Of a DNA stretch of 41,309 nucleotides, positions 1 to 41,309 are shown in pieces (position 1 is the stretch's first letter; every line of letters starts with the position of its first letter). The notes beneath the pieces were generated by a model. That model saw nothing but the letters and a program-made list of their open reading frames with translations, was not told where the DNA came from and searched no databases. The position numbers and the translations under genes are program-made. Source of the DNA: Granulicoccus phenolivorans DSM 17626 = NBRC 107789 = JCM 15570 (GTDB lineage: Bacteria > Actinomycetota > Actinomycetes > Propionibacteriales > Propionibacteriaceae); contig NZ_AUHH01000041.1 in the NCBI RefSeq assembly GCF_000423085.1, forward strand, positions 1 through 41,309, read 5' to 3'.

Positions 1-1208
1 CAGCGCGGATCATCCCCGCTCGCGCGGGGAGCACGCAGGGAACCGGCTCCCCGGGGTCACCGGGGCAGGATCATCCCCGCTCGCGCGGGGAGCACGGAGA
101 TGATCGCGATCAGGAGCGGCTCACTCACAGGATCATCCCCGCTCGCGCGGGGAGCACCTACCCGGAGGGTGGCCGCTGGATTCAGGTCGAGGATCATCCC
201 CGCTCGCGCGGGGAGCACCGTTTTTCGTGGCGCGAGCACTTGCGGCACGTGGGATCATCCCCGCTCGCGCGGGGAGCACGCGCCCGGGGTGATCTCCGGG
301 GTGAACGTGAACGGATCATCCCCGCTCGCGCGGGGAGCACTGGGAGATGTGCTCCCGCAGTGACGCCGCCCCTGGATCATCCCCGCTCGCGCGGGGAGCA
401 CCGCGTGGTGTCGATCAGGTTCGTGACGTTCGTCGGATCATCCCCGCTCGCGCGGGGAGCACACTGGTCGACCAGCTGTTCGAGATCAAGGATGGCCGGA
501 TCATCCCCGCTCGCGCGGGGAGCACCCGGAGGTGTCAATCGCGGCCCCCGCGCCGTCCGGATCATCCCCGCTCGCGCGGGGAGCACATGATGCGGTCAAC
601 CTCGGCCTGGGTGAACGTCGGATCATCCCCGCTCGCGCGGGGAGCACTCGAGGGTCATCGGGATCCGAATGACGTCGTTCGGATCATCCCCGCTCGCGCG
701 GGGAGCACTTCGGCCCGTTCGGGTGGAAGCCCGGCATGCAGCTCAACCTCAAGGGATCATCCCCGCTCGCGCGGGGAGCACCTCGGTGGCGCGGGTTCGG
801 CGCCGGCGGAACGCGGATCATCCCCGCTCGCGCGGGGAGCACCGCATAGCGAAGGGACCCGTCCGCCCTCAATACGGATCATCCCCGCTCGCGCGGGGAG
901 CACTCGACGACATCCCCCTGACCCTGGGGCCCATCGGGATCATCCCCGCTCGCGCGGGGAGCACAAATCGTGAGGGCTATAGCTGTCCAGGGCACCGGGA
1001 TCATCCCCGCTCGCGCGGGGAGCACTTGACGTCCGGTACTGCCGGGTGTCGTGGGAGCGGATCATCCCCGCTCGCGCGGGGAGCACCCTTCGGGGACGTG
1101 ACCGAATCGTCGGAGATCGGGATCATCCCCGCTCGCGCGGGGAGCACGGGTCCGGTCGCTGCGTGAGGCGACGATCATGGGGATCATCCCCGCTCGCGCG
1201 GGGAGCAC
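1..1208 (-). CRISPR. Type I-E CRISPR array, 20 repeats, truncated at left window edge
   Basis: Twenty apparently identical 28-bp repeats start at 7, 68, 130, 191, 252, 313, 374, 435, 498, 559, 620, 681, 754, 815, 876, 937, 998, 1059, 1120 and 1181. Read on the minus strand each begins GTGCTCCCCGC and ends GCGGGGATGATCC, with a CCCCGC/GCGGGG stem, the usual form for type I-E. The 19 complete spacers are 33 bp except 34 bp (96-129), 35 bp (463-497) and 45 bp (709-753). Bases 1-6 look like the end of a further spacer, so the array probably continues to the left. The leader-proximal end is at 1208, next to cas2, so transcription should run right to left. Cas6e from this locus is expected to cut 3' of the stem. 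The lack of repeat decay suggests the leader-distal end has not been reached. Confidence 0.98.
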
Positions 1209-1252
1209 ACTTGCTGACAAGGGAGGATACCGCGGGTTCACCTAGTTCAGCA
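1209..1252 (-). promoter_or_regulatory. CRISPR leader (very short intergenic part)
   Basis: Only 44 bp separate the cas2 stop codon from the first repeat, so the array promoter probably overlaps the 3' end of cas2. The stretch is not AT-rich. Its ends carry an inverted repeat, TGCTGA at 1212-1217 and TCAGCA at 1247-1252. No convincing -35/-10 pair is visible. Calling it the leader rests on its position between cas2 and the array. Confidence 0.6.
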
Positions 1253-1606
1253 TCACTTGCGGCGGGTTCGGATGCGTCGGTATCGCTCGGCTTTGCTGAT
1301 TCCTACTTTGGGTCCTTCCGTGACTACTTGTTGGGGGCCGGGGCGGCGCATGAGGGTGATGCCTTCGATGTCGACGGGTTCCCAGGAGTGGCCGTGGTTG
1401 CGGATTTCGAGGCCTTGCTCGTTGCGGGCGCTGAAGACCATCAGGGCTCGCCCGTCGCGGACCATCTCGAGGATGATGTCCCAGAGTGCGTCTCGGACTC
1501 GGGCGGAGATGCGGCCGACGTATACGCCGGGTGCGACTTCCATGAGCCATCTGGTCAGGTGGCCGCGGAGGCCGGAGGGGACGGCGGTCAGGATGATGAC
1601 GGTCAA
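1253..1606 (-). CDS. cas2: CRISPR-associated endonuclease Cas2, type I-E
   Basis: Cas2 is the dimeric partner of Cas1 in the spacer-integration complex. The 117-residue product begins with the family signature TVIILTAVPSGLRGHLTRWL and continues with GVYVGRISARVRDALW, typical of type I-E (CasBII) Cas2. It is longer than the roughly 95-residue E. coli protein; the extra length is a basic C-terminal tail ending RYRRIRTRRK. I chose the TTG start at 1606 because it overlaps the cas1 stop by 4 nt (TTGA) and places the first beta strand at the N terminus. It is the last gene of the cas operon and its 3' end probably carries the array promoter. Confidence 0.95.
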   Translation of the reverse strand: MTVIILTAVPSGLRGHLTRWLMEVAPGVYVGRISARVRDALWDIILEMVRDGRALMVFSARNEQGLEIRNHGHSWEPVDIEGITLMRRPGPQQVVTEGPKVGISKAERYRRIRTRRK

Positions 1607-2541
1607 AAGGGTGGGTCCTCTCCGTAGGACACGCCGCCCTGGACTTCGCCGAGTTGTTCGTCCCAGAGTTGAACGAAGTCCCAGTCGGGTTCTGTTTCGG
1701 CTGCTGCCCCGAGGAGCAGTGCTCGGATGTCGGCGATGCACCGTTCGATGACTTTGCCCGATTTCATGGCGTCCCGGACTGCGCGGCGGGTGTCACCGGG
1801 AATATCGGGGGTGTCGGTGGCCACGACGTCGAAGGCGATCGGGATCGTGACTTCCGCTTTGTAGAGGTCGGCGATGTCGTAGACGAAGGCACGGTGATGG
1901 CCGGTGTGCACGAAGCCGAGGCCGGGGGAGCAGCCCAGAGCGACGATCAGGGAGTGCACCACCCCGTACAGCGAGGAGTGGGCGGCCGAGAGGGCCTGGT
2001 TGATCGCGTCGCCTTCGGCGAATGCGTCGGGGTCGTAGTCCCGACGTCGCCACGGGACCTCTGTTCGTTCGGAGTTTCGCCGGTACAGCTGACGCACGCG
2101 GGCGCCTTCTCGTCCGCGGAGTTGTTGCATCGTGGCGGAGGTGACGACCTCATCGGGGAACCGCATTTCGTACATGCGCCGGGCCACGGCCAGCCGCTTG
2201 TCCCGGTGACTGACCAGTTCGGCCTGGGCCTGCAGCAGCCGGGTGGAGGTGGCCAGACCGGTTCCGTGGCCGTAGTAGCGCACGCCTTGTTCACCCACCC
2301 AGACCACCACGGCGCCGCTTTGTGCGATCAGCATCATCGCGTGGTGGGTGACCTTGGATCCCGGCCCGAGCAGCAGTGCGGCGATCGACGCGGCCGGGAT
2401 GTGCAGGACGCCTTGCTCGTTGGTGACGGTGATCGCGTTGCTGTCCCGGCTGAGGAGGCATCGTTCCACGTAGATGAAACTCAGTCTGTCCTCAGCCCGG
2501 AACAGCTCGCGCGGTCGGGCCGGACGGGCTCCTGGGATCAC
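1603..2541 (-). CDS. cas1: CRISPR-associated endonuclease/integrase Cas1, type I-E
   Basis: Cas1 is the metal-dependent integrase that, with Cas2, inserts new spacers at the leader end of the array. The product is 312 residues, close to the 305 of E. coli Cas1. Expected metal ligands are visible: Glu145 in LRGREGARVR, His212 in GFVHTGHHRAF, and Asp222/Asp225 in VYDIADLYK. The start is GTG at 2541, overlapping the cas6e stop by 4 nt; the N terminus ELFRAEDRLSFIYVERC matches type I-E Cas1 after about ten extra residues. Translation is coupled to cas6e upstream and cas2 downstream. The catalytic residues look intact, so adaptation is probably functional. Confidence 0.97.
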   Translation of the reverse strand: MIPGARPARPRELFRAEDRLSFIYVERCLLSRDSNAITVTNEQGVLHIPAASIAALLLGPGSKVTHHAMMLIAQSGAVVVWVGEQGVRYYGHGTGLATSTRLLQAQAELVSHRDKRLAVARRMYEMRFPDEVVTSATMQQLRGREGARVRQLYRRNSERTEVPWRRRDYDPDAFAEGDAINQALSAAHSSLYGVVHSLIVALGCSPGLGFVHTGHHRAFVYDIADLYKAEVTIPIAFDVVATDTPDIPGDTRRAVRDAMKSGKVIERCIADIRALLLGAAAETEPDWDFVQLWDEQLGEVQGGVSYGEDPPF

Positions 2542-3185
2542 GCCGGCCCGGCCAGGGTCATCAGGCCGCAGCCGTACGCCTTGGCTCTGCCGACGCCGGC
2601 GGTCAGGGCCTGCTGCAGGAGCTGGGGGTCGGTCACCTGAAGTACGCCGGTGTAGGTTGCCACCCCCAGGGTGACGGTGGCCGAGTCGCGACGAAAGGTG
2701 CGGGTGCTGCGCTCGATCACCTGGAAGGTCGGGGTGGCGTGGTCACCGGGGTCGGTGAGCCGGATCCCCAGCCGGTCACTTCGGTCCAGCAGCCATGTGG
2801 CCTGTTGGGCCGCGGTGACATGGGCGTAGACGCGTTTGCGTCCGTTCTCGGTCGCGTGGTGGGCGGGATTCGCGGTCAGTCGGAACCCCCAGGTCTGGCC
2901 GGTGGCCAACTGGTCGAGAAACCCGTCGTAGGCCAGCGAGGATGCGCTGGGCAGGCTGGGCCATCCGGCTTGCTCGTCCAGGTGGACCAGATCGGGTCGG
3001 TCCCGACTCACGATGTAGACCACGGGTTTGACCGATTTCGCGTGGTCGACCCGCCACAGGATCCGACCCGGATCGGAATCCGGAGGGAAGCCGGCCAGGA
3101 GTGCGGCGTGCATCGCCTGGGGCGAGCCGAGCAGTTTGCGTGCCCCGGATCGGCGGCTGTTCAGATAGGTCCTGGTCAGGATCAC
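2538..3185 (-). CDS. cas6e: CRISPR pre-crRNA endoribonuclease Cas6e (Cse3/CasE)
   Basis: Cas6e cuts the CRISPR transcript at the base of the repeat hairpin and stays bound to the 3' handle in Cascade. The 215-residue product has the family's N-terminal TRTYLNSRRSGARKLLGSPQ segment, ILWRVDHAKSVKPVVYIVSRD (first RAMP core) and the C-terminal glycine-rich loop ALTAGVGRAKAYGCGLMTL. The histidine in the SPQAMHAALL helix is at the position expected for the catalytic His. A GTG start at 3185 overlaps the cas5e stop by 4 nt (GTGA). The frame stays open further upstream, but that part is antisense-like composition inside cas5e and is not counted. Confidence 0.95.
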   Translation of the reverse strand: MILTRTYLNSRRSGARKLLGSPQAMHAALLAGFPPDSDPGRILWRVDHAKSVKPVVYIVSRDRPDLVHLDEQAGWPSLPSASSLAYDGFLDQLATGQTWGFRLTANPAHHATENGRKRVYAHVTAAQQATWLLDRSDRLGIRLTDPGDHATPTFQVIERSTRTFRRDSATVTLGVATYTGVLQVTDPQLLQQALTAGVGRAKAYGCGLMTLAGPA

Positions 3186-3907
3186 AGCAGCCCCCTGACT
3201 GTGGCGAAGGGATCGTGGCCACCGGCGTCCTGCGGTGGTTCGTAGAACGGGTTGGGCAGTTCGAGGGTGGTTTCCACCACGTCGCGGGTCGCGTATTCGC
3301 GGCGTTCTGGGGAGAAGCTGACGGGGATGTCCTGGAGTTGGCGGCGCGGGGACAGTCCGGAGAAGACGCCGACGTCGGCCTGGACCGGTACCCGCAGCAC
3401 TTCCTGGCGCCGGGCTCGGCGTCGGGCGACCTTCCCGGCCTGCCACGGGGTCGTCCGCAGCGCCGCCTCGGCGGTGTCTTCATGGTCGACCGTGAGCACC
3501 ACCCGTCCCTCGGGGACGCAGGAGCGCCGGCCGAGATAGAGCGGGAACGCCGGGTCGGCCAGGGCTTCGGCCAGGCCGTCGATCAGGCCGGATGGTCCCT
3601 CGATTGCGGCCACGAACACCGAGTCGGTCCAGTAGAAACGTTCCGACAGGGGCATCGACACGCCGGACACGCCGTGATGCGCGGTGTGGAAGTCCCGGAG
3701 CAGGGGGCCTTTCTGGTCGCAGCGGACGGCCAGGCGCAGGCCGACCAGGTCCTCGATCGGATCGGTGCGTCGGCGTCCCTGGGCGGCCGCGAGCAGGCCG
3801 AGGATGCCCGATTTGGTGGGCATCGCTTCGGTCGCGCGACGGGTGAAGCGGCTGGCGGCCCCCCAGCTCTGTAGAGGACCGGCGAGGCGAAGGAGGAGCA
3901 CACTCAT
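3182..3907 (-). CDS. cas5e: Cascade subunit Cas5e (CasD)
   Basis: Cas5e caps the 5' handle of the crRNA in the type I-E effector complex. The 241-residue product begins SVLLLRLAGPLQSWGAASRF and continues RRATEAMPTKSGILGLLAAAQGR, both hallmark Cas5e segments. Further matches are YLGRRSCVPEG and the C-terminal PERREYATRDVVE. Length is near the family norm (about 225-245). The ATG start overlaps the cas7e stop by 4 nt, and the stop overlaps the cas6e GTG start. No defects are seen. Confidence 0.95.
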   Translation of the reverse strand: MSVLLLRLAGPLQSWGAASRFTRRATEAMPTKSGILGLLAAAQGRRRTDPIEDLVGLRLAVRCDQKGPLLRDFHTAHHGVSGVSMPLSERFYWTDSVFVAAIEGPSGLIDGLAEALADPAFPLYLGRRSCVPEGRVVLTVDHEDTAEAALRTTPWQAGKVARRRARRQEVLRVPVQADVGVFSGLSPRRQLQDIPVSFSPERREYATRDVVETTLELPNPFYEPPQDAGGHDPFATVRGLL

Positions 3908-5031
3908 GCCGGCTCCTGGGCGCCCGCTTCGGCGGCGGCGGCGATCAGCTCGTCGAGGCTGACCACGTCGGCGTTCGGGATGGTGGCCAGCGCGTCCCGA
4001 ACACCGGACAGGCCGCAGACCAGAATGCGGTCGGGGCGTCGCCAGGTCGTGAAGACGTCGGTGGCGTAGTCCGCGAGACGTTTGACGCCGGGCTTGAGGT
4101 AGCCGGGCCCGGGGCGTACGGCCTCCTCGAAGGCACCGGCGAGGTTGACCGGCTGGCCGGACCCGATGGTGACCAGGATGACTTCGGGGCGGGTCCCGTT
4201 GGCGAAGGTGTTCTGCTTGCCGGACGGCATGCTGGCGATGAAGCTGTTGGTGAACTCGGCCAGAGCCCGCTGGGTCGCTGCCTGGTTGCCCAGGTTTTCC
4301 TGGAGTTGATCCACGTTGACTGCGGCATACCGATACAGCGTGCTGGCGTTGAACTCGATGGTGCCGATCATCCCGGCACCGGTCTCCTCGGCGTCCTCAC
4401 GCCGGTCGTCGACCGCGGTGTAGTAATCGAACTCGGGCGTGAGCTCGTGGATGCCGAGGGCGTGGGCGACCTGGCAGGCGGCGTCCACGTTGAGGTCGGG
4501 GGCATCGGCCACCATGCGGCCGAACAGGGCGATGTCCAGCGAGTGGTCGCGGTCCACCAGGTCGCGGACCTTGGCGGCTTTGAGAGCCTTGGTCGGGTCG
4601 GCTTCGTCGGCCGCGGTGATCGCGGCCTGCGCCAGGGTGCGGATCTGCCCGCGGGACAGGAACATCAGGTAACCGAGTTCCTCGACGCCGGCGGGCTCGT
4701 CCTTTTTCTTCGTGGGAGCCGCGAGCTTCGGGAAGCCGGCGGCGGTGAAGGCGGCCACGGCCAGCTGCTGGGCGCGATCGGCGAGTTCGGGGTTCTGGGT
4801 GGTGATCTCGTCCATCAGGAGTTCGACGATCTGTTTGCTGCGGATGCCGATGTCCTCGGGGGAGAGGCGGGCCTCGAAGTCCTTGCGGATGGCTCGTTTC
4901 CAGGACTGGCTGGAGACGCGGGCCCGGAGGACGCCGCCGTAGGTGGCGCTCTTCGGGGCGCCGGTGTCGTCGCGGTTGACGTTGCTCGGCGGGAGGCTCT
5001 GCAGGGCGTGAATCTCGAGGTAGGTGCTCAC
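3904..5031 (-). CDS. cas7e: Cascade backbone subunit Cas7e (Cse4/CasC)
   Basis: Six copies of Cas7e normally form the crRNA-binding filament of Cascade. The 375-residue product starts YLEIHALQSLPPSNVNRDDT and continues GAPKSATYGGVLRARVSSQSWKR (split here only for description), the conserved Cas7e N terminus. Later matches include NASTLYRYAAVNVDQL and SFIASMPSGKQNTFANGTRP. The length is near the E. coli value of 363. The gene overlaps cse2 upstream and cas5e downstream by 4 nt each, so the effector subunits are probably made in coupled stoichiometry. Confidence 0.96.
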   Translation of the reverse strand: MSTYLEIHALQSLPPSNVNRDDTGAPKSATYGGVLRARVSSQSWKRAIRKDFEARLSPEDIGIRSKQIVELLMDEITTQNPELADRAQQLAVAAFTAAGFPKLAAPTKKKDEPAGVEELGYLMFLSRGQIRTLAQAAITAADEADPTKALKAAKVRDLVDRDHSLDIALFGRMVADAPDLNVDAACQVAHALGIHELTPEFDYYTAVDDRREDAEETGAGMIGTIEFNASTLYRYAAVNVDQLQENLGNQAATQRALAEFTNSFIASMPSGKQNTFANGTRPEVILVTIGSGQPVNLAGAFEEAVRPGPGYLKPGVKRLADYATDVFTTWRRPDRILVCGLSGVRDALATIPNADVVSLDELIAAAAEAGAQEPA

Positions 5032-5633
5032 TGGGCTTCTCCTTCAGCGGTGGCGGTCTGGCGGTCGTCGTGGATACGGTGGTAGTCGCGGCCCCAGCGG
5101 CGGCGGACGTCGTCCGCGCGGCCGGTTTGCAGGTCGTAGAGGTCGTCGGTGTAGCGCCCGTAGTCGAACGGGATCTCGTGGGTGCGCAGTTGGCTGATCA
5201 GTCCGCGGGCGTGGGTGAGCGCGGCGGTGACCTGGGTGGTGGCCGCCATCGCGATGAAGCGGCGATAGGTGGGAGTTTCGTGGTGGTCCATGGTTGCGCC
5301 GGCCTGGAGTTCGGCCAGGCGTCGGATCGCTGCGCCGAACCTGAGGTCATCGGAGTGCATGCTGGTCGAGCGGGACTGTTGGTGGGTGGCGAATTGGGTC
5401 AGGGCGCGATGGATCGCCTGTTCCTCGCGTTCCCGTCGGGTTTGGCTGAACTCCTCGGGAATTCCGTCGAGGGTGATGCTCCAGATTTCGGGGAGGGAGC
5501 CGGGTTCGCGGGCGATCCCGTGGCGAAGTTGGGCGAGCATTGCCGTGGCGGAGGGGGAGAGTTGGGCCGGGTTGGCGCCGATGAGGCGCTTGATCCGCCC
5601 CACGACCAGAAAGCGGCGGTTGTAGTCGGCCAT
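5028..5633 (-). CDS. cse2: Cascade small subunit Cse2 (CasB)
   Basis: Cse2 forms a dimer along the belly of Cascade and stabilises the R-loop. The product is 201 residues, somewhat longer than the 160 of E. coli. Family-like features are the HGIAREPGSLPEIWSITLDG segment, the helical HRALTQFATHQQSRSTSMHS stretch, and the C-terminal FDYGRYTDDLYDLQ segment followed by RRRWGRDYHR. The start codon at 5633 shares one base with the cse1 stop (TGATG), and the stop overlaps cas7e. Position between cse1 and cas7e supports the call. Confidence 0.94.
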   Translation of the reverse strand: MADYNRRFLVVGRIKRLIGANPAQLSPSATAMLAQLRHGIAREPGSLPEIWSITLDGIPEEFSQTRREREEQAIHRALTQFATHQQSRSTSMHSDDLRFGAAIRRLAELQAGATMDHHETPTYRRFIAMAATTQVTAALTHARGLISQLRTHEIPFDYGRYTDDLYDLQTGRADDVRRRWGRDYHRIHDDRQTATAEGEAQ

Positions 5634-7219
5634 CAGGATTCCTTCGGGTCGGTTGGGTAGGCCAGGGGAAGGGCTTTGCGCAGGGCTGAGGAGAACCAGA
5701 CATGGGCCAGATCGGCGGTCAGGTAGTCCTGCTTCTGACCGGTGCGGACGGTGCGGCCACGGATTGCGGCGGGGGAGACCGGGAGCGATCGGGCCAGGGA
5801 GGTCAGCAATTCGCGGACGTGCTCCTGCCAGGCTCGGTGCTCGGGCTTGGGATCAGTGGCGGTGTTGAGCCGGCCGATCCAGTCGCGGGCGGGCGCATCG
5901 AGGGAACTCCAGGCCTGCTGCATCGCCTGCGCGCGGGCGCCGGCCCCGGGGCTGTCCCCGCGGTCCCCGGCGGCCTTGCTCAGGTTGGCCGCCAGATTTC
6001 CCAGGGCCCGCACCGCTTCCTCGGTGTTGGCGACGGCGTCCTGGAGCATCGCGCGCAGGGGCCCGGAGCTGCGGTTGAGCAGGACGGTATGGACGTCGAG
6101 CTGGTCGGTCACGATCTCCTCGATCGTGGCTTCCTGCGGGCCGTAGCTGATGCCGACGGCCTCCAGGTGAAACTTTCGGTTCAGGTCTTCGTGCTGGCTC
6201 AGCGATTCCAACGTGCCCGGCATCCGGAACGGCTGACGCTCGGCGCCGGCCTGGTCCAGCGCGAGCACTGCCGGGAGGGAACGCCAGAAGGAGCGGTCGG
6301 GCTCGTGCTTGCGGGGCATGTAGGTGTCCCGGCCGCCGTTCTTCTTGGTCTGGGGTTCGGAGAAGCGCCATCCCGACATCGCTTCGACCGGGTAGCGATT
6401 CTGCGGGGTGAGCTTGTCGCCCTGGGCGAGAACGACCCCGGTCACGCATTCTCCGGTGGTCACCAGGCGCATCCGGCGCGATTGCCAGGTGAGGACCTCC
6501 ACGATGCCGGCGGGGACCGGCGCCTCGCGCCGTAGCGCGGTATCCGGTTCGTCTTTTGTCCAGATCGGACGATCCTCGGGCTGGCCCGAGGTGGCGACCA
6601 GGTTGTACAGCAGGGTTTCGGCGAGCGAGTCGCCGTGCAGGATGATGCCGCCGAGCTGCCCGGCCCAGGCCGGTCCGATGGGGTAGCCCTTGCCGCCCTT
6701 GACCAGTGGATCCCCGACGGCCCCGGACCGGATTCCGGAGGGATCGAAGCTCTGGGTGTGGACAACCCAGCGCGCTGCTTCGGCGAGCGAGATGTGCTCC
6801 AGACTCGGACCGGTCCGGGTGGTGAAGAACGGGAGACCGTTCGGCACGTCGGCGATGATCTTCTCCAGTCCGGAGGCCTCGCCCTTCGCGGTATGCAGGC
6901 CCGCCACCTGCATGAACGGACGGTCGGGATGGAACAGGTCGAAGCGGTCGGACCACTCGTCCAGGTAGGAGTCGACCAGGACGAGGTCGAGCCCGTCCTC
7001 GCGGAGATCATCGAGGCGATCCTCGCTGTGAATCTTGTGGGAGTCATGGATGATCGCGAGGAGAATCCGCAGGATCGCGAACGCCTGGGTGGGCACCTCG
7101 CCCCCGATCCGGCGGATGTCGGATGCGTCGCGAAAGAGGGTCCCCAGCGAGACCTCGTCAGGGCCGGTATGTCGCTGGACGAGGATCCAGGGTTCTTCGA
7201 CGAGATTGAAACTCCTCAT
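5633..7219 (-). CDS. cse1: Cascade large subunit Cse1 (Cas8e/CasA)
   Basis: Cse1 recognises the PAM, opens the target DNA and recruits Cas3. The 528-residue product opens FNLVEEPWILVQRHTG, the typical Cse1 N terminus, and contains LFHPDRPFMQVAGL, GLPFFTTRTG, and LHGDSLAETLLYNLV, all in family order. E. coli CasA is 502 residues. The C-terminal part is rich in helices, as expected for the four-helix bundle. The start codon overlaps the cas3 stop by 4 nt (ATGA). PAM preference cannot be read from the sequence. Confidence 0.95.
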   Translation of the reverse strand: MRSFNLVEEPWILVQRHTGPDEVSLGTLFRDASDIRRIGGEVPTQAFAILRILLAIIHDSHKIHSEDRLDDLREDGLDLVLVDSYLDEWSDRFDLFHPDRPFMQVAGLHTAKGEASGLEKIIADVPNGLPFFTTRTGPSLEHISLAEAARWVVHTQSFDPSGIRSGAVGDPLVKGGKGYPIGPAWAGQLGGIILHGDSLAETLLYNLVATSGQPEDRPIWTKDEPDTALRREAPVPAGIVEVLTWQSRRMRLVTTGECVTGVVLAQGDKLTPQNRYPVEAMSGWRFSEPQTKKNGGRDTYMPRKHEPDRSFWRSLPAVLALDQAGAERQPFRMPGTLESLSQHEDLNRKFHLEAVGISYGPQEATIEEIVTDQLDVHTVLLNRSSGPLRAMLQDAVANTEEAVRALGNLAANLSKAAGDRGDSPGAGARAQAMQQAWSSLDAPARDWIGRLNTATDPKPEHRAWQEHVRELLTSLARSLPVSPAAIRGRTVRTGQKQDYLTADLAHVWFSSALRKALPLAYPTDPKES

Positions 7220-10140
7220 GCCCGGATCACCTCCAGTCCCCGGTCCGGGCTGTAGCGCAGTTTGCCCACGCCGCCCGGCTCGTCGAACAGGTCAGTCATC
7301 AACACGGTGCTTCCTTCCTGAATCTGGGTCATCGGGAGAAAGAGCTCGCCCTTGAGGAGAGGGTGCTGCCGCCACGCCCAGTGGCGGACGGCTTCCTGGC
7401 TTTCCAGCAGGCGCAGGGTCTGCTCCAGCCGTTGGGGCCATCGGGTCAACTGGGGTGGCAGCCGAATCGACCAGGACGAGATCTCCAGTGCGGTCTCCCG
7501 GTTCGGGATCGAGCGCACATCCAGCGGCAGGCCCCCGTGCCACGGTGGCCGAATGACCTGCCCGTCGGGATCCAACGGCACCAGAATCACTTCCAGGGTC
7601 GGATCGGTGTCGCGCACCATGACCGCAGCCTGCTGTTCGGTGGCATCCGGACTGTGCGCCATCCAGTCGGCCATCGTGCGACGGCGCCGCAACTGATCCG
7701 GAGTCTTCGGGAGGGCGTACGCTCCCGCGGCTTCGCGCTGGGCGGCGCGATGGGCCTCGTACTCGACCCGTGCAGTCTCCAGCGTCGGCTGCCAATGCGG
7801 GGGACCGATCGGCGCGGGTCCAAGAGCGCCGGCCACCAGCGGGGCGATGTCCTCGGGCAGGGTGAGCGTCGGACCGTGCTCGATCAGGGCCGCGGCGGTA
7901 CGGAGGAGAAGATGATCTCCGTACACGGCGTGGGACCCCGAATCCGCGCGCGGCGGCTCGTCGGGTGCCTCGCTGGGCTCGGCCAGCACCAGGACACGGG
8001 GGAGTTCCAGCCCGACCGGACGCTGTCGTTGATGGCGATGGAGGCGGCCGATCCGCTGGAACAGCAGATCCATCGGGGCCAGATCGGTGACCAGCAGATC
8101 GAAGTCGACATCCAGAGACTGTTCGACCACCTGGGTGGCGACCACGATGTGTCGCCGGGGCCGGCGTCCGTGTTTGCCGAAGGTCTCCACCAGCCGGCCG
8201 TCATTGCTGGTCCGGTCCGCGGCGATGTAGCGGGAATGGGCCAGCGAGACCGGCCCCAGCCCCGCGTCCCGGATCGCGTCAAAGGTCTGCTGCGCCGCGG
8301 TCACGGTGTTGCGGACCACCAGGACACACCCCGCGTCCGGAACCGTGCGCCGCAGCCGGGCGATGAGAGCGTCGAGGTCGTTGTTCTCCCATTCCCAGTG
8401 CACCTCACGCGACGCCGCGATGGTCGGGATCCGAGTGACCCGTGCACGGGTGTCGTCCCGGTTCAGGGTGGTGATGATCGGGTAGTCCGTGCCGTCCAGC
8501 TCGGGGACGCGCGCCGCTTCGGCACCGCCGTAGGCGGCCACCAACTCGCGACGCCGGGCTGGCGTCAGAGTCGCCGAGAGCACGATCACCGGGGTTCCGT
8601 ACTCGCCCAGCCACGGCAGCAGCGCGTCGAGGAAAACGTTCATGTAGGAGTCGCTGGCGTGCGCCTCGTCAACGATGACAACCTTGCCGGCCAGGGCCAG
8701 GTGATTGAGCATCTGATGCTTGATCGTGGCGCCGGCCACCAGGATCTGATCGATCGTGCAGACCACGAAGTTGTGCAGCAGGCGCCGCTTCCTGCCGTTG
8801 AACCACTGGTGCGCGACCGCCCGGGCCATGCCGTCCGCGGATTCCTCGTCGTTGGTGCGGGGCTGGGTTTCCTCCGGGTACAGGGCGTCCACCGCATACT
8901 CGGCATCTGCCCGACGCACGGCCTCGACCATCTCCGCGTAGGTCGGGTTGAGCCGGGCCTTCCCGTGCCCCAGCCCCAACGACCACGGAACACTGTGCTG
9001 CATCTCGACCGACTGATGGTCCAGCCAGTCGAGAACCCGTTCGAGCATCGCGTTGGTGGTCGCCTGGGTCGGGAGGGCCATCAGTAGCCCCTGGGCTCCG
9101 TAACGGGCGGCCAGCCGGTAGCCGGCGACCAGACCGGTCTCGGTCTTGCCCTCACCCGGCTGAGCCTCGATGATCATCAACTGGCAGTCGGCGTCGGTCA
9201 GTTCTTCGACCGCCTCCTGGATCGGTTTCAGGCGGTACTCCGCCGGCCACCCGAACTGCTCGCGATACAGCTCCAACCCGGACAGCGTGCTCGGCAGGGG
9301 TGCCCACGGGCTGGGAAGAGCGGCGTGGTCCCAACCACGTCGGAACCGGTCCGGATCGGTGATCACCGCCGGTGACAGCACCGAATCCAGCGGCCGCAGG
9401 CCGAAGTAGTCCTGATTGCTGGCGAGCCAGTCCGCCATGATGAGCAGGCCGGTCATCTCGATCTGCACCGCCATCGGCAGGACCACCTCCGACCACGCCG
9501 ACAGCCGCTCGGCCACGCCCGAGGTCCGCCCGGCCCAGTCGAGCAATTCCGTACGGACGGCGTCCCATTCCGCACCCCCCACACCGGCCGGGCGGTCGGG
9601 GATCGCCTGGACGTCCTTCGCGGGCACGGCGCGTCCATGATGGGCGCCCAGGATCGCGGCGAGCTGTCTTCCCAGATGCACGGGGAGGCCGTGGTCGCTG
9701 CACCATGCCGTCAGGGCCCAGTTGCTGACCGCCGAGTGCGGCTGCGCGCGGCGCTCATCCTTCAAATCGGCCAGTGGTGGGCACTCGAGCCCCAGCTGAC
9801 GCACCCGGGCCGCCAGCGTCTCCACCTGACAGATGAAGCTCGGGGAGGCTTTCCCGAGGTCGTGGGCAGAACACAGAAAGACGAGCAGGGCCCGGGCGTC
9901 CGCGTGGCCTCCCGGCAAGCAGTCTGCCCAGCGCCCTTTGACTGCCGGCGCCAGCCAGTGATCGAACAGCAGACCGCCGACGCGCGCGGTGTCCAGCAGG
10001 TGTTGCGGTAGCGAGAGCCAGCCCAGATGGCCGGCGCTCTTCGCCCAGATTCCACGTGCGGCCTCACTGAGGCCAAAAGTGTCAGTCCCGTCCAGCACCA
10101 TGAAGATCGCCCCCGATGTTCCATCGATGACACAGAGCAT
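7216..10140 (-). CDS. cas3: CRISPR-associated helicase-nuclease Cas3, type I-E
   Basis: Cas3 nicks and degrades DNA bound by Cascade. The 974-residue product has an N-terminal HD nuclease domain (LPQHLL with His47; SAHDLGK with His93-Asp94; GAHHGR near 165-170). The superfamily 2 helicase part has Walker A AQPGEGKTE (326-334), DEAH 491-494, SAT 522-524 and motif VI FQRIGRLHRH. Length exceeds the 888 of E. coli, in line with actinobacterial forms. ATG at 10140 is taken as the start; Met14 at 10101 is an alternative that still precedes the HD domain. It is the first gene of the coupled cas operon, and the upstream region carries an orphan repeat within inverted repeats. Confidence 0.96.
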   Translation of the reverse strand: MLCVIDGTSGAIFMVLDGTDTFGLSEAARGIWAKSAGHLGWLSLPQHLLDTARVGGLLFDHWLAPAVKGRWADCLPGGHADARALLVFLCSAHDLGKASPSFICQVETLAARVRQLGLECPPLADLKDERRAQPHSAVSNWALTAWCSDHGLPVHLGRQLAAILGAHHGRAVPAKDVQAIPDRPAGVGGAEWDAVRTELLDWAGRTSGVAERLSAWSEVVLPMAVQIEMTGLLIMADWLASNQDYFGLRPLDSVLSPAVITDPDRFRRGWDHAALPSPWAPLPSTLSGLELYREQFGWPAEYRLKPIQEAVEELTDADCQLMIIEAQPGEGKTETGLVAGYRLAARYGAQGLLMALPTQATTNAMLERVLDWLDHQSVEMQHSVPWSLGLGHGKARLNPTYAEMVEAVRRADAEYAVDALYPEETQPRTNDEESADGMARAVAHQWFNGRKRRLLHNFVVCTIDQILVAGATIKHQMLNHLALAGKVVIVDEAHASDSYMNVFLDALLPWLGEYGTPVIVLSATLTPARRRELVAAYGGAEAARVPELDGTDYPIITTLNRDDTRARVTRIPTIAASREVHWEWENNDLDALIARLRRTVPDAGCVLVVRNTVTAAQQTFDAIRDAGLGPVSLAHSRYIAADRTSNDGRLVETFGKHGRRPRRHIVVATQVVEQSLDVDFDLLVTDLAPMDLLFQRIGRLHRHQRQRPVGLELPRVLVLAEPSEAPDEPPRADSGSHAVYGDHLLLRTAAALIEHGPTLTLPEDIAPLVAGALGPAPIGPPHWQPTLETARVEYEAHRAAQREAAGAYALPKTPDQLRRRRTMADWMAHSPDATEQQAAVMVRDTDPTLEVILVPLDPDGQVIRPPWHGGLPLDVRSIPNRETALEISSWSIRLPPQLTRWPQRLEQTLRLLESQEAVRHWAWRQHPLLKGELFLPMTQIQEGSTVLMTDLFDEPGGVGKLRYSPDRGLEVIRA

Positions 10141-10180
10141 ACAGGATGAGCACGACTAATAAAACCTTTTTAGATGATGG

Positions 10181-10258
10181 GCTCGGGACGGGAAATCCCC
10201 GCGCGAGCGGGGAACACGGTTGATCCCACTAACAAAACTGGGTCATCCCGTCCCGAGC
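10181..10258. promoter_or_regulatory. Inverted-repeat element enclosing an orphan CRISPR repeat, upstream of cas3
   Basis: GCTCGGGACGGGA at 10181-10193 and TCCCGTCCCGAGC at 10246-10258 form perfect 13-bp inverted arms separated by 52 bp. The loop contains the degenerate CRISPR repeat at 10191-10217. The element lies 41-118 bp upstream of the cas3 start. As RNA it could fold into a long hairpin with an inner stem-loop; as DNA it could be a two-half-site operator. Nothing similar is seen elsewhere in the window. Confidence 0.7.
10191..10217 (-). repeat. Orphan degenerate CRISPR repeat upstream of cas3
   Basis: On the minus strand this 27-nt element reads GTGTTCCCCGC, loop TCGC, then GCGGGGATTTCC. 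The array repeat reads GTGCTCCCCGC, loop GCGA, then GCGGGGATGATCC. The stem is intact, both flanks match with small changes, and the tetraloop is the reverse complement of that in the array. It is alone: no second repeat lies within a spacer length. Orientation is the same as the array and the cas genes. It could be recognised by Cas6e if transcribed. Confidence 0.85.
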
Positions 10259-10326
10259 ATGGCAATCGTACGCAGCGACTCGGACCGGAGATATTGATGG
10301 CATGACGGTGGTGTCAAGCAGGTGGG

Positions 10327-10461
10327 TCACAGGTCGGGAACCTTCAGGTCCAGTTCGAGCGGTGCGAACTCCACGTCGAGTTCGTCGTCCATGCTGAGAC
10401 GGTCCACCAGGGCGGCACCTGTCTGGCCCAGTCGGCGGTATTCGGCGATCGACAGCTGCCC
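10327..10461 (-). pseudogene. In-frame coding-like extension after the MerR stop codon
   Basis: After the TGA ending the MerR gene (10462-10464), the same frame stays open for 44 codons to a second TGA at 10327-10329. The translation begins GQLSIAEYRRLGQTGAALVD and ends FAPLELDLKVPDL. Third codon positions are strongly GC, like the real genes nearby, so this may be true coding sequence. It could be a former C-terminal domain cut off by a new stop codon, or the tail of a separate gene that lost its start. I do not recognise the family. Confidence 0.4.
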
Positions 10462-10902
10462 TCAGGCGGAGACCTCCCGGTCCTCGCCGAGTGGGTCGGC
10501 ACTCCCGGGCACCGGGTGCAGCGCCCGGAATCGTTCGGAGGTGTACTCCGGGGCCACCCGGTCGAGGTAGCACTCCACCTGCGACCGGCTGCGGACCAGG
10601 CGCTCGATGGTCTCGTCCAGGCGGTCGCGTTCGGTGACCAGCAGGGCGGCCATGTCCGGATCGTCGTGGTGCGGCATCTCCGCGCCCGGCCCGTGGACGC
10701 AGGGCAGCAGTACCCGCACCACTCGGGTGGGCATCCCGCTCTCCACCAGCAGCCGGATCTGGCGTACGGTCTCGACCGCGGACTCGTCGTAGTCGCGATA
10801 GTTGCTGAAGGTGCGGTCGGGGGCCAGCAGCCCCTGCTCCTCGTAGTAGCGCAACTGGCGGGTGGTCGTCCCGGCCCGCCGGGCCAACTCGCCGATCTTC
10901 AT
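10462..10902 (-). CDS. MerR-family transcriptional regulator
   Basis: This 146-residue product starts MKIGELARRAGTTTRQLRYY, the classic MerR winged helix-turn-helix, followed by EEQGLLAPDRTFSNYRDYD (wing) and a long dimerisation helix ERDRLDETIERLVRSRSQ. One cysteine sits in LLPCVHGP between the DNA-binding and helical parts. The effector cannot be predicted. RBS GGAGAT lies 4-5 nt before ATG. It is the last gene of a minus-strand run LLM oxidoreductase, EthD, EthD, merR, and a MerR-type dyad lies in the promoter of that run. Self-regulated control of the operon is therefore likely. Confidence 0.9.
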   Translation of the reverse strand: MKIGELARRAGTTTRQLRYYEEQGLLAPDRTFSNYRDYDESAVETVRQIRLLVESGMPTRVVRVLLPCVHGPGAEMPHHDDPDMAALLVTERDRLDETIERLVRSRSQVECYLDRVAPEYTSERFRALHPVPGSADPLGEDREVSA

Positions 10903-10950
10903 CCCGATCTCCTTCCGGCACTCCAGCCAGGCTAACGCGCACGCACGCGA

Positions 10951-11541
10951 TCAGTCGTCCAGCGAGGCATCGTCGGGGACGATCATCGGCACGGTCTCGA
11001 CCACGGCGTACCGAACCCCCAGGGCGGTCCCGACGCGATCGGCGACATCCCGACCCCGGGTGTACACGCTGAGCAGCGTGTCGCCGCCGCCGGTGACCCT
11101 GGGAGCCTCATCCAGGTGGAGTACATCGACGGCGCCGACCTGCCAGTCCGCGGCGATGTCCGCCGGGTCACCGCCCAGGGCCAGCAGCCGGGTACGCCCG
11201 GTGAAGCCGGTCCGGACGTGGTCCACAGCGGTGACCAGCACCGAGAAGCCGTTCTCGACATCGAACATGAACTTCTCATCGACCGACAGGGGCCGGGCGG
11301 CCGGGTCGGCCCAGGCCCGGTCCTCGCCCGCGGCGTCGGAGAAGAAAAGTTCGGCGAAGCCGCGAACGTCGTCCCAGACGAACTCCGGATCGACCGGCCG
11401 GTTCTGGCGGTAGCCGACGATCCCCCGGATCGGCATCACCAGTTCTCCGTGCTGATTGGCCCAGTAGTCCTGGAACGCCTCGATGGACTCGAAGGCGCCC
11501 GGGCGGGGCTTGAGGAAAGCAATGCGATGGCGCAGGGACAT
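10951..11541 (-). CDS. EthD-type dimeric alpha/beta-barrel protein, double length (paralogue 2)
   Basis: The 196-residue protein resembles the EthD family of small ferredoxin-like alpha/beta-barrel proteins. The N-terminal half (RIAFLKPRPGAFESIEAFQD, followed by YWANQHGELVM, then GYRQNRPVD and RGFAELFF) shows the EthD layout of strand, helix with W-x-x-x-H, strand. The second half (SVLVTAVDHV to VVETVPMIV) has the proportions of another ferredoxin-like fold, so one chain may form a pseudo-dimeric barrel. RBS AGGAGAG precedes ATG. It is paralogous to the gene just upstream in the operon. EthD proteins often assist oxidative degradation or decarboxylation, but the substrate here is unknown. Confidence 0.75.
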   Translation of the reverse strand: MSLRHRIAFLKPRPGAFESIEAFQDYWANQHGELVMPIRGIVGYRQNRPVDPEFVWDDVRGFAELFFSDAAGEDRAWADPAARPLSVDEKFMFDVENGFSVLVTAVDHVRTGFTGRTRLLALGGDPADIAADWQVGAVDVLHLDEAPRVTGGGDTLLSVYTRGRDVADRVGTALGVRYAVVETVPMIVPDDASLDD

Positions 11542-11577
11542 GGGTTCTCTCCTGGGGCGGGTGGGTTGGGTAGCGGG

Positions 11578-12162
11578 TCAGCGGTTGAGGCGCTCGGCGG
11601 GCGGGGTGACGATGTTGACCGGGGTCACCAGGTAGGTGTCGTGGCCCTCGGCCTCACCACCCAACGCGTCCTTGACCGCGATCGCGTCCATCTCGCTGGT
11701 GGTCCACACGCTGAGGACCTGGCGGGAGCCGGTGAGCGGCTCGGCCTGGTCGAGGTTCAGCACGCTGATCCGCGAGGCGAGCTCGCGGGGCACGTCGGCC
11801 AGCCGGCCGGTCAGGGACATCACCCGCGAAGCGGTACGCGGACCGTCGAGCTCGACCTGCTCGTCCACCAGGGCCGAGAAGGTCAGCTCCTCCACCATGA
11901 ACGAGTGCTCGTGCTCGCGGATCACCTTGGACTGGTGCGAGTCGAAGGCTTCCTGCTCCAGCTCGGCGGAGTCGTAGAACAGTTCGGCGATGCCGTCGTA
12001 GCGTCCGCGGCCCCACTGGGCGGGTACGGGACGGTCCTGGCGGTAGCCCCGCAGGTTGACCGTGGGGACCAGCAGGTGGGAGTGGACCATGTTCCAGTCC
12101 AGGTGGAATTTCTCGTAGCTGACGTCGGCGATCTTGGTGATGAACACGATGCGCTGGTGCAC
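11578..12162 (-). CDS. EthD-type dimeric alpha/beta-barrel protein, double length (paralogue 1)
   Basis: The 194-residue product shares its layout with the following gene: RIVFITKIADVSYEKFHLDW then NMVHSHLLVPTV, GYRQDRPVP and GIAELFYDS, then a second half from FSALVDEQVEL to TYLVTPVNIVTPP. The W-N-M-V-H element corresponds to W-A-N-Q-H in its partner. The start is GTG at 12162 with a strong RBS (AAAGGAG). It sits between the LLM oxidoreductase and its paralogue with gaps of 52 and 36 bp, so the three are very likely one transcript. The pair may form a heteromer. Function is inferred only at the fold level. Confidence 0.75.
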   Translation of the reverse strand: MHQRIVFITKIADVSYEKFHLDWNMVHSHLLVPTVNLRGYRQDRPVPAQWGRGRYDGIAELFYDSAELEQEAFDSHQSKVIREHEHSFMVEELTFSALVDEQVELDGPRTASRVMSLTGRLADVPRELASRISVLNLDQAEPLTGSRQVLSVWTTSEMDAIAVKDALGGEAEGHDTYLVTPVNIVTPPAERLNR

Positions 12163-12214
12163 GGGGGTCTCCTTTCGGGGCGCCCGAGGGCCGGGCGCAG
12201 TGGGGTCGGGTGGG

Positions 12215-13225
12215 TCAGTGGGCGGCGACCGGGCTCAGGCCGGCGGGGAACAGCGGCACGATGTACTCGCCGAACTCGGCCAGCACCTCGCGCGCCGGTC
12301 GGGTGGACTGCTTGAGGTTGATCATCAACTGGTCGATGCCGATGCTCTCCCACCGGTGCAGCAGGTCGATCAGCGGCTCCCGCCCGACCCGGAAGCCCTG
12401 GTGGATCGGGGTCGGCGCCTGCCGCGGATCCTCCGCCAGGTCGAAGTAGGTGGCCTGATTGAACGGCTTCCAGCCGGGCTCGCCCTTGGCGGCGGTCAGC
12501 CGCCGCCAACGCTTGATGTTGTGCTCCTGCTGCTCCGGCGGAAGCGTGTAGAACAGCCAGCCGTCACCGTTGTCCGCGATCCACTCCACCGTCTGTCGGG
12601 ACGTGCCGGTGATGAACAGGGGCAGCCGCTCGTGGGTCGGCTTGGGCAGCAGGTCGGCGCCCTGCAACTGGCCGAAGGGGGAGCGGACGGTGGGGAAGCG
12701 GTTCTCCAGAGCGGCCCGGAGGTAGGCGAGCGACTCGCGGAACAGCTCGCCACGCTGGTCGTGCCGCCGACCGTACGCCGGGAACTCGACGGCCCGGTCG
12801 CCACTGGCCACCCCCAGGGTGAACCGTCCGCCCGAGAGCTGGTCGACGCTGGCGGCAGCCTTGGCGATGTCCAGCGGCTGTCGCAACGGCAACACCGAAC
12901 TGGCCGTGCCCAGGGCGATCCGGTCCGTGGTCGCGGCCAGGTAGCCGAGGTAGGTGAAGGTGTCGAAGACCTGCCCGGTGTCCCCGAAGTTCGGGTCGAG
13001 CAGCGGCACGTCACGGACCCAGTACTGGGCGAATCCGGCGTCCTCCATCAGCGCCACCAGCGCGGACTGGTCGGCCATGGTCGGCACCGGACCCGCGAAG
13101 CCCTCGAGCGGGGCGATGATGCCCAGCGTCATCCCGTCGCTGCGGTACGCCCGGCGCAACCCGGGATGCTCGGTCAGGGGCCGGGCGCCCTCGCCCAGCA
13201 GGTTGAAGTTCTGGTTCGTGGTCAT
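12215..13225 (-). CDS. LLM-class flavin-dependent oxidoreductase (luciferase-like)
   Basis: This 336-residue protein is a bacterial-luciferase-like TIM barrel using FMN or F420. Recognisable parts are FAQYWVRDVPLLDPNFGDTG, TDRIALGTASSVLPLRQPLD followed by IAKAAASVDQLSGGRFTLGV, and LPLFITGTSRQTVEWIADNG. It most resembles the luciferase-type group often labelled BA3436-like (TIGR03571), from memory of the family. It heads the operon with two EthD-like proteins and a MerR regulator, which suggests an inducible oxidation or detoxification of a small organic compound. The -10 element lies only 8 bp before ATG, so the mRNA is probably leaderless. Confidence 0.9.
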   Translation of the reverse strand: MTTNQNFNLLGEGARPLTEHPGLRRAYRSDGMTLGIIAPLEGFAGPVPTMADQSALVALMEDAGFAQYWVRDVPLLDPNFGDTGQVFDTFTYLGYLAATTDRIALGTASSVLPLRQPLDIAKAAASVDQLSGGRFTLGVASGDRAVEFPAYGRRHDQRGELFRESLAYLRAALENRFPTVRSPFGQLQGADLLPKPTHERLPLFITGTSRQTVEWIADNGDGWLFYTLPPEQQEHNIKRWRRLTAAKGEPGWKPFNQATYFDLAEDPRQAPTPIHQGFRVGREPLIDLLHRWESIGIDQLMINLKQSTRPAREVLAEFGEYIVPLFPAGLSPVAAH

Positions 13226-13233
13226 ACCAAAAC

Positions 13234-13265
13234 GCTAAACCTTGACGTTTGCGTAAAAGTCAAGG
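13234..13265 (-). promoter_or_regulatory. MerR-type operator and promoter of the LLM-EthD-merR operon
   Basis: A perfect 7-bp dyad, CCTTGAC at 13240-13246 and GTCAAGG at 13259-13265, lies between and over a minus-strand -35 (TTGACT, 13258-13263) and a -10 (TTTAGC, 13234-13239). The 18-bp spacer (19 bp if the -10 is shifted by one base) and the dyad between the hexamers are typical of MerR-activated promoters. Transcription would start within a few bases of the ATG at 13225. Confidence 0.8.
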
Positions 13266-13316
13266 TGGGGGCGAAGGTCCGGTCACGTTCGTCGTGGGTG
13301 CCCCGGCGCCGGCCCG

Positions 13317-13955
13317 TCAGCTGGAGGTGGACGCGTCGGCCTGGTAGGTCTTCCACGCCGCCCGGGCCGCCCAGTACTGCCGGGCGTACTCCTTGGCCCG
13401 CTCCTTGATCAGCTTGGTGTCGATCGAGGTGAGGTCCTGGCGGATCACCGCCTGGGCCCGGTTGAACGCGCCGAGACCGGCCAGGATCGCGGCGGTCTTC
13501 GGGTCGGGGGGCGTATCGGTCAGGAACACGTCGAGGAGTTGTTGCCGGATCTCCTCCTCCGGTGCGGGGTCGCGGACCGGGTAGCGCGGTCGGCTGACGC
13601 CCAGGAAGTGGTGCTCCTGCTTGGTGAGTACGCCCTGGGCGGCGAGCCCGTCCAGGGTCCGGATGCGGGCCTGTCCCCGCAGCATCCGGATCGCCCGGTC
13701 CTGCGCCAGGGGGCCGGGAGCCAGCCGTTCCAGGGCCCAGTCCAGGACATCGGAGTCGGTGGGGGAGGTGTCCTCGATCAGCACCCGGTTCTTGCGGACG
13801 TCGGTCTCGCCCTGTTCACTGAGCCGGATCCGGCCCAGGAAGGACAGATCGGTGAGGATGCCGCCGGCCAGCAAGTAGCTGGTGGTTGCCAGGGACCGGG
13901 ACCGCCCGGACTTCTCGTCGGTGACCAGGAGCGCCAGGCTCTCGACGATCAGCAT
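13317..13955 (-). CDS. GPP34 (GOLPH3-like) family protein, copy 3
   Basis: The 212-residue product has the GPP34 layout: MLIVESLALLVTDEKSGRSR, then LAGGILTDLSFLGRIRLSEQ, a charged DVRKNRVLIED strand, and a helical C-terminal part with DLTSIDTKLIKERAKEYARQ and a WAARAAWKTYQ tail. Eukaryotic GOLPH3 binds phosphoinositide and Golgi glycosyltransferases; the role of bacterial GPP34 proteins is unknown. RBS AAGGAT precedes ATG. It is the last of three tandem paralogues on this strand. Confidence 0.85.
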   Translation of the reverse strand: MLIVESLALLVTDEKSGRSRSLATTSYLLAGGILTDLSFLGRIRLSEQGETDVRKNRVLIEDTSPTDSDVLDWALERLAPGPLAQDRAIRMLRGQARIRTLDGLAAQGVLTKQEHHFLGVSRPRYPVRDPAPEEEIRQQLLDVFLTDTPPDPKTAAILAGLGAFNRAQAVIRQDLTSIDTKLIKERAKEYARQYWAARAAWKTYQADASTSS

Positions 13956-14038
13956 GATCCTTCTTTCGGCTCGGTACCCCTATTCTCCTCCGGTCCGGCG
14001 CCGCGCCGACAGCGGGTAGGGATCGGCCGCGGTCCGGG

Positions 14039-14743
14039 TCAGCTCGAGATTGCGGTGGCGGCCACGGTGGAGGCCGTCATCGCCGCCATCGCCGCTTCGA
14101 TGGCCTTGCGGGCCCCGGCGGCGGCGAAGTTCTGCGATTCCAGGTCCTTGGCCCGTCGCTTCAGGGCCTTCTTGTCGATCGCCCGGGCGTCGATGTCCAT
14201 GGCGGCCAGCAGGTGCCGGTTGTCCTTCAGGACCACCTGTTCGATCTCGTCGATTCCGGACAGCAGGGCGATCAGGCAGGCCAGATGGACGTCGGGTTCC
14301 TGCCCGTCGATCAGGACGTCGATCAGCGCCCGGCGTACCTGCAGTTCGTGGTTGCTGTCCTCGGCGGGTGTCCAGCGGGACCCGGCAGAAACCCCGAGAA
14401 AGGTCTTCTTCTCCTCGGTCAGCAGTCCCTGTGCGGTGAGCCCTGCCAGCAGCGGCTTGGTGAACCCGGAACTGAGCCGGCTGACGGTGTCGCCGGCCGA
14501 GCGCGCGCGATCGCCGATCTTGGCCAGGGCCGCATCGAGGACGCGGTGGTCGGTCGGTGCCGGGTTCGCCACGATGACGCGGTCGGGCTTGTGGTCGCGT
14601 TCGCCCTTCTCGGTGATCCGGACCCGGCCCAGCAGGGCCAGGTCGATCAGGAGGGCGGCCCCGATGCCGGTGTCGGCCTCCCCGCGCACCCGGCCGGTCG
14701 CGTCATCGGTGAGCAGGAGCAGTAGGTCCTCGGCAAGCAACAT
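14039..14743 (-). CDS. GPP34 (GOLPH3-like) family protein, copy 2
   Basis: The 234-residue protein begins MLLAEDLLLLLTDDATGRVR and continues with IGAALLIDLALLGRVRITEK, matching its two neighbours. Further shared parts are the GLTAQGLLTEEKKTFLG turn and the C-terminal DIDARAIDKKALKRRAKDLE helix. Its C terminus (AAMAAMTASTVAATAISS) is alanine-rich and longer than in the other copies. It lies 83 bp before copy 3 and 31 bp after copy 1. There is no signal peptide or clear membrane segment, so it should be cytoplasmic or peripherally membrane-bound. Confidence 0.85.
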   Translation of the reverse strand: MLLAEDLLLLLTDDATGRVRGEADTGIGAALLIDLALLGRVRITEKGERDHKPDRVIVANPAPTDHRVLDAALAKIGDRARSAGDTVSRLSSGFTKPLLAGLTAQGLLTEEKKTFLGVSAGSRWTPAEDSNHELQVRRALIDVLIDGQEPDVHLACLIALLSGIDEIEQVVLKDNRHLLAAMDIDARAIDKKALKRRAKDLESQNFAAAGARKAIEAAMAAMTASTVAATAISS

Positions 14744-14774
14744 GTCCTCAACCTACAAACCTGCGGGGGCAGGG

Positions 14775-15416
14775 TCAGGAGACCGCGATCACCTGGCGGT
14801 CGGCCTCGTACGCCTTGCGCGCCGCCCAGGCACCCCAGTTGCGGTTCATGTACTCCTGCGCCCGACGCTTGATCGACTTCGCCTCACCCAGGGCCAGATC
14901 CTCGGCCACCACGTGCTGGGCGCGTCCGATCATCCCGATGCAGCCGATCAGGGCCGACATCTCCGGGGAGGCCGACTCGTTCGCCTCCAGCGTGGCCAGC
15001 AGTTCCTTGCGTACCTCTCGCTCCGGCACCGGGTCCACCGTCGGGTAGCGATCGGACTTGACCAGACCGAGGACGCTACCGACCTTCTTGCGCAGCAGGC
15101 CCTGCTCGACCAGGGCGTCCAGGATGTGCACCTGGGCACCGACCTTCAGCCGCTCGATCGCACGGTACTGGCTGTAGTCATCGCGGGGCAGCTGCTCCAG
15201 GGCCCAGCTGAGCACGATGGAGTCGGTGTCCCGGTGCGTCACCTGGATCCGGTTCTTGCGGACATCCCCCTCGTCGTGGCTGACCAGGGCGAAGTTCTGC
15301 AGCGCAAGGTCGCACAGGATCGCCCCTGCGAGGCCGTAGCGAATCGCATGAGAAGCGACCATCCGGCCCGATTCGTTATCGGTCAGGATCAGGGCCAAGT
15401 CCTCTGAAACCAGCAT
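14775..15416 (-). CDS. GPP34 (GOLPH3-like) family protein, copy 1
   Basis: Copy 1 is 213 residues from the ATG at 15416: MLVSEDLALILTDNESGRMV, LAGAILCDLALQNFALVSHD, EGDVRKNRIQVTHRD, then LVEQGLLRKKVGSVLGLVKS. I chose 15416 because both paralogues begin at the same point (ML-x-x-E-x-L-x-L) and an AAAGGAG site lies about 9 nt upstream; a longer frame to 15464 would put that site inside the gene. The C terminus RRAQEYMNRNWGAWAARKAY resembles copy 3 more than copy 2. A TATAGG sequence on the minus strand near 15480 may be the -10 of this cluster. Confidence 0.87.
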   Translation of the reverse strand: MLVSEDLALILTDNESGRMVASHAIRYGLAGAILCDLALQNFALVSHDEGDVRKNRIQVTHRDTDSIVLSWALEQLPRDDYSQYRAIERLKVGAQVHILDALVEQGLLRKKVGSVLGLVKSDRYPTVDPVPEREVRKELLATLEANESASPEMSALIGCIGMIGRAQHVVAEDLALGEAKSIKRRAQEYMNRNWGAWAARKAYEADRQVIAVS

Positions 15417-15567
15417 CTCGCTCGACTCCTTTGTCATTCTGTTGTGGGCCAACGACGTACACACCTGATCCCCACCCTATAACCGTCGGCGGCCTCGATG
15501 TGCGGGATGTTGCGTCCCTCGGGACCTCGCGGATTGTTCGGCCCGGCTGAGGGCTCCCCGGCACAGG

Positions 15568-15599
15568 TCCCGAAAAGTGTCGGGATCGGCGACTAGGGT
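15568..15599 (+). promoter_or_regulatory. Putative promoter/operator of the opuC-type operon
   Basis: TAGGGT at 15594-15599 is a plausible -10 about 30 bp before the GTG start. A 6-bp dyad, TCCCGA (15568-15573) and TCGGGA (15580-15585), covers the expected -35 area and could be an operator. No good -35 hexamer is seen. Confidence 0.35.
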
Positions 15600-15628
15600 C
15601 GAACCGACCACCTCCGAAAGCAGGGACA

Positions 15629-16876
15629 GTGATCGAGTTCAAGTCGGTGTCGAAGACCTATCACGACGGGACGCAGGCCGTGCGCGAGCTGAGCCTGACC
15701 GTGCCCAGTGACGGGATCACCGTGTTTGTGGGGCCGTCGGGGTGTGGGAAAACGACCACGTTGCGGATGATCAACCGGATGATCGAGCCGACCCGCGGCG
15801 AGATCGTCTGGGACGGCGTCCCGATCCGCAAGATCAAAAAAACCACCCTGCGCCGCCAGATGGGCTACGTGATCCAGAACGGCGGACTCTTCCCGCACCG
15901 CACGATCGTGGAGAACATCGGTACGGTGCCGCAGTTGCTCGGCTGGGACGACCACGCCACGCAGCGCGCCGCACTGCAACTGATGGATCAGGTCGGGCTG
16001 GATCGCAAACTTGCGAACCGGTTCCCCGCCCAACTCTCCGGGGGGCAGCAGCAACGCGTCGGGGTGGCGCGCGCCCTGGCCGCCAATCCGGACCTGCTGC
16101 TGATGGATGAGCCCTTCTCCGCGGTCGATCCGGTGGTCCGGGCCGACCTGCAGACGCTGGTCAGTGACCTGCAGCGCGAGTTGAACAAGACCGTGGTGCT
16201 GATCACCCATGACATCGACGAGGCGATCCGGATGGGCGACCGGATCGTGGTGCTGAAGCCGGGCGGGGTCCTGGCCCAGTACGGCACTCCGCAGGAGATT
16301 CTGGATCATCCCGCCGACGACTTCGTGGCCGAGTTCGCCGGCCGCGACCGCGGCTACCGCTCGCTCACCTTCACCCGCTCCTCGGATCTGACGCTGAGCG
16401 CGGTCGCCACCGTCCGCCACGCCGCCGCGGCCTGGTCCCGGGAGGGAGCCGACCGCACCGAACCGGTGCTCGTGCTGGATGAGCAGGCCCGACCGGCGGG
16501 GTGGGCCGACCCGGCGCGGCCGGGGGCCACGCTGCAACTGGGCAGCACGTTCACCGTGGGCAGTTCGATGCTGCGCGATGTCCTCGAGGCCGCGCTGACC
16601 TCCCCGGTCGGGCTCGCGGTGGGGGTCCAGGAATCCGGTCGGTACGCCGGCGTCGTGCCGGCGACCGAGGTGATGACCCTGGTGCAGCGACACCGGGCCA
16701 CCGTCGCCGAGGACAACGCCGCCGCCGCGGCCCAGTCCGAACCCGGCACCACGACAACGCCCAAGCCTGAAGCAGTCGAGGACGAAGCAGTCGAGCCCGA
16801 AGCAGTCGAGCCGGCGGCGGTCGAAGCCGACGTGGTCGCGCCCGAAGCGGTCGAGCCCGGCGACGGGACGAAATGA
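15629..16876 (+). CDS. Glycine betaine/osmoprotectant ABC transporter ATP-binding protein (OpuCA-like)
   Basis: The 415-residue ATPase powers uptake of quaternary-amine osmoprotectants. Walker A GPSGCGKTT (35-43), Q-loop VIQNGGLFPH, signature LSGGQ (136-140), Walker B LLLMDEPF (156-163) and the switch His in VVLITHDIDEA are intact. A C-terminal region of about 110 residues (SDLTLSAVATVRHAAAAWSR onward, VGVQESGRYAGVVPATEVMT) looks like the CBS pair that senses ionic strength in OpuA/OpuC. The last 35 residues or so are low complexity, built on an EAVEP-like repeat. It starts with GTG at 15629 after AGGGA, and its stop overlaps the next start by 4 nt. Confidence 0.93.
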   Translation: MIEFKSVSKTYHDGTQAVRELSLTVPSDGITVFVGPSGCGKTTTLRMINRMIEPTRGEIVWDGVPIRKIKKTTLRRQMGYVIQNGGLFPHRTIVENIGTVPQLLGWDDHATQRAALQLMDQVGLDRKLANRFPAQLSGGQQQRVGVARALAANPDLLLMDEPFSAVDPVVRADLQTLVSDLQRELNKTVVLITHDIDEAIRMGDRIVVLKPGGVLAQYGTPQEILDHPADDFVAEFAGRDRGYRSLTFTRSSDLTLSAVATVRHAAAAWSREGADRTEPVLVLDEQARPAGWADPARPGATLQLGSTFTVGSSMLRDVLEAALTSPVGLAVGVQESGRYAGVVPATEVMTLVQRHRATVAEDNAAAAAQSEPGTTTTPKPEAVEDEAVEPEAVEPAAVEADVVAPEAVEPGDGTK

Positions 16877-17565
16877 TGGATTTCACCTGGATCGGCAACA
16901 ACCTCGCCGACATCGGGGCCAACCTCGGCCTGCACGTGATCCTGTCGGTCGCGCCGGTGCTGATCGCCCTGGTGATCTCGCTGCCGGTCGGTTATCTGCT
17001 GCATCGCACCGGGCGTACGGCCAATGTGTGGGTCGCGCTGATCGGCCTGTTGTACGCCGTCCCGTCGGTGGCGCTGTTTGTGGCGATGCCGCTGTTGCTG
17101 GGCACCCAGATCCTGGATCCGATCAACATCGTGATCGCGCTGTCGGCGTACGGGGTCGCGCTGCTGGTCCGCAGTGTGGTCGACGGGTTCCGCCGGGTGG
17201 AGGAGTCGGTGCGGCTGTCCGCGGACGCGATGGGCTACGGCTCGGTGCGGCGGGTGCTCACCGTGGAGCTGCCGCTGGCGATGCCGGTGGTCTTCTCCGG
17301 GCTGCGCGTGGTCACCGTCTCCACCATCTCGATGGTCTCGGTCGGCGCGGTGATCGGCAACGGCGCCCTGGGCCAGTATTTCGACCTCGGCTTCCGGCAG
17401 AACTTCCTCACCCCGGTGATCGTCGGGATCATCCTGATCATGGCGCTCGCCCTGCTCGCCGACGGGCTGATCCTGCTGACCCAACGCGTCACCCTGCCCT
17501 GGTACGGACTGCGCACCCGGCAGGCGCGCAGTCGCGGCCCGCGACCGACGGAGGTGATCGTGTGA
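16873..17565 (+). CDS. Osmoprotectant ABC transporter permease (OpuCB-like)
   Basis: The 230-residue product is an integral membrane protein with about five or six hydrophobic spans, for example LHVILSVAPVLIALVISLPV and ALIGLLYAVPSVALFVAMPL. The binding-protein-dependent permease loop is seen around RLSADAMGYGSVRRVLTVEL followed by PLAMPVVFSGLRVV (EAA-like motif, G at the expected place). ATG at 16873 overlaps the ATPase stop (ATGA). It pairs with the second permease directly downstream, also overlapping. Confidence 0.92.
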   Translation: MMDFTWIGNNLADIGANLGLHVILSVAPVLIALVISLPVGYLLHRTGRTANVWVALIGLLYAVPSVALFVAMPLLLGTQILDPINIVIALSAYGVALLVRSVVDGFRRVEESVRLSADAMGYGSVRRVLTVELPLAMPVVFSGLRVVTVSTISMVSVGAVIGNGALGQYFDLGFRQNFLTPVIVGIILIMALALLADGLILLTQRVTLPWYGLRTRQARSRGPRPTEVIV

Positions 17566-18218
17566 GCCCATTCGGCTTCCTCGCCGATCCGGCGAACTGG
17601 CAGGGCCCCGATGGCATCCTGCAGCGCCTGCTGGAACATCTGGTCTATTCGGGGCTGAGCCTGTTGCTCGCCATGGTGGTCGCGATTCCGGTCGGCATCT
17701 GGATCGGGCACACCCGACGCGGCCAGGCGGTCATCTCGTTGGTGGTGAACGCCGCCCGCGCGATCCCGACGCTGGGTCTGCTGGTGCTGGTCGTGCTGCT
17801 GCTGGGCACCGGCCTGATGCCGGTCGTGCTGGCGCTGGCCATCCTGGCGATCCCGCCGATCCTGAACGGTACGGTGACCGGGTTCAACACCGCCGACCCC
17901 GACGCGGTGTACGCCGCCCGGGCGGTCGGGATGACCGGCGGCCAGGTGATCGGGAAGGTCGAACTGCCACTGGCCATGCCCCTGATCATCTCCGGACTGC
18001 GCAGCGCTACCCTGCAAGTCGTGGCCACGGCCACCATCGCGGCCATGGCGGCCGCCGGTGGCCTGGGCCGCTTCGTCATCGACGGTCAGAAACGCCGGGA
18101 TGGCTACCCGGAGATGTTGGCCGGAGCCCTCCTGGTGGCGGTCCTGGCGATCGTGCTCGACCTGCTGTGGGGCCTGATCGGCTGGGCCAGTCGCCGGCGT
18201 ACCCATCAGACTGCGTGA
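17562..18218 (+). CDS. Osmoprotectant ABC transporter permease (OpuCD-like)
   Basis: The second permease is 218 residues from a GTG at 17562, which overlaps the previous stop (GTGA); no ATG is placed usefully. Transmembrane stretches include LVYSGLSLLLAMVVAIPVGI, LVLVVLLLGTGLMPVVLALA and MLAGALLVAVLAIVLDLLWG. The EAA-like loop is AVGMTGGQVIGKVELPLAMP. Sequence between the two permeases is clearly related, as in OpuC systems where two permeases form a heterodimer. Confidence 0.92.
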   Translation: MSPFGFLADPANWQGPDGILQRLLEHLVYSGLSLLLAMVVAIPVGIWIGHTRRGQAVISLVVNAARAIPTLGLLVLVVLLLGTGLMPVVLALAILAIPPILNGTVTGFNTADPDAVYAARAVGMTGGQVIGKVELPLAMPLIISGLRSATLQVVATATIAAMAAAGGLGRFVIDGQKRRDGYPEMLAGALLVAVLAIVLDLLWGLIGWASRRRTHQTA

Positions 18219-18270
18219 CCCACAACCGACCGATTCCGACGACCATTCCTCGAACCGACAGGGGCCCATC

Positions 18271-19173
18271 ATGCATCGCCGAACCTTTCTCGCCCTCGGA
18301 GCCGTCGTGCCCCTGGCCGCCTGCGGGGTCAACCAGAATCCGCTGCAGGGCGGCCAATCGAGCGCCGCACCGGGGACGCTGACCGTCGGCTCGGCCAACT
18401 TCACCGAGTCCCAGGTGATCGCCGAGCTGTACGCCGGGGCGCTGGCGGCCAAGGGGGTCCAGGTGACCGTGAAGCACGGCATCGGCTCCCGCGAGGTCTA
18501 TCTGCGCGCCCTGCAGGACGGGTCGATCCAGATCGCCCCCGAGTACACCGGCAACCTGCTGCAGTATCTCGATGCGAAGAATCCGGCCAGCAGTCCGACC
18601 GACATCGTGCAGGCGCTCAAGGGGGTGCTGCCCCAGGGCCTGACCGTGCTGGATCCGTCCCAGGCGACCGACCAGGACGTCTACTGCGTCACCCAGGCGT
18701 ACGCGACCGAGCACAAGCTGAGCCAGCTCGGGGACCTCGCGCCGATCGCCTCGACGGCCGTTCTCGGGGGACCGGCCGAACTGAAGGATCGCCCCTACGG
18801 CCCGCCCGGACTCGCGTCGATCTACCAGGTCACCTTCAAGGAGTTCGCGTCCTACGACTCGCCCGCGGTGAAGCTGAAGGACCTGACCGACAACAAGATT
18901 CAGGTGGCCACCTTCTTCACCACCGACGCCGCCATCGGCGACAACGGACTGGTTCAGTTGGCCGATCCGCACCAGATGATCCTGCCGCAGCAGGTGATCC
19001 CGCTGGTACGCCAGGAGGTCACCGCCCGGGCCGGTGCCGCGGAGGCGATCGATGCGGTCCAGAAGGCCCTGACCACCGAGGAACTGACCGCGTTGAACAA
19101 GCGGGTCGACATCGACCACGCCAGCGCCAAGGACGCCGCGGCCCAGTATCTGAAGTCGAAGGGTCTGGCCTGA
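18271..19173 (+). CDS. Osmoprotectant ABC transporter substrate-binding lipoprotein (OpuCC-like)
   Basis: The 300-residue solute-binding protein has a lipoprotein signal, MHRRTFLALGAVVPLAACG, with lipobox LAAC (Cys19). The RRTFL run suggests possible Tat export. The mature part begins the OpuAC fold with LTVGSANFTESQVIAELYAG and includes GSREVYLRALQDGSIQIAPE, EYTGNLLQYL and FTTDAAIGDNGLVQL. Family members bind glycine betaine, carnitine or choline in an aromatic pocket; the exact ligand cannot be read here. It lies 52 bp after the second permease, completing the operon, and is followed by a strong hairpin. Confidence 0.93.
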   Translation: MHRRTFLALGAVVPLAACGVNQNPLQGGQSSAAPGTLTVGSANFTESQVIAELYAGALAAKGVQVTVKHGIGSREVYLRALQDGSIQIAPEYTGNLLQYLDAKNPASSPTDIVQALKGVLPQGLTVLDPSQATDQDVYCVTQAYATEHKLSQLGDLAPIASTAVLGGPAELKDRPYGPPGLASIYQVTFKEFASYDSPAVKLKDLTDNKIQVATFFTTDAAIGDNGLVQLADPHQMILPQQVIPLVRQEVTARAGAAEAIDAVQKALTTEELTALNKRVDIDHASAKDAAAQYLKSKGLA

Positions 19174-19222
19174 GGCTGACCCCAACCGGTCAGCAGCGGT
19201 CCGGGCGAGGGCGGACACCACA

Positions 19223-19264
19223 CGACCCGGGCCCGGCAGGACGAATCCTGCCGGGCCCGGGTCG
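19223..19264. terminator. Strong hairpin between convergent genes, probable bidirectional terminator
   Basis: Perfect 18-bp arms at 19223-19240 and 19247-19264 flank the loop ACGAAT. The stem is GC-rich (CGACCCGGGCCCGGCAGG on the left arm). It sits 50 bp after the binding-protein gene and 23 bp after the convergent glucosaminidase gene. There is no T tract, as is common in actinomycetes. Confidence 0.85.
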
Positions 19265-19286
19265 ATCGGAGGGGTCAGCTGTCAAC

Positions 19287-20744
19287 TCACCAGCCGGTCC
19301 TGGCCAACTTTCCGCCGGCCTGCGTGGCCTTCGGTCCAGCCGGGGCGACCTTCGGCGCCGGAGCGTTCTGCTGCGGAGCCTGCGCCTGCGGCGCCGGGAC
19401 CTGCTTGCCCTTCGACTTCAGATCCGCGGAGGTGCCGGGCATGCCGTCCTTGGCCGGATCCTGCGGCATTTCGGCGCGGACCTTGGTCGGATCCTCCGCC
19501 TGCTTGCCGGACGTCGCCGGGCTCGGGGTGGGCGTGCCCTTGCCGGCGGCATCCCCGGCCGGGGTTGCGGTCGGCTTGGCGCCGGGGGTCGCGGTCGTGC
19601 CGGGCGTTGCCGTCCGGCTCGGCGTGGCCGTGGCACTCGGCTCAGCTGTCGCGATCGGCGTCACGGTGCTGCTGGGCTTGGCCGTGGCGCTGGGCGTGGC
19701 GGTCGCGCTGGGCTTGGCGGTCGCGCTCGGGGTGGCCGTGGCGCTGGGCTTGGCCGTGGCGCTCGGGGTGACCGTCGCGCTCGGGGTGGCCGTGGCGCTG
19801 GGCGTTACCGTGGCACTCGGCGTCGCCGTGGGCTTGACCGTGGCGCTCGGGGTGGCCGTGGCGCTGGGCGTTCCCGTAGCACTCGGCGTCGCCGTGGGCT
19901 TGACCGTGGCACTCGGCGTCGCGGTCGCGCTCGGGGTGGCCGTCGCGCTGGGCGTGACCGTGGCACTCGGCGTCGCAGTCGCGCTGGGCGTGACCGTCGC
20001 GCTGGGTTTGGCCGTGGCACTCGGGCTCTTGGTCACGGTCGGGGTAGCGCTGGGCTTGGCCGACGGCGAGGCACTCGGGCTCGCGGAGGCACCCCCGTTG
20101 TACTGATACAGGTTGTACTGCTTCATCATCGAGGTGATCTGCGCGGTGTACCCCGGATCGGTCGCGTACCCGGCCTTGTGCACCTCGGCGATGAACTGGT
20201 CCGGATTCGACTTGTAGTCGAACGCCTTCTTGTACCGCGAGTTGACCGTCAGGAAGTTGCCATGGTCCAGGAAGGAGTCCGCGGCATCGCCATAGGTGCG
20301 GAAGCCGTCGGTGATGGTGACCTTGGACCCGTTGAAGACCTCCTGGGTCTGCATGTTGAGGCAGCCGGTGGCGTACGGCCCCAAGGAGCGACCGCTGCCG
20401 CACTTGATGCCGAAGAAGGCGTTGCCCTTCTGGGTCAGGCCCGACTTGCCCCACCCGGATTCCACGATGGCCTGCGCCATTGCGACCGAGGCGGGTACGC
20501 CGAACTTCTTCTCACTCGCCTGGGCCAGCGGCTTGATCGAGTTGATGAAGGCCGACTGACTGGAGGTATCGACCTTGGTGGCTGCAAGAGCGGGCAGCCC
20601 GACGACTCCCGCGCCGATCGTGAAGATCGCCCCCAGGACGATGGTGGACAATGTTGCGGACCCAACCCGGCCCGTCCGGGTCGGACCGGCTCTGCCCATC
20701 CATTCCTGGGCAGCTGTGCGTGCTTTGGCGGCAAGATGCTTCAT
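19287..20744 (-). CDS. Exported glucosaminidase-domain cell-wall hydrolase with long ATPSA repeat region
   Basis: The 485-residue product has a secretion signal (TLSTIVLGAIFTIGAGVVGL then PALAATKV, cleavage likely after ALA). A glucosaminidase (FlgJ/LytG-like) domain spans roughly residues 55-212: VAMAQAIVESGWGKSGLTQK carries the catalytic Glu, followed by GNAFFGIKCGSG, FRTYGDAADSFLDHGNFL and GYATDPGYTAQITSMMKQYN. Residues of about 215-390 are six-residue PSAT-type repeats, likely a wall-spanning linker. The C terminus ends GGKLARTGW. I chose ATG at 20744, with AAGGGG a few bases before it, over an in-frame start at 20771. It should cleave peptidoglycan glycan strands. Confidence 0.88.
   Translation of the reverse strand: MKHLAAKARTAAQEWMGRAGPTRTGRVGSATLSTIVLGAIFTIGAGVVGLPALAATKVDTSSQSAFINSIKPLAQASEKKFGVPASVAMAQAIVESGWGKSGLTQKGNAFFGIKCGSGRSLGPYATGCLNMQTQEVFNGSKVTITDGFRTYGDAADSFLDHGNFLTVNSRYKKAFDYKSNPDQFIAEVHKAGYATDPGYTAQITSMMKQYNLYQYNGGASASPSASPSAKPSATPTVTKSPSATAKPSATVTPSATATPSATVTPSATATPSATATPSATVKPTATPSATGTPSATATPSATVKPTATPSATVTPSATATPSATVTPSATAKPSATATPSATAKPSATATPSATAKPSSTVTPIATAEPSATATPSRTATPGTTATPGAKPTATPAGDAAGKGTPTPSPATSGKQAEDPTKVRAEMPQDPAKDGMPGTSADLKSKGKQVPAPQAQAPQQNAPAPKVAPAGPKATQAGGKLARTGW
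19570..20095 (-). repeat. In-gene 18-bp tandem repeat (six-residue Pro/Ser/Ala/Thr unit)
   Basis: About 500 bp of the glucosaminidase gene consist of degenerate 18-bp units, each coding for variants of ATPSAT, KPSATA or VTPSAT. Synonymous variation between units is low in the middle (19660-20035), pointing to recent unequal exchange. Copy number is likely to differ between strains. Confidence 0.85.
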
Positions 20745-20986
20745 GGTTTCCCCTTCCAGCCGCCTCGACACTAAGTTCGGCTACCGGGGAGTCGGCAACG
20801 ATCCTGTCCGCCCTTATAGGGACAGAAGATCTCGAAAATTTCCGGCCAATATCGTCGCGGCTAGGGGAAACACCGAGAAGCTGAGGGAATCCCAGTCGGT
20901 TCCCAAACACCTGAACCTCAAGCGGAACTTGAGACTCAACTCTCTCTCAAGTCGCACGAGTCACAGCCGTTGCAGGGGAACGGCGG
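20745..20986 (-). promoter_or_regulatory. Intergenic region upstream of the glucosaminidase gene
   Basis: This 242-bp stretch separates two same-strand wall-hydrolase genes. It is less GC-rich than its surroundings and holds a perfect dyad, CTCAAG (20917-20922) and CTTGAG (20928-20933), with a 5-bp centre. The downstream 150 bp could be a structured 5' leader, but I could not match it to a named riboswitch. No promoter is certain. Confidence 0.35.
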
Positions 20987-21973
20987 TCAGGACACGTTGT
21001 AGCGATAGTAGTCGTTGGCCTTCATCAACGTGATCAACGACTCGGCGTAATTCGGATCGGTGGCGTAGCCGGCGTTCTGCAGACCTCGGGCGAAGGCATC
21101 GGCGTCCCCGTTGGCCGCGAAGGCGGGGGCATAGCGCGAGTTCTGCTTCAGGAAGCCGGCGTAGTCGGTCACCGAATCCTTCATCGAGGCGTAGCTGCGG
21201 AACGGCTCGGTCGCCTCCACCTGTTGCCCGTTCACCCACTCGGTGGTCTTGCGGTTCTCACAGGCGACCACGACCGGGCTGGACTGGTTGTGGCACTTCA
21301 CCCCGAAGTAGTTGTTCCCCGGGGCCGAGCGTCCGTAACCGGTCTCCTGGGTAGCCTGGGCCAGCGCAATGGCCGCGGGAACCCCGTAGTCCCGCTGGCT
21401 CTGCTGGGCATAGGGGACCAGGGTCGCGATGAACTGATCCGACTCCGACTCCGCCGGCAGCTTGTCGGAGATGCCCTCGAACAGCTTGCTCCAGGTCTGC
21501 CGGTCGACCCGATCGCTGGTCGGCAGTCCGGCCTGCTGCTGGAAGGCGTGCAGCGCCTCGACAGTGGCGGCATTGAAGACCTGTTCCACGGCCACCTGAT
21601 GGCCCTGGGCGGTCAGCAGGGTCTGCAGCGCCTTGACCTGCCGACCGGTGTCACCCGGGCCGGCGTCCACCCCGATCCGGGCAAGCACCTCCTTGGTGCC
21701 GGCGCCGTCCCCGCTCAGCCCGTTGGCCTGCTCGTACGCCTGCAGCGCCGACTGCGTCTGGGAGCCGAAGGTGCCGGTGATCGGCACGTCGAATTTCTGC
21801 GCGGTGAGCAGGTACTGCAGCGCGGTCACCCGCGGCCCGGTGTCGCCTCGACGCAACTCGGCATCGCGGCCGGAGGTCCACGCGCGCACGGCCACGATCG
21901 CAACCACCACGGCGACGACGAGGACGATCAGTACGACCAGGCGGATGCGGAGTCGGGAGGCACGGGTGCTCAT
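20987..21973 (-). CDS. Membrane-anchored glucosaminidase with two peptidoglycan-binding domains
   Basis: The 328-residue protein has one N-terminal membrane span (LVVLIVLVVAVVVAIVAVRA) with no clear cleavage site. Two PG_binding_1 modules follow, at about 38-102 (LRRGDTGPRVTALQYLLTAQ) and 103-170 (GDTGRQVKALQTLLTAQGHQ). The glucosaminidase domain occupies about 175-328: ALAQATQETGYGRSAPGNNY has the catalytic Glu, then YFGVKCHNQ, FRSYASMKDSVTDYAGFL and GYATDPNYAESLITLMKAND. Its catalytic domain is similar to that of the neighbour at 19287. Likely role: septal or lateral wall remodelling. Confidence 0.9.
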   Translation of the reverse strand: MSTRASRLRIRLVVLIVLVVAVVVAIVAVRAWTSGRDAELRRGDTGPRVTALQYLLTAQKFDVPITGTFGSQTQSALQAYEQANGLSGDGAGTKEVLARIGVDAGPGDTGRQVKALQTLLTAQGHQVAVEQVFNAATVEALHAFQQQAGLPTSDRVDRQTWSKLFEGISDKLPAESESDQFIATLVPYAQQSQRDYGVPAAIALAQATQETGYGRSAPGNNYFGVKCHNQSSPVVVACENRKTTEWVNGQQVEATEPFRSYASMKDSVTDYAGFLKQNSRYAPAFAANGDADAFARGLQNAGYATDPNYAESLITLMKANDYYRYNVS

Positions 21974-22098
21974 TCGAGCCTTTCAGCGAGGACCGACGCG
22001 ATCAGCGTCGAGGTGGAGCCACCGTGATCCGAGACTACCCGCGTCGCCGGAATTGACCCGCCTCCGGACGCGGAATGCGCCAGAGGTAGCGTCAGAAA

Positions 22099-22590
22099 AT
22101 GGACCTCCTCGCCACAGTGGCTCACACCTTTCTCACCACTCCCAGGCTCGCCCGGGCCCCGATCGCGCTGTACCGCCGCGGTCTCGGCTTCGTGTTCGGC
22201 GAGCGCCTGCTGATGCTGGAACACCGCGGACGGGTTTCCGGCGAACCCCGCCAGGTCGTGTTGGAGGTGGTCGGGCACCCGTCGGCGAACGTGCTCGTCG
22301 TGGCCAGCGGATTCGGCCCGACCGCCCAGTGGTACCAGAACCTGCAGCACGAACCGAAGTGCCGGGTCAGCATCGGGTGGCGGCGGGACAGCCCGGCCCT
22401 GGCCCGGATGATGGACCCCGACGAGGCCCGGGGCGTACTGGCGCGCTATCAGCAGGAGCATCCGCAGGCCTGGAAACGGCTGCGCTCGGCGATCGAGCAA
22501 TCCATCGGACGGCCGGTGACCGAACTGCCCCTGGTCGAACTCACCAAGCAGTGGAGCCCCGGCCGGACCACGGCGATGGCGGATGACTGA
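22099..22590 (+). CDS. Deazaflavin (F420)-dependent nitroreductase-family protein
   Basis: The 163-residue product belongs to the DDN/DUF385 split beta-barrel family of actinobacterial F420H2-dependent reductases. Visible parts are LLMLEHRGRVSGEPRQVVLE, NVLVVASGFGPTAQWYQNLQ and a C-terminal helix around AWKRLRSAIEQSIGRPVTEL. Substrates of such proteins vary. A TAGCGT -10 element at 22087-22092 lies 6 bp before ATG, so the message is probably leaderless. The stop overlaps the next gene by 8 nt. Confidence 0.88.
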   Translation: MDLLATVAHTFLTTPRLARAPIALYRRGLGFVFGERLLMLEHRGRVSGEPRQVVLEVVGHPSANVLVVASGFGPTAQWYQNLQHEPKCRVSIGWRRDSPALARMMDPDEARGVLARYQQEHPQAWKRLRSAIEQSIGRPVTELPLVELTKQWSPGRTTAMADD

Positions 22591-23164
22591 GCCGATCAGG
22601 CTGCGGACGGCCCGACTGCAATTGCGGGGCTGGGTCCCCGCCGACCTGGTGGGCTTCACCGCGATGAATGCCGACCCCGCGGTGATGCGCTACTTCCCCG
22701 CACCGCTGAGCGCCGCCGAGTCCGCGGCCCGGTTCGAGACGCTGCGGACAGACCTGCAGCAGCGCGGTTGGGGGTGGTGGGTGCTCGCCCCGGCCGGGGC
22801 CGCCGACTTCCTCGGCTTCGTCGGGCTGGCGCCGGTGGCCTTCGCCGCGCCGTTCAGCGGCGGGGCGGGGGCAGAGATCGTCGAGATCGGCTGGCGCCTG
22901 GTGCGGCCCGCCTGGGGGCACGGGTACGCCACCGAGGCGGCCCGGGCGTGTGTGGCGTACGCCTTCGACGAACTCGGCCTGCCCGGGCTCGTCTCCTTCA
23001 CCAGCGAACTGAACCACCCCTCGCGGGCGGTGATGCAGCGACTGGGGATGACGCACGATCCGCGTGAGGATTTCGACCATCCGCTGCTGCCGGCCGGCGA
23101 TCGGTTGTCCCGGCACGTGCTGTACCGGCTCAGCCGAGCAACCGAGCCCGCTCCACCGGGCTGA
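22583..23164 (+). CDS. GNAT-family N-acetyltransferase (RimJ/RimL-like)
   Basis: The 193-residue protein matches the RimJ/RimL-type GNAT group: IRLRTARLQLRGWVPADLVG at the N terminus, then VEIGWRLVRPAWGHGYATEA (acetyl-CoA pyrophosphate loop) and ELNHPSRAVMQRLGM near the C terminus. It overlaps the F420-type gene by 8 nt and should be cotranscribed. Its last 35 bp overlap tail-to-tail with the convergent pseudouridine synthase gene. The substrate is unknown. Confidence 0.88.
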   Translation: MTEPIRLRTARLQLRGWVPADLVGFTAMNADPAVMRYFPAPLSAAESAARFETLRTDLQQRGWGWWVLAPAGAADFLGFVGLAPVAFAAPFSGGAGAEIVEIGWRLVRPAWGHGYATEAARACVAYAFDELGLPGLVSFTSELNHPSRAVMQRLGMTHDPREDFDHPLLPAGDRLSRHVLYRLSRATEPAPPG

Positions 23165-23900
23165 GCCGGTCGGCCAGCGGCGCCCAGAACGACTCCGCGG
23201 GCTCGGCGACCACCTCCACCCGACCGGCCGGACCGACCGCATCGAAGGCGACCCGCCAGGAATGCAGATACGTCCGCGGCCGGACCGGATCGGTCTTGTG
23301 GGTGAACAACGGATCGCCCAGGATCGCGTGCCCGATCCAGGCCAGGTGCACCCGCAACTGATGCCGGCGCCCGGTCACCGGATGTGCCCGGACCAGGGAC
23401 AGCTCCGGGCTGTCCCACAGCGTGCGGAACCGGGTCTGCGACGGGTAGTTCTGCTTCGGCAGCAGATCCTGCGGGTCGACGCGCCAGCAATCTCCGACCC
23501 GGCGGATCGCGCCGCGTTCAGCGGCGATCCGGATCCGGCCGGAGCCGGCGGTGAGCAGCGGCAGGTCGATCTCCCCGGCCTCCGGCAACCCACCCGGGCG
23601 GCAGATCGCCAGGTAGGTCTTGTCCACCGTACGCTGCGCGAACTGCCTGGTCAGCGCGGCATGGGCGGTCTTCGTCCGGGCCAGCAGAACCGCGCCGGAG
23701 GTGACCTTGTCGATCCGGTTCACCCACTGCAACTGCTCCCCGGCCGCGCGGGCCAGAGTGATCAGATCGGTGTCGTGGCGCTCGCCCATCACCGACAGCC
23801 CCGGCGGCTTGTTCACCACCACGGCCGATTCGTCCTCCCACACCACGATCTGGCGGCGCAGCTCGGGCCAGGCGGGGAACTGGGTGGCCGATTCGCTCAT
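23130..23900 (-). CDS. RluA-family RNA pseudouridine synthase
   Basis: The 256-residue protein has the RluA catalytic domain: [13 protein letters not shown], then the catalytic loop [14 protein letters not shown] with Asp64, KTYLAICRP, and the C-terminal [15 protein letters not shown]-like segment (here [20 protein letters not shown]). The loop usually reads HRLDxxTSG; here His and Leu are replaced by Asn and Ile while the catalytic Asp stays. No S4 domain is present. ATG overlaps the deoC stop by 4 nt. The target is rRNA or tRNA uridine, position unknown. Confidence 0.92.
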
Positions 23901-24562
23901 GCCGGGGCACCGGCGAGCACCGCGCGGGACCCGGACAGGCCCAGCCGGGTGGCGCCGGCCTCGATCATCCGGACCGCGGTGGCGTAGTCCCGAATGCCTC
24001 CGGACGCCTTCACCCCCAGCCCGTCCCCGACACAGGAGCGCATCAGGGCGACCGCCTCGGGAGTGGCGCCGCCGGCCGGATGGAACCCGGTCGAGGTCTT
24101 CACGAAGTCCGCGCCGGTCGTGACGGCGATGGCGCAGGCCTCGCGGATCTCCGCCCCGGTCAGCGCCGCCGCCTCGATGATCACCTTGAGCACCGCCGTG
24201 CCGGTGGCCCGGCGTACCGCGGAGAGCTCGGCGGCCACCCCGGCGAGGTCGCCGGCCTTCAGCAGGCCGAAGTTGAGCACCACGTCGACCTCATCGGCGC
24301 CGTCGGCCACCGCCCGGGCGGCCTCGGCGGCCTTGATCGCGGCGTGGTGCTGGCCGGAGGGAAAGCCGGCCACGGTGGCCAGCCGGACCGGTCCCAGCTC
24401 GAGCGGACGGTCGGCGGCCAGCATCGACGGGGACACACAGATCGCATACGTGCCCAGCTCGCGCGCCTCGGCGGCCAACGCCTCGACCTGCGCCCGGGTC
24501 GCCTCGGGCTTGAGCAGGGTGTGATCGATGACGAGCGCGAGTTCGCGGCGGGACAGGCTCAT
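23897..24562 (-). CDS. deoC: Deoxyribose-phosphate aldolase
   Basis: DeoC splits 2-deoxyribose 5-phosphate into glyceraldehyde 3-phosphate and acetaldehyde. From ATG at 24562 the product is 221 residues, the usual length. Key residues are visible: Asp93 in EVDVVLNFG, Schiff-base Lys155 in [10 protein letters not shown], and Lys185 in [11 protein letters not shown] chose 24562 because a TAGCAT -10 element (24570-24575, minus strand) ends 7 nt before it, fitting a leaderless message; an in-frame ATG at 24571 overlaps that element. Translation is coupled to the pseudouridine synthase downstream. Confidence 0.95.
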
Positions 24563-24636
24563 GGCGGCCATGCTAGTCGGGCCCGGTGACAGAAAATCAC
24601 CCCTGCAAGACGGTGAACTACACTGCTGTGATTTAT

Positions 24637-24672
24637 CCCCGGGTTGTGGACAACCCTGTGGGAAACCCGGGG
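24637..24672. terminator. Hairpin after the App1-like gene, containing a consensus DnaA box
   Basis: CCCCGGGTT (24637-24645) and AACCCGGGG (24664-24672) form a 9-bp stem immediately after the stop codon of the minus-strand phosphatase gene. Inside it, GGGTTGT/ACAACCC gives a second possible hairpin. TGTGGACAA at 24645-24653 is the exact reverse complement of the DnaA-box consensus TTGTCCACA. It may serve as a terminator, a protein site or both. Confidence 0.55.
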
Positions 24673-25872
24673 TCACTCGCTCGGGGTTGACTCGGTCGGG
24701 CTTGACTCGCTCGGGGGCGCCGGCAGCGCCGCCAGGTCGCGGTCGAGCATCTGCTGGGCGGCATGTTCGGCGGCCTGGCTGGGCCAGTCGATCTCGACCA
24801 GCGCGCCCAGTGCCTCCCGGATCACCTGATCGCGCCCGGCCAGCGAGATCAGCCCCCGCCGATGGGCGGCGTCGGCCGCGCCGATGTAGGTGTCGAACAC
24901 GTACAGGCCCGTGCGGGCGTACGCCATCCGCTCCGAGGGACCGATCCCGCTCACGTCATGGATGAACACACCGGCGGTCTGGTCCGGCGCCTCGACGAGC
25001 AGGCGTTGGCCGACCTCGAGGTCGGCCTGCCGGGTGTCGCCCACCCAGACCAGGCGGTACTCGGGGAACAGCTGCCGGTAGTGCTGGATGTTCTGCAGCT
25101 TCTTGCGCCCGATCGCGTCGGTGGACAGCCAGCCGAGCACCGACCCGCCCATGAACGACATCCGGCTCACCCCCGCCGCCCGCAGCGCCTGCCGGCTGAA
25201 GCCCTCGACCAGGCCGAGCGCATCGGCGGGGCGCGCGGTCACGAAGGTCAGGTCGCCGAGGGTGAAGGGCTGGTCGATCGGGCCGCGGTCCAGTGCCTCC
25301 AGGAACGCCAGCGCCCCGGGATAGACGGTGCCACGGGGAAAGGTACGCGCCAGCACCGAGGAGATCACCGTGTCGTCGATGTCGGAGAGCACCTTCACAT
25401 CGATCAGGCCGAACTCCCGGGCGGCCACCGCGAAGTGGTCCAGCACCCGGCGCCGGTGGGCCGAATCGAGCCGGCCGAAGACCAGATCCTCCAGATCGAC
25501 ATGGTCGGCCATGTTGTTCAGGCGGTTCTTCACCTCGGTCAGTTCCAGCCCGGTGAAGCCGAGCAGCAGTTCGGTGATCGCGCCGTGCACCACCCGGCTC
25601 GGCCCCGACAACTGCATCGCGTGGATCAGCGCCACCTGGTTCGGCATGCTGAGTTCGCGGCGCCGGTGCACCAGGGCGTGAATCACGCTGCCGCGCTGAT
25701 CGGGGCCGAACCAGCGCTCCTCCAGCGCGGACAGCAGTTCCCGCGGGAGCACTTCGGCCAGGGCCTGGTTGAGTTCGTCGGCGGAGAAACTCTCGATCAG
25801 GTCCAGGACCGCCCGCTCCCGGGTCTCCGCCGGCCCGGACAGGACCCCGCGCAGCCGCTGCCCGGGGGTCAC
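24673..25872 (-). CDS. App1-type phosphatidate phosphatase domain protein (DUF2183)
   Basis: The 399-residue protein carries the App1 catalytic domain in its middle: [13 protein letters not shown] with the DxDxT motif at 164-168, followed by [52 protein letters not shown] and [13 protein letters not shown], the usual HAD-like order. The yeast enzyme removes phosphate from phosphatidic acid. The first 150 residues form a helical region with no domain I recognise. The C terminus is a Ser/Thr/Pro/Glu tail coded by short repeats. ATG overlaps the stop of the lipid kinase gene by 4 nt, so the two are translated together. Confidence 0.88.
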
Positions 25873-26867
25873 GGGACCTCCCGGCCGGGGACGCGCACGC
25901 TCAGCACCCGGTGCCGGATGGTGATCGCGACCTCGTCCACCGGCCCGAAGACCTCACCGTCCAACTGGAACGGCATCGGCTTGCCGGGCCGGATCCGCAA
26001 CCGTTCGGCCTGTTCGTAGCGCAGGCCGGCGACCTGCTGGGGGAAGGCCAGAATCCCCTTGGCCGCGACCGGCAACCAGCCCAGCGGATTGCGGACGCTG
26101 ACCACCAACGGATTCAGAATGCCGTCATCGAGGCGGGCATCGTGGAAGACGTGTACGCCCATCCGCACCGTCGGGCAGTTCCCGGCGAGGATGCTCCATG
26201 CCTCGACCTCCTCCGGCGGGTTGTCGTCCAGCGCCAGAGTCATCGCGGTCGGGCGCCGGCCGGCATGGCGCAGTCCGGCCTCGGCGTACGCGATCCACCC
26301 GAGGTGCCGCTTGAGGTCCTCGCGGGTGCTGCTCACCGTGGCCGCATCGTGCCCCAGTCCGGCCAGCACCAGGAACGAGTGCTCGACCGACCAGACATCG
26401 CCGATCCGGAACCGGGCCTCGCCCAGATCGAGTTCGGCGACCGGCCCGGTCAGCGCGATCCGGGCGGCCCGGGGGGCCTCGGCCGGCAACTGCAGATTCC
26501 GGGCGAAGATGTTGCCGGTGCCCACCGGCAGGATTCCCAGCGGTACGCCGGTCCCGGCCATCCCGTCGGCCACCGCCCGGACGGTGCCGTCCCCACCGGC
26601 GACGATCACCAGATCCGCACCGGCCTCGACCGCACGGGTGGCCTGGGTGCTGCCGGGCTCCTCGATGGTGGTGGTGACATAGTCCGGTTCGGGCCACCGG
26701 GACCGCTCGGCGATCCGCTTCACCTCGCGCCAGGCCCGGTCCAGGCCCCGCGCGATCGGGTTCAGGATCACCGTCACCCGCTCCGGGTGCGGGACCTGAC
26801 GCAACTGATCGGCGTCGTAGTACCGCGCGCGCTCCAACCCGAGCGGACGAGGAATCACCACTGCCAT
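25869..26867 (-). CDS. Diacylglycerol/lipid kinase family protein
   Basis: The 332-residue protein has the DAGK catalytic fold: VTVILNPIAR near 31-40, GADLVIVAGGDGTVRAVADG with the nucleotide-binding GGDGT at 91-95, LGILPVGTGNIFARNL, and the C-terminal beta-sandwich ending LRIRPGKPMPFQLDGEVFGP. Such enzymes phosphorylate diacylglycerol or related lipids. It is coupled to the App1-like phosphatase gene, which would run the reverse reaction on phosphatidate. A minus-strand TAAAGA element lies about 8 bp before ATG. Confidence 0.92.
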   Translation of the reverse strand: MAVVIPRPLGLERARYYDADQLRQVPHPERVTVILNPIARGLDRAWREVKRIAERSRWPEPDYVTTTIEEPGSTQATRAVEAGADLVIVAGGDGTVRAVADGMAGTGVPLGILPVGTGNIFARNLQLPAEAPRAARIALTGPVAELDLGEARFRIGDVWSVEHSFLVLAGLGHDAATVSSTREDLKRHLGWIAYAEAGLRHAGRRPTAMTLALDDNPPEEVEAWSILAGNCPTVRMGVHVFHDARLDDGILNPLVVSVRNPLGWLPVAAKGILAFPQQVAGLRYEQAERLRIRPGKPMPFQLDGEVFGPVDEVAITIRHRVLSVRVPGREVP

Positions 26868-27003
26868 ACCTTCTATCTTTACCTACCCGACCGCGCAGCG
26901 CTGCTGCGGCACGCCCCCCGCCCGCCGGACCCGAGCGGACCCGCGTGCTCCCGCGCCGGCTGCGCGGGGTGCTCGCCCCCGCCGGGCGGTTAGCATGGCC
27001 CCT

Positions 27004-28167
27004 GTGAGCAACGCGCAGCCGGGAGGCCAGTTCGACTTCGGTGGGGGCATGGGCAGTGCACCCACCAGTATGGCCGGGGCCCCGCCACAACTGCCGCACC
27101 CAGCACAGCTCCCGCCCCAGCAACTGCCGCCGGGGGCACCCCCGAACCAACCGCCGGGCGCGCCGGTCGCCCCGGTCGCCCCGGTTGCCCCGGCCACCGG
27201 CGGAACCCGCTCCGGGAACCACACCGGCGGGATCGTCGCCGCCGGCGTCATCGCGCTGGTGGTGATGCTGATCCTGGTCGGCGTCGTCGGCTGGACCGGC
27301 AACCGGATCCGTCCGCTGAGTGCCGATACCGACTCCGCCTGGGCGCCGCTGGGCGGCCGCGCCGGGGAGCTCACCTCCGCGCTGCGTGGGGCCGGCTTCA
27401 CCTGTTCCGACGAGGGGGTCGCGGTGCCGGATCATCGGCATCGGGTCTGCGCCCGCTACACCGATACCTCTAAGGTGAGCATCGAGTTCTCCGGGGACTC
27501 CGCGGGCACCGTGGAGCGAATGGTCTTCAACCCGACCCAGCGCGGCGCCGACCGCGACGCCTGGACCCTGGCGGTCGGCAAGGCGCTGCCCGAACTCACC
27601 GCCGACCAGTACTACCCGGCCGCCGGTGCCACCGCATCCGGTTCCTGGGGCATCGCCCACGCCGACGACGCCGGCACGATCACCCTGCAGAGCGGCGCGA
27701 ACACCCCGGCGCAGACCGAGGGGTCGATGGTGCACGGCAATGTCGCCGATGTCCGCGCGCGGGCCGAACGGCGCAACTTCAGCTGCTCCGATGCCGGGCC
27801 GGGCACGGTCAGCTGCACGAGTAACAATGCCCAGCAGCCGTGGACGCTCAACCTGCAGCAGTCGACCAACGATCAGGGCCTGGCCCGGATCCAACTGGTC
27901 GGCACCTTCCCGCGCGACGGACTCGACAACGCCGCCCCGGTGGAACTGCTGACCTACCTGGTCGGGGACGACTCGATGTCGCAGAACCGGATCAAGTGGT
28001 TCCTCGAGACGAGCAACAACTCCGCCGGTCAGGCCGGGTTCGTCAACGGGTTCATCGTGTCGAAGAAGGTCACCAAGGCTCCCAACGACGGGCCGACGAC
28101 CTTCGATGTCGACGTTCATACCTCGTGCCGGGCCTACGACCCCGCCTCGCCGGTGACCGCATGCTGA
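27004..28167 (+). CDS. Membrane-anchored protein with Pro-rich N terminus, unknown function
   Basis: From GTG at 27004 the product is 387 residues. Residues 1-70 are Pro/Gly/Gln/Ala-rich (APPQLPHPAQLPPQQLPPGA), followed by one membrane span (GGIVAAGVIALVVMLILVGV) and about 290 extracellular residues containing scattered cysteines (FTCSDEGV, HRVCARYT, FSCSDAGPGTVSCTS, SCRAYD) that could form disulfides. I chose GTG because TAGCAT at 26991-26996 is a -10 element 7 nt upstream; the ATG at 26995 lies within it. I do not recognise the family. Its end overlaps the convergent sensor kinase gene by 34 bp. Confidence 0.8.
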   Translation: MSNAQPGGQFDFGGGMGSAPTSMAGAPPQLPHPAQLPPQQLPPGAPPNQPPGAPVAPVAPVAPATGGTRSGNHTGGIVAAGVIALVVMLILVGVVGWTGNRIRPLSADTDSAWAPLGGRAGELTSALRGAGFTCSDEGVAVPDHRHRVCARYTDTSKVSIEFSGDSAGTVERMVFNPTQRGADRDAWTLAVGKALPELTADQYYPAAGATASGSWGIAHADDAGTITLQSGANTPAQTEGSMVHGNVADVRARAERRNFSCSDAGPGTVSCTSNNAQQPWTLNLQQSTNDQGLARIQLVGTFPRDGLDNAAPVELLTYLVGDDSMSQNRIKWFLETSNNSAGQAGFVNGFIVSKKVTKAPNDGPTTFDVDVHTSCRAYDPASPVTAC

Positions 28168-29630
28168 CCCTCGTCGGCGGGGGCGAGCTGCGCCCGATCG
28201 GCCGGCAGCCGAAGCCGGAAGGTGGTGTCACCGGGCTGTGATTCCACTGCGACGTCTCCACCATGGGCCTGCACCACTGCCGCCACGATGGCGAGTCCAA
28301 GCCCGGTCGAGTCCTTCGCGGCGCCGCTGCGGGTACGTGCGGTATCGGCGCGGGTGAACCGCTCGAACACCGAGTCCGCAATCGTCGGATCGATACCCGG
28401 GCCGTCGTCATGCACATCGATCTCGACCCAGCCGGGAACCTCCCGGATCGCCGTGGTCACCGTCGTCCCTTCCGGGGTGTGCTTGCGGGCATTGGCGTAC
28501 AGATTGGCCAGCACCTGGGTCAGCTTGTTCTGATCGGCGACCACGGTGATCGGCTCCTCGGGCAGGTCGAGCTTCCAGCGGTACGCCGGCCCCGCCGCCC
28601 GGGCATCACTGACCACATCGAGCACCAGCAGGGTGAGGTCGACCTCGGTGAGTTCCAGCTCCGGGCGACTGTCCAGGCGGGCCAGCAGCAACATGTCCTC
28701 CACCAGCCGGGACATCCGCTCGGTCTCGGATTCCACCCGGCCGAGGGCGTACGCGGTGCCCTCGGGCAACTTGTCCCGGTCGCGCCGGGTCAGTTCGGCG
28801 TACCCCCGGATGGCGGCCAACGGATTGCGCAGCTCGTGCGAGGCGTCGGCGACGAACTGGCGTACCCGGGTCTCGCTGGCCTGCCGGGCCGCGAGCGCGG
28901 ACTCGACATCGTTCAGCAGCAGATTCAGCGCGTTCCCGACCTGGCCGACCTCGTTGCGGGGATCGGCGTCCTGCGGCGCGACCCGCATCGGCACCTCGAC
29001 CTCGCCGGTGGCCAGATCCAACTCCGACACCTGTTGGGCGGTCTGGGCGACCCGGTTCAGCGACCGCAGGCTGCTGACCACGACCCGGTTCACCACGATC
29101 AGCGCGACGATGATCGCCCCGATCGACAGGATCACCTCCAGCACCACGATGTCCCGCAGGGTGTGTTCGGTCGCTCCCAGCGGCACCCCGACCACCGTGA
29201 TGTCCTCCCCGGTCTGCCGGGCGGTGAGGCGGTAGCGGCCCAGGCCGGGCAGATCCTTGGAGGCGTAGGTGCCCGGGGTGACCTCGAGCATCTCGTGGGC
29301 CACGGTGACGGTGATCCGGTCCGGGCCGTATTGGGTCAGGATGCCGCCGCGTACCCCCTGATGGGTGTCCACCACCACGGTTCCCAGCGGTTGGCCGGGC
29401 AGGTCGATGCCCGCGGGGCGGTCCACCCGACCACCGGGCGCCTCCTGCTGCCGGGAGAAGGCGGCATCGAGTTGGTTGTCCAGTGCCCCGATCAGGGCCT
29501 GCTGGGCGAACAGCGTGGTGATCGTGCTCAGCGTGAGCGCGACCAGCGCGACGATCGCACTGACCCGCAGCATCAACTGCCGACGCAGGGTGTGCCCTCC
29601 GGGGCGCCGGCGCAGCGCCGGTTTGCTCAT
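28134..29630 (-). CDS. Two-component sensor histidine kinase
   Basis: The 498-residue kinase has spans at about 20-44 and 163-185, an extracytoplasmic domain of about 115 residues between them, a HAMP region (VAQTAQQVSELDLATGEVEV), and HisKA with His265 in DASHELRNPLAAIRGYAE. The ATPase domain shows NLYANARKHTPEG (N box), DDGPGID and TGLGLAIV. The layout resembles actinobacterial TcrY/MprB-type kinases. The signal is unknown. ATG overlaps the response regulator stop by 4 nt. Confidence 0.95.
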   Translation of the reverse strand: MSKPALRRRPGGHTLRRQLMLRVSAIVALVALTLSTITTLFAQQALIGALDNQLDAAFSRQQEAPGGRVDRPAGIDLPGQPLGTVVVDTHQGVRGGILTQYGPDRITVTVAHEMLEVTPGTYASKDLPGLGRYRLTARQTGEDITVVGVPLGATEHTLRDIVVLEVILSIGAIIVALIVVNRVVVSSLRSLNRVAQTAQQVSELDLATGEVEVPMRVAPQDADPRNEVGQVGNALNLLLNDVESALAARQASETRVRQFVADASHELRNPLAAIRGYAELTRRDRDKLPEGTAYALGRVESETERMSRLVEDMLLLARLDSRPELELTEVDLTLLVLDVVSDARAAGPAYRWKLDLPEEPITVVADQNKLTQVLANLYANARKHTPEGTTVTTAIREVPGWVEIDVHDDGPGIDPTIADSVFERFTRADTARTRSGAAKDSTGLGLAIVAAVVQAHGGDVAVESQPGDTTFRLRLPADRAQLAPADEGQHAVTGEAGS

Positions 29631-30352
29631 CCGGCCGGCTTGAGGACGTAACCGGCCAGCCGCATGGTGTGGATCATCGGCTTGCGCCCGTGGTCGATCT
29701 TCTTGCGCAGATAGGAGATGTAGAGCTCCACGACATTGGCTTCACCACCGAAATCGTAGCTCCACACCCGATCCAGGATCTGCGCCTTCGACAGCACCCG
29801 GCGCGGGTTGCGCATCAGGTAGCGCAGCAGTTCGAACTCGGTCGCGGTCAGGTGGATCTCGTCGCCGCCCCGGGTCACCTCGTGGGAATCCTCATCCAGC
29901 ACCAGGTCCCCGACCACCAGCTTCGCGGAGTGATCGACGGTGGTGGCGCCGCTGCGGCGCAGCAGCCCGCGCAGCCGGGCGATCACCTCCTCCAGACTGA
30001 ACGGCTTGGTGACATAGTCATCGCCGCCGGCGGTCAGCCCGGTGATCCGATCGCTGACCGCATCCTTGGCGGTGAGGAAGATGACCGGGATGTCGGGCTG
30101 CTCGGTGCGGATGCGGCGCAGCACCTCCAGGCCGTCGAAATCGGGCAGCATCATGTCGAGCACGATCGCGTCGGGGCGTACCTCCCGGGCGGTGGCCACC
30201 GCCTCGGTGCCGGAGTGGGCCACCGACACGTCCCAGCCCTCATAGCGCATCGCCATGGAGAGCAACTCGGTCAGCGACGTCTCGTCATCGACGGCCAGGA
30301 CCCGGATCGGACTGCCGTCGGGCCGGGTGAGGTTCTGTTCTGGAAGGGGCAC
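29627..30352 (-). CDS. OmpR-family two-component response regulator
   Basis: The 241-residue regulator has a receiver domain with acidic pair Asp22-Asp23 (VLAVDDETS), phospho-acceptor Asp66 (DAIVLDMMLPDFDG) and Lys96 (FLTAKD). The winged-helix domain covers about 140-241, including LTATEFELLRYLMRNPRRVL and YDFGGEANVVELYISYLRKK. The start is GTG at 30352 with about 15 residues before the receiver fold; a start further in is possible. It heads the pair with the kinase downstream. Confidence 0.95.
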   Translation of the reverse strand: MPLPEQNLTRPDGSPIRVLAVDDETSLTELLSMAMRYEGWDVSVAHSGTEAVATAREVRPDAIVLDMMLPDFDGLEVLRRIRTEQPDIPVIFLTAKDAVSDRITGLTAGGDDYVTKPFSLEEVIARLRGLLRRSGATTVDHSAKLVVGDLVLDEDSHEVTRGGDEIHLTATEFELLRYLMRNPRRVLSKAQILDRVWSYDFGGEANVVELYISYLRKKIDHGRKPMIHTMRLAGYVLKPAG

Positions 30353-30432
30353 GACACCACTGTGACACCCCGAACCGGGTGTCGGCTGTGCCTTTTCTGT
30401 GTGTCGCCTGTGTCTGCGGGCGGGTGATCAGC

Positions 30433-30945
30433 TCAGACCGGATCGGCGTCGTCGAAGTCCCGGTCCGGGGCGGCATAGGTCAGGTCGTCGTTGTCGGCCG
30501 GAGCGCGTCGTTGCCGCTTGAACAGCTGATCCATCGACAGCCGGCCGCCGCCCAGAAACATCAGCAGCAGCGCGAGACAGCCGAGCAGCGCGTTCTCGCT
30601 CCACCCCTGGAAGAAGGTACCGGCCTGATCGATGCCGCCGAACGGGCCCCGGAACCACTTGGTCCACACGATGATCAGGATCTGCTCGACCAGGATCAGC
30701 AGGCCGATCGGCGGGGTGGCCAGGCCGAAGACCAGGAACATCCCGGCGACCATCTCCAGGATGGTCGCGCCCCAGGCCAGCACCATCGGGGCCGGGGTCC
30801 CGGTCGCGGTGAGGAAGGCGATCTGCGCGTCGATGCCCTCCACCTGCCAGCGGCGCCAGCCGTGGAGGATCAGGAGGACGCCGACCACGATTCGGGTGAG
30901 CAGCAACGCGACATCGGTGCCGCCCCGGCGTACGGCTTTGAGCAT
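30433..30945 (-). CDS. DoxX-family membrane protein
   Basis: The 170-residue protein has four hydrophobic segments: TDVALLLTRIVVGVLLILHG, VLAWGATILEMVAGMFLVFG, IGLLILVEQILIIVWTKWF and ENALLGCLALLLMFLGGGRL, the DoxX pattern. DoxX proteins are linked to redox or thiol stress in mycobacteria, though the role of this copy is unknown. ATG at 30945 follows AGGAG by 6-7 nt; an upstream in-frame start at 31032 is rejected because the region holds the promoter. The C-terminal tail is acidic (DDLTYAAPDRDFDDADPV). Confidence 0.88.
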   Translation of the reverse strand: MLKAVRRGGTDVALLLTRIVVGVLLILHGWRRWQVEGIDAQIAFLTATGTPAPMVLAWGATILEMVAGMFLVFGLATPPIGLLILVEQILIIVWTKWFRGPFGGIDQAGTFFQGWSENALLGCLALLLMFLGGGRLSMDQLFKRQRRAPADNDDLTYAAPDRDFDDADPV

Positions 30946-30967
30946 GGGTACTCCTGACGTCGTCGTG

Positions 30968-31010
30968 GGTGTGCCCGGCCATCGATCGGATTCCAACCCT
31001 AGGGCACACC
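30968..31010 (-). promoter_or_regulatory. Inverted repeat around the doxX promoter
   Basis: GGTGTGCCC (30968-30976) and GGGCACACC (31002-31010) are perfect 9-bp inverted arms 25 bp apart. A minus-strand -10-like TAGGGT (30996-31001) lies between them next to the right arm. A repressor bound here would cover the promoter. The factor is unknown. Confidence 0.45.
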
Positions 31011-31077
31011 GGCCCGCCCGCGGCGTACGCAACGCGCTGCCGCTGCGTCCGTGCTGTGTCCGCCCGGGGGAGTGCGC

Positions 31078-32289
31078 TCAGGGGGCGGGCAGGACCGGGC
31101 GGGTGCGCCCCACCAGCAGGGCCAGCACCAGGCAGATCAGCAGCAGGCCGGTGTTCATCGCGACCACTCCCGGCCAACCCGCGTGGGTCCAGGCCGTCCC
31201 GGCGAGGGTGCCGAAGATCGACGAGCCGAGGTAGTAGCAGACCAGGTAGAGCGAGGCCGCCTGCCCGGCCCCACCCCCGGTCGCGGCGGCCCGGGCAGCG
31301 ACCCACCCGCTGGCGACCCCGTGGGTGGCGAAGAACCCGGCGACCAGGACGGCCAGGCCGAGGACCACCAGCCACAGCGGCTCGGCCAGGGTGATCAGCA
31401 GACCGACCAGGGCGATCACCACGCAGATCGGCTCGACCCGGCGGCGCCCGTACAGGTCGGCGAGTCGCCCGGCGTACGTGCTGGACCAGGACCCGACCGC
31501 GTAGGTGAGGAACACCAGGGAGGCCAGGCTCAGCGGCAGCAGATACGGGGGCGCGGCGAGCCGGAAGCCGAGGGCGTTGAAGGTGGCCACCAGCATGCCC
31601 ATCGAGGTGCCGCCGATCCCGTACAACCCCAGCAGGGCCGGGTCGGCCAGCGCCTTGCGCAGGGTGCCGAGGACCGCGTGCAGAGTCTTCGGGCTCGGCC
31701 GGAAGTTCCGGGATCGGGGCAGCAGGACGGTGGTGGCGATGGCACAGACCAGCCCGAGCAGTCCCAGCCCGAACAGGGCGACCTGCCAGCCGAAGAAGTC
31801 GGTCAGCGTGCCGCCGATCAACCGGCCGGACATGCCGCCCAGCGCGGTGCCTCCGATGTAGAGCCCGGTGGCCCGGCCGGCGGCGTCGCGGGCGATCTCT
31901 TCGCGCAGGTACGCCGTGGCGACCGCGGGCAGCCCGGCCAGCAGGAAGCCCTGCAGCGCCCGCAACCCGAGCATCACCTCCCAGGTCGGGGCGAAGGCGC
32001 AGGCCATCCCGACCACGCTGGCGGCGAACAGCGAACCGATCATCAGTGGGGTACGCCCGACCAGCTCGGTCACCGGGCCGGCGATCAACAGCGCCACCCC
32101 CAGGGCCAGCGTGCCCGCGGAGACCGACGTGGCCGCCGCGGTGGCCGACACCCCGAAGCGCAGGCTCAACTCGGGCAGCATCGGCTGCGTGGCGTACAGC
32201 AGGGCGAAGGTGACCAGTCCCGCCAGGAACAGCGCGACCACGACCCGCCGGTAGCCGCGCTCGCCCGGCCGGTACCCCGGCTGCGTCAT
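31078..32289 (-). CDS. Major facilitator superfamily transporter
   Basis: The 403-residue protein has about twelve hydrophobic spans, beginning VVVALFLAGLVTFALLYATQ, and the MFS loop AGPVTELVGRTPLMIGS between spans 2 and 3. A second copy of the loop pattern, YAGRLADLYGRRRVEP, lies near the middle of the second half. It is probably an exporter of the YnfM/drug-efflux type. The start ATG at 32289 overlaps the hydrolase stop (ATGA); a longer frame to 32352 lacks support. Substrate unknown. Confidence 0.92.
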   Translation of the reverse strand: MTQPGYRPGERGYRRVVVALFLAGLVTFALLYATQPMLPELSLRFGVSATAAATSVSAGTLALGVALLIAGPVTELVGRTPLMIGSLFAASVVGMACAFAPTWEVMLGLRALQGFLLAGLPAVATAYLREEIARDAAGRATGLYIGGTALGGMSGRLIGGTLTDFFGWQVALFGLGLLGLVCAIATTVLLPRSRNFRPSPKTLHAVLGTLRKALADPALLGLYGIGGTSMGMLVATFNALGFRLAAPPYLLPLSLASLVFLTYAVGSWSSTYAGRLADLYGRRRVEPICVVIALVGLLITLAEPLWLVVLGLAVLVAGFFATHGVASGWVAARAAATGGGAGQAASLYLVCYYLGSSIFGTLAGTAWTHAGWPGVVAMNTGLLLICLVLALLVGRTRPVLPAP

Positions 32290-33056
32290 CCGGGTCGACC
32301 CACGTGCTCCAGAAAGTCCCGCAGCACCCGGTTGAAGACCTCCGGTCGGCACAGCACCGAGGGATCCAGCGCGTCCCCGATCGAGGCGAACCGGGCCCGG
32401 GGCAGCAGATTCGCCAGCTGGTGGCCGGCCGACACCAGCGGCGGGGAGAAGTCACCGGCGAGCACCAGCGCGGGGATCTCCAGCCCGGCCAGCTCCGGGG
32501 CCACCCGCTCGTCGAGGGCGGCGCGGCGCAGCAGGATCAGGGTTTCGGGGTCGGCCTCCCGGTAGTACTGGGCCATCAGCAGGCCCACCTCCGGCCAGCG
32601 GCTGTAGCGCTGCAGGGCAATCCCGCCGAGCAACTGTCGGGGCGCGCGCAGGAAGCCCAGCGCGGCCCGATCGGCGAACCGGCTCACCTTCTCGAAGGGG
32701 GTCTCGGCGTCGTCCTGGGCGGTGGTATCCACCAGAGTCAGGGAGCGGACCCGGTCCGGGTGCGCCAGGGCGAACCGCAGCGCGACATTGCCGCCGGTGG
32801 AACTGCCGACCAGGTGGGCCCGCGGGATGTGCAACCCGTCGAGCAGTTCGGTGAGGTCGTGCGCCTGGGTCGGGAACACCCGCTCGGGGGCGCACTGCAG
32901 CGGGGGCGAGTCGCCGGTACCGCGCAGGTCGACCGCGATCACCCGGTACTGGTCGGACAGGGCCACCAACTGTGCGGTGTACATGCTGTGGGTGCAGGCG
33001 AAACCGGGCAGCAGCAGTACCGACTCGCCATAGCCCTGTTCGACATGGTGCAGCAT
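32286..33056 (-). CDS. Alpha/beta-hydrolase fold protein, catalytic His apparently absent
   Basis: The 256-residue product shows the fold: HHVEQGYGESVLLLPGFACT (oxyanion region), VIAVDLRGTGDS, nucleophile elbow HLVGSSTGGNVALRFAL and acid-site segment VLAGDFSPP. At the C terminus, where G-x-G-H normally provides the catalytic His, this protein reads ASIGDALDPSVLCRPEVFNR with no His. It may be inactive or non-hydrolytic. ATG at 33056 follows GAGAGGA by about 9 nt. It overlaps the MFS gene by 4 nt, suggesting a joint role. Confidence 0.85.
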   Translation of the reverse strand: MLHHVEQGYGESVLLLPGFACTHSMYTAQLVALSDQYRVIAVDLRGTGDSPPLQCAPERVFPTQAHDLTELLDGLHIPRAHLVGSSTGGNVALRFALAHPDRVRSLTLVDTTAQDDAETPFEKVSRFADRAALGFLRAPRQLLGGIALQRYSRWPEVGLLMAQYYREADPETLILLRRAALDERVAPELAGLEIPALVLAGDFSPPLVSAGHQLANLLPRARFASIGDALDPSVLCRPEVFNRVLRDFLEHVGRPG

Positions 33057-33099
33057 GCAATCCGTCCTCTCGGTTCGTTGTCGGTGCTGTAATGGCGGG

Positions 33100-33879
33100 G
33101 TGACTGAGCCCGTGATCAAGGATGCCGCCACCGTGATGCTGCTGCGCGACGGGGTGGCCGGTGTCGAGGTGTTCGTGGCCCGCCGGCACTCCCGGATGGT
33201 CTTCGCCCCCGGCATGACGGTTTTCCCCGGCGGCGGGGTGGATCCTTCCGATGACGATCCGGTGCAGGACTGGGTGGGGCCCGAACCGGCGGTCTGGGCC
33301 GACCGCTTGGGCGTCGCCGGCGACCGGGCCCGGCGCCTGGTGTGCGCCGCGGCCCGGGAGACGTTCGAGGAGTGCGGCGTACTGCTGGCCGGCGCCGGGG
33401 AGCCGGTTAGGGACGTGCACCGCTACGCCGAGGACCGGGCCCGGCTGGTGCGCCACGAACTGTCCTTCGGTGCCTTCCTGCATGCCCACGGGCTGAGCAT
33501 GCAGACGCAACTGCTGACCCCGGTCTCCAACTGGGTCACCCCGCCGGGGTCACCGCGGCGCTACGACACGTTCTTCTTCGCTGCGGCGCTCCCGGCGGGG
33601 CAGGAGCCCGACGATGCGACCAGCGAGGTGGACGCGACCGCGTGGCAGCGGCCGGCCGACGTGCTCACCCAGTTCCGGGCCAACGAGTCGCTGCTGCTGC
33701 CGCCGACCTGGGCGCAGTTGCGCTGGCTGGCGAACTTCGCGACCGTGGCGGAGGTGCTGGCCGCCGAGCCCCGGATCGTGCGGATCGGGCCGAATCGGCG
33801 GCGCGGGATGGTGGGGGATTTTCCCGACCGGGACGCGTACTTCGCCGATGCCCCGGAAGGGTTCGCCGGGCACGCCTGA
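33100..33879 (+). CDS. NUDIX hydrolase
   Basis: The 259-residue protein starts at GTG 33100: VTEPVIKDAATVMLLRDGVA. The NUDIX box is split by an insertion: FPGGGVDP near 42-49, then AARETFEECGVLL at 84-96 with the RExxEExG core. This arrangement resembles the NUDT19-like group acting on CoA or nucleotide diphosphates. TGTAAT at 33088-33093 lies 6 nt before GTG, suggesting a leaderless transcript. It is divergent from the hydrolase/MFS pair and convergent with the PucR-type regulator. Confidence 0.88.
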   Translation: MTEPVIKDAATVMLLRDGVAGVEVFVARRHSRMVFAPGMTVFPGGGVDPSDDDPVQDWVGPEPAVWADRLGVAGDRARRLVCAAARETFEECGVLLAGAGEPVRDVHRYAEDRARLVRHELSFGAFLHAHGLSMQTQLLTPVSNWVTPPGSPRRYDTFFFAAALPAGQEPDDATSEVDATAWQRPADVLTQFRANESLLLPPTWAQLRWLANFATVAEVLAAEPRIVRIGPNRRRGMVGDFPDRDAYFADAPEGFAGHA

Positions 33880-33885
33880 GCCGGC

Positions 33886-35049
33886 TCAGCCCGCGGCGTC
33901 GGTCGGCAGCAGGCCGGCCAGCTGGGCGGTACGCAGGCCGACCAGCAATTCGGTGCGCAGTCGGCCGTCGCGGAGGTCGCCGGGGATCAGGTTGCGGAGC
34001 TTGTCGAGGCGGTAGTAGAGGGTCGAGCGATGGATATCCAGGGCGCGGGCGGTGGCCGCGGCGTCCCCGCCGGCCTCCAGGAACCGGCGCAGCGTCGCGA
34101 GCAGGTCGGCCGGGACGTCCGCGCCGAGCAGCCCGACCACGGCCGGGGGCAGGTCGCTGACGCCGAAGGATTCCAGCGGCAGTCGGGCCAGCAGCCCGTC
34201 GAGGCCGGTGTCGGCCCAGGGCAGCACGATCGGATGCTCCTGCGGGGCCAGGCAGGTGGCCCGCCAGGCCAACCGGGCCAACTCGTAGGAGTGGTGCACC
34301 TCGGCCAGCGGGGTGAGCGGCCCGATGCCCGCGCGTACGCCGGCCACCGAGGGTTCGCCCAACAGGCGGGTCATTCGGGTCACCACCACCGGCCGCGGGA
34401 AGATCAGCACGGCCAGGTCCTCGGCGATCTCGCCGCCGACCACATGGGCGGTGGAGGTCTCGTTGACGAAGCGCAGGATCTGCCGCGCGGCCAGCCCGGG
34501 CAGGCTGCGATCGGCGGTCCGTCCGGCGGGCAGCCCGAACACCACCGCCGAGTAGTGCGGCGCGTCGCTGAGGATCCGGTCGGTCAGCAGGGCCTCGGCC
34601 GCGGTCGCCCGGAGTTCGGGATCGGGACCGACCAGGTCGATCACCAGCCGGCGGGCCAGGTCCATCCGCTCGTCGCTGGCGGTCTGCCAGGTCCCCAGCA
34701 GCCGCCCCAGGTGCTCGGCCGGTGCGGTGATCCTCGACCAGTCGGGGGAGCCGGTCACCCCGCCGATCACCAGGTGACCGACGATCCGTCGGTCGCGGTC
34801 CAGCAGCCGATGAAACACGGTGCGTCCCATCTCCGCGAGCTCGATCTCGACCCAGTCCCGGTGCGCGGTCTCCGGCCGGGGCCACAGATCGCTGTGCGTC
34901 ATGGCGTACGACAGGCGCCGGCGGTCCTCGGGGGTCTCGTGGATGGAGTACGCCACCACGCTGCCGGGCCGGTCGATGATCACCATCCGGAACCCGAGGG
35001 ACTCGGCGAGTTGCTGGAGCTCGTCATCGAGTTCGGGCAGACGTTCCAT
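33886..35049 (-). CDS. PucR/CdaR-type transcriptional regulator
   Basis: The 387-residue protein ends in the PucR C-terminal helix-turn-helix: LRRFLEAGGDAAATARALDI then HRSTLYYRLDKLRNLIPGDL. The middle part contains a GGDEF-like regulator fold (VVGGEIAEDLAVLIFPRPVV to GIGPLTPLAEVHHSYELARL). The N-terminal part may sense a ligand (FRMVIIDRPGSVVAYS). ATG at 35049 is 8 nt after a minus-strand TAGACT (35058-35063). The gene is divergent from an FAD monooxygenase, with a palindrome overlapping its own expected -35 site, so self-control and control of the monooxygenase are likely. Confidence 0.9.
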   Translation of the reverse strand: MERLPELDDELQQLAESLGFRMVIIDRPGSVVAYSIHETPEDRRRLSYAMTHSDLWPRPETAHRDWVEIELAEMGRTVFHRLLDRDRRIVGHLVIGGVTGSPDWSRITAPAEHLGRLLGTWQTASDERMDLARRLVIDLVGPDPELRATAAEALLTDRILSDAPHYSAVVFGLPAGRTADRSLPGLAARQILRFVNETSTAHVVGGEIAEDLAVLIFPRPVVVTRMTRLLGEPSVAGVRAGIGPLTPLAEVHHSYELARLAWRATCLAPQEHPIVLPWADTGLDGLLARLPLESFGVSDLPPAVVGLLGADVPADLLATLRRFLEAGGDAAATARALDIHRSTLYYRLDKLRNLIPGDLRDGRLRTELLVGLRTAQLAGLLPTDAAG

Positions 35050-35080
35050 GGCCGGGCAGTCTAGGCGTTCGGACCGCGGC

Positions 35081-35099
35081 TTCCGACACTGTGTCGGAA
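35081..35099. promoter_or_regulatory. Perfect 19-bp palindrome, probable PucR-type operator
   Basis: TTCCGACACTGTGTCGGAA has two 9-bp arms around one central base. It lies 31 bp upstream of the PucR-type start and 119 bp upstream of the monooxygenase start. It covers the expected -35 position of the regulator promoter (-10 at 35058-35063). Confidence 0.75.
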
Positions 35100-35218
35100 A
35101 CTGGGGTCGGAACTTTGCCACAGGTGCGGATGTCTTCCGGCGCGGGCCTCCGTAGGCTCGAGGTCAGCGGGCGAAGCAGCCCGCAAACCTTCTCATCCTC
35201 CTCGAACAAGGACGTTCC

Positions 35219-36481
35219 ATGCCCGCTTCACCCACCCCTGGTGCTTCCGCGCCGCGGATCGCGATCGTCGGCGCCGGCATCGGCGGCCTCACCCTGGCGC
35301 TCGAACTGCGCCGCCGGGGCCTCGAACCGCAGGTCTACGATCAGGCCGAAGAACTGCGCGAGGTCGGTGCCGCGGTCGGCCTGTCGGCGAACGCGGTGCG
35401 CTTTCTGCACGAGCGACTCGGCCTGGCCGAGGGGCTGGCCGCCCGCTCGACCGCGGTCGACGCGCTCGTGTTCCGCGACGGGCACACCGGCGCAGTGCTG
35501 GGGCGCGTCGACTCCGGGGCGGACTACCAGCGGCGCTACGGCACGCCCTGGTACGGGATCCATCGCGCCGATTTCCAGCAGGTGCTCGCCGGTGCGCTGC
35601 AGGGGGCCGGGCTGCACCTGGGGCACCGGCTGGAGCGGCTGGATGACGACGGGGCCGCCGCGGTGCTGCACTTCGCCAACGGCGCGGTTGCCGAGGCGGA
35701 CATCGTGATCGGGGCCGATGGGGCCCGCTCGATGCTGCGTACCCATGTGGTCGGCTACGACGACGCCCAGTTCTCCGGCTGCTTCGGCTTCCGCGGGATC
35801 GTCGACGGGGACGCGATCGCCGGACTGCCCGACCCGGCGGCCCTGCAGTTCTGGATCGGGCCCACCGGGCACCTGCTGCACTACCCGATCGGCGAGGGAC
35901 GGCAGAACTTCCTGCTGGTTCGCCGGCACCAGGGGCCGTGGACTGCTCCCGGCTGGGTCACCCCGGCCGAGCCCGGGGAACATCTGAGCCTGTTCGCCGA
36001 CTGGCATCCCGCGGTCCGGGCGATGATCGGCGGCGCACCGGCCGACCAGCGCTGGGCGCTGTTCGAACGACCGCCGCTGCACCAGTGGTCGCGCGGTCGG
36101 GTCACCCTGCTCGGGGACGCGGCCCACGCGATGGTGCCGCATCACGGGCAGGGCGCGAACCAATCGATCGAGGACGTCATGGTGCTCGCCGACTGCCTGA
36201 TCGAATCTCTGGCCGACGGGTCCGGATGGGAGCGGGGGCGCCAGAAGTATCAACAGCGGCGCCTGGCCCGGACCCGACGCGTCCAGATCGCCTCACACAC
36301 CGTCGCCGACGTACTCCACCAGGCGCCCGGTCCGCTGGCCGAGCGGCGCGACGCCCGATTGGCCGCACCGGGTTTCTGGGACCGGCATCTGGACTGGATC
36401 CACGGCTATGTCGCGGATGCGGGCGAGGCTCAGTCGTCCTCGGGCAACCAGCCGTCGTCGGGGAAGCCCTTGGCGACGTAG
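35219..36481 (+). CDS. FAD-dependent aromatic monooxygenase (salicylate hydroxylase-like)
   Basis: The 420-residue flavoprotein has the Rossmann motif IAIVGAGIGGLTLALELRRR (GxGxxG near 17-22), the DG motif IVIGADGARSMLRTHV near 160-175, and the GD motif LLGDAAHAMVPHHGQGANQS near 300-318. This is the group A hydroxylase pattern of salicylate/3-hydroxybenzoate hydroxylases, which use NAD(P)H and O2 on an aromatic ring. AAGGA lies before ATG. The Ser-rich C-terminal tail (AQSSSGNQPSSGKPLAT) is coded antisense to the end of the convergent SRPBCC gene. Likely controlled by the divergent PucR-type protein. Confidence 0.9.
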   Translation: MPASPTPGASAPRIAIVGAGIGGLTLALELRRRGLEPQVYDQAEELREVGAAVGLSANAVRFLHERLGLAEGLAARSTAVDALVFRDGHTGAVLGRVDSGADYQRRYGTPWYGIHRADFQQVLAGALQGAGLHLGHRLERLDDDGAAAVLHFANGAVAEADIVIGADGARSMLRTHVVGYDDAQFSGCFGFRGIVDGDAIAGLPDPAALQFWIGPTGHLLHYPIGEGRQNFLLVRRHQGPWTAPGWVTPAEPGEHLSLFADWHPAVRAMIGGAPADQRWALFERPPLHQWSRGRVTLLGDAAHAMVPHHGQGANQSIEDVMVLADCLIESLADGSGWERGRQKYQQRRLARTRRVQIASHTVADVLHQAPGPLAERRDARLAAPGFWDRHLDWIHGYVADAGEAQSSSGNQPSSGKPLAT

Positions 36482-36951
36482 GCGGCCAGCACCGGGGTGA
36501 ACTCCTCCAGCGTGCCATCGTTCTGGGCGTCGGCGGACGTCCCGGTCAGGGCCAGTTCGAACTGGTCCAGGCAGACGTCCCAGCCGGCCGCGTTCCGCGC
36601 GGCGCCCTCGGCGTTGCGCAGGATGTTCACCAATCGGAACCGGGCCCCGTCGGGGTCCGGTTCCACGCTCAGATACAGCTGGTCGCTGCCCCAGTCGAAG
36701 CCGAACTCCTGTTCCTCGGTGTAGGCGATCACGGTGCCGGTCAGCGACTCCTGGTGGGGATCGCCACCCAGCGTGATCTGCCCACCGACCCGGGGTTGGT
36801 AGCTCACCTCCGGCGAGGGAAACCACGCCGCCAGTCCCTGCGGGCTGGCCATCACCTGCCAGACCTCGGACACCGGTACCCGATAGGCCCGTTCGAAGGT
36901 GACCGCGGGCCGGCCGTCGTGAAGGTCGTACTGGGCATCGAGGTAGGTCAT
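36430..36951 (-). CDS. SRPBCC (AHSA1-like) domain protein
   Basis: The 173-residue protein fits the SRPBCC/AHSA1 helix-grip fold: VTFERAYRVPVSEVWQVMAS, PQGLAAWFPSPEVSYQPRVG, GGQITLGGDP and AAGWDVCLDQFELALTG. Such proteins bind hydrophobic ligands in a deep cavity. A minus-strand TAAACT element (36958-36963) ends 6 nt before ATG, so translation is probably leaderless. The last 52 bp overlap the monooxygenase gene tail-to-tail. Confidence 0.88.
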   Translation of the reverse strand: MTYLDAQYDLHDGRPAVTFERAYRVPVSEVWQVMASPQGLAAWFPSPEVSYQPRVGGQITLGGDPHQESLTGTVIAYTEEQEFGFDWGSDQLYLSVEPDPDGARFRLVNILRNAEGAARNAAGWDVCLDQFELALTGTSADAQNDGTLEEFTPVLAAYVAKGFPDDGWLPEDD

Positions 36952-37016
36952 GCAGCGAGTTTATGGGCCCGACCCGCCGCAACCGGTCCACGCGCCGGCG
37001 GCGTAGTCTTGGTGAG

Positions 37017-37760
37017 GTGGCGGGTCGGCATCGCTGGACCGAGCCCGAGGAGCTCCTGGAGCCCTACTCGGGCCCCGAGCCGCGAGCCGGGCACCGAAAC
37101 ACCGAGGACCTGGCCGAGGTGCGGGTCGCGCTGGCCCCGCCCGGGCGGGCGCTCTGGTCGGGCCTGCTATTGACCGCCTTGGTGGGGGTGCTCGCCGCCG
37201 GATTGGTCGCCCTGTGGCCGTGGCTGCGCCCGGTCCATCTGGATGCCGAGGCCCATGCGCAACTGTTCCGGACACCGCTGAGTGTGCAGGACACCCGGTG
37301 GGCCGATCCCGAGAACCTGACCCCGGACCGGTTCCTCACCCGATTCTGCGGCGGCGCGCTCGCCGAGGTCGGCACCGGCGGGTCCGCGGATGTGCTCGGC
37401 GCCCAGCGGGTGATCGGTCGGGGCGACACCGAGGGGATCGCGGTCAGTGCGGCCTATCCGGACGCGGGGCGGGCCGAAGCGGCGTACCGGGACATGGTCG
37501 GGGGGATGGACGGCTGCACGATGCGCACCCGGGGCGGGCAGAGCCGCTGGCAGGCCACCGATTCGCTGGCCGCCGATGGCGTGCTCGGGCAGGCGTTCGG
37601 GCTGAGCGGAATCACCTCGCGCGGCAACTTCTATCGCTCGGTCGTGGTGCTGCAGTACGCCAATACGGTGACGGTTTTCCTCACCGCCCGGCCGATCGAC
37701 CTGGCCGATACTGCCCGGGCCTATCGGGACCGGGTGGCGGTGGTCTCCCGCGCTCAATGA
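37017..37760 (+). CDS. Single-span membrane protein, unknown function
   Basis: From GTG at 37017 the product is 247 residues with one span (SGLLLTALVGVLAAGLVALW) after about 45 acidic N-terminal residues and then about 175 exported residues. Two cysteines (LTRFCGG and MDGCTMRT) could form a disulfide. TAGTCT at 37004-37009 lies 7 nt before GTG, which favours this start over the ATG at 36963, whose product would begin with an odd Arg-rich run. I recognise no domain; the layout suggests a sensor-like or lipoprotein-like exported domain. Its stop overlaps the RBS of the next gene. Confidence 0.75.
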   Translation: MAGRHRWTEPEELLEPYSGPEPRAGHRNTEDLAEVRVALAPPGRALWSGLLLTALVGVLAAGLVALWPWLRPVHLDAEAHAQLFRTPLSVQDTRWADPENLTPDRFLTRFCGGALAEVGTGGSADVLGAQRVIGRGDTEGIAVSAAYPDAGRAEAAYRDMVGGMDGCTMRTRGGQSRWQATDSLAADGVLGQAFGLSGITSRGNFYRSVVVLQYANTVTVFLTARPIDLADTARAYRDRVAVVSRAQ

Positions 37761-37769
37761 GGAGTGGCC

Positions 37770-38495
37770 ATGACGAAACTGACAGGGAACCGACATCCGT
37801 TTCACAAAAGCCCCCGAAACGTGCCCGATCTGCACACTGGCGCTGCCTCCCTGTCACCGGCGGCGGGTACCGGCCCGCCGCGCTCCCCGGGGTGGGGCCG
37901 CTGGCTGACCGGGCTCGGGGTGCTGACCTTCGCCTCCGGGGGATTCCTGGTCGCCATGTACGCCTCGCTGGCCGCCGGCGGCAGCGCCGACCCGTGGGGG
38001 CCGATCAACGATGCGCTCGGTGCGGTCGGCAACGTGCTGCTCGCCGCCGCGATCCCGATGCTCAGTCGGCGGGCCGCGCGCCGGCGCTGGGAGCGGCTCC
38101 TGGTCTACGGGACCACCGTGGTGTCGCTGGTGGCGGCGGTCTCCGGGGCGCTGCTGGTTGTCGGGGCGCTGGCATTCGAGCCCTCCACGGCGTTCACGGT
38201 GGCCGCCATCGTGGTCCAGGCGGGGTGGCTGTGGTGGCTCAACCGGCGCTATGCCACCGATCCCGCGGTACCGCGCTCGGTCCACCGATTCGGCCGGATC
38301 GTCGCGGTCACGCTGTTGGCGGGCATGGTGCTGGTGGGCGCCTCGTTCGCGTTCCCGTGGGGGTCGCCGGTGGCGTACGCCTTGTTGATCCCGGGCGTGG
38401 TCGGCGGCGGGATCGCCTGGCTGGGCTGGCCGGCCTGGTACCTGCTGCTGGGCCGCTACCTCAGCACCGCCGCCCCGGCCGACGCGCGTGGGTGA
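37770..38495 (+). CDS. Multi-span membrane protein, unknown function
   Basis: The 241-residue protein has about six hydrophobic segments, such as LTGLGVLTFASGGFLVAMYA, LLVYGTTVVSLVAAVSGALL, VAVTLLAGMVLVGASFAFPW and ALLIPGVVGGGIAWLGWPAW. The first 40 residues are polar. ATG at 37770 follows GAGGAG by 5 nt; a GTG at 37764 would overlap that site. It is 9 bp after the previous gene and likely shares its transcript. No family is recognised. Confidence 0.8.
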   Translation: MTKLTGNRHPFHKSPRNVPDLHTGAASLSPAAGTGPPRSPGWGRWLTGLGVLTFASGGFLVAMYASLAAGGSADPWGPINDALGAVGNVLLAAAIPMLSRRAARRRWERLLVYGTTVVSLVAAVSGALLVVGALAFEPSTAFTVAAIVVQAGWLWWLNRRYATDPAVPRSVHRFGRIVAVTLLAGMVLVGASFAFPWGSPVAYALLIPGVVGGGIAWLGWPAWYLLLGRYLSTAAPADARG

Positions 38496-38533
38496 CCTGC
38501 GGTCGCCGCCTACCGGTGTGGAAGGGTGGCGGC

Positions 38534-39790
38534 ATGCCTACGCCCGAGGACACCGCTGCCCGCCGCCCGATCGTCCGCCGCGTGGAGTCGTTGGTGGAGA
38601 TGGTGCGCAACAACGAGGAAGGGACGCCGTACGAGATCGGCGGCACCGATCCGGACGCGTGCGGGGTGGCCCTGTGCACCGTCGACGGGAACCTGTACTG
38701 CGGTGGTGATTCCGAGGCCGAGTTCGCGATCCAGTCGATCTCCAAGGCCCTCACCTACGCGCTGGCGCTGGAGGAGCGGGGCTGGGACTACGTCGATTCG
38801 CGGATCAATGTCGAACCGTCGGGGGAGGCGTTCAACGAGATCTCCCTGGTCGGCGATCCGCCGCGCCCGGCCAATCCACTGGTCAACATCGGCGCGATCG
38901 CCGCCTCCGGCTGCATCCCGGACTACGACTTCGACCGGATCCAGGCCTTCTACCAGCGCCTGGCCGGCCACGACCTGAGCGTCGATGAGGAGGTGTACGC
39001 CGCCGAACTGGCCGCCGGGGCGCGGAACCGGGCGCTGGCCTGGCTGTTGGCCTCGGTCGGGGTGCTGGATGACCCGGATGCCGCGGTCGAGGCGTACCTG
39101 CGGCAGTGCTCGGTCCTGGTCAGCGCCCACGATCTGGCCGTGATGGGGGCGACGCTGGCCAACCGGGGCGTGCAGCCGATCACCGGGGAACAGGTGCTGA
39201 GCCCGGAGGTGGCCGAGCGGGTGCTGTCGGTGATGATGACCTGCGGCATGTACGACGATGCCGGGGAATGGATGATCAAGGTCGGGATGCCGGCCAAGTC
39301 CGGGGTCGGCGGCGGCATCATGGCCGCCGCGCCCAGCCAGATCGGGATCGGCACTTTCGCGCCGCGGCTGGATCGGCACGGCAACAGCGTCCGCGGCGCA
39401 CTGATCTGCGAGCGGCTGTCCGACCAGTTCGACCTGCATTTCGCGCGGATCCCCATGCCGCACCACTCGACGGTACGCCGGGTGGTCGACTTCTCCGCCA
39501 AGGCCCGACTGGTCGAACTGCAGGGCGACCTGAACTTCCTCGGGATCGAGGCGGCCCTGCAGGCGGTGCTCACCGCGGCCCGGGACCGGCCGGCGGTGGT
39601 GGTCGACGTCACCCGGATCAATCACCTGGTCACCCAGGCCCGCGATCTGCTGCCGCAACTGTCCCAGCGGCTGGCCGAGACCGGGCACCGGCTGCTGGTG
39701 ATCGGGGAGCAGTCCTCGATGCTCGGGCGCGCCACGCTGTGCCGGGACACCGATGAGGCGAAGGAACTGCTCGCCGAGATGCCGGGCTGA
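38534..39790 (+). CDS. glsA: Glutaminase A with C-terminal STAS domain
   Basis: The 418-residue enzyme hydrolyses glutamine to glutamate and ammonia. The beta-lactamase-like catalytic domain (1-305) shows Ser68-x-x-Lys71 in FAIQSISKALTYAL, NPLVNIGAIAASG, VMMTCGMYDDAGEWMIKVGM and PAKSGVGGGIMAAAP. Residues of about 315-418 form a STAS domain (LVELQGDLNFLGIEAALQAV, PAVVVDVTRINHL, HRLLVIGEQSSMLG), as in other actinobacterial glutaminases. The ATG at 38534 is inside a much longer open frame whose upstream part is antisense-like and shared with the two membrane-protein genes, so it is not counted. Confidence 0.95.
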   Translation: MPTPEDTAARRPIVRRVESLVEMVRNNEEGTPYEIGGTDPDACGVALCTVDGNLYCGGDSEAEFAIQSISKALTYALALEERGWDYVDSRINVEPSGEAFNEISLVGDPPRPANPLVNIGAIAASGCIPDYDFDRIQAFYQRLAGHDLSVDEEVYAAELAAGARNRALAWLLASVGVLDDPDAAVEAYLRQCSVLVSAHDLAVMGATLANRGVQPITGEQVLSPEVAERVLSVMMTCGMYDDAGEWMIKVGMPAKSGVGGGIMAAAPSQIGIGTFAPRLDRHGNSVRGALICERLSDQFDLHFARIPMPHHSTVRRVVDFSAKARLVELQGDLNFLGIEAALQAVLTAARDRPAVVVDVTRINHLVTQARDLLPQLSQRLAETGHRLLVIGEQSSMLGRATLCRDTDEAKELLAEMPG

Positions 39791-39800
39791 CTCGGGTGGA

Positions 39801-40625
39801 TCAGCCGCGCCCGGTGAAGTGGTCCATGGTCCGGTTGACGCCGAAGAAGTCCACGACCCGGTCGAACAGGCGTACCGGCAGTACGCGCACCAGCGGCATC
39901 ACCCCGACCAGCGGCGGCATGATCAGTTCCTGCTTGCCGGCCTCGATGGCGTCGATGATGCGCTCGGCCACGTCCTGCTCGTCCAGGATGGGCAGCAGCT
40001 TTGGGAACTTGGTCCGTACGCCGGCGAACATCCCGGTGTTGATGTAGTACGGGGCGACCAGCAGGGTGTTGACGTGGCTGCCCCGGGCCCGCAGCTCACC
40101 GCGCAGGGACTCGGTGAACCCGAAGGCGGCGAACTTGCTGGCGGAGTAGTCGGTCTGCTTGGCCACGCCGACGATGCCGGCGGCCGAGGCGATGTTCACG
40201 ATGGTGCCCCGGTCGCGCTCCTGCATCCCGGGCAGGAATGCCCGGGCGGTCCAGTACAGCGCCAAGGTGTTGACCTCGAAGGTGCGGATGATCGCTTCCT
40301 CGGAGGCGTCGAGCAGATCGGCGCCGGTCACCACGCCGGCGTTGTTGATCAACACATCGATGCCGCCAATGGCCTTTGCCGCCTCGGCGACCGCGGCGCG
40401 GTCGGCGACGTTGACCACCTGGACCGACGCGGTTCCGCCGATCGCCCGGATCTCGGCCGCGACGGCTTCGGCGGCCTCGCCGGACAGGTCCCACAGGATG
40501 ACTTCGCCGGCACCGCGGCGGGCCGCTTCCAGGGCCATCCGGCGGCCGATGCCGGATCCGCCGCCGGTGATCAGTACGCGGGTGCCGTGCAGGTCGAGGC
40601 CACGATGGCTGGACTTGGTGTTCAT
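39801..40625 (-). CDS. Short-chain dehydrogenase/reductase
   Basis: The 274-residue classical SDR has the cofactor motif ITGGGSGIG near 20-28, NNAG, and catalytic Ser-Tyr-Lys in IASAAGIVGVAKQTDYSASK. The C-terminal part (AERIIDAIEAGKQELIMPPL) and the hydrophobic tail VGVMPLVRVLPVRLFDRVVD resemble SDRs that act on lipids or long-chain substrates. ATG at 40625 begins MNTKSSHRGLDLHGTRVLIT; AAGGAA lies about 10 nt before. It follows the aldehyde dehydrogenase remnant on the same strand, so it may have lost an operon partner. Confidence 0.92.
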   Translation of the reverse strand: MNTKSSHRGLDLHGTRVLITGGGSGIGRRMALEAARRGAGEVILWDLSGEAAEAVAAEIRAIGGTASVQVVNVADRAAVAEAAKAIGGIDVLINNAGVVTGADLLDASEEAIIRTFEVNTLALYWTARAFLPGMQERDRGTIVNIASAAGIVGVAKQTDYSASKFAAFGFTESLRGELRARGSHVNTLLVAPYYINTGMFAGVRTKFPKLLPILDEQDVAERIIDAIEAGKQELIMPPLVGVMPLVRVLPVRLFDRVVDFFGVNRTMDHFTGRG

Positions 40626-40664
40626 CTGCTGTTCCGTTCCTTGGGTCAGAGTCCGAGCGGCCCA

Positions 40665-40917
40665 GCGTGCAGAACTGCTGCGCCACCTGCCGGGCATGGT
40701 CGCGGTTGGTCGACCCACACCCTGGCGTTCAGACCATAGTCGGTGTCGTTCGCCCGGGCGATCGCCTCGGCGTCGTCGGCGACCCGATGGATCGCAACCG
40801 GCCCGAGGTTTCGGTGCGGGCCAGGGTCGCTTGCGGTGGTACGTCGGTGCGGATCGTCGGCTGCTGGACCAGCGGGCCCAGATCGGGCCACGCTCGGCCG
40901 CCGGCCAGCACCTCTTA
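40665..40917 (-). pseudogene. Remnant of an NAD(P)-dependent aldehyde dehydrogenase (succinate-semialdehyde type)
   Basis: Three reading frames together give the C-terminal part of an ALDH. Frame one reads LAGGRAWPDLGPLVQQPTIR then TDVPPQATLARTET. Frame two reads GPVAIHRVADDAEAIARAND then TDYGLNARVW. Frame three reads STNRDHARQVAQQF. A missing base near 40806, where E-T-F-G-P is expected, and an extra G near 40714-40716 explain the shifts. The N-terminal three quarters, including the catalytic Cys and Glu, are absent: the match ends at a TAA at 40915-40917, next to the tandem repeat. The wording resembles GabD2-like succinate-semialdehyde dehydrogenase. Clearly non-functional. Confidence 0.88.
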
Positions 40918-41107
40918 CGACAGGAGAGTTGTGGGTGTGCTGTCCTGCGACGGGAAAGTTGTGGGTGGGCCGTCCCGCGACAGAAAAGTTGGGCGTGGGC
41001 GCTCGTGCGACAGGAAAGTTGGGCATGGGCCGTTCTGCGACAGGAAAGTTGGGCATGGGCCGTTCTGCGACAGGAAAGTTGGGCATGGGCCGTTCTGCGA
41101 CAGGAAG
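40918..41107. repeat. 30-bp tandem repeat, six units plus a partial
   Basis: Units start at 40918, 40948, 40978, 41008, 41038 and 41068, with a 10-bp partial at 41098. Each begins CGACAGGAAAGTTGGGCATG or a variant. Units 4-6 are identical; units 1-3 are progressively different, unit 1 the most. The 30-bp period keeps several frames open, so apparent peptides here are artefacts. It borders the ALDH remnant. Confidence 0.95.
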
Positions 41108-41309
41108 ATCCATCTCGCATGGGCGCGGGTGATCCCGCGGTTGCTCCAACAGGCGCGGGATTCCGTCCCAGTCGCTGGGTCGTCTTTGGCGGTGCGGGAA
41201 GCGTGCCACCTGGCCGCGGGGTGCACCCGTCGGCGCCTCAGGTGTCCACGTCCGGGCTGACCTCGCCTCGTGGGTATAGGAGCCCCGGGGCTCACGGTCA
41301 TCCAGCGCC
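41108..41309. other. No gene recognised
   Basis: I see no convincing gene, repeat or RNA in the last 202 bp. Open frames here only extend from the tandem repeat and have no start signals or family resemblance. A gene may begin or end beyond the edge. Confidence 0.5.

Follow-up and report, generated by a model that had tools for sequence, protein, structure and literature searches.

A probable type I-E CreR unit upstream of cas3 in Granulicoccus phenolivorans and candidate mimics of CreR guides on mobile DNA

CreR RNAs regulate cas genes, and autorepression of this kind occurs in type I-B, I-E and V-A systems; the original description reportedly appeared in Cell Host Microbe in 2023. Type I-E CreRs are stated as known in a passage of a review (PMC13131331), and the CreR idea is described in part of a second article (PMC12737573). 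The locus presented here resembles CreR in having a crRNA-like unit beside cas genes and a limited guide match next to a PAM upstream of these genes, as well as in the predicted repression by the system's own effector. It differs from CreR, as portrayed in those passages of PMC13131331 and PMC12737573, in that the guides of the units are mostly 20-21 nt long, in that a long-range helix seems to replace the hairpin of the 5' repeat, and in the existence of guide-like copies away from cas genes. In the open-licence PMC literature, we found no description of CreR guides borne by phages or plasmids.

Other systems come close in part. CreTA and CrePA share with this locus a crRNA-like RNA, a short guide and the use of Cascade as repressor (PMC12737573, in part; CreTA is also covered in a section of PMC8730458). 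Unlike in CreTA and CrePA, the target here lies before cas3, and no toxin target was found on C25, the contig of the same genome that carries a second unit. The L-tracrRNA of type II-A systems likewise derives from a repeat and turns the effector into a repressor of its own operon, although, in the relevant passage of PMC8730458, that system is Cas9-based and is not a mini-array. Racr, the RNA anti-CRISPR of phages, is comparable in being a CRISPR-repeat RNA on viral DNA with an expected use of host Cas proteins (PMC10651486, in part); repeat units on mobile DNA without cas genes were found in the present work too. However, the part of that source concerned presents Racr as a solitary repeat unit acting by sequestration of Cas proteins, whereas the units described below have two repeats, with a CreR-like guide in 6 of 15, a different build from that of a lone repeat lacking a functional guide.

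A repeat-guide-repeat unit and its target upstream of cas3

The window, that is, the whole 41,309-nt stretch analysed (contig NZ_AUHH01000041.1 of G. phenolivorans DSM 17626), carries a type I-E cas operon on its minus strand, from cas3 to cas2, as identified with Pfam. The features are the following:

7-1208, minus strand: CRISPR array of 20 repeats GTGCTCCCCGCGCGAGCGGGGATGATCC, with a period of mostly 61 nt (repeat and pattern searches)
1253-1741, minus strand: cas2 reading frame, whose start may be internal (Pfam)
1603-2541, minus strand: cas1 (Pfam)
2538-3446, minus strand: cas6e reading frame, whose start may be internal (Pfam)
3182-3907, minus strand: cas5 (Pfam)
3904-5031, minus strand: cas7 (Pfam)
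5028-5633, minus strand: cse2 (Pfam)
5633-7219, minus strand: cas8e (Cse1) (Pfam)
7216-10140, minus strand: cas3 (Pfam); the true start is more likely near 10102 than at the start of the reading frame, 10140
10153-10168, minus strand: target, comprising the PAM AAG (10168-10166) and the seed match GTTTTATTAGTCG (10165-10153) (guide-seed search of the window)
10181-10193, minus strand: 3' arm of the putative RNA helix, pairing 13/13 with 10246-10258 (sequence and fold)
10191-10217, minus strand: psiR2, the degenerate 3' repeat (pattern match and fold)
10218-10238, minus strand: putative CreR guide of 21 nt, GTTTTGTTAGTGGGATCAACC (19 of its first 20 letters are common to the C25 guide)
10239-10258, minus strand: psiR1, the 5' repeat remnant (sequence; its handle is also in the C25 unit)

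The unit upstream of cas3 consists of a repeat, a guide and a second repeat, all read on the minus strand. The repeat pattern has 21 matches in the window against 0.01 expected, and psiR2 contains the degenerate repeat GTGTTCCCCGCTCGCGCGGGGAT at 10195-10217 on the minus strand, which is also the array strand. The stem CCCCGC/GCGGGG within 10212-10197 is the expected Cas6e hairpin. psiR1 is more degenerate; its 3' part, GGGATGACCCA, lies at 10249-10239 on the same strand, 21 nt 5' of the other repeat, and includes the 8-nt handle ATGACCCA (10246-10239) that recurs in the second unit on C25. Handles resembling ATGAYCC are present in relatives. The preliminary description of this DNA had taken psiR2 for an orphan repeat in array orientation. 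The degenerate repeat and its strand are as it stated, but the repeat is not solitary: a second repeat end lies 21 nt to its 5' side and, since handle, guide and repeat start all recur on C25, psiR2 is to be read as the 3' repeat of a two-repeat unit. A crRNA-like unit with repeat remnants thus stands beside type I-E cas genes, as in CreR. Neither a sigma-70-type promoter nor a terminator-like site was found between 10050 and 10400. Upstream of the unit lies a gene for a MerR-family regulator (10462-10902, minus strand).

The target is situated between the unit and cas3, 13-28 bases before the start of the cas3 reading frame. Over the first 13 positions, guide and target are mismatched at 6 and 12 only. 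In Cascade, positions 6, 12 and 18 of the guide stay unpaired, and AAG is among the PAMs of type I-E systems. Apart from the guide itself, this is the sole site in the window without a mismatch at positions 1-5 and 7-11, and it follows AAG. The exact sequence GTTTTNTTAGT occurs at four places in the 4.1-Mb genome, namely in two guides, in the target before cas3 and at a site that follows TAC; AAN precedes only the one before cas3. The reversed GTTTTNTTAGT pattern, used as a control, gave no match in the 4.1-Mb genome. A partial guide match beside a PAM upstream of the cas operon is, again, what characterizes CreR of type I-E. By eye, the fourth GTTTTNTTAGT site (L058, G000:C15:55996) lies in a probable promoter between direct repeats resembling GTGCTTAC.

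On the evidence of its sequence, this chromosomal unit very probably represents a type I-E CreR, a cas-autorepressing RNA. The two-repeat mini-CRISPR would be transcribed and its RNA would become a crRNA-like guide after processing by Cas6e. The guide would lead Cascade to the site lying between the unit and cas3 that it matches in part (AAG and about 11 seed positions), a site that would serve as the cas promoter; the match would be long enough for binding and too short for cutting, so that Cascade would lower transcription of its own operon. Taken as a whole, the explanation developed here, which combines a type I-E CreR with an RNA helix and with mimics on mobile DNA acting as anti-CRISPRs, appears likely, its parts being graded separately below. 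Confidence in the main reading and in the anti-CRISPR reading is tempered because the mismatch profile described below is partly selected and because the C25 unit was found by similarity.

Guide-target pairs in other genomes

A match to Cas3 at E <= 1e-50 was obtained in 44 of 198 genomes of the family, our own included. The set examined consisted of 33 cas3 loci, of which 30 came from the family and 3 from the order; L017, whose contig begins 366 bases ahead of the match, was left out of the pair scans for that reason. A pair was defined as an AAN site in the locus's own 700-base flank with at most one mismatch over positions 1-5 and 7-11. Handle-like sites were present at 20 of the 33 loci and lacking at the other 13. 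Among the 20, a pair with the own flank was found at 14 (counting the window, and L076 and L078, which share one guide) and no pair at 6. When guides were compared across genomes as a control, 3 of 640 combinations gave a pair, two of these between L076 and L078. The guides differ between relatives, and those in pairs match their own cas flank: the match is kept and the letters are changed. There is good support for the class that the preliminary description had proposed, a creR-type crRNA-like repressor acting on the cas operon. At L079, the target lies on the other side of the guide. A looser scan yielded further plausible pairs in L084, L085 and L087, along with several others that look like chance.

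The mismatch profile was compiled from 13 distinct pairs, in which positions 1-5 and 7-11 were subject to selection, and position 6 and all positions from 12 onward were not. Position 12 is mismatched in 11 pairs, position 13 in none and position 14 in 2; positions 15 and 17 are mismatched in 4 pairs each and position 16 in 6. Position 6 is mismatched in 9 pairs, position 18 in 10, and positions 19-24 in 6-10. Within the seed, position 9 is mismatched in 5 of the 13. Positions 6 and 18 are no signature by themselves, since the former was left out of the selection and the latter is no worse than 19-24. The informative part is the free position 12 inside a matched run; position 6 agrees with it and position 18 says little. 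The chromosomal CreR suggests a search rule made up of a short guide, an AAN PAM and free positions 6 and 12.

Beyond these relatives, a class-wide sample of 28 loci contained handle-like sites at 16, with a pair at 1 of the 16 (cross control, 1 of 432). A scan of genome contigs with the single Cas3 protein returned 18 pattern stretches, none of them a relative. Upstream of cas3 in L016, no CreR pair was detected; in the same locus, transposase-like reading frames are visible by eye between repeat remnants and cas3.

A collection of 84,980 species genomes was surveyed with the pattern GGGATGAYCCN{21,22}GTGYTCCCCRC. It returned 21 loci, actinobacterial by name in 20 cases; of the 21 short-spacer loci, 11 adjoin type I-E cas genes and have an AAN target. 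L172 has a target and no cas match within its 8 kb. Two loci were discarded, L168 as a chance match and L173 as a partly masked array, and L162, L165 and L175, which repeat guides of L102 and L091, were not counted again. In Bifidobacteriaceae, a unit with a target was present in 10 of 33 stretches searched, two of the ten from one genome; the units detected in Bifidobacterium are located in the interval from cas3 to cas8e or near it. Loci L133-L161 stood outside the CreR-pair scan, and L133-L150 served only in the target-match library used below.

Units without cas genes

A search of the own genome with window positions 10150-10300 identified one other place, G000:C25:12638-12689, with 89% identity over 53 nt. 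This unit has in common with that of the window the handle GGGATGACCCA, the guide start GTTTTGTTAGTGGGATC and the repeat start GTGTTCCCC, and lacks the arms. Its guide is identical to the chromosomal one at 19 of the first 20 letters; this similarity is not an independent test, because C25 was found by its resemblance to the window unit. C25 is a 58-kb contig, of which 25 proteins were scanned with Pfam and 10 with PHROGs. They include SSB, an actin-type partition protein, a RecJ-like nuclease, a P4-type primase (aligning over 74% of its length, at 69% identity, with the primase of a Streptomyces plasmid), helicases, an HNH nuclease, a protease-like AAA+ ATPase, a WhiB regulator and a Mutator-type transposase. 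This content suggests that C25 is a mobile, plasmid- or phage-like element. No end overlap of 20 bases or more was found in its last 3 kb. The C25 unit had no match in plasmid and phage records; among 96 related genomes, it matched its own genome and, weakly and over one repeat end only, G035. When 19 spacers from the window and 54 from the first 14 kb of contig C31 were compared with C25, the best matches (15/15 or 20/22 letters, E of 0.001 or more) were taken as chance.

A pattern scan of viral contigs gave 15 loci, 8 of them with repeat stems; the seven without (L093, L095, L097, L099, L100, L101 and L104) were set aside. Seven Cas proteins of the window had no tblastn match in the 15 viral loci. 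Integrase genes occur near the units of L098 and L091, and an endolysin-type gene near that of L102. Of the 6 and 3 loci from two further pattern scans of viral contigs, L249 alone was new, and it was rejected as a match inside an ordinary-looking array. The 25 loci at which an exact guide 16-mer was found in viral contigs had no repeat flanks and were likewise dropped, and three scans of viral contigs for host guides produced 18 new loci, none with a repeat stem. In the viral contig L103 (2904-3043), at least three short-spacer units (20-21 nt) follow one another with different guides, as if aimed at several hosts.

The cas-free set comprised 15 guides: those of C25, L178, L171, L170 and L180, together with ten that came from seven or eight viral contigs. 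Six of the 15 agree with one of 31 CreR guides at 16-20 of 20 letters (C25 19, L178 17, L171 16, L092 20, L096 16 and L098 17). Shuffled guides (6,000) shared at most 14 letters, and among 15,000 column-shuffled guides, 0.12% reached 16 and none more. L171 has trkH and glmM in its neighbourhood and may sit on the chromosome; the CreR of its genome is L069. In this isolate, P6A17, the guide of the second unit (L171:272-291) matches 18 of 20 letters within trkH (L171:1751-1772, antisense), after ATC. For B. goeldii and B. choerinum, in which the guides of L102 and L091 are present, there was no Cas3 match at E <= 1e-10.

The cas-free mimics would act as anti-CRISPRs, a reading we favour by a little: units with CreR-like guides would most likely make the mobile element repress the host cas operon. 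The fuller proposition, that plasmids and phages carry host CreR guides as RNA-guided transcriptional anti-CRISPRs which, upon entry, would have the Cascade of the host silence the cas operon, with guides tracking the host cas promoters, and that the CreR here has a circularly permuted Cas6e helix, seems to us evenly balanced. The most serious competitor, in our estimate a rather doubtful one, holds that the cas-free units are Racr-type decoys or neutral captures, whose repeats titrate Cas proteins and whose guide is irrelevant. Such sequestration of Cas proteins by phage Racr RNAs is described for type I-F in part of PMC10651486, and the other 9 of the 15 guides do not rise above the shuffle maximum in likeness to the CreR guides of the set. 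An irrelevant guide, however, fits poorly with three of the units. L178 came from an independent pattern scan and belongs to a MAG in which a chromosomal CreR is present too; its guide departs from that of this CreR at 3 of 20 letters and yet matches its own genome's cas3 target at 14 of 15 non-flipped positions. L098 fits the cas target of Olsenella KH3B4 at 15 of 15 such positions, one more than that genome's own CreR. L092 equals a Bifidobacterium CreR guide at 21/21 letters within different repeats; its signal is guide identity and not target match.

Target matching was otherwise at the level of the controls. At most 13 of 15 non-flipped positions were matched by 260 shuffled guides, and 11 of the 13 guides in the test, those of C25 and L092 among them, scored 12 or less, within the shuffle range. 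The ten viral guides showed no excess against Bifidobacterium cas loci in one test (5 matches, shuffled mean 7.0) or in a second (1 match, shuffled 2.0).

It is very improbable that the cas-free units are CreA-type antitoxins repressing a toxin gene on the element. CreTA and CrePA do have the same RNA architecture, as depicted in part of PMC12737573; against this, the three stretches making up C25 contain no second seed site with up to one mismatch, and among 12 other loci checked, some have second sites, none of them after AAN. In L102 and L162, the second seed site is a second unit. No target in a toxin promoter on the element was found on C25 or at these 12 loci.

If the cas-free copies act as anti-CRISPRs in the way predicted, about 80 bases of DNA, without any protein, would be enough for invaders to set the immune feedback of the host against the host itself. 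An anti-CRISPR of this sort would be beyond the reach of protein-based searches, and pressure from mimics could explain the large differences between CreR guides of relatives.

The arms and a possible long-range helix

The arms GCTCGGGACGGGA (10181-10193) and TCCCGTCCCGAGC (10246-10258) lie 52 nt apart and are complementary at 13/13 positions; the perfect 13-bp inverted repeat around psiR2 had been correctly reported in the preliminary description. Exact copies of the arm sequence are confined to these two places in the window; with up to two mismatches, there are 3 matches against 5.8 expected, no more than chance. The minus-strand RNA folds at -49.7 kcal/mol, against a shuffle mean of -29.7 (z = -5.5, 0/200), a value to which the repeat hairpin contributes.

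The 5' arm (10258-10246, minus strand) lies within psiR1, corresponds to the strand expected on the 3' side of the stem of the first repeat and ends at the expected Cas6e cut. The first repeat has kept 3 bp of local hairpin, with 13 bp paired to the segment after the second repeat. The same layout is present in L012 (7 bp) and L067 (8 bp) in other letters, where the local hairpins measure 3 and 4 bp. In 3 of 39 units, a helix immediately following the second repeat was found, and it is strong only in that of the window; the other 36 have none there, four of them showing 6-7 bp at other distances. Nine other units have equally weak local hairpins and no substitute helix. At the helix end facing the handle, the strands follow one another as in a normal repeat hairpin, and this end can therefore be read as a circularly permuted Cas6e site. 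From this anatomy, the arms may, with an even chance, be a long-range helix standing in for the lost Cas6e hairpin of psiR1: the helix between the first-repeat remnant and the segment after the second repeat would take over its place. An RNA hairpin had been offered before as an alternative explanation of the arms, probably rightly.

We consider unlikely an origin of the arms that is unrelated to CreR, whether as a protein operator or as the termini of a small mobile element. Their perfection would suit such an origin, as would the ATGG found on both outer sides (10177-10180 and 10259-10262). The C25 copy, however, has no arms, whereas in a MITE-like element each copy would carry the terminal inverted repeats; the 5' arm stops where Cas6e is expected to cut the 5' repeat, and the corresponding place in L012 and L067 is taken by shorter helices that differ in sequence.

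Scarcely credible, finally, is the arrangement that the preliminary description had put forward, with a guide CGTCCCGAGC just 3' of 10191-10217 and its target at 10249-10258: the ten matching bases do exist, plus-strand CGTCCCGAGC being present at 10249-10258, yet the adjoining TCC, against which that description had itself cautioned, is identical to the repeat end and does not fit an AAN PAM, the letters make up one half of a perfect inverted repeat folding into the helix of the 5' remnant and the segment 3' of the second repeat, and the C25 copy, being without arms, lacks the proposed pairing while the guide between the repeats is common to both copies. The guide at 10238-10218 and the target at 10165-10153 beside AAG make the better pair.

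Elsewhere in the genome, contig C31 (L054) holds a longer stretch of array with the same repeat, and less similar repeats near 5662-5961. In the window, tandem repeats with an 18-bp period occupy 19503-20107, inside a reading frame with a glucosaminidase domain (19287-20771, minus strand), and others with a 30-bp period lie at 40882-41121.
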